From NCBI RefSeq assembly GCF_000003815.2, contig NC_049979.1:7662589-7726588 (forward strand): 64,000 nucleotides of DNA, in the 5' to 3' direction. Shown here one piece after another: positions 1 to 64,000 of this stretch. The stretch's first letter is position 1. Each line of letters begins with the position of its first letter. The notes beneath the pieces were generated by a model. It had not been told where the DNA came from. It ran no database searches and saw nothing but the letters and a program-made list of their open reading frames with translations. Made by a program: the position numbers and the translations under genes. The stretch is from Branchiostoma floridae (Eukaryota > Chordata > Leptocardii > Amphioxiformes > Branchiostomatidae).

Positions 1-1010
1 TTTAACTGGAGGAAGTACCTCTTAATATATATCTTAGTTTTGACTATTTGTTGCTGATTGTATGATATAGCATGCTTCAGACTACAGATCAGCCTAAGGC
101 AACTCCTCCTGAGCAGATGAACATAGAGCATGCAGCATTCAGTCTCAGACATTACTGCAGTATCTATGGCAATGACAGCACAGCCCAGCTCTTACCATCA
201 GAATGAGAGGAACAAAAACAACTGACACATCAAATGCGAGTATAGAAACAGAGTGAGAACAGTCTCGCTGATTGGTACGTCTTTTGATATAAAAGTAAAC
301 TGTTGCTATGTGTATACATGTACCAATTTTTTAAAAGGGTATAGCAAGAAAATTTTGCTCCTCTGTATTTCACACAGACAACAGCTTTATAAGGAAGAAC
401 TGTGCTGTGCTATCTGAGTGGTTATTTATGGAGGATACTTGCATGGAGGCTTGAAAAGTACAAAGTCAAGCAATCCGTCACCTGGGGCAGACAAAATGCC
501 AAGATGTCAGATGGCCATGTTAGAGAGAGGTGCTGAGTAACAGTTCACACATTGGACAGGTAAAAACACAGGACGACTTTCACGCGAGGGTTCACTCTTG
601 TGCACAGACACAGTGAGGAAATTACACACTCATACTTTCTACAGATAGGATCTCAATGACGAACTGGGATATTGCTCTTAAAGGAATAGTAGCTGCTATG
701 TAGTAAACAGTGACTCTGTAAAAAGCATTCTCCAGTTGGTTCTATGCCACTGTCTCCACATGAAGTACATCTGATGTAGACGTACATATCAAGTCAATAC
801 TTGGTAATTAGTGGTATATCTTACAACATCTAAGACAGGAAATTAGTATCAGGGACAAGTAAGTAACTACTAATGACTGTACTACTTTCTGTAAGACTTT
901 CTCCACATGCACAATGTACATGTTCCTGTTAAATGTATCTAACAACACAACGAATAGCTTGATGGGTCAACAACAGAGAAAAAAACAGTGTATAAAATCC
1001 AGGATCATAC
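1..1010. other. BIRC6 intron sequence at the left edge, no feature seen
   Basis: Downstream of the exon 33 donor (minus strand). I found no conserved BIRC6 block, no TIR pair and no long ORF here. The next exon must lie left of position 1. Confidence 0.7.
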
Positions 1011-4000
1011 CATTAGCTGTAGGAGGGGTGGAGCCACTGGGCAGATCCTGTTTGGCCTCTGATATGTCCATTCCCTCCCCATTCTCCTCCACACTGGGGG
1101 GAGACTCTGAGGGGGGCGATGGTGGGGAGGGGGGTGACTCCTCCCCCTCCACCTCCCCCATCAGGTCCTCATCAGGGGTGTTTTCTAAGGTGACCCCAGG
1201 GGAGCAGGTCATGGGGTACAGTCTTTCACCTGGCAAAATAAACAAACCAACATTACATTCAACATATCAGTTAGCAATGGTACTCCCTGCAAATATTCAA
1301 GTTGTATAAGTATTAAAGTATATCAAGGTTTGCATAAAAAAAATTATGTGAAAGTTTTTTCTAGTTATTAGAATGTGCTAAAGGTATTGTACCATTGTCC
1401 ACACGAAAGATCGGGCCACAAAGCATTTTGCCGTGAAGGCAGCAAAATGAAGAAAAAAAACCTTGCTATACCTTCCAGGACGTCCTTCATGAGACACGTG
1501 ATGGCATGGTGTGCCCATGGCCCTCCCCAGGAGATGCTGCCCCTGTTGTAGTCCGACCCCACACACAGCAGCAGCAGCTGTTCCAACTGCCTCTCACTCA
1601 TCATCTCCGACAGGGTGATGGCTGGACGGGTGGCGCCTGCGATCCGGGCTATCACCTGTGGTTGGAGGGCAGGGAGAAATGGATTGTATGTAATGCTCAT
1701 AACTCAAGTGTAGATGTCAAAAATTATGCTAATGGACGGCTTCCCCAAAGCAAAGACATCACAATTTGGACAGCAATGCATTTGTGTACAGTCAAACCTG
1801 TACAAAAGACAATCTCTACCTGGCCAATGGTGGTGGGTGGTTGGAGAAGGAAATTGATTATATATTATGCTCACAAGTGTAGAGGTGCACAAATGATGCT
1901 GGTGTAATCCAAAGCAAAGACATAAGAACTTTGCCAGCACTGCATTTGTGTACAGTCAAAGCTGTAAAAAAGACAATCTCTACCTGGCCAACGTGACCAC
2001 TTTTTGGTAGTTCCTTACTAAGTTTTTGGATATTAAGGATTGTACAATGACCACCTGTTCACCCAGACCACATTTTATTGGACTTAAGAGGACTTCTTGG
2101 GTAGTCTCAGCAGTATAGAATTGTCCCAGGGAAAAGTAATTCTACCACAAATGGACAATTCTTTAAATCTGATGGTCTGCTACTACCAGCCAAAAGGACA
2201 GAGGATGAAGTACTTTTCTATAAAATGCTCTAGGGAACAATAGCCACACATTATTACAAATAGGCTATAAAGCTCTAAATGTTACTCCACTTTAACTCAG
2301 TGGTTCACAACAACTACATCCTGCCATCACCATCCACCAGGGCACAGTCAGGCTACACCACTACCCACCTTACAGATGACCAGAAACAGGTCCACGTGGC
2401 AGGTGAAGTCCATGTTGAGCAGCAGCGCCACCAGGCCCCTCACCACGGGAATGCACTGCTTCCTGCCCAGCTGACACAGGACCAGGTCTGTCTCCGGGCT
2501 GCCCCGCCCCGAGTCGGACACTCCCTCCTCCTCCTGCCTGTACAGGCTGGGGTGGGTGGTTCTTCTCAGGGTCATGATGTCTTTGAAATGCTGAGGAGGA
2601 AACATCAAAGAGCTTTATCTGGAAGGACGCTTCAGGTAGTATGGTCAAGACTAGGGGTGGGTACCAGTGCGGTGTAGCAGTAAAAAAACATTTTTTTCTT
2701 GTTGGACCAGCTAGTCCAGAAAAACCGGACCCGAAAAAAAATCAGTGGATCGGGTTCAGGTGGACAGGTTCAGGTCCAGACATGGACCTGATCCTCTGGA
2801 TCTGTACCATACCTGTACCTGAATTTTCTGCACCGGTACCCACCTCTAGTCAGGACCACGATAGCCCTGGAAAAACAGCTAATTTCACAACCCTTTACTA
2901 CTTCCCGGAGCACCTTCGTCACCCTGGAAATTGATACAATCATTCTAATGAGAGAATCTTCAGTATGACAAGAATAAAAGACCCCCTCCTGCAAAAGTGG
3001 CGTGTTCCTGACGTCACTGCTGGAGATAGGGTCATTCTGTGAACAAGGTCGACGGTGATTGACCGAAAATTTAGGGTAAGTCCCTACATTAATTCGTGTT
3101 GGAAAGAAAGTTTAGCAATTTCTATAAGAATAAAAGAGTTTTCCTGTCCCACCACCTTATCTGCATGGGCTTTCATCTGCTTCTTAAAGACGTTGAGCTG
3201 CATCTTCTCGTAGCTGGACTTGGGTTCACTGCCTCCCTTCAGGCTGGACATCAGCATCTTCTGCTTGGCCTGTTGACATGGCGGACATAACATTCTCAAC
3301 CATTTACTTCCTCAGTTTGTTTGTTTGTTTGTTTGTTTATTCTTTATTTAACCAGTGTAAAGCATGTCGCCTGACAGCGTTTTTCAAAGCCCCCTGGGGG
3401 AAATACAACAGCTAAGTAAACAAATACAACAGCTTTAACTTGACGTTCTCACATGGCCAACATATTACATCAAGATGAAACAAAGAATTGAGGATATAGG
3501 AGAATTCTCTTACACAACCAGTAGGTACTTACTTGGCTTATGTTTCGATGTCTCTCAGACACCTTCCTCAGAGCTTCTGACTGGAGTTCTGCTTCTCGCC
3601 AAGTAAGTAAGTACCTACTGGTTGTGTAAAATATCCTATATTCTACCAACCTGATGAAATTATTTTTGGAAGGCTTAACTTAACAGAGAACAACGTCCTG
3701 TCCCACCTGTAAGTCAAGGATCTCCTGTTTCTGGTGGAGGAGGGTTTTCTTCAGCTTCCTGCGCAACAGTTTGGTGGCGCCCGTGCGGCTGGAGCTGGAC
3801 TGGGAGTTGGGAGGCTGCATCTCATTTCCCACAAAGTCCCATCGAGAAGGGAAATTGTTTCCTAGAGAGTGAGATAAGAATGTCACCTGTGTATACGTGC
3901 TGTACTACAAACCAACCTGAGATAACAGTTGATTCCTTAACAATGTTTTTACATACATACTTGTACATTGTCATACTCTTATCGAGTTGTAGCATTTAAC

Positions 4001-5344
4001 AAAGTTCTGCTTCCAGTGTGATCTATCATTCGCCAAAAAGTAGTTACTCAAGCAACTGGATATGATTTTGGAAACGGTCAGACATTTCAACTGGAATCCA
4101 CCAGTTTTCGTCAGTGACAGTGATCTATCATTCATCATTACAGTTAGGCCCCTATCACATAGTCTCTTATTCAATAAAGTTCTTTAGCGTAAGGTATGGA
4201 TGGCCTCTTCTCCTTTTTGTTTCTGGGGATCAAAGGAGCAGTTTAGTGGCTGGTTCGCCATGACAAGAAACATGTCCAGCAGGTTTAACAGGCATCACCT
4301 GACTCCAGTAGAGATAGGTGGAAGAGTCCCACAATCTCTTTGATTATCTCTAAAACTTCTGTCCGTGACATAGTTTTCTAAAACCCACCCTCATCCTCCC
4401 TGGCGACCTTGCGGGGAGGGCAGCCATTGCTGTCCTCCTCGTCCCCATTGCCTCTGCTGGCCGTGCTGTCCAGTATCCTAGAGAGGAACAGCAGCACCCA
4501 GCTGATCAGTGGCAGGTCCAGCGTGCCCAGCTCCTCCCCGACACCGTCCGCCTGTCCCGACCCGTCTCTCTGCAGGGGGGCCAGTAGCCTGGACACCAGG
4601 CTCAACAGGCTCTCCAGAATCCCCCCACATGTGCTGACAGACATGGACTTCTGTCCCAGGCTGGTCAGTAGCACAAATAATCTGGAAAACAGACATAAAA
4701 TGGTCATGAAAAAAATGTCCCATTGTGGTGAACTTTAAAATGTCAGAGCAACCATTATTCCCATGCATGATGAAAGCCGTTTTTACATATAAAAATCTAG
4801 ATGTTAAGTACTTTTATCATTCATCATTAACAAGTCTAGTAATGTTAAGTCTTTTATACATAATTGCCACACTATTAAGAAAGCATATTGGTTGAACTGC
4901 TAATTATGATGGACAGTCTTTTGTTTGCCTCACTGACTTTGTTTTTATCTATGTTGGCCTCCGCATGAGAAAGGTGTACACAATCGTGAACTATTGATAA
5001 TACATTTTGTATAACAAACAGCTAATAATCACAACACATAATATTGTTGTCATGGTGATGAGCCTGACCTGTCCTGAGGAAACAGCACGTTCTGTTCAGA
5101 GTTGAAGAGCTCCTGCAGCCCCCTGGCCAGGAAGTCCCCCCACCAGCCCTGCGCCCCGCACAGCCTCAGCAGGAGCCCGCCCGCCTTCTGCCGTAGGGTG
5201 GGGCTGCCGTGCACACACAGGTGCTTGAACAGGCGCTCGCACACGTCCGGCTGGAAGAAGTCCACTATTGCACTGTCTGTGTCCGGGAGGCTGGGAGAGG
5301 TGCTCAGGCTGATCAGGATGTCCAACAGGGATTCTGATAGAACC
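1011..5344 (-). CDS. BIRC6: BIRC6 exons 27-33: armadillo-like scaffold
   Basis: Exons 5069-5344, 4389-4681, 3707-3861, 3156-3269, 2369-2590, 1472-1655 and 1011-1229. Blocks: CERLFKHLCVHGSP and LQELFNSEQ, SWVLLFLSRILD, QKQEILDLQAKQK, HFKDIMTLRRT, LLNMDFTCHVDLFLVICK, then ARIAGATRPAITL and SDYNRGSISWGG. Exon 33 is acidic and Pro-Ser rich (ESPPSPPSPPSESPPS), matching the position of the variable acidic linker in vertebrates but different in sequence. Exon 33 ends with a codon split after the first base. Confidence 0.92.
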
Positions 5345-8300
5345 CTGGAGGAAAGGAGAAAACAAGTCTTGTCATTTGCCACCAATGCTGAGGACATGTT
5401 AGGAAGTAAAAATGACACATTTGAAATCAGGTACAAAATAAGCGCAGCTCTGAGAACATTCCCCAACTTCTGGGGCAACATTTTCTCACAATCTACAAAG
5501 AAATCATCCTCAACAATTCTTGTTAACAGGTGTCATTTGCTACCAATGCTGAGGACATGTTAGGTAGTAAAAATGCCTCATTTGAAATCAGGTACAAATG
5601 TATGCTTATAGACATTCCTTAACTTCTGGAGCAACATTTCCTCACAAAGAAATCATCCTCAAAACTTCACAATGCACAGAAAAACAGTGGAACCATTCTT
5701 ACAGTACCAGCACGGTAAACTTTACCGTAAATTACGGTGTGCGTAATCGTGAACACGCCGTAAATACGATCGTAATTACGGCCGTATTTACGGGGCGGTA
5801 TCACGTGGAAACCGGCCGGTAATATTCAGAATATTCATGTTTTGAACACCGTGTACACGGAATATTCATGAGAACGTCATTAATTATTAATCAAACAGCA
5901 TGATTTGCGGCAGAAATTTAGCGGCGCCTGACCCGGAGAGCGGGGTACCGCCGCATGCGTAACATAACTAGACTGTTTTTTAAGTACTTAGTAAATCGCG
6001 AGCCGATCTTTTGTGATTTTCCGAACAAAATGTAGACTGCATAGCAGAACAATCCTCATAACCATGTTCTCTTGTATGAATTGAAAGTATTTCTCGAAGC
6101 ATAAATACGTGTGTTCAAATATTATACGGAACCAGATACAACTTCACAATAAAAATGCTCCTGTTTGCCGAAAATATAACTCAACCGGTTTTCACCGGCG
6201 GGTTTGATATTGCCGCCGGGCATGATCAGCGATCGGGAACATACACCAGCGCGCGCTCGGAAAACCACCTTCGAATTTTGATAGGAATATCTTTAAGGTT
6301 CGACAAATACATATCTGGAATGGTGCAATTATTTTATAACTACTACGTCCTCGCTTCCTATTAAATATAAACGTCCAAAAATGCCATAGTGAGACACTTT
6401 TCTCCTCGGTATGTCACACAGTCGGCGTGTACACGCCGTAATTACGGCGTCACAGCCGTGTATACAGTTTTGTGTGGCGTTACAAAGTGGAAATGTTGGC
6501 AACTTTGGGGTTTTGAGTGGAAATATGAGGCCTCCATTGTTGAAATCGAAACTAATAGATGTTTTTGCGTGTTTAGTAGATGTTATAAGATACCGGACGG
6601 TAGAATTGTAGAAAAAATGGGTCTGACCCGTGCCCTCCCACCGCGACGCTAAATTTGATTGACACATGCGGCCGAGGCGCGGCTTCTTTGAGTTTGTCGG
6701 CATATTCAATTCTCAAAGATCGGGCCTGCGCGAACTGCACTTTAAGTCTAACAGCCCGCTATGGCAAAAATGCGCAATAAAGGTCTTCATTCATTCATTG
6801 TTACAACAATAAACACAGAGCTTGTTTTTCCGCCGTGTTTTTTTTTTCTTGGTTTATTCTACTTGATAGCGATATTAAGTACCGACGTATATATTTTGAA
6901 TATTTTGGAACGACATGTATCGTGATGACAAAGGCACGAAACTTCTTCTGATCTTCATATACATTAGCACATTTTATAAATAGCGATTTACCTAACATAT
7001 TTCCAACATTTGGAATAGATGATGGTCGATCGGGTAGCAGCAGAATGATGATGGAAAATCTGATATAAACTTACCTTCCAGGTTTTAAACGTTACATGTT
7101 GTGACGTAGTGTATATGTATATAGGAGTCCAGAGAATGGGCCCGGGGTCTTCAGTGTTCTCAAAAAGAGCTTTAAAAGTTTCACCGGAAATTCTGGGAAG
7201 TTCGCAATTACAGTGTAGTTGCAGATAATAAAATCAATAAACGAAGTTTAAAATGGGAATAGATCGTCACCACTGTTGACGGCGATCTTTTTTTTTTTAC
7301 AAGCGGTAGATTGTATATTTCGTTTTCGTTCAAGGGCTCATTCATATCCCCCCCCCCCCAAAAAAAAAACAGTTCTTGCAGCATGAATCGGAAAAAAATA
7401 ATTTCTTAAATATATGTACGATGTACTCCTTCCTGCTATCCTTACTGCTTATATCAATATTTCAAAATTAAGCGCTCGTGACAGTTATTGCAATCATATT
7501 GGTGTCAGTTGTTAAACCAGGACATAAGAATCTAGGATAGCTGCAAGGCTGAATGTATTCCCCGCAGTAAGTTTGCGTCGACTATCCGACGACCAGGAGC
7601 AGCCGTCAGCGTAATCTCCAAGCAGATTCCTCCGTGGCATAAAACAGTAACATAAAGCTGGGGAAGGAGTTTAGCCGACAGAGGAGTATAATTGCCCACT
7701 GCCGTCAGCGATGTTCCGTCCCAAGAGCTCATTCAGGAACAGGTAGGTCTCGTTGGCGGAGCTGCACCCTCGACGATCAGCAGTGTGCCAAGGAAGCCAA
7801 CGGATGGAAACCCGCATCCTTTTATTCTGGCTTAGAAATGTAGCTAGCTAACGTAAGTCTTAATACATAGTAAAAGTAAGTGTAATGTTAGTTACGACTT
7901 CACAACTTTGAACATGTACGGTTAGTTACGCTAACACAACATTGAACAGACAAAATACGATTAACAACAACATTAAAAACGCATAAGGATGAAAGTATGC
8001 TATGTTACTGAAAAGTATGTATTGATTTCGTTGGTCGACTGTCTGACGACCAGGAGCCGCCGTCAGCGATGTTCCGTCTCAAGATCTCCGCCAGGAACAG
8101 GTAGGTCTTGTTGGCGGAGCTGCACCCTCGACGATCAGCAGTGGGCCGAGGAAGCCAACGGATGGAAACCCAATCCCTTTAATTTATCCTAGCTTAGAAA
8201 AGTAGCGACGGATGTATAACTACATAGTAGAAGTACATATAATGTTAGTTACGTCAACAAAACTTTGAACAGATACACAGACAAAATACGATTAACAACA

Positions 8301-11300
8301 ACATTAAAAACACATAAGGATAAAAGTATGCCCTGTATTGATTTCGTCGGTCGACTGTCCGGCGACCAGGAGCCGCCGTCAGCGATGTTCCGTCCCAAGA
8401 GCTCATTCAGGAACAGGTAGGTCTCGTTGGCGGAGCTGCACCCTCGACGATCAGCAGTGTGCCAAGGAAGCCAACGGATGGAAACCCGCATCCTTTTATT
8501 CTGGCTTAGAAATGTAGCTAGCTAACGTAAGTCTTAATACATAGTAAAAGTAAGTGTAATGTTAGTTACGACTTCACAACTTTGAACATGTACGGTTAGT
8601 TACGCTAACACAACATTGAACAGACAAAATACGATTAACAACAACATTAAAAACGCATAAGGATGAAAGTATGCTATGTTACTGAAAAGTATGTATTGAT
8701 TTCGTTGGTCGACTGTCTGACGACCAGGAGCCGCCGTCAGCGATGTTCCGTCTCAAGATCTCCGCCAGGAACAGGTAGGTCTTGTTGGCGGAGCTGCACC
8801 CTCGACGATCAGCAGTGGGCCGAGGAAGCCAACGGATGGAAACCCAATCCCTTTAATTTATCCTAGCTTAGAAAAGTAGCGACGGATGTATAACTACATA
8901 GTAGAAGTACATATAATGTTAGTTACGTCAACAAAACTTTGAACAGATACACAGACAAAATACGATTAACAACAACATTAAAAACACATAAGGATAAAAG
9001 TATGCCCTGTATTGATTTCGTCGGTCGACTGTCCGGCGACCAGGAGCCGCCGTCAGCGATGTTCCGTCCCAAGAGCTCCGCCAGGAACAGGTAGGTCGAC
9101 TGCCCGACGACCTGGAACGTCCGATGGCGATGTTCCGACCCAAGAGAACAGGTAGGTCTTGATGCCGAGTTGCACCCTCGACGAGCAGCAGTGTTTCAAG
9201 GAAAAGGGCGGCCGACGAAAACCTAAATTCGTAACCTAGAAAAGTAGCTAATGCCGTCTAATTAATGGTCAATTTATCTAGAAATAGCTTATGACCAGAC
9301 ACATTATCCTATATATATTCATATTACAAGCATTATATGTAGTCAATTTATACGTACAAATAGTCCATTAATGCGAACCATACATGCCTGAAATAGTCCA
9401 CAGATCTATTTAATACTCCTTGAGAACTTCGCACGTAGCGATCTATTTGTAGTGGGAATATTACATCATGATCACTCCGTCCCCCATCCTTGAGTCGGTG
9501 ATATTGCTTTGTGCCAAAGTCCTTGGTCATACTTGAGTCAGGTACAGTTTGAATGAAAATTTACGCCTCGATTTACAAAACTCCATCTTTTGTGATGGTG
9601 TTTCCGTCTCTCTAAAATTAAAAAAAAAAAAAAAAACGTCTCAAAATACCCGACCAAGACTTTCATCACAATGCCACACCAAATTTAGCACCGAAAACTT
9701 GCGTCGTCCGGCTGCAAAACCTCCGATAAGTGAGCGTAGCCGGTAACTAGTATTGGACCAGTCTATTATAATAGGGGGAAACGTCACACATGGGGTGATT
9801 CTAAAGTTCATTGAAATAAACAAAATGCCAACTTAAATATTCCATAACGGTTGTTAAATGTTCCTACATATTCAAAGGAAGCTGGCCAAATTACATATCT
9901 TTTGAAAAAAAAGTTAATTTGACATTTCTTGATAGAATTGTCCCCATCTGCTACTATTAGAACGTCCCCTAAATCGTGGGAATCCCAGTACAGAACGTCA
10001 GAAGTTCCCTACATCCAAGTTGTACGGGGCGGCGGTCCTTTGATCTAGTATCATATGTGCCGGGCGCCGGCGACAAAATCAATCAATTTTGACAGCACTA
10101 GCTGTCTGACATTTCCGGAGAAACTAAAAACTGTAAAAGAAATCAAATTTGGACTTATACAAAAATGTACATTTACAAATGCAAGGATTTAATCTTTTGT
10201 GCCAGGTTCTGGTTACTGAAATAAATAAATCGTTTTTTATTATCCGTTTTATCGATTTTAGGTTTGAAACTGAAAGTCTCTCATTTATTTTTTATACACA
10301 AACAACACGTCTTTTGTGAGCCATATTTCAGGGTTCTTCAAACGCCAGCGACAGAACCTCGTTTTACTTTATACGCGACAAGTGTCAACTTATTTTTGCT
10401 ATCAGTTTTCCTCTTCGCTGATTGGCTGTCAAAAATGATTGAATTTGCGATCGGCAAAGTTTCAGATTGTCCGGCGCGGGCAGCACGATCTTCAAAAGGC
10501 CGCGATCTGCTTTCAATGTAATCAAGACGACACACCGTGGGAAAGTGTATATTTGACTTGTAGTGGCCATCTCGGAGCTGCTGTTTCGCGCTGGATGCAT
10601 CAAATCTCATATCATAATCTCTAGTTTAGTTTTATCCAGATCCCAGACGATTCTCCGATTTCTGGCTATTATTTGTTACAACGCTCAAATTTTAATCAAA
10701 TCTTTGGCTATATCAATTGCAATTTGAAGAGTTGTACAGAAAAGCTGTGTTGCTAAGGAACATGCGTGTTTGTTTAGACGTAAGGCCGGCGCTCGGTAGT
10801 AAGTCAACTTTTTTTACCTCGCGTTCAGCTGGCCGACACGGGTGGGCCGAAACATTGCATGTCCACTTTTGGTCAATTTTTGTCAAATCTATTTCCAACA
10901 TAAAAAAATTGTGATGCCGAGTTTTATTGCTTAGTTAGACAATGGTACATTTCAGGCGAGTATTAAAACTCTCTTCTAGACGCATGTTACTGTATGTGGT
11001 CCAGCGTAATAAATCTACGCTTTAACTCACCATGTTTATATAAAGATATATCACAAATTGCATCAGAAGGAACTTATTTTGTAATGAAAAATAATGCATA
11101 TTCATTGTGGGTCAAAAAGTTTTACAAAACCTGTTTAATGTGCCAATAATTCATGTGACATAAATTATGATAATGAGGTAAATTTCCAATATCCCCTTTT
11201 GCTGCATTTCCTACTGNNNNNNNNNNNNNNNNNNNNNNNNNNNNNNNNNNNNNNNNNNNNNNNNNNNNNNNNNNNNNNNNNNNNNNNNNNNNNNNNNNNN

Positions 11301-14300
11301 NNNNNNNNNNNNNNNNTTCTTGTTTACCTAAGTTGACATCCAACACACGGGTGTGCCGAAACATTGAATGTCCACTTTTGGTCAATTTTTGTCAAATCTA
11401 TTTCCAACATAAAAAAATTGTGATGCCTATTTAGTGTTGTGGCTTGTTTAAGTTAGTAAATGTGAAAGTAACCCAGGACTGCTTCTGCTCTCGGAAAACG
11501 ACACGGGCGTGTTTCCCGTCAGCGTGCGAGTTTTCGCAGCTGATTACAAGGGATTGTTGAAGACAAAACAAAAATTTCAGTCTTTGTCGACAAGTGCAAG
11601 ACAAAGTCAAAGACAAGAATAGATCTCGATCTCGGTAAATGTGTTATTTATCTGCTATAGAATATGATATGTTTTGTCAAACCGGCTTGTCTTGATCCGT
11701 ACAATGAACTTTTGCATGAATCGATCAAAATGGCGATTGCACTGTGATTATTCCCCACCTCTTTTTGTCTCAAGCTATTCAGAAGAGCAAGTATAAAGTT
11801 TAATACTGCTCCCTCCTAGAGGCGCGGCGCAAATATCCACGCACCTTGTGTACATGTATTTGGGGGTCAACGACCTATCCACGCAGGCTGCGTCTTTCGG
11901 GGTCAACGACCTATAAAGTGCGTGGCTTTGAATGCAGAAAACTTCGGATGGATTGCACAATCGAATAAATCCAACCTGTGTTTTCACTTCAGAGTATAAA
12001 AGTTGTGTTGCAGATTGCCTTTTCTACCCCCCAAAATAAGAATTTTATACAAATGAGAACGTACTAAGCCCGCTAGCAACCCGAAAGACTGCACGGCAGC
12101 GGAAGGCTGCCTTAGGTTGATTTTACAGCATTTTTACTATTCACGCTGTCGTAAAATCAAGGCGCTAATCAGTTCTTACGGCGAGGACACGCTGCTCATT
12201 ATCGACCTCATTAGCGTTAATGAGCTAGCGGCACCGTAATCTGGTGTTCACCGTAAACGTGTACACGATCGTAATTACGCCGTGTTTACGTTTTCGAATT
12301 TTCGTAATTACGTTACTTTTTACCATGCTGGTACTGTAGAGTAGCCTTTGCTCTGACCTGAGTTTGTCGGTAGATGAGATCCTCAGTTGTTGGGAGAGGT
12401 TGCTGGTTGCAGGGATATGGTAGGTGGGCAGGCCAGCAGAAGCCCTCATGATTCGAGCAATGGCATGATGTACCAGGTTGGACTGGAGTTGAAGCTGTAA
12501 GGAACAAACCCAGGTTACTCACAACTTAAGGACATACAGCTGTCTCAGTCCTGCGCATAGTTTTGGTCAACCTTTCAATACTGTCTCTTAAAAACCTTCT
12601 AGCAAAGTAGTTTGAACATTGGATATCAATCCTTCTAGTTGAACTGCATCACTTGGTGAGTTCTGATCCATCCAGTACAGAAAGGAACCACAAAGCTAAA
12701 CTCATTTCAAGTAAGATGATCATCCTGACATCACCAGCCCTGTCCAAACCTCCTCACCTGTATGCAGTCATTGTAAGCCTGCTGAACTTTCACGTCTTCC
12801 TCCTTCGTCTCAGGTGTGCCCCTCTTGAGGGAGGCCAGGCCCCAGGTGGTCTGGGGCAGGTCCAGGCTGTTCAACAGGCTGTCTAGTCGGTTACAGGCCA
12901 GGCTGTACCTGTGGGGATCATTCAAACATCATCAAGAAGTGCAGGCATTTATGTACCATTGCAAGATATTATCACAGAGAACACAATATAATTCATGGGC
13001 GAGACTAATTATTTTCTGTCATACCAAATGATTTTCAACGGTGCCTAGGTTGCCCAAATTAGGATTGTGAGATTTGTATGTAGTTGTAGTAGTGGAAGTA
13101 GTAGTATCCAGTATTTGATTATACTGCTGGTGAGGTCCCTGACACACAAGTGGTCACCAGTCCGCTAGTCTTCACACCACTCTTCCAAGTGGGCCTTACC
13201 TGTGGGTTCATGCTGATTAGGCGGCACACTTTTGTGTCCTTCCTGACACACTCCAACAAGATTTCCAGGCTCTACTACAACCTCTGTTGCCAGCAACTGC
13301 ACTTTGGTGGTGGAGTCGATGCAGCCACAGGCTTGTTCAACATGTTTACAGTATTATTATCTTCAGTCAGCGTAGGCATCTGCACTCAGTAACTAACCTG
13401 CACTGTATGTCCTCCTGTAGAGCGACCAGTAGCTGTAGATGCTGTTCTACGCTGGCCACACGGCCCTGTCCCTCCTCGGAACCACTACTCCCGGCTGCCT
13501 CTCTCTCCCAGGGGAAGATGCAGGTGTGCCCGTAGAACTGTCCCACAGGGATCTTGGACCGGGTGGTGCCACTGCCATACCTGCCAATCACTGTGATCTG
13601 CAAGTAATCAGGGCATACAATAAATAGTCTGAGCAATACAAACTCTGTCCAAGGCCGTAATTGGTCCCTCCCTAGGAGGCTGGTCAGATGATGGGTAGGC
13701 TGCTATAAGCGAGATTTAATCAGGATGGGTATACATGGGATCAAAACCAAGTTAAAAGCTGCAGGCTACCTTTTAACAAGATACTGAATAGATTTAGTTT
13801 CATCACTCAAACTTTCAGTTCAATTTGCATAAAGTTGAAGTTCCAAGATACCAATGCTTAAATTTCAGCATGCTAAGGTAGCTGTTTGGAACCACATTTG
13901 TACTGGTTACATCGTTAGGCAGTAGGGAGAAGGTTAGTCTTTAAGTCTTTAACTTGAAAAAGCTTAATCTTTTTAACTGAGACTTGAAGTGATAGTAGAA
14001 TTACATAAGCATCATGTTCATGCAAAGTAAAACAAAGAAATTTGGGTAAAAGACTGCCATATTTACAAAAATCTGCAGCACCCCTACCTTCAGAAACCTG
14101 CAGATGGGTGGTGGCATGAGGTCAGTGAGCACCAGCGACCGTGTGCCGATGTCCGTAGACACGACCAGACGTCTCCCGTCCACCTCCTCACCCTGGGTCC
14201 ACACGTCCACGGACAGGGAGGACAGGTCCCCGCACGCAGGGATCACCATGTCAGTCAGCAGGACCTGCCGGCCGAAATCCAGCACTGCAAACCTCCGGGC

Positions 14301-17300
14301 ACCTGAATATGGAGGGGAGGGTCCACAGGTCATTGATTGGGGTTTACATACACTCATAGAACTTGAGCTTGTCAAAACATGGAACTTGATAACCACCTTG
14401 AGAACCCCTTCTTCAATTTGAAAGAAAATGTCGAAAGAAATGTTATGCATTATAGACTACATTTTGAATTGGTCTTAAATCTCCATTTGCATCTTTATTT
14501 TGAAAATGAACAGTACAGAACACTAAAAGATGAGAGTCCACCTGTCATCAATTGGGGGTTTCATACACTCACAACATTTGAATTTTTCAAAACATGGAAC
14601 TTGATAACTACTTTGAGAGCCCCTTCTTCTACTTGAAAGAAATGTTATGCATTATACACTATATTTTGGATTGATCCTAAATCCCCATCATTTGTATCTT
14701 TATTTTTTTTTATTTTGTAAAAGAACAGAACACAACTCTTAAAGATGCATCACAGTTTCCAGATCTTTACCCCGGTTGTCTCTTCAATTCAGTTAGAAAC
14801 ATTACGTAAAACAAAATTTTACCATAGCCTAATGCAACACTTCTGTACTCGCAGATGGGAAGTACAGACTGATAGGTTCAACATATAGCATACCTATGAA
14901 GTTAGGTTTTTCAACACATGGTTAGCATAACTATCAAGAGATGTTACCCGAGTGCATCCTCTCTATAGTCAACACCTGTGGGACAGGTGGCTGCAGCAGG
15001 TGGTAGTACAGGTGTGTGCTGACCGCGTGCACCGGTCGCCCCTCAGGTGGCGGCGGAGGAGGTGTGGGTTCAGCACCCTGCCAGGCGAGCGTAGGGTTCT
15101 TCATAAGTGTGATGTGGTGATACTGGAGGTTTGACAGGAGAGGAAGGCACCACACTTCATCCCAACCAGAGCACAGCACACACCACGCAACAGCAAGAGT
15201 TACAAGGTTCATGTTGGAAGGGGTGAGCAACGATCGGACTAGGGCAGAATTTGAGCTAACAAATGGACTCTCAGTAAGGTACGTAGAAGACTCTGAGTCT
15301 GTCAGTCTGTTTGTGTATGTCTGCATGTCTACTTGATAGCCAAAGTTTGCAGATATTTTGCTGAATACAGATACTATACAGGGCAGGCTAGGGCCTTGGT
15401 GTCACCTGTCTTTGCAATCTACTTTTCTGTAATATGTGACAGACACAGCAGAAAACTATGGTGACAACTGTTGTTTTTCTTTTGTTTTCTGCACAACTTC
15501 ATATGCATATTTTAAAAGATATGCTGTCTGATCTTCCTCCATGTATTTTAAAAGATAGCTTGAAATTTTCAGAACTCCTATACCACCACTTCTTTTGGTT
15601 GTGGGGAGGAATGAAATGCAAACCCCTTCAGTTGTATGAACCTTGAAAATAGAGGCAGCAACGCATGCATAGGTTGAAGTTTGAGTGAGGGATAAAGACT
15701 TGGATCCAAATAGGCAAGGAAAGATATTAATGTTGTTATCTCTCAGTACACAACAAGTCTGTGATCAAAGTTACATAAATCAACAATCATTACAATACTA
15801 ATTAAAACAAACTACATGTAATGTTACAGTAACTGTATTTCTTAGCGCTAGTCAATAATACAATAAAGTTGACATTCAGCGAACTTCAGTACAACCAAGA
15901 AGCAACAACCAGAAAGAAACAAGTAATACACACCCAAAAAGGCAATAAACAGTTGACACATCAAAATAAGAAACATTTCCTGTTTCAATTATTTGAGACA
16001 ATATCTGACCTTTTTGTTTCCTTGCTGCTGCAGGACCTGTGCATACGATGGCGGCTTTTCAGGGAGGGGGAAGGAGGAGAGGAATGTTCCGAATCCTGAG
16101 ATTGCTTTCTGCCCTCCTGACTGTGGTTCATTCGGGGGGGTCAGAGGGGGGGTCATGAAGAGGGGGGTCGACTTGGGTGTCGGAGGAAAGACCGTCTCGG
16201 TGGTGTAGCTGAACATGGGCGCGGGGTTGATGTTGTTTCCCATGTTAGCCTCCATCTTGGACTCCTGCAGCTTCTGCTCCAGCTTCTGCTTCTGGAGTGG
16301 GAGAGATGTGGTGATAAACGCAGGAAACTGGAGCCACCAGCAGGAGTAGAGAAAGCACAGGAAAGCACACAGAGAACAACGGGTGTTGGACATCACATGG
16401 ACAAGTACAGAAAATGTAGAAAGGTAGTACAGCGACTTGGGCAAGGAAAATGAATTGATGCCTACAGAGAAATACATGTAAGATGTAGCTAAACAGAGTT
16501 GTTAACGTTAAATGAAAGAGTCGCCATTGCCAAAAGCATGGTAAAAGGTTCTGTATTTGTGTGAATTCTAAGACATTGTAACTACTACTTGTGTACAGTT
16601 GGTAGATAAAATTACATTCAGTTTTTCTTCCTTTGGCTTTAACTGCTTGGGTTTCTTGGAGAATGATGAAGGGAAGAATGTTGGAAACTGGACATTAATG
16701 AAAGTAACAAAAGAAACATGAAAGAAAATGATCATGTCGAATTAATATGCCATGAAGAAAATTGAGAGATAGTCCAGGAGTGGACAAGGAGAATACAAAA
16801 TGTAACAGAAATGAGTTACAGCACAAGTAAAAATTGCATAGCAGTTCACAAGATGATGATTACATGTGGGAGTTAAAGAACAAGTAATCAGCAATCGTGT
16901 ATTTTATAAAGGATCATAGATTCATAGTATAAATGGGAGTCAATTGATTAACAAATGACAGCCAAAAGAAATGATGAAAAGCAGAAAAAGCAAACAGATG
17001 ATTGAAGATGCAAAGTGGTAAGAATGAGGATGTACCATACCATGGAGACATTAGTGACAGGAAATGTGATACACAACACAGAGACAGAAACACAGCAGAA
17101 AGAGAATAAGGCTGATTAGGAATGTAGAATTATTTTTTGTTTATGAGTAGACAAGTCTGACCAAAATGAATTCCTTTATATGCATGTTTGGATACATTGT
17201 TAATGAAACCGCAAAATTTGTAATTGCTGTAGCTGACATAAATATAGAAACAGGACCCTTGTTTTTTTCCTAAACATAAGAGTGCATGTACAATGTAAAT

Positions 17301-20300
17301 ACCTTATTTCATATTGAAGATTGCATGAGTGAATCCATAAAGGTTCCTACAAAGATACATGTACCTGACATTTGTCTAAGACACCCATATCTTGTCAACA
17401 CTAATTCTTGCACGGTGATTTTCTGAGTGCTGACGAACAGCTGTTTGGTTCTTTACCTGCTGCTGCAGTTTGATGAGGTGCTGCTGTTTTTGCTGCAGTG
17501 CGCTCAGCTGCTGTTCAGCCGAAGCCATGGCATTCTGTAGTGACGCCAGCGCGGCCTCTGCGGCAGACTGCACGGAGCTGTTGCCCTCCCCGGCTATGGC
17601 TGTGGTGCCTGTGCCGCTCATGGGGGCCACCACGGAGATACCACTGGTGGTGGGGAGGGACGGAGCTGGAGGGAGGCAAGAGGCCGTGTTATGCCGTATC
17701 CTTCTTCATATTGACATGCCGGGTAACAGTAAAATGTCTTCTTCTTTTTTTAATATTAAGTTCGCAGGGCCTGATGTTACCATCAGAGTGGCCCAGAGCG
17801 TTAACTATAGCAGGATTTCTTCTCCCTAAGTCAGAAGCATCAAGCTTAATTAGGCAAGCTTGACTTCAATGACTCATTAGACGATGCAGGGGTTACGAAG
17901 GCTGTTCTACCCCATCTTCAGGAATATGGCATCAAGTCATTTCTTCTCCAAGACCTTCTGAGGACTCTAGGCTTTACAACTGAAACCTTACTCAACTTAA
18001 CTTAAAACAAAGAGGTTGGTTGGTGGTTCATGAATAAAAGGCTACAAATTCTTCTGTTACCAAACAGGCAGATTTGAGATGCTTGAAGTATCATAGTACA
18101 TGAATCATGGAGAATGAAGAATCATGGACATCAAATTTTTGCTTCCCTTCGGAGAAGGCCAATTAAGGCCATGAAATATTGTTTGCACCATACAATCCAG
18201 CATATGCATGGACCCAAAGGATAGGGCCACTTGGATGAGTGGTGTGAAGACTAGCTGACTACTACCCACCTCTGTGCAAGGGACCCCAGCAGCAGTATAA
18301 ACAAATACTGGATACTACTACCATACAATGTAGGAAGTCATCTACATAGGAGCTTTACAACTATCCCAGAACAGAGACCATGGGTGCCATAAACTTCCTG
18401 CAACTTATGATCCACTGCTCACTGAGTCACGTGTCCTATCTGCATAACGTGACATCACAGTAGCAGTGCATTGTTCATTCCTTGACAAAGACTGGTGCTA
18501 TTCAGTCGAAAATTCGGGTGAGTGCAACTTTTGTGTTGGATATCATAGTTAAACTAGTTCAAGACTGACTTCTACCAACACTGATGAAGAACAAAGAAGC
18601 TATTCAATGCTTGTCACCTGAGTCAGCCTTCTCCATGCGGGTGCCATCACTGGTGCTACTGCAGGTGAAGTGCAGTGGCTCCACCTCCAGCATGCCCTTC
18701 AGCAGCTGCTGCACCTCCGACAGGTTGGAGTCGCTGTCCTTGCCCGTGGGGTTGTTGATGTTGTCGGCCATGGCCAGCAGCTCGTCCAGGGTGGAGCCAG
18801 TGCCGGCCTTGCTGGCTATGGACTGGTCGATATCAAACAGCACTGGCTCAAACGGCGTGCCGTAAAGACCAAACCTGGAGTAGAGGCAAGGGCAAGAGCA
18901 CGAGTAATAGGAAATCAAGATGGAGCACACTGAATTATCCTGTTGACACACTTTTATCTTGCTTCCACTTCACTCTTATTCCCATCATATTGCAGTAAAG
19001 AGCATCTTTCTCTTATCTGTATTTCATGTATTTTTTATTGTCAACAGATACAGGTACCAGTAGTTGCAGCATTCAACAAATCATGTTATACATATCAATA
19101 GTACTGTCTTTGTATAAATGACTGACGTCATTCATCTTTAATTCATGAATCTTCCTTGGAAAGGCTGTCGGAATATCTTTGACTGGAGCACTGGCTACCT
19201 AGTTTCAACACCTTAGTTGTTGTACATGTACCCACCTTGCCCTGAGAAGTGCGTGTTGGGGTAACATCCTGCTGTTGAGCTGTTCGGACAGCTCTGACAG
19301 AAGCGACACGCACGTCCGGCCGATGGCATCCACATCCATCAGCTTGACATGGTTGAACAGGGTGAAGTACCAGTGTAGGGCCCCGGCAGACGCGGCGTGA
19401 GGGGTTAGGGGCAGGCAGTCCAACAGGGCATGGAGAAGAGCCACGTTGAACGTGGCCAGTTGGTCCAGGTCTCCTGACTGCTTTGCATAGCTAAACAGGA
19501 GGTAGCAAGGACAATGCTCAGTAAATTCTTCACACTATCTTGCTACAATTACATGACATATGTTAAGTTTATCTTCCTTTTATGACAGCTACATGTAAAT
19601 TGCTTTAAGAAAGCTCAGGTCTCCTCTGAATCTATATCAATATAGTATTAACTTGTCTTACAACGTCTGTCCGTTTACAACATCATATCCAACTGCTTGA
19701 GTAACTGCTTTTTGGAATATAGATGATGAATCCTATTTAAGACCAAGCTTTGACACTTGAGTATAGAACATAGTACAAGTAGCTAGTATTTCCTACGATA
19801 AGACATTTGGACGAGACAGGCATTCTTACTCGAGACATAGAACGATGAGCCGCGTGCACTTGTGTGCCACGCTGCGGGTGGCCTCCAGGAAGCTGGACTT
19901 GACCAGGCTGGGAAGGTAGGACTGCACACAGGTGATCACATGACCATGTTTCGCCCTGTGGGTTGAAAGAAGCAACGTACACAATTCAAAGGGGTGAACA
20001 GGAAAACTACTTGTGCTGGCATAAATATCGCAAATCAAGAAGTGAAAGGCTCAGAAGAATAAAAGAAGTGACAAAAAGACAGTACACACCCTTTCTGGTT
20101 CATCTGAACTGACGCCAGCCAAGCCAAGATGTCAAGTGCCACAATCTGAGCATGCTCAAAACATGGGAAATCCCATTTCCGTGCCTCTGCCTCCTTCTGC
20201 TCACCAGTTGCTAAACAAACCAGCTGCTCCCAGAAGGACGGTGTCTCCAGCATCAGACATCTCTGGGTTCTGTACACAGACATTACAAATTATACACAGC

Positions 20301-23300
20301 ATACTATATGCATGTCACCATTAATATGTTGTATACTTAAAGTCTGGCAGCCTCAACTTGCCCCTACTGCTTTTTCATTATAACCAATAATCTACTAGAG
20401 CAGTGACCATGTTGTAAACTAAATGGCAACTTGATGGAGCGCTGAATGAAGTTCATTGACGCTAAACGAACCTTGTTACACTTTTTTGTTTTTTTTTTAT
20501 CTTTTCAGTCATATCTTTACATTTTGTATGCATGACATTCCAATTACAAAACCAAGGGTTACACGGATTCAGAGTGGTCTAATGGAATGGGGGCCTTGGG
20601 CAAAGATACTGTTAACTCTGAAACAGTTCTGTCCTGTTTTCTGACATGCTAATTCCTTCAAAACATTACAAAACCTGGTGCAGACTTCAACTTGCAGGTG
20701 CAAAGCTTTGCTATATGGTTCTGAAAGGCTGGAACTTTTAAGCAAGATAAGAGATGACCTCCTGACCTCTCCCTGGGTATGGTAGTCCTCTTGCACCTCC
20801 TGATGGTGATGGACAACTCCTGGATCCAGTTGCAACCTTTGACCTTCTCCACTTTCTTCTGGTTGGGTGCAGTCTGGGCTAACCGGTCAGCTGCACTCAG
20901 GGCCTTGTCTGCAAGAATGGACTTTATTGCTGCACCTGAAGCAGACAGAAAATTAGAATTATATCATTTCAGTCTTGTGACTTGTCAAAATGAGAGGATT
21001 TTGCAAAAATCTTGTCAGGACTAAGAAACTTTCAAATCAATATTCAGACTCTCATGCTACAAACAATGTACATGCAAAGCAAGCTTGACATCCCAAACAC
21101 AGCCTATGCTAAGACTCTGCCAATCAACAAACAACACACGTTTTAGATAAAGACCTTTAGTATTGTTGGTGGCAGGTTTGACGGCATCTCCGGCTGACTC
21201 CTCAGGGTCCAGAGCCTTGATGTGCAGGAGGAAGGCCTTGTGTTTACTCCTGAGCAGCGCCGGGCTGGTCAGACTCAGGATGCCACTGTTCCCCGTCAGG
21301 TCTAGCCCAGACTCCATCAGGATGGGCCCGCACAGGATATCTGTCTTGTGTGTGTCCAGGAACTGGGGCTTCAGCTCGTCATCTTCCTCCTCTGCTGCTC
21401 TCCCCTCTCCCTCCTGCTGTAGCTCAAACTCGATGGGTTGGTCCACTTCCACGTCGTCGAACAGCTTTTCCAAGCTCGAGACTTCTTCACTGACGCCCTT
21501 GTTTTTCAACCGCCCAGTTTTGGTTAGGAGCTTTCTGGTGGCAGGGTCAAGGGCGGGGCCGTTGGTGTTGGTAACTGCAATGTTACGTTGCCGAAGAAGG
21601 GTGACCTGTGAAGCAAGGAAAAAGATGGTTGTCAAAACATTTGCTGAAGAATTAAAGAAGGTTTTGAGGGTATTGATCAAATGTTTAAACTAAATGTTTA
21701 AACAAAAGAGGATGAAATGCGCTTAAGATAAGAGCTAGTTATAACAAGGGTTTCTCTTTTGTTTAGTTCAGACAGACAACAGTGTTGTAGGAGCCACAAG
21801 AGGACTGAAATTGCTGAATCTGGAATCTATATCGTTTACTACTGTACAAATGTATTTGGTCCCGTTTGTTGATAATTATAAAATGTCAATACATTAGGTA
21901 ATTCCAACCTGTATTACTACCCTAAAGATCAATAAATAAATAAATTACCTGTATTTTAGGGAGGACGCTGAAGTTGTGGCAGAGAGAGAACTTGACGTCC
22001 ACATGGCCGATGGTGCAGGGTTTGGGTACGATCAGCTCAAACAGGTGTTCATCCCAGCTGGAACTACAGGAGAAATACAGGGGAACAATGTCTCATGTGC
22101 ATCTACATTCTGTAAGTGGTGAACTTACCACAAAGCTTAGCCTTGGATATTGTTTGATATCCACTTACTCCTTTCAACAGTTGACTAGAACTAAATGACT
22201 CCTCCACAGCAACAGTGGCTTTGTTTTGATTCATTTTGTTTTGTTCTATTCAGATTTCCATTAGTGGTACAATATTTAGTAGTCACTATTACATCTAACA
22301 TGAATACAGTTGAATGGCTTCTGTACATATATTGTACACAAATTCCCTGACTGCACCTCTGAGGTGATCAGCTGAGATCAACTCAAGATGACTCAAGACA
22401 AACATTACTGTATATATATTGTGCACAAATTCCCTGACTGCACCTCTAAGATGATCTCATGATTAAACAAGAAAAACATGACTTCAAATCATACAACTTT
22501 TCGTCTTGCAAAGCATTTTGGTGCAGCTTCACATCTATGGCTTCCTTTCCCCTGAATTTTCCCCGGCGAATATGTACCTGTCAGGCTGTAGCCTCCATGA
22601 CCGTGTGTGTCTGGTGGCGTCGCCCTCCTGTTGCTGGTGCAGGTGTAAAGGATACAATGTGTGGCAACGTGTACATACAAAGCAGTTACATACCTGTCAG
22701 GCTGTAGCCTCCATGAGCGTGTGTGTCTGGTGGCATCGCCCTCCTGTTGTTGGTGCAGGTGCTGCGGATGTCTGCGCTGCTGCTGCTCCTGTTGCACCTC
22801 CGTCCAGCAGGGCGGGACCGTGGCCGTGAAGCGCGGCACCAGCGTGCGGAACTTCACCAGCTCTCGCAGGGACGACAGGGACTCGGCGGTCAGGGGCTGG
22901 TACAGGAGCAGGTCATCTGCCTGACCTGAACACAAGGAAAATGAGAAGCATTAGCATAGCATCAAGCATCATATGAATATCGTACATGATGAAATACAGT
23001 AAACAGAGATGACAGGGACTCGGAGGTCAGAGGCTGGTACAGGAGCAGGTCATCTGCCTGACCTGAACACAAGGAAAAGGAGAAGCGTTAGCAAAGCATA
23101 GTGTGTATTAACGTTCACTATGAAATTGTGATGTGACATTATATGAATATCGTACATGTACATGCTGAAATATAGTAAACAGGGATGACAGGGTTTCTGC
23201 GGTCAGGGGCTGGTACAGGAGCAGGTCATCTGCCTGACCTAAACACAAGGAAAAGGAGAAGCGTTAGCAAAGCATAGTGTGTATTAACGTTCACTATGAA

Positions 23301-26300
23301 ATTGTGATATGTCATTATATGAATATCGTACTCAGCAACCTTAATTAGTGTCATTACTCAATACATTTGGTACCTACTGGCTGCAAATACACCTGATACT
23401 ACTGTAATTCACTTTGTCTTGTCGGTACCAAACTTTCACGGTCTGAGAAAATTTAACTTCTTCTCGGAACTAAATGTTCACGATGGCAGCATGTGAACAT
23501 AAAAAAAGTCTGTGAATTATTTGTTATCTGTAATGATAAGCTCACGTTACAATTGTCATAGTGAAAACAGTGAAAAAATCAGGAATTACAGTATTATCAT
23601 TATATAGTGTACAGGGCTGTTTCTGGGACCTGTCCCATAGTGCAATTTGCTTGTTGGGACAGAAATTTTTTTTTACCCCATCCATCCCAAAATTCTGAAG
23701 TTCATGACGTGAAACTATTGACAATGTATTTTTATGGGCTCCCAAACAATGACTGGGATGGAAAAATATTTAAGCCGGAGACAGCCCTGATACAAGAATC
23801 AAGTTTGTTGCAATTAATATGGAATGTAATGTATAATCATACTGAATATCGTGCATGCAGAAATAGAGAGTGGAACTACAAAGCTTTCAATAACATCATT
23901 CTATTTAAGAGGAAAAGACTGAAACCTTTTGCTGGGGGTGGTGAGGTGTCCATAGTAGTGGGAGCAGGGGGCTGTGATGGTATCACCCCTGAGTTCTCTA
24001 CCGTGGTCTCCTCTGGTACAGAGTCTACCTCCACCACACCCTGCTGGGGTACCTCCGCTGGTCTGTCTCTCGTGTGGGATACCTGGAAAGGGTAAGGAGA
24101 AATGTTATCCAAAACGTGTCAATGTTATCTTGTGCATCTTAAATAACAGCTCCTCAAAAACAAGTACATTCCATTTCACTTTGTATACATTGTCAATGAA
24201 TTTCTAATCTTTATGAGCATACAGATTGATGATTTAATGTTAGCAGCATATAAGAATCAGATTTTGCACAAAATTGAAATTAGCAATCTAATAGCATTCT
24301 TTAATGCCTTAGTCGCATATAATTGTTTGCCTGCATCCTAGTTAATCAGCAAGTCTGATAGCTTTTGTAAGTTTCCAAGTCGGCCTCAAGAATCATACAC
24401 ATTTTATATAGACTCTGTCATATTCAAATAACAATACATCAAAACACTTAACCATTACATGTACTTCGGACACACCTTACTCGTAACTCCTAACCAACAA
24501 GAATAATAAGCCCACCTTCAGGAAGTGTAGCTTCCCGGTGTAGGTGGCAGCACACAGCTGACCAGACCCTGAGCAGTGAGTCACATGTACAAACTTCTCT
24601 CCCTCCTGTGGCTTGAACTCTGCCAGGGGCTGGAAGGTCCCGGCATCAAACAGACACACACGCCCATCCTGTGTTGTAGCAGCAAGCTGACCTAGACCCC
24701 TGGTTGGTTGTATCACAAAATTTCATTGGCATTGCTTCATCCAGCTTCATTTACCAATCCTAATCTTTCTAGACCTATCAAGAACAGTTTGAGCATAGGA
24801 TACCACAAAAACACCTTCAGCTTACCCTTCCAAAATTGCAATAAATAGGACATGGGAACAGCCATGATCATAACAGGTACAGTTGTATAATGACTAAGTG
24901 AAATACCCTCTCTCATACATGCTGCTGAAGTTATGTTTAGAGACAACCTGCTGCTATTAACGAGGATACAATTAGAAAAGAATAGAGAGCTTGAAGCTTC
25001 CAGCTAGATGTGCAATTGTTAGGTGGGACAGATCGTTTGGCATAACATACCAGAGTGCTGCCACATACCTTGTGCCTGCAATGTTGGTGTTTTATGCCGA
25101 AAGGCGGTTTAATATACAGACACAGATGCAGAAGGTACCAAAAAATTGTACTGTACCTGATTTTCCTCTCTCTCCTGGGTTGATGTTCTGTTGCTCCCTC
25201 ATCATCCTCATCCTCTGATGCTGAGTTACTCTCGCTGTCCTCCCCGTGGAGGTCCAGGAAGTCCTGCGGCAGGACCGACACGAACGTGAGCACGTCCCGC
25301 AGGTTCCGCAACGTGTGCACCGCCACGGGATTCCCCACCACAGTCACCAACTCCTGTGTGAAGAACAGTTCATACAGCAGCAAGTAGCCAAACACCTCCT
25401 TTGGCTTGGCCTCCTCCTGAACAGAGGCAGCATCTTCTCCTGGTTTAGCACTAGCACCTTCAGGATGTTGGGCTGCCTTTACATCACAGCTATCCATGGC
25501 TTCTGCACCGTGTGCTTCCTTCTGACTTTCCTCCGGACCCTCCGCCTCCTTCATCTCCACATCCTCCGTTGTCACCTTGCTGGAAGAGTTTGCCCGTCTC
25601 ACCCTCTGAGCTTCTGTTGCTGTGACAACGACAACTATGTGCTTGCCATCCACAAGAGGGAGGATGGCGCTGATCTTAAATCTCCCCTCCTTCTTGATAG
25701 GCAGCTCAATGCATTGCACCATGCTCCCTGGTTTTATAGATGGAGTTTTCCCATCCGGAACATCTCCCTGTGGAGTACTTGGACTGGCCACCATCGCCAC
25801 AGGGGATGGCGTCTCCATGATGACCTCACCTACAACGGTACCTTCTTCTATCGGGTCATCAAGCAAGATGGGGTCTTCAAACTCAGAAATCTGGGACACG
25901 AAGAAGTCCTGTGCTAAACTCTGGTACAGGGAGGATCCTTTGCTACCACTACTACTACTAGGACCAGAGTTTTTCCTTGGCCTGAAGTTCTCTTCATCAA
26001 TCCCTGATATGTCATGCACCAAGAGGTATAGACAACTTGACTCTTCTTCTGGCAAACCAACAACTTTCTCTACCTTCAAGTCAACCTTGCTGGCTACTTC
26101 ATGTGGAGTTCTTCGTTGTAATGCTGCATTTTTTCGGTTCAAATCTTGAACAACACTAGACTTCCACAGAGAAAGACCTGATATCAAGCTGACAGGTCTT
26201 TTGTCCGAGTCTTTCTCTTTGGTGTCCAGACTCGGGTCACTTAGGTTGTTGAGTTGCTGGGGAACTGGAGATTCCGGGGTGGGGGAGTCGTCAGGGGCTT

Positions 26301-29300
26301 GAACAACACAGAGGGCTGTGACATGGATGTCGTCTGGGTGGAAGTGCACTAACTTACCTGTAGGCAGAATGGGACATAAATCAGTTTCAAACCAGATCGG
26401 AAGGAGCTTCTTAAAGCAAGTTAATAGTACTGCAGGTTTGGGTTTTAGTTTAGACATTTTTGCAGGTCTTAAAAGATCGCAAAATATTCTTGGGTATAAG
26501 AAAACAGACAAAATACAATGTAAATATTACAATATCCAGAATTCCTTGGATCCAAGTTATTTTTGGTGACATTTATTGAAGTTTAAAACTTTCCTACTCA
26601 AGACTGCCTGCTGTACATCCATCAGTCAAAACTAACCACTAAGTTGTCATCTCAGGTGATGAGGAACTGTTACAGATCACAAACACACTTACTAGGTGTG
26701 ACGAGGGGGAAAGAGGCTCCCGTGTCCAGATCGATTTCCATGATGTCACTCTGGCTATGTCTGGTCTCGCTGCTCTTAACCTGTCCGCCCTCAGTGCCCT
26801 GGGAAGGAGCCTCGGCCCCCTGGTTCTCCTGTCCAGGGTGAGGCCCGTTCCCATTGGTGTCCATGGATGGCTCTGTGCTGGCTTCGTCTATCTGCAGGTC
26901 GCTAGGTGATATTCGGCCCGCGGATGACCCAGGTACTGTGGCTGATGTTGACTTGGAGGCCACCTGTTGGTCACTGTTAGCACCAGAGCTGAAGGAAAAA
27001 GGGTGGCCTAGCATGAGTGTACTGTAACTGCATTTCTGTTTGCGAGGATTTGATTTCGCAGTAGCAGAAAAATGGAGTGTTTGCGGTGGTTTTAACTTTG
27101 TGGTGGCGTCATAGACTGTAGTCACATACTACATGACTATTGTATAATGGATAAATATTTGTGGTGGTTTTAAGTTCACGGTGAAGTAGCCACTACGAAA
27201 ACTGCGAACATAAAACCACCGCAAATGTTACTGCATTTACAGTAAACATATTTTTCATGTCATGCAACAGAAAAAATGGACCTTCTTACAGCTTTCCCAT
27301 TAGTTTCTTTTTCCCTTTAGTGACAATCACTTGCCTGTCACAAGTCTGTATTTATGCTACACTAACACTCTCTCTACTCTTCCCTCACTATCTTCACTGT
27401 CCTCCAGTCCTACATTCCTATTCTTTCTCCTTACGTCCCCCAAGTGTTTTGCACCTAAGCCCCTTCCCCACATACCTTGTGCCCTTGTCTTCCCCAGGTT
27501 TGTGCACCCAGGCCTCCAGGATCTTGCGTCTCTGAACCTGGCTGGCTGACAGGGTCTGGGTGACGAACGTCTGCTTGGGGTCCACGGTAAACTGCAGGGC
27601 CATCTTCAACTGCCGCGCCACATTCCACACACAGATGTTCCCATGCATGGTAGCTGTGGCCAGCAGACTTGGACAGGAGGAGTTACTGACTGCACAGATC
27701 TGGCAGGGAAAGGACACACATTAGGGACCTGTAACCAACATTCACAAAAAATCAAAACAATCTGTGACTACATGTACTTTTGTAGGAGTAAATACAAAAC
27801 CTTTCTTTCATTAAGTTATGCAAGGTACTTCAAAACATGGCAGGAATAAGTACAGATATTGTCAGGTCATGGAATGTCATCTCAGTTCTCAAACATGACC
27901 TACCTCTTCACTGCAGTCACTGTGGGACAGGGCGGGGCTTGTTGCCAAGGTGACCGACATTGGCACATTCTGTGTGTGCTCTCCCTTAACAAAGGGGCAG
28001 TTTGGGGAATGGCGTTCATGCTCAGACCTGGCAACATATTGAAATGGTTACTTTTTGCATGATCCCTTGAATTACATATCTTGAAGTTTGTTCCATCTAT
28101 GATGCTTACATCAATCTTACATGTATATGTAATTATCACATATTACAGAAGCAACAGATATTTTTCTTATTAAGAAATTAAGACAGAAGTTTACATATTG
28201 TTCCAAGACTACATGCTGTATCGCAATGTCAAGCTGATGAACATTACAAAGAAGTGCATCTATAGGCATAGCTGTCCTCAAGACTAATGCTACAGGGCAC
28301 AGTAGTTGTAATAAGTTGTATACTTCATATTTGTTTATCAAATAATCATGTTTGTGTAAAGATAATGTACGAAAAGACTGTCAAGCTGTGCAATTCAGCC
28401 CCTCGGGCAGCAAGACTGCTTTTAATTTGTCATACTTGTTTTGAACATTAAACCAGTCTACACACAGAGAGTATACTATGGTAATCATTCCCTATATTCT
28501 AATGGATATAACTGATGGAAGAAAGAAACCCATAGTGGTTAACTGCTGTGCCCAGAGTGACTCCATACTGACCAGGGTTCGTCTGTGGGCTCCCAGCAGA
28601 CCAGACAGACGCTGCAGGTGAAGCACATGGCACGGTCGTCCCGGCTGGAGGTGGGCTGGTGGTAGAACCCGGCCTGTGCCATGGCGTCTGGCAGGGCCCA
28701 TCTAACAACAGCAGGCAACGGCAGGTGAGATCTTTCTGTATTATGTCACTTAATGGACCCTTCCAGCCGAACGCCATATCGAGCAAAAATAAAATCCGGG
28801 CCTATTCTATTTTGAATACTTGGTCATTGCGGAATAGCGGAGGCAGCCAGTTCTGTCTTACTCGCACCGTTTTTGACCGAGGTGTTCGAAATAGAACATG
28901 ATCGAACAGGGGGCAGGGCTTATGGTGTTTGGCTGAAAGGATCCATTCATTGATCATGTTTAATTTACTTCTACCATTTTATTTAGCTGTGGCAGAATAT
29001 GATAAACTGAGACAGAAACCAATCTTACAAAATTCATTTTTCAAAGTTATACTGTCTGGAATAAAATAAATTTGAAAGTAGACACAGTCAAATGTGTACA
29101 AATGACCATCTCTACATAACGACTACCAGGCCAATGTGACAACTTTTTGACGGTCCCTTAGATACCTTGACAGAAGCAGTAAGAATCCTATCTATAATTA
29201 CCACCTGTAGACACACAGAGCTTATCAATGTCTTCTTGGGCAGTTTTGACTTCACGCATTTCAACGCACAGGTAACAAAATGCTAGAGGCCATCTTTACA

Positions 29301-32300
29301 AGTCAGCGCAATCTAGCTCACTTGTCCAAGACACGCCCTATTTTGCCAATATTAACTACTGAATAATTCATTGATGCCCACCTGTAGTTCATGTGTGGCC
29401 AGTTCTTGAATGTTTCTCTTCTGGCAGCCTCGCTGTACATGAGGGCCCTGTCCACCACCCCTGCTGTAGCACCCTCAGAGCTCCCTGCGGCTAACAGGGA
29501 AGACAGCCTCTCCACAATAGCAGAGGCTATGGGCAGGGCAGGACCCAGGTTGGTCCGCTTTCTCTCATTCACCAAGCCGCTGTAGACTGACTTCAGAGCA
29601 CAGTGGGGCAGCTCCAGACTCACACATGCCCACTAAGGAAGGAAGGGAGAATTTAGGTTAAAATTAGGGATGTACTATTTACATGTTCAATGGAGGCAAT
29701 TAAGAAAACCTTTTTCCAAACGGTATGTTTTATTCCAATTAACATCTCCAGGTATTCTCTTGTATTGGAAAATATTCCCGACTGACCCTCTCTGACCTTC
29801 TTATTTGATTAGACCTCCTTGATACGAAAATACAATGAACGACTGCATAATCAGTATGACACAGAAATTATAGAGGAAACCAGACATCTTTGAAACCTAA
29901 CATTAAGCAGACTCAACCATGTCTGAAATAGAACCCTAGAGCATTCTACCAATATCTAATTGCAAAAAAAAGCCAATGTCTAAATGCCTTAACTTTTGTG
30001 TAGTCAAGCAAAAATCAAATTCATGATGCCATGGTTCCAAGATCCACCTCCATGCAAGAGGACCAAATAAGTAGTTCTTAATATATGTACATTGTATAAG
30101 TATACTACCTTTCCAGTCAACAAACATTTACGAGTAATTTGAGGTCACCAACCTCTTTAAAAAATATAATACTGTTACCGTCTCCTTTCTTGTCACTTTG
30201 TAGAGCACGAATGAGGATACATTGACATGACAGTATGTAAGTATAATACTAGAGCTCCAGACATGCACAACCCTGTCATCATACTCACGGCTCGCTCCTT
30301 GCATGTCTTGTCAGGGAAAGTACACCTCTGTGAGGGAAACTTTCGCCTCACCTTTGCCTTTTTATTCTTCTTCTTCGGGGCAGCCTGCTGGCATTTATCC
30401 ACCGCCGACCTCAACTCCTTTTTCACCTCTGGCACGTAGTCTACCCCTCGCATATCCACACTCTCCAGACTCGCCAACAGCTGAGTCGCCTGTGATAAGG
30501 TCACATTGTCAACATACATACATGTAGAACTGTACTCTACAGGATGTTCTTCTTTAACTTTGGGCCTTGAGCAGTAGGGTTAACATGACAAGCTAGCACA
30601 GTGCGATTACCAGAGCGTGACATGGATTTTGGTACTGGTGGTCAAATTCATGTTTCTGCAGGAAGAATCTAGTTAATATGATGTGCTTTGTCGCTTAGCC
30701 TTTGTGGTGTACTGTGCTGAATATGTTGTAGCCCATTGTAAGGACCATATCATTGTTTATTGTTTATTTCTGTATACTGTAATTCCTGAATTTTTCAATG
30801 TACTGTTATGTTCACGGTTTTCACTGTGACGACTATAACGTGAACTTATCATTACTGATAACAAATAAATCACAGCCTTTTTAATGCGCACTTGTCACGA
30901 CAATGAACATTAAGTTCCGAGAACAAGTTGAATTTTCTCAGACCGTGAAAATTTGGTACCGTGAAGACGAAGTGAATTACAGTAATAAAATAATGTTTTG
31001 CTATTGTTGATAAGTGTGTGAAATCAGTAGGATAACACATAAATATCATAATGGTTACGCAAAATGTTCTGATACATGCAAGATAAACAAGAAATTTAAA
31101 CTATGACTCTTTTCATGTCATGATGTAAAACAAATTCCAGCCAATTGAAGCTGAAAAAGATGTCAATTGCAAACATGAAAACTGTTGCATTGGTAAGTTA
31201 CATTTATTAAGTACGAGGTGTAATTTTCATCATTCCTTATATTAGACAAAATCCTAATGGATTATTTATAGAAACTTGTTTTGTAGTATTGGCATTCAAC
31301 TTGAAGTATATTTCACGAAATTTGACATAATTAAAATAAGGGTGACATTCAAAATGAATCTTACCTCAGACAAGGGTAGCTCGACCTTGACAGTGTCCTC
31401 TGTCTTATCCACAAGTGTCTGAAGTGCCGTGTCAAGAAGCAGCACACCGTTCAGGTCTTTTCTCATACCAATGGCGAATCCGTCCGACATTAGCACCTTT
31501 TCAGCCAGGGGGAGGTACTCACATCTTAACCTGCTGCCAGGGCGAGCTGGGGAAGGTGAAATACAGACAAGTCTTCAACAACTACACCAAATCATGTTTA
31601 TTATTGTAATAAAGGATGGGTACTACTACTAGCAGGGATCAAAATACTTTTTTTTTTGCTACATGCAAAATTGCAAGTTGGCAAAAATCTTAAGTGCAAT
31701 TTGAAAAATCTACATGCAAAATAAATCTAGTCTATACTGCAATGATTTAGCCAGCTTCCATCATTCCGTCCTTTGGCGGAATTTTGCTGCTCAGGACAAA
31801 TAAGAATTTTGCTCATTCTGTCACTTTTGGCGGACAGAAATCGGCACATGAAAATATAGACAAAACTTGAAATTTTGGAATGATATCCACATAATCAGCA
31901 TGTAAGTTTGCAGCAAAGCCCAATTTGATTATTTGTAACACCTACTGACGACTGGTGACGATCCCTGGCAAAGGCACAGGGCCTCAGTATTTTTACTATA
32001 GGCCAGGTATTTTCAACATGCAAGATTGCAAGTTCAGAACATTTTTACGTGCAAATCTCAAAAATTACATGCAAATTGCAAGTTAAGTATGTGTATTTCG
32101 AACCCTGACTAGTTATGTGTTTTGGTGTGGTNNNNNNNNNNNNNNNNNNNNNNNNNNNNNNNNNNNNNNNNNNNNNNNNNNNNNNNNNNNNNNNNNNNNN
32201 NNNNNNNNNNNNNNNNNNNNNNNNNNNNNNNACCTGATAACATCCCCATGTGTGGTGTGGTGTGGTGTGGTGTGGTATGTTTTAGTGTGGTGTGGTATGG

Positions 32301-35300
32301 TATGGTATGGTGTGCTTTGGTGTCGTGTGGTGTGTTTTGGCGTGGTGTGGTGTGGTATGGTGTGGTGTGATATCTGAGGAGGGTGAGTCAGAAAATGATG
32401 CAACACTCTTAGTGTTACAATGTTGCCTGGAAAGAAAATCATGAGAATGTTTCTTTAGTTTAGAAGAAATTAAACTTGAAAGTATTGACCAAAATAATAT
32501 TGAGATGCCCCTTTCCCTTGTCCAAGTTAAACCCCTACAAGTATTCCAAGACCCTTTCTGACTTTCTGAAGGAGACACTCCTAAATAATGCAATTACAAC
32601 TCCTACAGTCAAACCTGTCTATAGCGGCCACTCAAGGGACTGGTCAAAATTGGCCACTATAGAGAGGTGGTCCCTATAGAGAATATGCTAATTAATTGAC
32701 CACAAGCAATAAGTTACACATGGTTTTAGTACCCACTGATCTTTATTCACATAATACAGTACTGTACATGTACTGCAATGACTTTTACACTATATGTATT
32801 AAGAAAATAAAAGCTATAAAAAGTTTTAAATGTTCTACAGTTTATATTGTCTGAAGAGACCGGTATCGTCATATTTCTTTGATCTTTCGTCTTGTATCCT
32901 TTGATACTTCGCCGTTCGTGTGTTCCCTCCCGCGTTCACACGTCAGGTTCGCCCATTATGCTAATGTGGTACTCACAAGAAAAGTCTCATCATTTTAGAC
33001 TTATCTCTTAATAAATGTAAGAAAAATCCACCATAGCCTGAAGTTCATATTATTTTGTCTTTGTAACAATTCATTCAGAAAGTTTTTGTGATGAAAATTA
33101 ACCTAAGCGGTAGTGTATTAGAACGTATCTTTAACGCAATTTATCTCCGTAATATTGGTGTCGTCTATTGACCTTATATGACCTCGTTTGTCGGCGGGTA
33201 TGGGTAGCGCCAGTTTACGAAGTTTTGTTTTGAAAATAAATCAAAGAGGTTTTAAATCCGGCGTAGGGTGACCATTCGGCAGCTGTATATAGCCGATCGC
33301 GTGCCGAAACATAGATCAGCGGTCCGCGTGGCCGTTATCGGCAGTGTTTTTGTACCTGCGGGACCGGAAATCGTGTGGCCGTGGCCGCGTTGGACAGGTG
33401 GCCGCTAAGCCTATTTCTTAATCATTACGAATCCAAGGGACCGACAAAAAGTGGCCACTATGGGCAGGTGGCCGTTATGCAAAGGTGGCCGCTAATACAG
33501 GTTTGACTGTACATGCATGCTGGATAAAGCACTTGTACCAAAGCACCAGTTGTAAAAACACTTCTCAAGGCAGGTACGTATACCATACAACATTTAAATA
33601 CCTCTAGACATTATATGGCTTCAAAGTCAGCTTACATGTTTCATGTTCAGTTTACTGCTACATGTAAATTCACATGTGTTATATGCCAGTAGATCAATGA
33701 TATGATCAATGTCTTGGTATCAAAGTTCATCACAACATCCTGCAACCACCCGCTAAATTTGGCAAACCTGATGTTGCTCCCATATTTATGCTTTTAACAT
33801 TTTGGCAACCAATATTTCACCATTGCCAGATTGTTTGATATGACTCAGAAATATGTCCTCATGTCTGTACCAGTTACGTTGTATATCTGTTGCCTACACA
33901 GCATAATTACTTGTGTCAGTTGTGTAGGTGAGTCTTGGAGCCCATCTATGATTGGCAATGGCTGACAAGATCACCAATACTGCCATCCAGAAGGGCTTTG
34001 GATGCACCCATCGTGGATTTGATGATTTGGGAAGATTTGACTTAGGTAACAAGACTGTGCATATAAATGGATGGTAACATTGACGATGATAAAGAGAGAC
34101 CTCATACAACTAGTGTAGTCTTTTCATGTTTTTAAACCCGTTGTAACAGGACTACATAAGCAAAAGGGCAATGTTGCATCTACATTACTGGCTGTACCTT
34201 TTCATTCTTATATCAAAAGCTAGGGTGCTGCAAGCTTGACTACACTAGTATCATTTGACTGCACATGTCAGACAAGTGGATATACATATTTATGCTGTCT
34301 GCCATCATAGCGACATAATGAAACACAGAAAATCTTACACTATAAATAGTAAAAGTAGTGACATGTTGCAAGGGACACAACAAGATAGATAGCAGTGTGA
34401 CTTGGTCGCAATAAAAAAATTAAATTTACTAATAATTATGCATTTCAATGAATATTATCATCAGAAATGCTGAGAGCTACATTGTTGTAGATAAATCTTA
34501 AACTAAAGTATTTTTCATCTGCCAAATAAATCTCTTCCGACTTGATATTGCAACATTCTTGGCAATGAAAATGTTGGAAATTACATGTGTGTATGACACT
34601 TTTTAAGAAGACATTTGAATACAGAGTACATTGTATGAGATGAAAATATATTCTGAAATGACCAGTAACATCAGCACAGCTTATAATTTTATGAATGTCT
34701 TTGAGTTTGATATAAGAAAACATCACAGATGCCTCATGGCCAAAAAAATACTTCACACATATACAAATACATGAAATTATTATACAAGAAACAGACTACT
34801 GAAACACATTACATGTATATAAAACAGACGGGAATTCTTGACATAAAGCAGACACATTCAGGCAGCAAAACTATACATAATCATACTGCAGATATGACTG
34901 GAATCTCAAGTAGGTGCAGCATAACATTCAGTAACTTTTAAAAGTTACTGAATGTTATGTGAAACTACAAGTATGTTGTAGTTTCACAATTTGTAAAAGA
35001 AAAGATTTTCTAGTATATCCAGTATCACAATCGTAGTACTACTCTTACTAAGTCTTTGTACAGTACTAGTACTTAACAATTTAGCCAACTGGTTTCAGGC
35101 AATTTTGCTGATGCTGCAGTCTAGAAACAAATCAACTTTCCTGAGATACTTGAACGAAAGGCAAAATATCCAAGCTACCATAACAAAGATGAGGAATGAA
35201 CATCAAGGACCAGGACTACAATGCTGTCAAAGAGCACATGATCTGGAGACAACAATCATCATGTCAGGAACAATGCAATATATCAATGACAGGTAAAACA

Positions 35301-37387
35301 TGTCATCATGTGTTTATTGCTTTAATTTAATTTCCATTATTTCAATTACATGTATGAGCATGCACCTGACACTGTAGACGTAATTGTAAATAAAAGGTTT
35401 TTCATCCTTCTTTCATTTGTTTCTTTCCATGTCTTCTAAAGATGTGTTGTTTTTTTACTTATCCGATCAATATTTTTCAAAAGGAATGTGCTTCTTATTG
35501 TTCATGTTAATGTACATTAAACACTGAATGGGTTTTCTCCATTAAAGTTGTCCAAGCACTGGTCTCACGAGGATATGACTTCATGCTATCAGTCAATTAA
35601 TGCAAGCAAGATAATAGTCTTTGTGACTTGTTTATTCAGAAATTGGACACACCCATTTTCACCTCTTCGATCCTCTTCCTCAAAATCACCTTTCAATGAG
35701 ACCTTATCCAAACAGACAGACCATTTATATGTCAAATCCACAGAGAACTTCAGCATGAGGTATAATGACTAATTTAGCCAATCATCCTATATTCAAAAAA
35801 AAGCTAAAAGATTTACATTACACGTCATGTATTTCCATCTGATGAACTGCTGATGACTAAAGAATAACCTAGCAAAAATGACCCTCGGGTAATTCTGCAA
35901 GGATGACTTATCAAAAATGGATAACAAAGTATCTTCTCTGATAAAGATGACAAAAACATATCGAACAAGAACACTTCTGATCCTGGCATACTACTAGACT
36001 AAGTAATGGTAAACTAGTACTGTAATGTACTTACGATACGTTTGATTGTAGAATGACGTTCCTCCCACTGCTAAGTTCTAGTTCAATAGCAGATTGATGA
36101 AATCTTTGACACCTTTTCTCAACTTCAAGAAATACCTCTTAAACAATTACTGATTGTTCATAAGAAGATGCAAGATAAGTGATGGAAATGTGATCATACC
36201 ACGAAACAATGCGCAACATTTGCATGCATCAAACAATTTTATATTCTGATATTGTAAAGAAAAGTAAAACCATTATTTAGCAAAGCCGTACCAGCTTTCC
36301 ACGCATGCAGCTGGTAAAATTACAACGCTGACTCTTGACACCCAGGCAGAGCCCTGCATATCTAGCTTCTATCTGAAGAAAAGGCACCCACTGTACTTAA
36401 TCAATAGAATGTACCTCACATTTTCAACAAAGCTAATGCTCTGTGATATTTTCAAATGATACAACACTACGCAATAAAAGCAGACCATTCAATATCCCCT
36501 TTTGGCTTTGGCAAATGTACCTGGTACATAAGGCAGCCAAAGGATAATCTGTCAGCTTATGTAAAATCAAGTGTCCTTAGTTGACCTCACAGTGCCATTA
36601 TGCATCTAACTTTGGAATAGTCCGACATGGAATAGTCAGACACATACCGTGACTCATCTAATTGTGCCTTAAATTAAAAGATTTTCATCTTAAGAAAACT
36701 CAGTCCATTCCATTCTATGTACAGTTTTGTGCTCCATAAGGGACATTCAACTCTGCCCTGCCTGCCTTCCCAACATGCAACATGATCAGCAACATTGATG
36801 ACAAAATTGGGCCTGTATAATTACATGTATGGCACTAGGGAATGATCCTTAATAAGATTTATAAACAAAACTGAGATACTATATCACATTGTTCCTTATC
36901 TTTAGGGTAGATATCCGTCTTTTCTCCAAGCCGGGTCACAAACTGTTTGAGGTAATACCAGCTGCGTACGCCAGGCAAGGACCATGATTCAGTAGTTTCG
37001 GCAAGACGTGTATCAGTCATAGGGATCTAACGTGTTTATCTACAACGCTACGGCATCGTGGAATCATATTATTGCTATAAAGGTATTACATAGCGGGGTT
37101 GATCAAACTAAAGTATGATTCCGTGTTTTCGATTTTTACTACAGGCGTTTCCAGGCACGAGACATGGGTTTAGGAAAACCCAAGACCGAACATACCCGGA
37201 AGAAAATAACCTTACCTCCGAGATCTGACTTAGTTAGAACCGCCCCAGAGTTGACATCAATAACTTCAACTCCTGTTTTCGTTGCCACCAGTATCGTGTT
37301 GAGGGTGGGGTGGTAGGACACGCCTGAAACCCCCTCCCCACACGTCAGACACCCCTCTTGGGTGACAAACCACTCGGTGGCCGCCAT
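1011..37387 (-). CDS. BIRC6: BIRC6 (BRUCE/Apollon), 5' half, 33 exons, continues beyond the left edge
   Basis: Giant membrane-associated IAP that binds caspases and SMAC through a BIR domain and ubiquitinates them through a C-terminal UBC domain. Exons in transcript order: 37216-37387, 31365-31546, 30289-30489, 29382-29632, 28573-28701, 27904-28027, 27476-27699, 26693-26988, 25157-26357, 24516-24699, 23926-24082, 22694-22925, 21949-22063, 21155-21605, 20767-20935, 20090-20269, 19830-19955, 19236-19490, 18618-18874, 17457-17665, 16010-16291, 14948-15122, 14088-14302, 13398-13597, 12758-12908, 12358-12494, 5069-5344, 4389-4681, 3707-3861, 3156-3269, 2369-2590, 1472-1655, 1011-1229. All have GT-AG borders and compatible phases. 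They total 7738 nt, about 2579 residues of an expected ~4800. Similarity to human BIRC6 runs in order through every conserved block. The last exon ends in phase 1, so the gene goes on below position 1. The UBC domain is not in the window. Confidence 0.96.
1650..2000. repeat. Tandem duplication with family-C-like ends (BIRC6 intron 31)
   Basis: About 170-bp units: a stretch with AATCCAAAGCAAAGACAT and GCATTTGTGTACAGTCAAA occurs twice (about 1740-1800 and 1908-1970), each followed by GACAATCTCTACCTGGCCAA. CAGTCAAACCTGTA at 1789 resembles the TIR of the 904-bp element. A weaker relative lies at about 29084-29170. Confidence 0.65.
3313..3400 (-). mobile_element. Probable retroposon 3' end with (AAAC)n tail
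   Basis: On the plus strand a run of five GTTT units precedes TATTCTTTATTTAACCAG. Read on the minus strand this is AATAAAGAATAAAC followed by (AAAC)n, a tail like that of the LINE relic in TKFC intron 13. The body upstream is short and not recognisable. Confidence 0.45.
3514..3631. repeat. Foldback repeat (BIRC6 intron 29)
   Basis: ACACAACCAGTAGGTACTTA at the left and TAAGTACCTACTGGTTGTGT at the right are exact complements, with a CTTGG/CCAAG extension. The loop of about 60 nt contains TCTCAGACACCTTCCTCAGA and a GTTTCGATG segment, a pattern seen in dispersed foldback or Penelope-like ends; classification not possible by eye. Confidence 0.8.
5371..5680. repeat. Tandem duplication, ~161-bp unit, next to BIRC6 exon 27
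   Basis: GTCATTTGCCACCAATGCTG at 5371 recurs as GTCATTTGCTACCAATGCTG at 5532, with matching downstream AAATCAGGTACAAA and AGAAATCATCCTCAA. It lies just left of the 6.6-kb element. Confidence 0.85.
5702..5800 (+). repeat. Left TIR and subterminal repeats of the 6.6-kb element
   Basis: The 18-bp TIR is followed by several short variants of CCGTAAAT/ATTTACGG and GATCGTAATTACG, arranged in both orientations over about 100 bp. Dense subterminal repeats of this type usually bind a transposase. Confidence 0.7.
6640..6800 (+). mobile_element. Retroposon-like 3' end inside the 6.6-kb element
   Basis: Ends GCAATAAAGGTCTTCATT followed by ATTC repeats at about 6774-6800. The same CAATAAAGGTCTTCATT ends the LINE copy in KCNK intron 3. 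A SINE or truncated LINE that uses the same 3' recognition end was probably inserted here. Confidence 0.5.
7560..9190. repeat. Tandem array: dimeric 674-bp higher-order repeat of ~317 and ~357-bp monomers
   Basis: A GC-rich core (GGTCGACTGTCTGACGACC, then the GCCGCCGTCAGCGATGTTCC segment) begins near 8032, 8350, 8707 and 9024. Degenerate copies lie at about 7575 and 9094. Alternate monomers are most alike, giving a 674-bp dimer: the block from about 7702 to 8375 is repeated nearly base-for-base at about 8376-9049. Between cores lie AT-rich spacers. Two identical 67-codon open frames (7989 and 8663) are a by-product. No coding role seen. Confidence 0.9.
10831..11429. repeat. ~85-bp direct repeat flanking an assembly gap
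   Basis: 10831-10916 and 11341-11426 share a nearly identical segment centred on TTTTGGTCAATTTTTGTCAA, with CGAAACATTG upstream and AACATAAAAAAATTGTGATG downstream. A 100-N gap (11217-11316) lies between. It may be a true duplication or an assembly of two haplotypes. Confidence 0.8.
11217..11316. other. Assembly gap (100 N)
   Basis: Exactly 100 N, the conventional placeholder for a gap of unknown size. The true length of the surrounding element is therefore unknown. Confidence 0.99.
11858..11915. repeat. Two direct copies of GGGTCAACGACCTAT
   Basis: The 15-mer occurs at 11864-11878 and 11900-11914, each embedded in short CACGCA-type flanks. Each copy is itself an imperfect inverted repeat (GGTC-AAC-GACC). 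Confidence 0.6.
12116..12161. repeat. Hairpin near the right end of the 6.6-kb element
   Basis: TTGATTTTACAGC and GCTGTCGTAAAATCAA face each other around a ~16-nt loop, pairing over 13 bases with a small bulge. Confidence 0.6.
12244..12336 (-). repeat. Right TIR and subterminal repeats of the 6.6-kb element
   Basis: Mirror of the left end: TIR at 12319-12336, then CGTAATTACG twice and CGATCGTAATTACG at 12266-12279, the latter also found in the left end. It ends 21 bp below the end of BIRC6 exon 26 (12358), so the insertion nearly touches that exon's splice donor. Confidence 0.7.
12358..20269 (-). CDS. BIRC6: BIRC6 exons 16-26: helical scaffold and second beta-sandwich region
   Basis: Eleven exons. 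Recognisable blocks in order: HAQIVALDILAWLA (exon 16), HKCTRLIVLC (17), GALHWYFTLFNHVK (18), LYGTPFEPVLFD and EVEPLHFTCSSTSDGTR (19), ASAEQQLSALQQKQQ coiled coil (20-21), PPTPKSTPLFMTPPLTPPNE (21), a Pro-rich stretch (22), FGRQVLLTDMVIPACGDLSSL and GEEVDGRRLVVSTD (23), ITVIGRYGS and FYGHT (24), the LACNRLDSLLNSLDLP segment (25), then LQLQSNLVHHA (26). Human BIRC6 has each of these in the same order. Exon 16 uses the acceptor at 20270-20271, because the upstream exon ends in phase 2 and this choice restores TQRCLML. Confidence 0.92.
13085..13197 (-). repeat. Dispersed repeat, copy in BIRC6 intron 24
   Basis: Its reverse complement matches 18218-18330: both contain GAGTGGTGTGAAGACTAGC and AAATACTGGATACTACTAC. 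About 110 bp, roughly 80% alike. Family unknown. Confidence 0.75.
14310..14690. repeat. Tandem duplication, ~217-bp unit (BIRC6 intron 22)
   Basis: Two diverged copies share CAAAACATGGAACTTGATAA, GAAATGTTATGCATTATA and TCCTAAATC-type ends. They start just outside the exon 23 acceptor (14303-14304). Confidence 0.85.
18218..18330 (+). repeat. Dispersed repeat, copy in BIRC6 intron 19
   Basis: Opposite-orientation partner of 13085-13197. The neighbouring stretch to about 18570 contains GACAAAGACTGGTGCTATTC and GTCGAAAATTCG, a motif style common in retroelement ends. Confidence 0.7.
20767..24699 (-). CDS. BIRC6: BIRC6 exons 10-15: end of propeller and conserved QQQRRHPQHLHQQ block
   Basis: Exons 24516-24699, 23926-24082, 22694-22925, 21949-22063, 21155-21605 and 20767-20935. 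Exon 10 has GRVCLFDAG and LHFLK. Exon 12 has PPCWTEVQQEQQQRRHPQ, nearly identical to human. Exon 13 reads SSWDEHLFELIVPKPC. Exon 14 has TDILCGPILMESGLDL. Exon 15 has IQELSITIRR. Exon 12 is flanked by partial copies of itself (see the separate repeat entry). Its true donor is at 22693 and its true acceptor just above 22925, chosen because only these join in phase to exons 11 and 13. Confidence 0.93.
22318..22460. repeat. Tandem duplication, ~78-bp unit (BIRC6 intron 12)
   Basis: ACAAATTCCCTGACTGCACC occurs at about 22338 and 22425, with ATATATTG upstream in both. Confidence 0.8.
22575..23265 (-). pseudogene. Partial copies of BIRC6 exon 12 on both sides of the real exon
   Basis: Real exon 22694-22925. 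A copy of its last ~68 nt with donor lies at about 22578-22646 (offset 116). Copies of its first ~55-60 nt with acceptor and intron flank lie at about 23003-23062 and 23184-23238 (offsets 137 and 176). The 3' copy differs from the real exon at three sites, all silent third positions (Arg, Asp, Gln codons). None of the copies can replace the exon, because each has only one splice end. Confidence 0.88.
23402..23591. mobile_element. MITE family A, copy 1 (BIRC6 intron 11)
   Basis: Terminal inverted repeats CTGTAATTC and GAATTACAG, flanked by TA on both sides. The interior contains TCACGGTCTGAGAAAATT, ACTAAATGTTCACG and TTATTTGTTAT, shared with the copies at 30777 and 55251. Confidence 0.85.
25157..26357 (-). 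CDS. BIRC6: BIRC6 exon 9, 1201-nt long exon with acidic Ser-rich segments
   Basis: The longest exon of the window's portion. It opens with KLVHFHPDDIHVTALC and includes GSMVQCIELPI (human GTLVQCLRLP) and GYLLLYELFF (human GYLVLYKMNY). It ends in a strongly acidic run, SESNSASEDEDDEG. Between the conserved beta-strand blocks it is low complexity and poorly conserved, fitting disordered loops of the N-terminal beta-propeller. Longer reading to 24937 runs into the intron and is not coding. Confidence 0.92.
27022..27242. mobile_element. MITE family B, copy 1 (BIRC6 intron 7)
   Basis: TIRs CTGTAACTGCA and TGCATTTACAG flanked by TA. The interior has GTTTGCGGTGGTTTTAA and AAAACCACCGCAAATG, facing each other. 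The element ends about 31 nt before the exon 8 acceptor. Confidence 0.85.
27904..29632 (-). CDS. BIRC6: BIRC6 exons 4-6: the BIR zinc domain
   Basis: Exons 29382-29632, 28573-28701 and 27904-28027 encode roughly residues 186-353. Exon 4 ends with the MYSEAARRETFKNWP stretch typical of the BIR start. Exon 5 carries the AQAGFYHQP segment, then CFTC and VCWEPTDEPW. Exon 6 has SEHERHSPNCPF. The zinc ligands CxxC, His and Cys are therefore all present, so the caspase/SMAC-binding fold should be intact. The two introns interrupt the domain after NYR and inside the DEPW tryptophan codon. Confidence 0.95.
29084..29240. repeat. Degenerate relative of the CAGTCAAACCTGTA repeat (BIRC6 intron 4)
   Basis: Contains CAGTCAAATGTGTACAAATGA, CCATCTCTAC, GGCCAATGTGACAACTTTTTG and a CCACCTGTAGACAC end, parallel to the 1959-2070 segment. 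Confidence 0.5.
30777..30982. mobile_element. MITE family A, copy 2 (BIRC6 intron 2)
   Basis: Same family as the 23402 copy but in the opposite orientation, flanked by TA (30775-30776, 30983-30984). Ends CTGTAATTCCTGAA and TGAATTACAG. Confidence 0.85.
32110..32370. repeat. GGTGT/GGTAT pentamer-like microsatellite around an assembly gap
   Basis: TGGTGTGGTGTGGTATGG-type repeats run on both sides of a 100-N gap (32132-32231). The gap is most likely collapsed repeat. Confidence 0.9.
32132..32231. other. Assembly gap (100 N)
   Basis: Placeholder gap within the GGTGT microsatellite of BIRC6 intron 1. Confidence 0.99.
32606..33509. mobile_element. 904-bp TA-flanked DNA element, family C (BIRC6 intron 1)
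   Basis: Starts CAGTCAAACCTGTCTATAGC and ends with the inverse GCTAATACAGGTTTGACTG, TA on each side. Short repeats of GTGGCCRCTAT cluster at both ends (32624-32690 and 33370-33495). No transposase frame. CAGT ends and TA duplication fit a non-autonomous Tc1/mariner-like element. Confidence 0.87.
34921..34988. repeat. Perfect 38-bp palindrome plus adjacent hairpin (BIRC6 intron 1)
   Basis: 34921-34958 is an exact palindrome centred on CTTTTAAAAG: both halves, ATAACATTCAGTAACTTTT and its complement, match without loop. Immediately next, GTGAAACTACAA (34959-34970) pairs with TTGTAGTTTCAC (34975-34986) around a 4-5-nt loop. Confidence 0.93.
37216..37387 (-). CDS. BIRC6: BIRC6 exon 1 (start codon and first propeller strand)
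   Basis: Begins MAATEWFVTQEGCL and continues through SYHPTLN to SDLG, matching the human segment around SEWLVLRDGC and SYHPALN. The ATG at 37385-37387 is the only reasonable start: it sits in a CAAGATGGCGGCC context, and the vertebrate N-terminal Ala-rich extension is absent. The donor after SDLG is GTAAGG. The first intron is about 5.7 kb, one of the two largest in the gene, and is filled with repeats. Confidence 0.93.
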
Positions 37388-37420
37388 CTTGGTCTCTCAC
37401 TATTGAAGGTGACGTCATGG
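37376..37420 (-). promoter_or_regulatory. BIRC6 core promoter/start region: CRE and YY1-like element at the ATG
   Basis: A full CRE palindrome TGACGTCA lies at 37410-37417, about 23 bp upstream of the start codon. The start codon itself is in CAAGATGGCGGCC, the YY1 consensus often placed at the transcription start of housekeeping genes. No TATA box seen. Inference from motifs only. Confidence 0.55.
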
Positions 37421-40290
37421 AACCAACCATGTTGTTCCAGAGGGGGGGATTGTGCACCATGTTTTGTCGCCGTTCGAATAAATCTAACCAGGCGAGGCAC
37501 TGGATTCGGCTAAACCATGTGCACGTGCCCAAGACCATCCAGCATGCAATTTCAAAATGATAATGAAATCAGAAGAGAGGAATAACAAATTTCTGCAAAA
37601 GAGTTGTGTGTGACAGGGGATTGAGTAGAGATTTTCAAACAGATGTAACAAGTTAGGGGTGTGACTCAGTGTTTTACCTGCCACCTGTGTTCATATGGCT
37701 TTCTATAGGTCCCAGACATGGAAGTGTAACAAGCGGCACAGAACCTAGATCTCTAGAGGAGCGTCATTTTCCGACCAATACAACACGATGTTATGAGAGG
37801 AACTAAGGTCTAAAGGTAAGGCGGTCCGCTAGAGGCCGGAGGGAAGGTATGAAGGAGAGAAACCCGTGGACCACCAAGATATTAAAGTACCACATAAACA
37901 CACATAAAGGGCTGAGTGGAACTCTTCTTGGGGCCATTATTATATCAAAGAGGCTAACTGGATATTATTTTGCTCACGGGATGCATGTCTTGCCGCCCGC
38001 ACATCTGCTTGGAGATTGTCGCGCACTGCGCTTTAAGTTGTTAAAACTCCCTCTCATGGCGTCCTGGCCAAAATATTGCAGACAGTTGCATTCTGTCCCG
38101 TTAATAAGTATGGTATCACGGAAAGTTATTGCGCCCATCTCCCTTCTTTCTTTCTTTCTCATCCCTGGTAATTATCACGCATCCAAGACGTTGATAAGGC
38201 CCCGTGCAATTTGCAATGTGCGCTTACTCCCTCTAGCGATAGCTCCGCGTACTAGTATAAAGGTTACAATCAGCCACGACCACCTTTCGATTGTATCGAT
38301 AAAGGATTTGATTCCGATCTGGAACCATTGTCAAAAGACAACAACACCAACGCCCACCACCCCCACCCCCGTACCGAATAGCTTTGAGTCTTTGAGTAAC
38401 GGTTTACTCGTATTGTGAATCTCATCAAGGCATGGTGATACTTGCTCAGAATGTTAGAATCTGCATAGTAGGGATTTTGAAACGTGACATCGGTCCAGCT
38501 ACACTGACAGGCGCCAACGTATGCAATGTTAAAGTTGTGTGAAAATGTCAGTTCTTGCTATTAATGAATGTGGCACAGCTCAATAACGTATTTCTTGGCA
38601 TGCGCCTTTCACAAAGGTCAGAATTTATCGTCAAACTCGAGCCAGTTAGCATTTGCACGATCTGACGAATATCAAGGAGGTTAAGATATTTAACCTATAC
38701 TTCTAATACATGTATCATGGATCTCAAGGTACTTCTAGGCAATACACTTGTTACGTTGTTACGCTGATGGGTGGAGCAAATAATCATTAAAAGAGATAAC
38801 GGCGAACATTGTAATAGCTAAAAGTGGATCTGAATAAGTCAAAGTCAAAGGCATATAGGAGAGAAACTATTATCACTGAAAAGTCCTTTGAAATAATGTC
38901 AGTGACACGTTAGATGATTCCATTGGTACTGTTGCATGATGTGTCAATCGGGTTCACTCTGAGGACCAATCAAAACGCGAGTTTTCTCCGCCTCCGGCAG
39001 GTAAAACAGGATCTACAAGAAAGCTCCCCGGCATTCTCCGGCCGCGGGTCGGTACGTTACAGGTGAGGAAGGGAGTCCGTGCGCTTGGATATGCATGACT
39101 TTGTGTGACTTTGTCGTGCTCCGCGTGTCATCGATTTAGTTTTAAAGGTGTGTGTTTTTGTTACTTCTGATAGTTCACCATTGGTCATATGTTTATCGTA
39201 CGGACTGGAAAGTCTCAGCGATGCCCCCCGTAGACCCTTTCGGGTTATATAACATTCGGTCATTCCCTAAATTGCGAGGTCGTCTGAACGCAGTGGTCTG
39301 ACAACTGTCTACGTAGTTCTGAATTCCCACGGTAAGATTGAGGATTGCCCTTTCTGAACACCTGTAAGGACCAATGCTGTTGTCTGTAGGTGTTCCGTAA
39401 AGCAAACTTGCTGCGCAGGTAAGATATTTTCAGTTCTATTCAGCTCAGTCGTTCAGTAGTCAATTGCAAAACTTGCTGTTCAAAGTGTCAAATCACATGA
39501 ATGTCCTCGAACATCTGACGTGATTTGCATCTTACAACTACTTTTATAATGTCCGAATATGACGGAACCGGCTGGCTCGCGCCCCACGGAACTTACAATA
39601 ATAAAGACACATCTACATATGAACCTAGTCTTTCATGACACAGAGAGGAATTTTGTGTTCCCTCTCGGTCATTATGTACGTAGTGTAAACAGAGAGCCAA
39701 CACTTTGTGGTATTCACAACCCTCCCACCTGTTGCAAATGTACACACATCAAGTGTGAACCAACACAGGAAGGGTCCTGGTTTGTGCTGAAGTGATTTGT
39801 AATCCTCCTGTAATCTCAGTTCTACACCCAGACTGATTTAAGCGTTCAGTAGCCACATTATCATAGTATGGGTGTGTCTAGCGTTACGTTGATAAATTCA
39901 ATGAACAAGATTAATTGAGGCAATTGAAGCTACTATGTTACAACCGCTGGAGATGGCCACGCTGGCTTCTAAGATGAAGACAACGGGGCTTTGCTACAGT
40001 GTTTCCTTGTTGTCGCTTATTACATTGGTATTCTCTGATTTCAGACTGACATCTGACAACCACGGACACTGATTCGTCCTTCCGGGAAATGTAGTAGTCA
40101 ATCCTGACACTGAACTATGTATGATACAAGGCAACTTAAAAGTGAGACAAGGCAAACATAACGAACATAAGGCATAGTTGTCATTCTAGACATGCATTTG
40201 CAGCCGTGGGTAACCTTTGTCGCTGTGACACTTAGATATGCTTCAGAGGACAGAAACGATTGAACCAAATCACACGCGACGTCCTTAACC
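37418..40290. other. Intergenic region between BIRC6 and the KCNK gene
   Basis: Upstream of both divergent genes. I see no recognised gene. An open frame of 189 codons at 37849-38418 has no family signature and a Pro-Thr low-complexity end. An (A/C)-rich run is at about 38340-38375. Confidence 0.6.
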
Positions 40291-40292
40291 TG

Positions 40293-40310
40293 CACGTGAC
40301 GTCAGGTGCA
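40293..40310 (+). promoter_or_regulatory. Overlapping E-box and CRE upstream of the KCNK gene
   Basis: CACGTG (40293-40298) overlaps TGACGTCA (40297-40304), followed directly by AGGTG. It lies about 93 bp before the ATG. Such a composite could confer bHLH and CREB/ATF control. Confidence 0.5.
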
Positions 40311-40396
40311 TGTCACTTTCACCTGGGCCGTCGCACGCCACCGCAGTTTGTTGCATTTAAAGTGCTACCAGTCCGCAATCAGCTTCACAAATCACC

Positions 40397-43300
40397 ATGC
40401 CGGAGCTGGTAGAGAAGGAGACATGTTTCATCAACAGAAGAACTGCCAGGTTGTTGGTTATCATCGTTGTCTACATCATGTTCCTTGTCGTCGGTGCGAT
40501 CATCTTTTGTGCTATTGAAGGGCCACAGGAGAGGCAAACTGGGCAGAGGCTCCGGGACTTTAGGTGAGTGTGGAAGAAATGAAAATGTTCTAGCAGCAAC
40601 AGAGATAGCCTTTAATTACTTATTTCAACTATTGTGGACAACCACTCCTACTGAGAGTATGGCAAGTTTACTGGTTCACGGCCAAGTCATTTTATTGGCT
40701 TGACTTCCTGGCCCCTCCCTTTACCTCAGCTACAGCAGCTAGTCTCTGATTTTCAAATCTTGTGACGCCGGTCTGGGTCAGCTGTAGCCAGGCTCTGTGA
40801 TTTTATACGGCATTTCAACTGTATAGTCACATGTAATGAAAATAGTACTAAGTTCCTTGGACCTGTGCCTTCAGGGAAAATGTTTTTGCGTGCATGGATT
40901 GAATCATTTTGACATAGATAACGTAGCCAACAATAATGTCATTTTTCATGCTTTCCGTAATGTATCATCACCGTTGCCCGTATTCTGTCCCTTACAGGGC
41001 GGGATTTCTGGAAAAAAACACTTGTGTCGAAGAAGAGGAGCTAGAGGAATTGATACTGGAGATTGTCTACGCCACCCACCGAGGCGTGGCTGTACAGAGG
41101 AACGTCACCGGCCCGCCTAACTGGTCCTTCGCACCCGCCCTCTTCTTCGCAGGAACAACCATCACCACTATAGGTCAGGAAAGAGAGATTGTGACCATTT
41201 TGTGATAGATGAAGGTGGCTTGAGAAGGTCACAGTAAAACTACAAGTTTTTCTGATCACAAAAATGATAATGATATGATGTTTGCAGACGTGTACATGTT
41301 CGTCCAACTAAGAATTCGTCTGTCTACTGGTGGATTTGTTCCATCGGTGAAGAAAGAGAGATTTTTATACGAGCAAACCGTGTATCAGCAATGTTGGGTA
41401 CGGTACGGATTATTTGTCAGATTGTTCTGTGTATGTCACACGTATTTACTCATCTGCTACTTTGCCGACCGTGTCCGGGTCTGTGGTCGATTTCCACTTC
41501 TGCACATCGCCGACTTTCCCACTCAAGTTGTGACATGTTAAAAATAAGGGAAGAATACAGCGTATCCGGGTCCAGCCCAGGGTGGGCATCCGATGTGTTT
41601 TGGCAATAAATGAAGAAGTCGTGTCGGCATTAACACTCTATTTTTAATCGCAACGGTAGCATCGTATCAACAGAAGATATTGTGCGTTTTTCTCGTCAAG
41701 AAAAATCTAACTAAGAGACAAAATAGGGCAATAGTCAAAATCATTGACAAGCCCTTAAATGTACCATTTTTGATACGGTCAAATTTCCAGACCGGGGCCT
41801 GTTACTGTTAGGGATGTTTGTGTAAACAAAAAGTGATCAAGTATAAGGAACATACACAAATTATGCTCATCAATTATGCTCATCACTAATCATCTTTATG
41901 TGCTATGTATTCTGTTGTCTTTTGCACTTTACTTTTCGTTCTTGAAAGCTGCCCGGCCGGGCCCCGGTTTGGAAATGTGACCGAAGTATTAGTAAGTGAT
42001 CATTGCCATTCCTCGATCACGTAAATCAGCCTTATTTAAAAAAAAAAAGGTACCTACTGACTGCAAATACACCCCATATTTATTCATTTATTTACTGAGT
42101 GTTACCATGACGTTCCCTGCAGGCTATGGGCACGTGAGGCCGCTGTCTGACGGCGGGAAGGTGTTCTGCCTGGTGTACTGTACTATCGGCATCCCGCTCT
42201 CACTGCTGCTCTTCGGCATGTTGGTCTCCAGGATGAACACCGTGTCGTACAGGGGGCTCGACATGCTGCACAAAAGGTAACGGATCGTCGGTCGGCAGAA
42301 ATAAAACTGTAGGTTTTATCTGCAATGGGATCAGAATATCCTGTATGTTCCGAGACATTAAAGAGGTAATATAATAATAATGAAGACCTTTATTGTACAT
42401 TCATACCCACTGGGTTTAGTACAGGTCACAACAAATGATACAACATGATATAATGATACAATGAATCTACACTACTCAAGGATCGTATTCTACTGCGTAC
42501 ATTCGGCTCCTTCTCGTTTCTTTGTGATATTGAAAATGTAAGAACAGATATGCTTTATAAGTAAAGGTTTGTCTAGATTCATAAGGAATATAAATTTGTC
42601 TATATTACTTAGTTGTATGAAGTGGGGGAACATGGATTCTATTAGTCTGTAGAGTTCAGCTCTCTCTTTCTTGTACAAACTACATTCTACTACAAAATGA
42701 TGTTCGTCTTCTAACTTATCTAGATTGCAGTATCTACATATTCGTTGTTCTAGAGGAGTGCGGTTATGTCTTCCGGTTTCGATGTGTAATTTGTGGCAAC
42801 TGACTCGTAGTTTTGTGACAGCCGTCCTGTGCCGAATATTGTCAATATCCAGGTATTGTTCCACATTATAAGTGGACTTGAACAGTCTGTAAGACCTCAA
42901 TTTGTTTTTAGCGGATCCACCTTTGTTGTCATTGTGTATCTCTCTTAGAAAAGTTTGAAAATAAATGTCTTTCAGACGCTGATTGATAGAATTGATAATT
43001 TGAGACGACTTTGTATTGTGCTGTAGAGGACAATGCCATACATAACCATAGCCGCATTCCTCCAGTGACTGGCGGACTCCTGACGCCCAACACTTGGCTC
43101 CAGCCTTGTCTAAATCTATCTGGCAAGAAAGAGCGTCTGACTGGAAACTGTCTGCTGGTACTTTCTGGCGAAGTCTAATTAAGTGTTTAATAGCATTTAG
43201 GGAGGCTTCCAAATGAATGGGGAACCTCCCTAACTCGGCTCTAGCGGCGAGGCCACTTGTGGATCTTGGCACGTGTAGGGTTTGCTTACAGAATTTTAGA

Positions 43301-44972
43301 TGTATTGTTTCAATAGGACAGGATTTGGGGCTTTTAACAGAACCCCAGATTTCCGATCCATAGAGAATTATGGGCTTAACACATGTATCAAAAAGTTTGT
43401 TTCTGACAGACAAAGGAGCATCGGCTTTGTCTAGGGATTGATTTATCCCGAATAAAGCTTTCAGACCCTTACAGTATAACCTCAAAGGATAGAGGTAATA
43501 TAACCTCAAAGGATAGAGGTTAATCTAATGTTCCTCAGAAAAGGAATCAAGTGATTATCCACGTATGATAAGCCTCATAACTAACATGCCATGTGACACC
43601 ATGGAAAAGGGAACGCTACAATGCAGTAGCAGGTAAAATAGAATGTATGAAAAAGACGTTCCCGGTGTTCGGCACCCGTGGACAGTTCTCGAGCCGATAG
43701 GGATTCGACACCAAGCCCAGGACGACGCCTTACTGCAAACTCTAACCATAACCACAAACCGAGTCTCCCTTGCCCTGGTGCCGACGCCACCTGTTCGGCT
43801 AAGGGTATTGATACGTCCTGATACCTTCTGAACTTAGTGCGTATTTCCGTTTTCAGGTTTGGAGGAAAGGCCGACCCTGGGACTATGAGAATGGTACACT
43901 TCGTCATCTTAGCGTCCGTGTGTTGCACAATGGTCATATTCCTGCCTGCGATGATTTTCTCCCTAGTAGAGGTTGACTGGCACTACTTTGACGCCCTGTA
44001 CTACTGCATGATCTCCCTCACTACCGTAGGGCTGGGCGACTACGTGCCGGGGGAGCACATAAAGCAGAAACAACGGGACCTGTACAAGATCTGCAGCACT
44101 AGTGAGTGAAGGGGCTCATCCTAATATCTAAAAGCTCAATTGTTAAAAGCCTACTTAGTGTTTAACGTTACTTCTGATTCAAAAGAATGTAAATAATGAT
44201 TAGGAGTTAATTAATAAAAACTATGATGCTATTTTCTGCTTGCTTGGTTCATAGAAATGCAAAAAATTGAAGTAAATGTCTACTTTTGAAATTAGTTTTA
44301 TTGTCAAGTCCTCGGTATTCATTCGATTAGCACGATTTTTTCATAGCCTCCATAGCAGGCTTCTAGGGCCTTTTTCCCGTCTTTTGGTGACTCATAATAC
44401 ACATTGGTCAAGCAGCCAAGAGAGCCTGTTATGGAGGCTAGATTTTTCACCACTTCTGTCATTGTGTTAATCAAAAATAAAAAGTCAATGTTGCACCTGT
44501 TCCTTTCTGTATTCTCAAATGTAAAGTGATATCTTTCGTTCCCCCAGTTTATCTAGTGTTCGGCCTGTCTGTCATGCTGCTGGTCCTGGACAACGCCTCC
44601 CGTTTCCCAGAGTTCCGTGCCTATATGTCCTCCCTCTCATGTTTTGACGACCAAACAATCCCAAAAGGTAAAAATTGTTTTCTTATCGTTATCTATTATA
44701 AATGCAAACTAATGCATTCATTAATGTACTCTTTCACCACCAATATGTGTGGAATGTAGGGAATCTAATACATGTAGATGTGCATGGGTGTTCGTAAGCA
44801 TTTGTATCTGACATAGACTTTAACAGTTTTATTCTCCATTCCAGCCAATGGTAAATCCCCAGAATTGTTGCATCAAGAAGAACCACTGGACTGTGAGCCA
44901 CTGGAAGAGGATATCCAGTTGAAGGGCAGCGTGCAGAGGGATTACAAATCCCTGGCGGTGGCAGGACATTAA
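40397..44972 (+). CDS. KCNK1/6-like: TWIK-subfamily two-pore-domain K+ channel (KCNK1/6-like)
   Basis: Background K+ channel subunit. Exons 40397-40563, 40998-41173, 42123-42276, 43857-44101, 44548-44667 and 44845-44972 join in phase to 329 aa (human TWIK1 is 336). M1 spans about residues 18-40 (LLVIIVVYIMFLVVGAII). The extracellular cap keeps a Cys in EKNTCVEEEE, matching the TWIK1 inter-subunit disulfide Cys, plus an NVT glycosylation site. Pore 1 filter is TTIGYGH followed by PLSDGGK. Pore 2 filter is TTVGLGDYVPGE. The GYG plus GLG pair and the downstream YNQ-like linker are the TWIK1/6/7 signature. TWIK1's unusual filter Thr is Ile here. A polyadenylation signal lies at 45463-45468. Start chosen as first Met before M1, in a good ACCATG context. 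It cannot be assigned to KCNK1 versus KCNK6/7 by eye; a pre-duplication ortholog of all three is likely. Confidence 0.93.
42362..43503 (-). mobile_element. 5'-truncated non-LTR retrotransposon in KCNK intron 3, with target-site duplication
   Basis: An open frame from about 43476 down to 42490 encodes the C-terminal end of a LINE ORF2: a reverse-transcriptase thumb region with YGSEIWGS, then a zinc-knuckle-like CRYCNLDKLEDEHHFVVEC. The 3' end on the minus strand is CAATAAAGGTCTTCATT followed by an ATT-rich tail at about 42375. The 13-bp AGAGGTAATATAA occurs at 42362-42374 and again at 43491-43503, fitting a target-site duplication. At the 5' junction a 24-bp host-like segment (AACCTCAAAGGATAGAGG core) is tandemly doubled. 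No stop codon breaks the 330-codon frame, so the copy looks recent. Clade (CR1, L2, other) cannot be settled by eye. Confidence 0.85.
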
Positions 44973-46193
44973 ATTCATAGTTGCAAAGACATTGGTCATG
45001 TTTCCTGTCACATCAACTCTGTTCTTTGCCGTACATTTGGAAAATTACGCGCAACCTGTACGAATTACATGTAGATGAATCTCTATAAAACTATGTGGAA
45101 GTGGAAAGTAACTTATTTTGCCAGAAGATATCTGAGAAAATCATCCTTAATATTTTGCCATTACCGAACAGAAGAGGCTATCTGTTTTGCATTGCAATTC
45201 TTGCAACTGACTTACAATTGTGAACAGTTAACAGTATTTCTTTATGGCAAGGTTACAAATATTTCTGTGTGTACTACCGCATAGAAAGTGGATTTACTTT
45301 GCAAGCAATGCATAGAATACTATATTTCATCCATTAATCCAGAAGAATATTCAAATTAATAATATGTGAGTGACATAATAATATGGTCTAAAAGTATGCA
45401 CCTCATACTAGTTCAAACTTAGACTTATTGAAACCATACACAGTGAAATTTCCAGAGGAAATAATAAACCCTTGAATGTAAATATGGATGAGTTGACTTC
45501 TTGTATAAGACTACACAATATCAACCCAACTCTTTTTCATCTCACTATGATACGAATGCTGATGTACCTGGCAGGTCTAATCTCTGATTGGTTCATGATA
45601 GAAGAGGGAAACGAAGAAGAACACACCAGCAAAAACAGTATGTTGTCCCTATCAGAGAAAACATCATTATACACAGTGTCCAACACATTTTACTGTCCCC
45701 ACAGATTTCATATACATCACAGGTGTATAACATAGCCTCCAAACCAAATATACATTCTACAGTTGTACCTCAATTCAAAGTGCATTTACAAAATCACTCA
45801 ATCTCATGTCAAAATGCATCAAATTTTACAGAAACAAAGTTGCATGACATGCAACTCGCTCATCCATTTGGGATCAGCGATTAGCTCCCCAAAAATAAAA
45901 ATGAATATGTTTCTCTGACAAACTAGCTTCTTCATATACAAATGTTCTATTGGAAAAACATTATTACCATTGCAGACAAATTTTTTGTGGCTTAATTCAT
46001 ATAATCTATACTTTCAATTATTGATGGAAAGTTCTCAAGAGAATAAAGTATGATACAGATAAAAATCAAATGCTACACATGATCATATTCATTATCTGAT
46101 TAGCAGATTCATTAGCAGATTCTATTTTTGCGTAGTAGTCAAAGTTCACTGTGACCATTATGATTTTGTTTACTTGACATTATGTTTCCTATT
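44973..46193. other. Convergent 3' region of the KCNK gene and TBCB
   Basis: Holds the KCNK 3' UTR with AATAAA at 45463-45468 and AT-rich sequence. No further gene recognised. No clear polyadenylation signal for TBCB found. Confidence 0.6.
45463..45468 (+). terminator. KCNK-gene polyadenylation signal
   Basis: AATAAA about 490 bp after the stop codon; the first good match downstream. Confidence 0.5.
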
Positions 46194-49063
46194 CTACATC
46201 TCATCATCATCCATTCCAAAGTCTTCTTCAGGAAAGTCCCCAACAGTGACAAAAGCAGGCTTGACAAATCCTCCATATTTTGGTGGGCATTCAAAATATT
46301 TCTTTCCAGCCACACTGCAAACAAAATGAAACGTAGTTACTTCATCTCCTATGATGAAATTCATGCAGAAGTGATTAAACTTTATAAGAGAAGGCAAGGG
46401 TAAGGAAAAAATAAAATCTGACTGGGCATGAAAACTTAAAGTTTGTAGATGTTCTCAGAATATACATGACCCTTACAGAGGTGTAGGTTTATTTCAAATT
46501 AAGTAACTATCACCATTTTGAAGACCAAGAAAGTCAGTTGAGGTAACCTCACTCTTGGATTGCTACCTGAAGTATACAAGTACTACCACTACATGTACCT
46601 ACCTGCCATCATTCTTTCCTAGTGGCTCATCATACTTGACTCCCACCCACCAGCCAGGTTTGAAGTCAGTCAGGCCTGCAGAATCAAAATATTCTACTTA
46701 ATTCTAAAGACAAATATCGTCTGTAATACTTAGCATATTTATATTCCACATTGTAGCATGCAGTACTCATGATACATACAGTATACAGTGGATGCCAGTT
46801 GTGTGCATACCTTATAATTGTAATGTATGTCTAGGAAGCTGTATAGAATTTAAAATAAAAAACATATTTACCATTCACCCAGTTGTGAAGATAATGAATA
46901 ATTGTATGGCCTGTTGTCGTATACACATATATTGCACAAACAATCCTTGAATTGACTTACCTACATACACAACTTCCCCCCTTTTAGCAGGTGCATTAGC
47001 CGTTCTGACTTCACACCGTGACCCTACTGTGATGGCTTTAGCAGCCTCTTCCTCTGCTCTCTCCTTCTGTTTTCTCTCCTCCTCTTCACGGGCCTGCTCC
47101 TCCTCACTCTTCTCTGCAAACCTACCCAGCTTGTTTCTCTTCTTCCATGCTAGGACTGAGTCTGAGAAAAAGAGCAATAAATAGACACATGTACTTACAG
47201 CTGAGCAAAACAGTCCTTCCCTTGAGACATGGAAACAAATGTGCATATGGTTACTTTGTGAGTTTCTATCAGTGGAAAAAGTTGGGTGTATTTCCCAGGT
47301 ATGTGAGTTTACCTTGTTTCTTCTCATACTCCTCATCCTTCATCTCATACTTCTCCACTTTAGAAACATCCTCAAAGTCTCCTACTTGGACGGATGGATC
47401 TTTGTTTACAACCTGCAGTAGACAACAAGGAAAGAAAGGAAAGAAGTTTTCAATCTGATCTTATACTAGTACTGATGTTATAATACATTGCACAGTGTGT
47501 TGAAATACTACTACTAGTCTGGACTAGCTGCAATTTGCTCCAGAAAATTTACTTAAGACTTTGCCCTGGACCTTTAAGGACTTTGGAGACTTTGTCGGTC
47601 TCAAGGATCATGCATGAAAGAAATTTTTTACTCCTTATTTGAAATAAAAGTCCTCACATGAATTCTCATGCCATCATCCACAGGATACGACCCCAGCAGA
47701 GCATCATTGTTGTTCATAGTTGCAACCAGTTTGTTGTCCTTTGTGAAGACCTGCAGGTCCATGTGTGCGGTGGGACATCCCGTGATCAGCTCCAGCTTCA
47801 TCTGAAATACACAGCAGCTATTTCAAATCGATATGGTCTGGGAATTACGGTAGCTGCTTCATCATATGTTTCATTGTCTGTCCGTATGGTGTAAAGGTCT
47901 ATGCATTCTGCTCTTCACCAAATGTTTCAAATTCAGTCAATCAGTGGATCACGCCGCTCAGGTTCATGCACAGGACTGGACCGTCCTTTTGGAGGGGGAC
48001 ATCAAGCCAGGTGAGGGAGCTTTAGGCATTACTAAACATCTCCTTGTTAAAGAACCTAACACACTTATCTAGAAGAGAGCGAGTGTGACCTGATGTGCTT
48101 GTCTGCAAAAAACACGAGCTGCATTGCACTACTACTAGGTTGTTGGCATCTGTCTGTCTTGGAAGACAATGGTTGGCAGACAGGGTGGGTTTTAAGGCGA
48201 CCTTTCTGCCTGGCCTGCACTTGGGTTTTTTAAGGTGAAAGAGGCGTGTGCATTCTCCACACTCTCGTCCACTGGTGCACTAAGTCCTACAGGGGCAACT
48301 GTATGCAACATGTAAGACGGTCCCAGCAGATGCAGGTTTGTTGTTTGGAGTTTCCGTCTCCTAGGAGGACTTCCGACCATGGATGCAAGGGGTTCCTCCT
48401 ACCCCTGACTTGTGTGTCATGGCGGGTGCATCATGCCCGAACATGCCCCTATGGCCTGTCACTGCCACAAAGGCCTGTCACTGCCACTAGCCGTAGCTAG
48501 GTACTCATTCACACCTGATCAGTTAAGTGAGGAAAGTCGTGTAAAGTGCCTTTCCCAAGGGCACAAGATCGGTGACACGGCAGCAGGATTCGAACTCAGG
48601 ACCTCTTGGGCCTGAGACCAACGCGCTGACGATGGCGCCACCCGATCCCACACGCACTACCACTAGGTACTTGAAAAAGCACCATATTTCACCTCAGTTG
48701 AGGATGACTGTCTGAATTACCTTTACCTTGTGAAATAATTTTTTGGTAAAGGTGAATTATATAGTTATGTGCATGGGTGTTAATTTCTTTCATGTGTTAT
48801 GCTGGCATAAAAAATTAGATGGACTTAACATGGGATAATCATTGAGCTAAATAAACTGTAAACATAGAGCACATTTCAATAGGTTTTATAGCTACTTTGA
48901 AATCTTTGCATGCACATGTACAGCTGACGCCCCCCTCCCCACCTACCTTCAGTGCACCGATGGTCAGACTCTTGTCAAAGCGTTTCTCTGAGCCGAAGCT
49001 GCTCAGGGAGCTGGTAATTTGGACGTTGACGACGGGCGCTGTCACGACAGAAAACTCAGTCAT
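46194..49063 (-). CDS. TBCB: Tubulin-folding cofactor B
   Basis: Chaperone that works with TBCE to capture and dissociate alpha-tubulin in the cytosol. Exons 48947-49063, 47658-47801, 47313-47412, 46961-47161, 46603-46675 and 46194-46314 join in phase to 251 aa (human 244). N-terminal ubiquitin-like domain at about residues 5-90 ([32 protein letters not shown]). A charged coiled coil follows ([20 protein letters not shown]). The C-terminal CAP-Gly domain has [20 protein letters not shown] and [20 protein letters not shown]. The protein ends in Asp-Glu-Met, the DEI/M type C-terminus known for TBCB. An in-frame Met 23 codons upstream (49130-49132) would add a basic extension; I prefer 49063 because it aligns with the family start. 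Confidence 0.96.
48126..48668 (-). mobile_element. tRNA-derived SINE in TBCB intron 1, about 513 bp
   Basis: Read on the minus strand from 48653, the head contains a tRNA-like D-arm segment (GGCGCCATCGTCAGCGCGTT) and a B-box GAGTTCGAATCC (48586-48597), spaced like an internal Pol III promoter. A body of about 400 bp follows and the tail near 48141 is AGAC-repeat rich. Flanks GCACTACTACTAGGT (48126-48140) and GCACTACCACTAGGT (48654-48668) match at 14 of 15 positions, fitting target-site duplications. It is a SINE, not a functional tRNA gene: no acceptor stem pairing and a long unrelated body. Confidence 0.85.
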
Positions 49064-49445
49064 CTTGAAAAAACTGGATACTGCGGTTTGAAGTCTCAAA
49101 TGTTTTGAACGTCGTTTTTTTTTTGCCTCCACTGTCTTACTTCCGGAATGTTCTTTCTCGTCTGGTAACGCTCATCTCGCGAGATTGAGAACATCCAATG
49201 AGCGACTCTCTTATGAAATTCCGTCGTTCCAAAAAATTGTAAAACGGTTTATGATTGGTTTGAACAATCTGGTACCAGGACGAGCGGGAGACTTCGTTTT
49301 CGAGAAATCTTCTGGTTCTTGCCTGCGTCTTTGCTCACCAAAGAGGTTAATTTAGTGGACAGGTGTTTATACGCATCATGTTACGGTAGTCCGAGGAACA
49401 TTTTAGTTATCCTGGGGACCCATTTTTAGGCTTAATTAGGACAAT
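49064..49445. promoter_or_regulatory. Bidirectional TBCB/LRR1 promoter
   Basis: The two start codons are 382 bp apart, head to head. Motifs: ETS-type ACTTCCGG at 49139-49146, the palindrome TCTCGCGAGA at 49175-49184 (a known housekeeping/bidirectional promoter motif), CCAAT at 49195-49199 and inverted CCAAT (ATTGG) at 49254-49258. No TATA box. Confidence 0.75.
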
Positions 49446-51966
49446 ATGCGCTTGATTTGTACCGTCGAAGTCAACAACCGGCTGTGCCCCTCCCACAACC
49501 TTGCGAGCAGTAAAAGCAAGGGCCGTGGGGGCCATGCCACTCTGACTCTGGGGAGGAAGCCTGGGTCGGACAGCAAGGAGGGGATGGTGTTCTTAATGAT
49601 GTGCACGGCCAAGGACAAGACAGGGACCAAGTATAAGGTGAATTCTGCACCTCTGTGTTATCAACTTATGACCAAAAAAGACGTTCATTATACCCACAAA
49701 TTTATAGTGCAAGGACGTTACATCGTCCTTGATCAGTGTATTTGAATACAGGTTTCAAAGCATAAAGATAGATATGCATTCAAACAGTTACTTTATATAA
49801 GTAAGTGTGCCTGTTAATTAACACACAAATCTTGCCTGTGGAAAATGTAATGGAGCCGTGAATATTACTAGCATGCTGAAACCATAGTTTTTAAATATCA
49901 TAATCCTTTGATTTCATCTTTTTCAGTTGAAGGGAAATGTGGGACAAATCTTTGGCAGGTTTGTACAGGAGGGAAAGGCCACCATCCGCTTCCACCAGCC
50001 AGAACATGACATCTGTATCAGCAAGGTAATCTTTACTCACATGTACAATGTTACTAATTTGTTCAAATGCTTATTCATGTTTGATACTTCAATTACTTAT
50101 GTTGTGGATTTGTTGTAACTTTCTTCTTGTTCGTTCACTTGTTTCCTCCAGGCAGACCCAATAAACCTGAAGGCCCTGTTGTCAGCGGTGAAGCTGGCTC
50201 ACCATGGACAGGAGATGTCACGTGCTCAGGTGTCCACCCTCACCCCCGCTAGAGCCTCACAAGTGGAACCTCCCAAAACCAAGATGACTGTGTCCAAACG
50301 TAAAGACTACCCACTCACCAAGTCTTTCCCCAGCTCACTCCTTGAACTGAGAATAAACCACTGCACTCTCAACCGCATTGACACCAGAATCTTGGGTCTG
50401 AAGCATTTGAAGTTGTTGGACATGAGTGACAACAACATACGGACCCTCCCGGAGACCATTGGTGAACTGAAATGTTTAGCAGATCTGAATCTGTCCAACA
50501 ACCAGCTGACAGAGTTGCCAGGAAAGTTCTTTCAGTCGACACTGAGAAACTCTCTCCAGTCTCTGGATCTAAGCCACAACCAGCTGAGCCGCCTGCCCAA
50601 CCAGCTGTGCGCCTGTGTGGATTTGGTGTCCCTAAAGCTGGACAGTAACCAGTTGTCTGGACTACCTCCGTCCATAGGATTGTTGAGGAAGCTGAGATTT
50701 CTCACAGCTACACGCAACCATATCACACTACTGCCAGTCAGTACACTATCTTAACGTTTAACACACTGAAGTAGCTGTTTCACTAACGATTCTCTATTGG
50801 GTATGGTATTACCAATAAGCAGCAGGGAGGTTAATCAACTTTTCTTTAATTCCAGATCATTGATTGCCAGTTGTTGATTAATCATAACCTGTGTCAAACT
50901 CTTGTTCTGGACATCTTTTTTCTCTAAAAAAAATGTGTTGGCCAGCCAAGGCTAACTTTGAAGAAATTTATTGAACTTTAAACTGGACTGGACAGTCCCA
51001 AACTCCTCTCATCGATGAATGACAGACTGTACTGGAAGTCAAATTTCACTTGTTCCGATTGATGATGAACCTGTGTCATGCATATTTTTTTAAACCTTGG
51101 TCTGATTTATATTTGCAGGCATCCTTCTTGAAGCTGCAGCTGGAGACAGTGGACCTGTTTGAGAACCCATTCCTGGAGGACGGACCGTCCACACTGACGG
51201 GAAACCTGACATTTCCCTCTCTTCTGGAGATCTCTGCCAGGGTTGTCAAAAAGCACAGGTAACGAATCTTCTTTAAGACTAGTGTAATAATTCCTTATGT
51301 GGAGTAGATAGTTTCTTGTTTGGTTTTGATTCACAACTTGATATCTTCATATTCCTTTCAGTTCGTTTGTCTGATACATCAGGATCTTTTCAAACAGGTC
51401 TAATGACCAACTAGACCTAGTAATAAGCCTCATCCAAAACTATGAGCACCTACATGTTAGTTTTAAAAAGGAAGATCTGGCTTTGAAATTTTAATTGGCA
51501 TACAAAGCATATCTACTCTCATTGACATTTCATCCTTACATATAAATTTCACATTCTCTCATCACAGACTTCACTATACTGAAGAAGACTTGCCAAGGAC
51601 TCTGATTAGCTACTTGGATGTAGCGAAAAGGTGCCTGTGTGGACAGCTGTGCTTCGAGAACTTTGTCCGCTTCCTGGCAAGACTGGATCTACACAGACTG
51701 GCACATACAGTTACTGCTGTGGACAGCCAAGGTACAAATAAAGTTATCTAATACAGCACTTGTTGTAGGAACATAAAAGTCGCTTTTTGATGTCATGATT
51801 TTATCTACAGGTTTATCTACAATCATGATTTTATCTATCTCCTTTGCTTCTCAGACCATGTTTTCTTCTCCATACAGGACGCACACATGCACCACTGGAG
51901 GCTTTCCTATGTTCAGAAGCCTGCAGTGCCAAGTACAGGAAGCATCCAGCAGGCTTCTGGAAGTAA
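49446..51966 (+). CDS. LRR1: Leucine-rich repeat protein 1, CUL2 substrate receptor
   Basis: Substrate receptor of the CRL2-LRR1 ubiquitin ligase, known for CMG helicase unloading at replication end. Exons 49446-49637, 49927-50025, 50152-50736, 51119-51258, 51568-51731 and 51878-51966 join in phase to 422 aa (human 414). The N-terminal domain has KDKTGTKYK and FVQEGKATIRF (human KDKRGTRYE, FVDEGKATVRL). Exon 3 holds about six LRRs (LKHLKLLDMSDNNIRTLP, LNLSNNQLTELP, LDLSHNQLSRLP). Exons 5-6 hold the VHL-box-like end with DLPRTLISYLDVAKRCLCGQ and the Cys pairs CLCGQLC and CSEACS. Polyadenylation signal AATAAA at 52357-52362. Confidence 0.95.
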
Positions 51967-52356
51967 CCTTTTCTCCCAACAATTGAATGTCTTGATTTAG
52001 AGGTCTCCGAGATCTTGGCAGTGACTTGAAGTCTTATACTGGTAGAAATTGTAAATTTGTTGAGTAATACTAATAGTTATTCTGCTTATAAGCAATAACA
52101 AATTTTACGAACTAAGTACCATTAGTGGGCCAGTAATTGACAAAATTTGGTGCATGTTCGAATTTCCCATAATTTTATTCATCGTGATCTTTACATGTTA
52201 GCTGTACGAGAAGTCATACTGAGATAACTTGGGTACATGGATATTCTTTACACCTCAAGTTTAATAGCTTGACAAGAATGACTACTTATTTTACATGTGT
52301 CAGAGATGAATTTTATGTACTATTGTACTAAGCAGCATGGTTGCATTTTGAATAAC

Positions 52357-52362
52357 AATAAA
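52357..52362 (+). terminator. LRR1 polyadenylation signal
   Basis: AATAAA 391 bp after the LRR1 stop codon in AT-rich 3' sequence. Confidence 0.6.
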
Positions 52363-52970
52363 ATTACTGTAAAATTTGGCACTATTTGTGTTGCATGTTT
52401 TGTTGCCAGGAAAAAACATTCAGTTGTATAATGTATTATCCTAGTAATCTATCTTTTAAATTTTTTTCATATCTTTGGCACAATACAAATGTATTTCAAT
52501 GTTTTTAAAAAGCTAAAATTACTGCCCAAGTAATTTATATGTATGGGGACTTTTATTCTAACTAATTTCAATTATGTAACAATGGAATGCTATTATTACT
52601 ATACATATACATGTTGTACATTGTTTTATCAGTTGCCATAGTTTCACAGTCAGTCTCAATGACTAATTTTACAACATAATCTCTTCATATAATCCCTTAC
52701 ATATGGCTTGCATATTTCTGATAAGGAGTGCAACGATTACAAACATTAATAGTTGTGAAGGACTCCATTTTTCATATATGAGGTAGGTTGAAGCAATCAT
52801 TACAGATTACACTACAAGCATAAGTTCATTGATCATGTGCTCATGGTCTTCCAACACTTACAACAAGTTATTTTCATTCACTATCCTGTTGCATTTTATG
52901 TTAAACTTTTCAGAAAATTATATTCTGGGTCTAGATTCTTAATTTGGCTAACTATAGCTAATCAGGAAAA
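52363..52970. other. Convergent LRR1/TKFC 3' region
   Basis: AT-rich, no ORF or repeat structure recognised. It should contain the TKFC 3' UTR on the minus strand. Confidence 0.6.
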
Positions 52971-55900
52971 CTACTTTTCTAGTGAGCTGTAGATAGCTCT
53001 CATCCAGATAGCCACTGCCTGCGCCCCAGGGTCAGGTCTGGTCAGGCGATCTGTGCTGACATAGCTGGCACGACCAGCCCTCGCCGCCATGGTGGCTGTC
53101 CTCTGTGCTGAACTCTCTGCTGCCTGTAAATAAAGATGGTATCTCTTGAAGCTGCTTTACAAGTAGATGGCAGTTAAAGGAAAGACTTGAGCATCAAATA
53201 TGACGATGGAATAAAAAAATTGAAAGGCTATTTGAAGAAGATATAATTCACTGAGTATTAGGCCTGTTGTGAAAGTGTAAACATTTGTAAGAAATCTACA
53301 GTTCAGAAGAGGTTTCAAAAGATAATCACATGTTGCTGAGAAATTCACCAATGTCTAATGTAACAAGTGCTACTAGAGTTTCAACATACAGGGTAGAACA
53401 GAGTAAGTTAGCCATTACCTCCACAGCTTTCTGTAGAGTTGGCATGCTATCAGCAGTTTCTTCTTGCAGTGCCTTCAGGACTTCAGTGGCTGCATGAAGA
53501 GGATCCAGCTGCATAAAAAAGTGTGTCATTCTTATGAACTTTGTATATTTTCTCCAGAAAAACTTGATTACCAGAAACGATAAACTGATTTTCTGCCAAG
53601 TCAATGTAACTCCCTCAAATGTACCATTTGATTCATTTTTCTTCATAAGAAATTACTCAATTATGATACTAATTGAGTATCGGTAACATACCATTGTTCT
53701 GTCACCTGGATCAGCACCTCCATACCTGATAATGAGGAAAGGAAAATAATGTTTCTGTAGCAACCTTCAGAAATTCAATGTATCACTCTCACTCTGCATT
53801 ATAACGCAAGTCTGACAGTCAAAAACATACCACCATCACTGAATTTTATCTTGTGAATTATCCATAGTTTATGCTATCTCTGTGTATAATTATTTCCAAC
53901 TTCTTAGTTCATTGCCTTGTAGTGGTCTAATGATCTTGCTCAATCTCGTGAAAAAATTACTGTAAATGCAGAAATGTTTGCGGTGGATTAATGTTCGCTC
54001 TTTTCGCGGCGGCCGCATCACCACGAATTTAAAACCACCGCGAACATTTTTTAATAACAGTAAGAGACTACAATGCATGGTGCTACCACGAAATTAAAAC
54101 CACTTTGAAAAGTCCATTTTCCCGCTAATGCGAAATTAAATCCCCGCGAACTTAAATGCATTTACAGTACCTTTAAAAAGCTGTGTTTCTAGCTGGTGTA
54201 ACAACTCACCTGATGATGGATGCTACACCAGCCTTCATCGCAGCGGTCCAGCTAGCAGGAGTGACAGACGTCATCACAGACTGTGCACCGGCAGTCAGGA
54301 ACAGGCTGTACAGCTACAGAGTGAGAAGATAATTGCTACCTCATCATGTGTGTGAGTTGTTCCGTATGATTCTTTTTGTTTGTTTGAACCTTTGTTTATT
54401 CATAAAAGCTCACATTGGCCTGCAGACCACTTTTCATTGAGATCATGAGGGAAGAGGCAAGGGTCAGACAAACTATACACATCAGTTTACATCATTTAAA
54501 GTCCTAATGAGTCTTCTAAATTTATCTACACAATTTTACATATTACAAAATACATAATGGTGAGAGCTGCTACATGATTCAAGTCTGTTAATTTCGGTCG
54601 TCGTTTCCATTACTTTACGAGTGTCTTAAAGGAGGCCAGAGTTGGGGCTGTGTGTATGTCTGGTGGTAGACTGTTCCAGATGTTCGATCCACAGTAGGCG
54701 ATGGCTCTTCTGAAGGTATCATGGACTTAAAATGATAATCTGCACTAAACAACAGTGTAGATGTAAAGATTCTTCTCTGTACGTCGATGAAGGTTAGACA
54801 TCCAGGTAACAAGATAGGCCAAAAAGTAGTTACTCAAGTCAAAATCACATCCAGTTGCTTGAGTAACTGCTTTTGGGCGTATTCTTCTCTGTACTTTATC
54901 AAATTTCCCCATCTCATGTGTCTCACCCCTCCCGAGGCTCCCCCCATGCTCCTCTCCACGATGGTGGCCATCTCCTGCAGCAGGACAGCAGGAGTCTGGC
55001 ACGGCAGGCCGGGGGTGTCAGCTGACCCAAGGGCTGACAGGATGGCTGGTGAACAAGAGAGAATGGTCAGATACATACACGCATGTAAGTAAAATCAGGA
55101 ATTCTTTCTTGATATGTTTTCTTGACACCAATGTGAGCACATATCCAACTGTCTACAGTTACACAATTGCATACACTGATAATTTTATTGGCCTCATAAG
55201 CCCTACCAAAGATTGCCATCCCTTTCCAACTATAACACCAACAATACTTATTGTAATTCACTTTGTCTTCCCAGTACCAAATTGTCACGGTCTGAGAAAA
55301 TTCAATTTGTTCTCAGAACTAAATGTTCACGGTGAATGACTTATTTGTTATCGTCACCAAGATTAATTATTTGTTATCGGTAATGATAAGTTTACGTTAC
55401 AGTCGTCACCGTAAAAACTGTGAACATATGAGTACATTGAGAAAAATCAGGAATTACAGTACCCTTAGCTCCTTTGGCCAGCGTGCTGCCACAGTCCCCA
55501 TCTCCACAGGCCCGGTCAAGGTCATTCAGCTGTTCCTCTGCTGTCATCAGAGAGTTGCAGACAGCAGACACAACACGGAAGATCTGCTGGGCTGTGTCTG
55601 TGAGTACAAGAAGTCAACTTTGCTTTCAAACTGCAGTCTTTTCACTCCTGTGTACCAAAGGCCAAACATTAAGCTTTACTTTCCTTCTGTGTAAATGTCA
55701 GAACAATTGCCAGCAAGACTGTAGGTACAGTTATGTCCGTATTCAACACAGGTAGTTTTTCATTTGAATGCTCTAAATTTCTGCCAAATTTTAGTGAAGG
55801 CTACAGGGTAGTAGAGCTTGGAGAAATGGCAATCTTTGAGAAATGTAAAACCTACCTTTGTCGACCTTTGTGGCACCTGCAATTACGGTTGCTGCTTGCT

Positions 55901-58900
55901 GAGTGTCAGTTGAGAGCTGCACCCTTGTCCTGGTGGTGCGCAGGGTGCCCGTACTGGGGGAGGGGCACATGGGAAACCAGGCATGAGCTGTGGTCTGAGC
56001 ATCTGGGGGAAGAGCCAGCAGGTTTGTCACTAAAACTTTCACAACTCTCCACAAACTTTAACTCAGTAAGTATAGAGTAACTGATGGTGGAGCCATGATT
56101 CATCACGCGCCCCACTTGCACAGGCTATTATTGAACTTGGACCTGGCATGGGCCACTTCAACTTGCAATTCAAATAACTGCAGACACACACCAAGACAAG
56201 CAAACAGACAGATCAATCAGCAGACATACTTAACTTATAGCCTGGATACCATCCTCCATTGAAACTGCTGGCTCAATCTTTTCACTTGCTAACAACCGAT
56301 GTAGGGGTATATTTATAGGTAAGATAAAGTATGAGTTTAAAGATTGTAGAATTTCCGTTTGTTTATAATTTAGTACAAAGAAAGAAAGTCCTGTACCCAG
56401 ACAGCGGCGCCTGGTGTCATCCAGTCTCAGCAGGGTCAGGGACATGCCTGCCATTTCCTGTGACGTCACAAACGGCCCCACATACGTCCTCTCCACAGAC
56501 ACACCGCGGGCCTCTGTTCAGAGGTTTGGAAAATGTACCATTTAGAATAGCCTGTGTGTAACATCCCAATATTCCAAACAAATGGTAGAGTCCGTCACCC
56601 CCTTCGTTCCGAATATTGGGATGTTACATGTGTTTACACAATCTCTCGCTGGCTGGAGTTAATGTAGGCCCAGCCACTAGAGATGCTATTATAGTTAGGC
56701 TTTCAAGCTTGGCTCGAGCGGGAGCTCGACCAAAGTAAAGTAAGTAAGTACATTTAGAACAATCCTTGAACTACATAATATACATACATATATGCATATT
56801 CTTACTCTATTAGTTTCTCTATTAGAGTTGAAGCATACACAAAGTTCTGCTTCCAGTATTCTCCATCGTGCATCCTGTCAGTCATGACTTTCCCATTTAA
56901 ACCTGAGTTGCAGCCTCGATCAGTTTCTTTAAGGCAAGGTTGGGTCGGCCCACTTTCCTTGGAAGAATTACTGCGGGGGCAGTATTGTGTGTATATGACC
57001 AAAACAGTTGTACACTATCATGAAAGTAAGTCTGAGTTGGTAAATTGCAGTTTGACATTTTGCTGTCATCTCTGTCATCACAAGCTATTGTTGGATGATG
57101 GCTTTATATACAGATCTAGTTTACTTTTCAACCTTAAGAGAGTTACTTTTGGAGAGATTTATCTGACAAGGTTGAGCGAAGGACATGGAACGTCAAGACT
57201 TACCCAGGTACTTGATGGCATCTCTGGCTATGATATAGAGCTCCAGGTACGCAGTAGACCCCAGATTATTCACTAGCAGTGCCACACTGTCCCCTTGTGT
57301 TATAGGAAAGGAGCCAGAGTCAACAACATCATAGTGTGGGCCAATGTGTTTCTAGCCTATAATATGTGTATCACAAAAGCTGCAGGTAATGTTGGCAATG
57401 ATAAGCAATGCAGTACCTTCACAAACAGAAAGGAGTGCTAGTTATCTATTAATATATGGGTATAACTCACCTTTCTTCACTTCAATACGGCTGGTGTTGT
57501 CTGGGTTGGTCATGTGAGCGAGTACTGTTTCCACTACCTTTTCAGCTGTATCCATCTACAGAAGATTCATGTCAAAAATACATCTGCTTGTATTCTGGCA
57601 CTAGCAATATAAACAGACATTGAATAAACCAAGATGTCCCAAATTAGGAACCAATTTAGGAATGATGTTCCTACCTTCATTCTTCCCACACCTGCCTCAC
57701 CATGGACACCTAGGAGACAACAATGGTTCATCTGAATGTAAAAACACAATATTGCCCCTATAAAAGCTTCCTTGTCAGATCTATCATACTGAGGAAGAAC
57801 AATTTACTTTTCCTATGGAATCATGTATTATAGTCATAGGTTAGGTTTTTGAAGAAAATGTCAAGCTGACCAGAGGCAGTTTACCTAGTCCAAGCTCAAT
57901 AGTGTCCTGTGGCACCTGGAACATAGGCCCTGACCCAGGCACACTGCAGGGTGACAGGCAGACCCCCATGGTACCTGTAGGAAAATAAACATATCTAAGC
58001 TATCTACTTGTGCATTAAGTTCATAGATGGGTCTATGTACACTTTGACATTACTGTTCTTTTTTTTTGTGGACAAATCTCGCCACTAGCCTGGGTACCAG
58101 GCTACCTCATTACAGCTGCAGCCTTAAATCATCTACCCCCAGTCACAACTTACTACCCCACCAGTAATATGTACGATGAAGTATGTATAGCATACTGACC
58201 CATACTGCTTATTGTGTTCTTCACTGTTTCCACTATTTCAGCCAAGGATTTGCCCTCCTCAGATAAAGCTCCTGCAATCTGAATAAAAGCAATACAAAAT
58301 ACAAATGAGCAGAAAATACAGCATACTTTTATCTACATATACATACATTTTGTATTATATAATCTACATATTCCTTTTTGAAACTGTAGCTTGCACGTTT
58401 ACTGATGTGGCCCTCACATTGTTCCTTCCTTCTTTCCAAATGCATCTGTCCTGCTTATCATGGAAGCTCATCTGTGTTGGTAGTAGTCAAAGTACAATGC
58501 TAAACTTTCTTCTAACACAAATGTATACATGGATCAAATTTTCAATGATTCCTTCAGGATCAATATTGACCAGTCACTTCCAAACATAAACTCGCGAGAG
58601 TTGCAACTGTCCTGAGCATTTTACTCACCTTTTGAACAAACACTGTCCCTGCCAGTCCCCTTCTCCCAGCTGTCTTGTCCTTACTGGAGACAGCGCAGTC
58701 TTCTCCTATACACACCATCTCCACCTGGAGGCCCTCTGCACGCGCACGCTCCACTGCAATCCCAAACGTCAGCCGGTCTCCAGTGTAGTTGGTAACTAGC
58801 ACAATGGCTCCAGCTGAAGCGAATAACGAGAATGATTAATTAATTGATATACTGTGATAGTAGGGAAAGTGATGCGAAAGTTTTTAGTATAGATACTACA

Positions 58901-60579
58901 TGTATAGACTGAAGACATCTAAACATCTAAAGGCTTGATAAAACTAGTAAGTATCTCTCATTCTGTTTGTACAATGTTGTGAGGAAAAAGGGATTCAGGT
59001 GGCAGTGTTATAGTCACAATATATACAAAATGGAGGCCATTTTAGACATATTCTCTGGGTCATGTTGCATTGTAGTTAGGGTGTTTAACTCCTGAAGGCA
59101 TCCTGCTAGAGGGAGAGTGTTATGAGAAATTTGTTTTACAGAGCTCAAACAGTATACAGAATACTGTACTTGTATCCTTACCTGGTCCTGTAACTGCCCG
59201 TAGTGCGGCTAGCACATCATCAGGAGGAGGGGAGGCAAAAATGTTGCCAGGAACAGCTGCAGTGAGCAGGCCACTCCCTACAAATCCTGTAGATCATCAC
59301 CAGGCAAGGGTGAAATGTTTGAATAAGATGCTTAGCTTTTAGTATACTGAATTCTCTATTTGTCGGGGGTTCAGTAGCAGGGAAAAGGTTAGATTACAAA
59401 CACTGTATTCAGTTCAGTTCAGTCATCCATCCGGTGACACTATGAAGTTCTTCCATACGACTATGTCGCGCATGACAGACAGGAGGTCTCTGTATACATG
59501 TACATAATGTACTATGAAACTGGATATGCATCAGCTCAGGTAATCTTCAAGAGCTGAAATTGATAAAATGACACACAAACACTATGATCATGATTTTCAC
59601 ACACAGAAAATATATAAAGAGTGGGTGGAATAGGATGCCGATGATAGGAGTAAGAATAACCCCAAATATTTATCAACTAACTTTTCACAAATATAAATGT
59701 CAGTGTACAGGTACTCACCATGATAAGCCGGTTCGTGTCCAGACCCCCCTCCACTCACCACGGCCACCTTGTTGGCACGGACATCCTCCCAGTCCTCACG
59801 TAACACCACACGGTGGCCGGCCAGCAGGCGTAACCCAGGATTTACCTGGGAAATTATATACAGACAGCAAGAACAACTCTCATCCTGTGTCGTATAATTG
59901 TACAAAGAAAGAGAATTGTTTGGATTCTTTGGTACAGGTTGACCCTTTGGTACAGGTTGACCGTATTTAAAAGCAATTGACATCGAGTAGGGCTAAGTTT
60001 ATATGATCTTGTGGACAAAGTAACACAACAAGGATCAAAGTACAAAGTTAGCAACACTGAGCAAAGTGCAAACTAGCTTGTGATAAACAAGGCACAAAAA
60101 GCTGAAGATAGTCGATGGCAAAAATAATGCAAGAAAGCAATAAACTTGCAAAAAATGTGGTAATATAAATAACAACATTGATAAGAAACAGTGAGCCATA
60201 ATGACACCACTTTCCATGGAAAGGGAAAATGACAGCTGTTTCAATGGCTAAATGAAAGGCCACTTATTTTGTTTGTTGACACTGAAACTATCAAAATAGA
60301 TAACTGAAAACCCACTAAAAAGTGTTATGTACGTAAGATATTGGTACACAGGTTTGTGGTAGCACATACCTGACAGAGACGTATTGTTTGCAGGTTTACA
60401 TCTAGGTACAGCCTACTACAGACATACTTTTGTACCACACAAAACAACAACAACACAAAACGTTCCCTGGGAGAACAATTATCCCTAATATAAAGCTTGC
60501 TTACCGCCACCAGACCCTCCAGCATGTCATCAACACAGGTCTCCACCGAGTCCAGAAGCTTCTTGGTAACATTCGCCAT
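52971..60579 (-). CDS. TKFC: Triokinase/FMN cyclase (dihydroxyacetone kinase)
   Basis: Phosphorylates dihydroxyacetone and glyceraldehyde, and splits FAD to cyclic FMN. Exons in order: 60505-60579, 59719-59845, 59182-59286, 58629-58813, 58200-58278, 57885-57974, 57675-57709, 57471-57555, 57204-57293, 56397-56513, 55856-56002, 55463-55597, 54927-55033, 54210-54313, 53692-53725, 53419-53508, 52971-53123. They join in phase to 585 aa (human 575). DhaK domain: [13 protein letters not shown] and the covalent-substrate His at about residue 223 in GVHGEAG. DhaL domain: [17 protein letters not shown] with the Mg-ATP Asp triad near 406/411/413, [20 protein letters not shown] and [11 protein letters not shown]. 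All catalytic residues I can place are present. Exon 12 has an altered splice donor because of a MITE (see separate entry). Confidence 0.95.
53960..54167. mobile_element. MITE family B, copy 2 (TKFC intron 14)
   Basis: TIRs CTGTAAATGCA and TGCATTTACAG flanked by TA (53958-53959, 54168-54169). Interior GTTTGCGGTGGATTAATG and AAAACCACCGCGAACAT match the 27022 copy. It ends about 40 nt from the exon 14 donor. Confidence 0.87.
54375..54730 (-). mobile_element. LINE 3' end relic in TKFC intron 13
   Basis: On the minus strand, about 54725 to 54610 reads [18 protein letters not shown] then [13 protein letters not shown] and a stop. This is the usual C-terminal end of CR1/L2/jockey-like reverse transcriptase ORFs (IWNSLP...APTLASFK). 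The rest to about 54375 looks like a 3' UTR ending in a GAATAAACAAAGG plus AAAC-type tail. Only the last ~40 codons remain. Confidence 0.7.
54822..54880. repeat. Foldback copy of a dispersed repeat
   Basis: CCAAAAAGTAGTTACTCAAG and CTTGAGTAACTGCTTTTGG face each other around ATCACATCCAGTTG-type sequence. The single-orientation form CCAAAAAGTAGTTACTCAAG then CAACTGGATATGATTTTGG is at 4032-4071, and a reverse copy at about 19686-19716. The 4032 copy is preceded by CAAAGTTCTGCTTCCAGT, also found at about 56838. Confidence 0.65.
55251..55459. mobile_element. MITE family A, copy 3, inserted inside the splice donor of TKFC exon 12
   Basis: Left end TTGTAATTC (one mismatch to the family CTGTAATTC), right end GAATTACAG, TA at 55249-55250 and 55460-55461. 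TKFC exon 12 ends at 55463 on the minus strand, so the target TA is intron positions +2 and +3. The junction donor is now GTACTG. Removing the element would leave GTAAGT. Confidence 0.9.
56558..56627. repeat. Inverted repeat with 17-bp perfect arms (TKFC intron 9)
   Basis: GTAACATCCCAATATTC (56558-56574) and GAATATTGGGATGTTAC (56611-56627), loop 36 nt. Just after it, 56640-56745 has a GGCTCGAGCGGGAGCTCGACC hairpin and a GTAA-repeat tail, which may be a short retroposon. Confidence 0.8.
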
Positions 60580-60860
60580 GATTAACGCTGAACAGAACTT
60601 TTTACGAGCTCCTGAAAACTTGCCTTGTGGACACGCCCCCTTTGTACCAGCTGATTGACCTTTGAGCAGTGTTGACCCGGAAGTAGTTTTGTAGCACTTG
60701 GCTACAGGACGCTTTCGTGTTTTCGCGCCATTTCTGACGCTGCGACATCGCGACATTTGGTATTTCTGTGACACTTAGACGATTCAACGTGAAGACAGTC
60801 TAGTTGCCAAAGACGGGACACTCATCTGCGTCAGAATTTTACTTTCAAGTCTTTACAGGT
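60580..60860. promoter_or_regulatory. TKFC promoter, possibly divergent
   Basis: Contains ETS-type CCGGAAGT (60677-60684) and E2F-type TTTCGCGCC (60721-60729) in a CpG-containing stretch. On the plus strand a CTTTACAG followed by GTATGTGA at 60859 could be the end of a non-coding first exon of a divergent gene that continues beyond the window. Confidence 0.5.
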
Positions 60861-63800
60861 ATGTGATATCAATTGTAACTGTTAATGTTTAGCCGACGTT
60901 GCTGACTTGATCGTCACAGTCAGAGCTATTTATCTGTAACATGGCTGATAACATGAACGTTAACGTTAATGATTGAATAACCACTGAACTTGGTAACGTT
61001 ACCCTATCAAATGTGAATTTGCAATTGTTGACTGAATCATAAGGCAATCTCTGTCTGCTCGGAAATTGATATTTACTTCAAGTATTATAATGATTGTCCT
61101 GAATATGGAGGGTTGCAACAGGTGCGGAACTGTCGCAGCTTGCAGAGTTAACGTTATGTTGTTGTTTTCTATGAGGAAGGTTCTCGACTTTGGGATAGAT
61201 TTCTGATAACAATAGTTACAATTTCGGAATTTTACAGAACCATAAAAGGCCTGGGAATTCTGTAGAATCTGGAAATCTCGAATCCCAGGTGGCCCTCAAG
61301 AGTCTGGGTTTGACCCGTCATTTTCACTGAATAGTAAACATTGTTTTTGAAAGTCGATGACCTCGCAAAGTGTTACCGTTTCGAATCGTTGCATAATGTT
61401 TAGAGAATCCTCTTGGAGTTCAGATAATCTAGCAGGTAACGTTATGTTCTGTCAGACAAATAAATCTTGGTGCTATGACTGCTGTCACAATTTATATATT
61501 TTGTTTTGTTTTGTTTGTGTAGCCAGTCAGTGTCCTGTCATGGTGCTATCAAGTAACAAATAGAAATGGAGCAAAGAAAAAGCCCTGTTTTGATGGTACT
61601 TTGTTTGAATTTACAGCACAGAAAATACACAGGGCATGGGCGTGTAAGGGTTAACAAGAGTGCAGGCCCTCCAACTGACAGACATGTTTGTTATACTCGG
61701 ACATGGCCAAGTTTGGAGACACAAATATTTGCTCAGTACCTCTTTAGACCGGTCAAAGACCTCACTGTTTGTTGAGCAGCTGAAAAATGAGGTCAGGTAT
61801 TGTTACAGAACACCTGATAGGTGTGCAGCTCATAGGTGGGGTCTGCAGGAACAGGTAGTCTGGCTGTTTACCTGCTGAGTTATCAGGTGCTATAAATGCT
61901 ATCAGGTACCTGAACTGCCATAAATGACTCTACCATTTTCAGGACTGGAAGGTGGGGGACACTTTTAGTCATTTTTAGTGATCATAACTACTGAAGGTAC
62001 TACTTAGGTAGAATTTTTTGTACATTTATTTGTAACTGTATGATTTCATAGCAATAGCACAGTGGTTCTGTTGTTGTACCTTGGTATGTTTGAATGAGGA
62101 ACAGACCTGGGCAGTAACATTCTCATCACATTCTGTTGAGGTTAAGATTACAATAACAGGTGTGAGATGCAGCTGTGCAACAAGATGCCAAGAATTTTTC
62201 TTGTCTATGTTTTCATCCTACCTAATACCCTGTCTCAGACAGTGTCCATTTTCCCTGGTCCTTCAACCTGTTACTAGTACAGTAGGAAGTTGTAAATACT
62301 GAAACACCTGTTTGAATTGTACTGTTTTATCAAATTGGTTACATGGTTTTATTACACACTTCCTACCAGTACTCTTACCAAACATGATAGCTGGCTTGCC
62401 ACATTAGACCCCAACTGACCGAGTCCCATTTTATTGAGTAAACTTCAAAAGAAAAGAACCAGTGTGGCCCAAGATGATTAATCGTTCTTTGTCTCCCTAA
62501 CCTGTACTCATCCCACATTCATGAAAATTTATGAGCGTGGAAGCACACACAATGGTTTACTATCACTCTAGATCAGGGTGGGGTACATCTTTCTGCTGAG
62601 CCAGGCCAGGCTGGAGTATATGTCCATGTACTGTTGTGTCAGTAATTTTCTAGATACATATGTATATATACAGTCTAAAATCATACAAAGAGTCTTTACA
62701 TCTACAGTCTATTATTCCTTTTACCAAAGTTATAGGCCAAGTGCCAGGATTTAAGACTAAAAAGGTGTTGGCGGGTTGTTTGCCACCATTGTTTTAGTAT
62801 TATGTACAGGCTATTGTCTTCTTTTTCATTCATGGCTAACCAGGGTTTTATCCTAAAAAACAGTTTTGTTGCTTGTATACAGCTATCCTGTTTCTAGAGC
62901 TGTTATTCCACTACCAGGAACTGACTCTGACAAATTTAAAAAAAAAAAAAAACTTTTGTACGTGCAACATTTGGAAAAAAATACGAAAAGGTCTGAGAAA
63001 GTACAACAAAAATTCAAGGAATTGAAGGCTTGTGACATTGATAAACAAAACTCATCAATGCAGTCATAAAAGGAATTTAAATCTAGTTTCTTCTCAGTGC
63101 ATATTGATATTTCATAGCATGCTCTTATTTTCTGTGGCATTATTCATTCTCATTATACTAATTATGTACCGCAATAGTCTGCTCCATACCAGCTGTCACT
63201 AATATGTCATGTGAACAATGTAGACAAGTATTCACCTTCCCATTGGGACAGAATCACTAGCTGCACGTGCCATATTGTGAATATTATTCAGTCTCTCCTT
63301 TGCAGTTTTCTGTGTAAATTGTAAGCCTCAATTGGAGGTACAATTATAATGTCTAAACAAAAAACAGAATGACACCTCCAAATGTTCTCTTATCCTTGAC
63401 TTTCAGTTGGATTTTTAAAAGAATCCGTAGCTCCCTGAGGCTGGTTGCATCGATGTTAGGTGGTGACATCATCCTCAGACTATGCCCAGACTATGTTAAC
63501 ATGAACAGTCTTATGTCAACTCTGGTTGGGCTACAAAAGTAAAAGACAAGCACAAATGTGAGACCTTGTACATATAAGGGTGCAGCAGTGTTCTTAGGGA
63601 ATGTGTTTGGCAAGAACCTAGTTGTGATATGTCACACATGGTGAATTGTTGTGTGCTGCCCTTGTTTTCTTACTTTAGTGATTGATTTTTGCTGTGTATA
63701 TACAGTAAATCGGTCAGTACTCTGCTGTTTAGACTCTGTGTAGAGTTTTAGACTGTATAGCAGGTTAAATGCCAATTGTAAAACATAGCAATTTACAGCA

Positions 63801-64000
63801 TTTCGATTTTGGCATTCACTCAATTCTGATTCAGCCATGTAGCCTGACACGTTTTCTTGGTAGGAATGGATAGCTTGAATATGCAACCTCAACCTTTAGA
63901 CCTAAATTTTAACTAGACGGTAGAATGCTGTTAGTTGAATGTTATGTTTCAATATATCTACTACAGTGTATTTAACTATGATTTTGTGCTTCTCTTCTTC
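60861..64000. other. No gene recognised; possible long first intron
   Basis: Several short open frames, none with a recognisable family or good splice context. AT-rich, with a poly-A run at about 62938-62951. If a divergent gene starts near 60790, this is its first intron. Confidence 0.5.

Follow-up and report, generated by a model that had tools for sequence, protein, structure and literature searches.

A MITE within the exon 12 splice donor of lancelet TKFC: probable conversion to a weak GTACTG donor, with the same donor in other genes

The window considered here, a stretch of 64,000 nt of Branchiostoma floridae DNA, carries on its minus strand a gene for triokinase/FMN cyclase (TKFC), recognizable from Dak1 and Dak2 domains in one protein with a GDGDCG motif. 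The gene is otherwise intact: it has 17 coding exons, which give an open coding sequence of 589 aa when a GTACTG donor is used at the end of exon 12. The adjoining gene we take to be tubulin-cofactor-like. Elsewhere in the window (7701-9097) there is a tandem-like duplication of two slightly overlapping 723-bp stretches that are 99.6% identical. The human TKFC gene, as outlined in PMC11506722, has 18 exons with the open reading frame in exons 2-18, and on that outline its coding exons equal those of the lancelet gene in number. The part of the lancelet gene that concerns us is as follows.

55463..55597, minus strand: coding exon 12 of TKFC (135 nt), entered and left in phase 1, with the GDGDCG Mg-ATP motif
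55046..55462, minus strand: TKFC intron 12, including the element
54927..55045, minus strand: TKFC coding exon 13, continuing G|CC in phase

The exon 12-13 junction is free of gaps in an alignment to the bacterial dihydroxyacetone kinase 1un9. Skipping of exon 12 is in frame, with a loss of 45 aa that include GDGDCG, and reading through into the element leads to a stop after 68 nt. In the human protein, by the same outline, the L domain is required for FMN cyclase activity, and the K domain by itself is an inhibitor of MDA5 (PMC11506722). By this comparison, an exon-12-skipped lancelet form would be expected to have no kinase activity and to retain the K domain.

The exon 12 donor is where a miniature inverted-repeat element (MITE) has inserted. 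The features at the insertion, and the two relatives of the element in the window, are:

55457..55462, minus strand: present donor GTACTG, +1 to +6, in which +4 to +6 are the MITE's first three bases
55460..55461, unstranded: TA target duplication on the exon side, the same bases as donor +2/+3
55251..55459, unstranded: MITE copy of 209 bp, with ends CTGTAATTC / GAATTACA(A)
55249..55250, unstranded: TA target duplication on the intron side
55246..55248, minus strand: displaced donor bases AGT, the putative ancestral +4 to +6
30777..30982, unstranded: second copy of the family, TA-flanked
23402..23591, unstranded: third copy of the family, TA-flanked

On the minus strand the junction reads ...GCTAAGG|GTACTGTAATTC...GAATTACAATAAGTATTG, where the element end comprises the bases from CTG onward. 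The flanks joined without the element and with a single TA give AAGGGTAAGTATTG, and the empty-site junction thus becomes AAGG|GTAAGTATTG. The preliminary description had placed the insertion of a MITE in the TA at +2/+3, with GTA kept, CTG now at +4 to +6 and a GTAAGT donor recovered upon removal of the element and one TA; it had also argued that the phase to exon 13 requires the cut at AAGG|GT. All of this agrees with the present reading: TA flanks lie on both sides and the ends match in the three window copies, the minus strand reads AGG|GTACTG, the joined flanks read AGG|GTAAGT, and the open 589-aa model has exon 12 ending in phase 1. The same description had the bases AAGT displaced 210 bp into the intron. 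The shift into the intron stands, whereas the details need correction: only AGT was displaced, because the extra A is part of the TA duplication, and these three bases have moved by 211 bp (209 plus the TA).

The element has terminal inverted repeats and a TA target site duplication, and is short and present in many copies (209 bp; 784 candidates, of which 40 were scored, all 40 matching; 466 exact matches to one end); its non-coding status is taken from its length. The TA duplication would suggest a Tc1/mariner-like element. Amphioxus MITEs described under the name LanceleTn are reportedly short and TA-flanked with short inverted ends, and by that description the TKFC element is like them. 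The two window relatives have diverged from the TKFC copy, with matching ends, and TA flanks and terminal inverted repeats are present in all three copies, the TKFC copy having a single mismatch in its repeats. The end motif has nine matches in the window at up to one mismatch, six of which are exact; shuffles average 3.0 matches, and none of 100 reaches nine. In a set of 40 further copies, 26 retain the exact end motif and its TA at one end and 26 at the other. At its last base (window 55251), the TKFC copy has an A in place of the family's G, and as a result the acceptor-like end TTACAG reads TTACAA. The change would fit avoidance of a ready acceptor and may equally be due to chance, given 19 changes in 208 positions. 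The same intron holds a 16-bp match to the element end at 55088-55103, with one mismatch (E 0.44), which may be a degraded remnant or coincidental. There is also a repeat pair in the window (53957-54170 and 27019-27245) of about 220 bp and 73% identity; the copy in TKFC intron 14 (53957-54170) begins TACTGTAAA, and a donor hit by such an element would become GTACTG too.

How strong is the present donor? By a donor matrix, it scores -2.36 vs. 6.26 for the reconstructed GTAAGT, the comparison that the preliminary description had called for, and its duplex with the U1 5' end is worth -5.9 instead of -11.9 kcal/mol. Of the window's 8026 GTs, 25% score at least as high. Within exon 12 and intron 12 the present donor is outscored by eight, three of which lie in the intron's first 67 nt, and each of the eight is either out of frame or past the read-through stop; across exon 12 and the intron up to that stop, the present donor is the top-scoring GT in frame. 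The element may also bury the donor: the predicted cost of opening it is 7.28 kcal/mol, the third highest of 16 donors (range 1.66 to 10.19), compared to 3.99 for the empty site. At +4 to +6, no base has been reverted by mutation. Weak donors are nothing out of the ordinary here: exon 12 does not have the weakest donor of the gene, which by the same matrix is that of exon 10 (TGG|GTACAG, window 56391-56396, minus strand; -3.55); no second element end faces that donor in the window at up to one mismatch. Donors with neither +4A nor +5G number two of 16 in TKFC (exons 10 and 12), none of five in the neighboring gene and one of five scored in a TKFC paralogue.

The paralogue is a second TKFC-like gene, located 34.9 Mb along the contig that carries TKFC (G000:C1:34907900-34927800; L050, L051). 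It has an intron after ...GAK, in place and phase as in TKFC, with the donor AAG|GTACAT and the next exon AG|AGATCCTG, and by-eye reading found no copy of the element at this corresponding donor. Since the paralogue has the intron without the element, the intron predates the insertion and was not created by it. The paralogue has several weak donors (GTACGA, GTACAT and GTCTGT). If it is functional, this intron position tolerates a GTAC donor. As a paralogue and not an orthologue, the gene bears on the age of the intron and provides no test of a GTAAGT ancestor.

The age of the insertion can be approached from the divergence of the TKFC copy. Compared to the majority sequence of 40 others, made up of 38 scored copies and the two in the window (40 of the 784 candidates were scored), it differs at 19 of 208 positions (9.1%), or 13 of 186 outside CpG, which makes it 33rd of 41 when counted from the least diverged. 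The closest of the 39 other scored copies, from the 784 candidates, are 89-90% identical. Amphioxus heterozygosity is given as 3.2-4.2% (PMC12500494). Set against this heterozygosity, the divergence of 9.1% makes it probable that the insertion is old and fixed; provided that the majority is close to the source sequence, its age would exceed that of the average allele split several-fold. The estimate is subject to opposite biases: sampling the hits closest to the TKFC copy would make the insertion appear too young, and a hidden subfamily would make it appear too old. The assembly contains no second haplotype with an empty site, the DNA of exon 12 having a single match, and a protein search of the assembly with exons 12-13 matches only TKFC and the paralogue.

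The conversion is not confined to TKFC. In the 513-Mb genome, 27 of the 466 exact matches to one element end are preceded by GG, a count that covers this end and leaves out copies with the opposite end, GGTACTGTAATTCACT. The far end could be located, at up to four mismatches, in 22 of the 27. The loci were checked for upstream open frames of at least 35 codons (all 27), for Pfam matches (ten peptides from ten loci) and for downstream frames (eight loci). Besides TKFC, three copies lie at phase-consistent exon ends, and all three donors now read GTACTG. One is in methionine synthase (L058; AAG|GTACTG), where the joined peptide and 4ccz can be aligned over the junction with no gap. Another is in an inturned-like gene (L064; AAG|GTACTG), where a longin-like domain is below the Pfam cut-off by itself and clears it once the next exon is added. 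The last is in an unnamed gene (L061; CAG|GTACTG) with the next exon in phase, whose peptide has no Pfam match. A fourth converted donor is probable at a CRAL_TRIO_2 gene (L069), where the coding end is at the element; its next exon was not found in the downstream frames. An HLH stretch that ends at the motif (L072) is an uncertain case, as neither the far element end nor a next exon was found there. No exon end was established for the remaining 21 of the 27 copies, where short exons may escape the listing of open frames.

The same join of flanks suggests that the donors before insertion were GTAACT in methionine synthase, GTAAAG in the unnamed gene (far end with four mismatches) and GTACAT in the inturned-like gene. 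Among the 22 GG-preceded copies with a located far end, GTAAGT is restored by the join in TKFC alone; as a control for chance, AGT occurs at the far end in one of the 22, again only TKFC. With these reconstructed donors scored as well, the cost of conversion is largest in TKFC. In an anoctamin gene (L006 1494-1708, G000:C6), the same MITE family sits at donor +6/+7 and GTAAGT is intact. The pattern GTAAGTACTGTAATTC, read by eye, occurs at four sites genome-wide: this anoctamin donor with its element, a coding-looking end followed by non-element sequence, a site antisense to a coding stretch and one that looks non-coding. Phase-verified donors account for three of the 26 GG copies outside TKFC; of the window's 414 GGTA sites, 14 or more (a hand count) serve as donors in the two modeled genes. 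We do not claim that donors are targeted, because the excess is small and the baseline is a lower bound.

We consider it likely that the GTACTG donor of TKFC is weak but working, made by an old and fixed insertion that rebuilt GTA, and that the same conversion has taken place in at least three other genes. On this view the ancestral donor of intron 12 was GTAAGT, and a TA-targeting MITE entered at its TA. The duplication of TA would have rebuilt GTA, and the first bases of the element, CTG, would have replaced +4 to +6 alone. With AGG|GTACTG used at the unchanged cut point, the protein would be unaltered, and splicing may leak, either by skipping of exon 12 or through cryptic donors carried by the element. 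The sequence itself shows the insertion, the duplication, the intact coding sequence and the recurrence at phase-consistent exon ends; the ancestral donor, the fixation and the use of GTACTG in RNA are inferred. The preliminary description had left two outcomes, a weak GTACTG donor that works or an allele that mis-splices. The former is favored by the age, the intact coding sequence, the three other converted genes and the donors without +4A and +5G in the gene and its paralogue; the latter was not supported. Recurrence in an assembly is no proof of function.

The insertion could instead have left a broken or leaky allele, in which exon 12 is skipped or cryptic donors are used, and which is a polymorphism in one haplotype. 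The drop in donor score and in U1 pairing, the increased cost of opening and the frame-neutral skipping that removes the GDGDCG motif are all as expected of such an allele, but the copy divergence suggests an age well past that of ordinary allele splits, the coding sequence on both sides is intact and the GTACTG donor is common to three other genes; we regard this possibility as unlikely. Far less probable, in our view, is that the hairpin of the MITE brings GGGUA beside the displaced AGUAU, so that U1 would read them as one site. The element does fold better than all 200 of 200 shuffles (z -4.56), seven pairs of the terminal repeats form with a probability of at least 0.997 when folded within 400 nt of sequence, and both donor halves could be opened for 3.8 kcal/mol. 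However, the predicted energy with U1 on both halves is -102.9 kcal/mol vs. -104.0 with U1 on the near half alone, and the gain over the unbound state is about 5 kcal/mol either way, compared to 12 at the empty site. In cofolding, the 12 positions most paired to U1 include no far-half base, an assay that discriminates poorly, as it misses many ordinary donors and the empty site. Strong folding is also common to another copy (z -3.49 and -3.30), and the third copy folds more weakly (z -1.74; 11 of 200 shuffles as good).

Least credible of all is that the element created the intron, as introners do, or that it is a stwintron, a nested intron that leaves before splicing of the outer one. Introners (PMC9860276) and donor-split stwintrons (PMC9024468 and others) are both described, and copies with intact ends read TTACAG|TA in this orientation, which is acceptor-like. 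An introner is at odds with the paralogue's intron, of the same place and phase and without the element: the insertion itself did not create the intron. Likewise, a stwintron calls for an inner intron that, once removed, leaves the outer donor restored and in frame, whereas excision of GTACTG...ACAG, by reading of the sequence, would consume one exon G and shift the frame, and the terminal CAG is CAA in the TKFC copy, with the loss of the acceptor AG. The nested intron was set aside on grounds of phase.

Transposon insertions can alter splice sites, and here too a mobile element has changed the sequence of an existing site. The present case differs in that the TA duplication rebuilds GTA, the donor being converted instead of deleted, and in that the same GTACTG is found in at least four genes. 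Introners are DNA elements, some with terminal inverted repeats and target site duplications, whose insertion supplies splice-site bases (PMC9860276). The TKFC element also contributes such bases, but its intron pre-existed and extends past the element, and just half a donor was replaced. The resemblance to donor-split stwintrons [D1,2], as these are outlined in PMC9024468 and PMC12403724, is that an inserted sequence interrupts the outer donor; in TKFC, however, the break is between +3 and +4, and there is no frame-preserving internal intron. In terms of donor classes, the loss of +4/+5 shifts the TKFC donor away from the GURAG class. The other three converted donors (AAG or CAG followed by GTACTG) fit AG//GUNNN, whereas TKFC has GG and not AG before the cut and so fits both classes poorly. 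No earlier report of this case was found among the titles and abstract openings of the part of the literature covered.

A broader proposal would be that the element serves as a donor-converting cassette, its insertions at G|GTA yielding a working GTACTG class across many genes, aided by the hairpin or the element ends and with skipping as regulation. We hold this to be quite doubtful. If it were true, one element would have made a recognizable class of transposon-ended donors, and exon skipping would be a new regulatory output. In effect, nature has repeated one experiment, an identical exchange of three bases at identical positions of the donor, in several unrelated genes. It bears on how a mobile element may enter a splice site without killing the gene, and on how much of the metazoan donor beyond GTA is dispensable for splicing.
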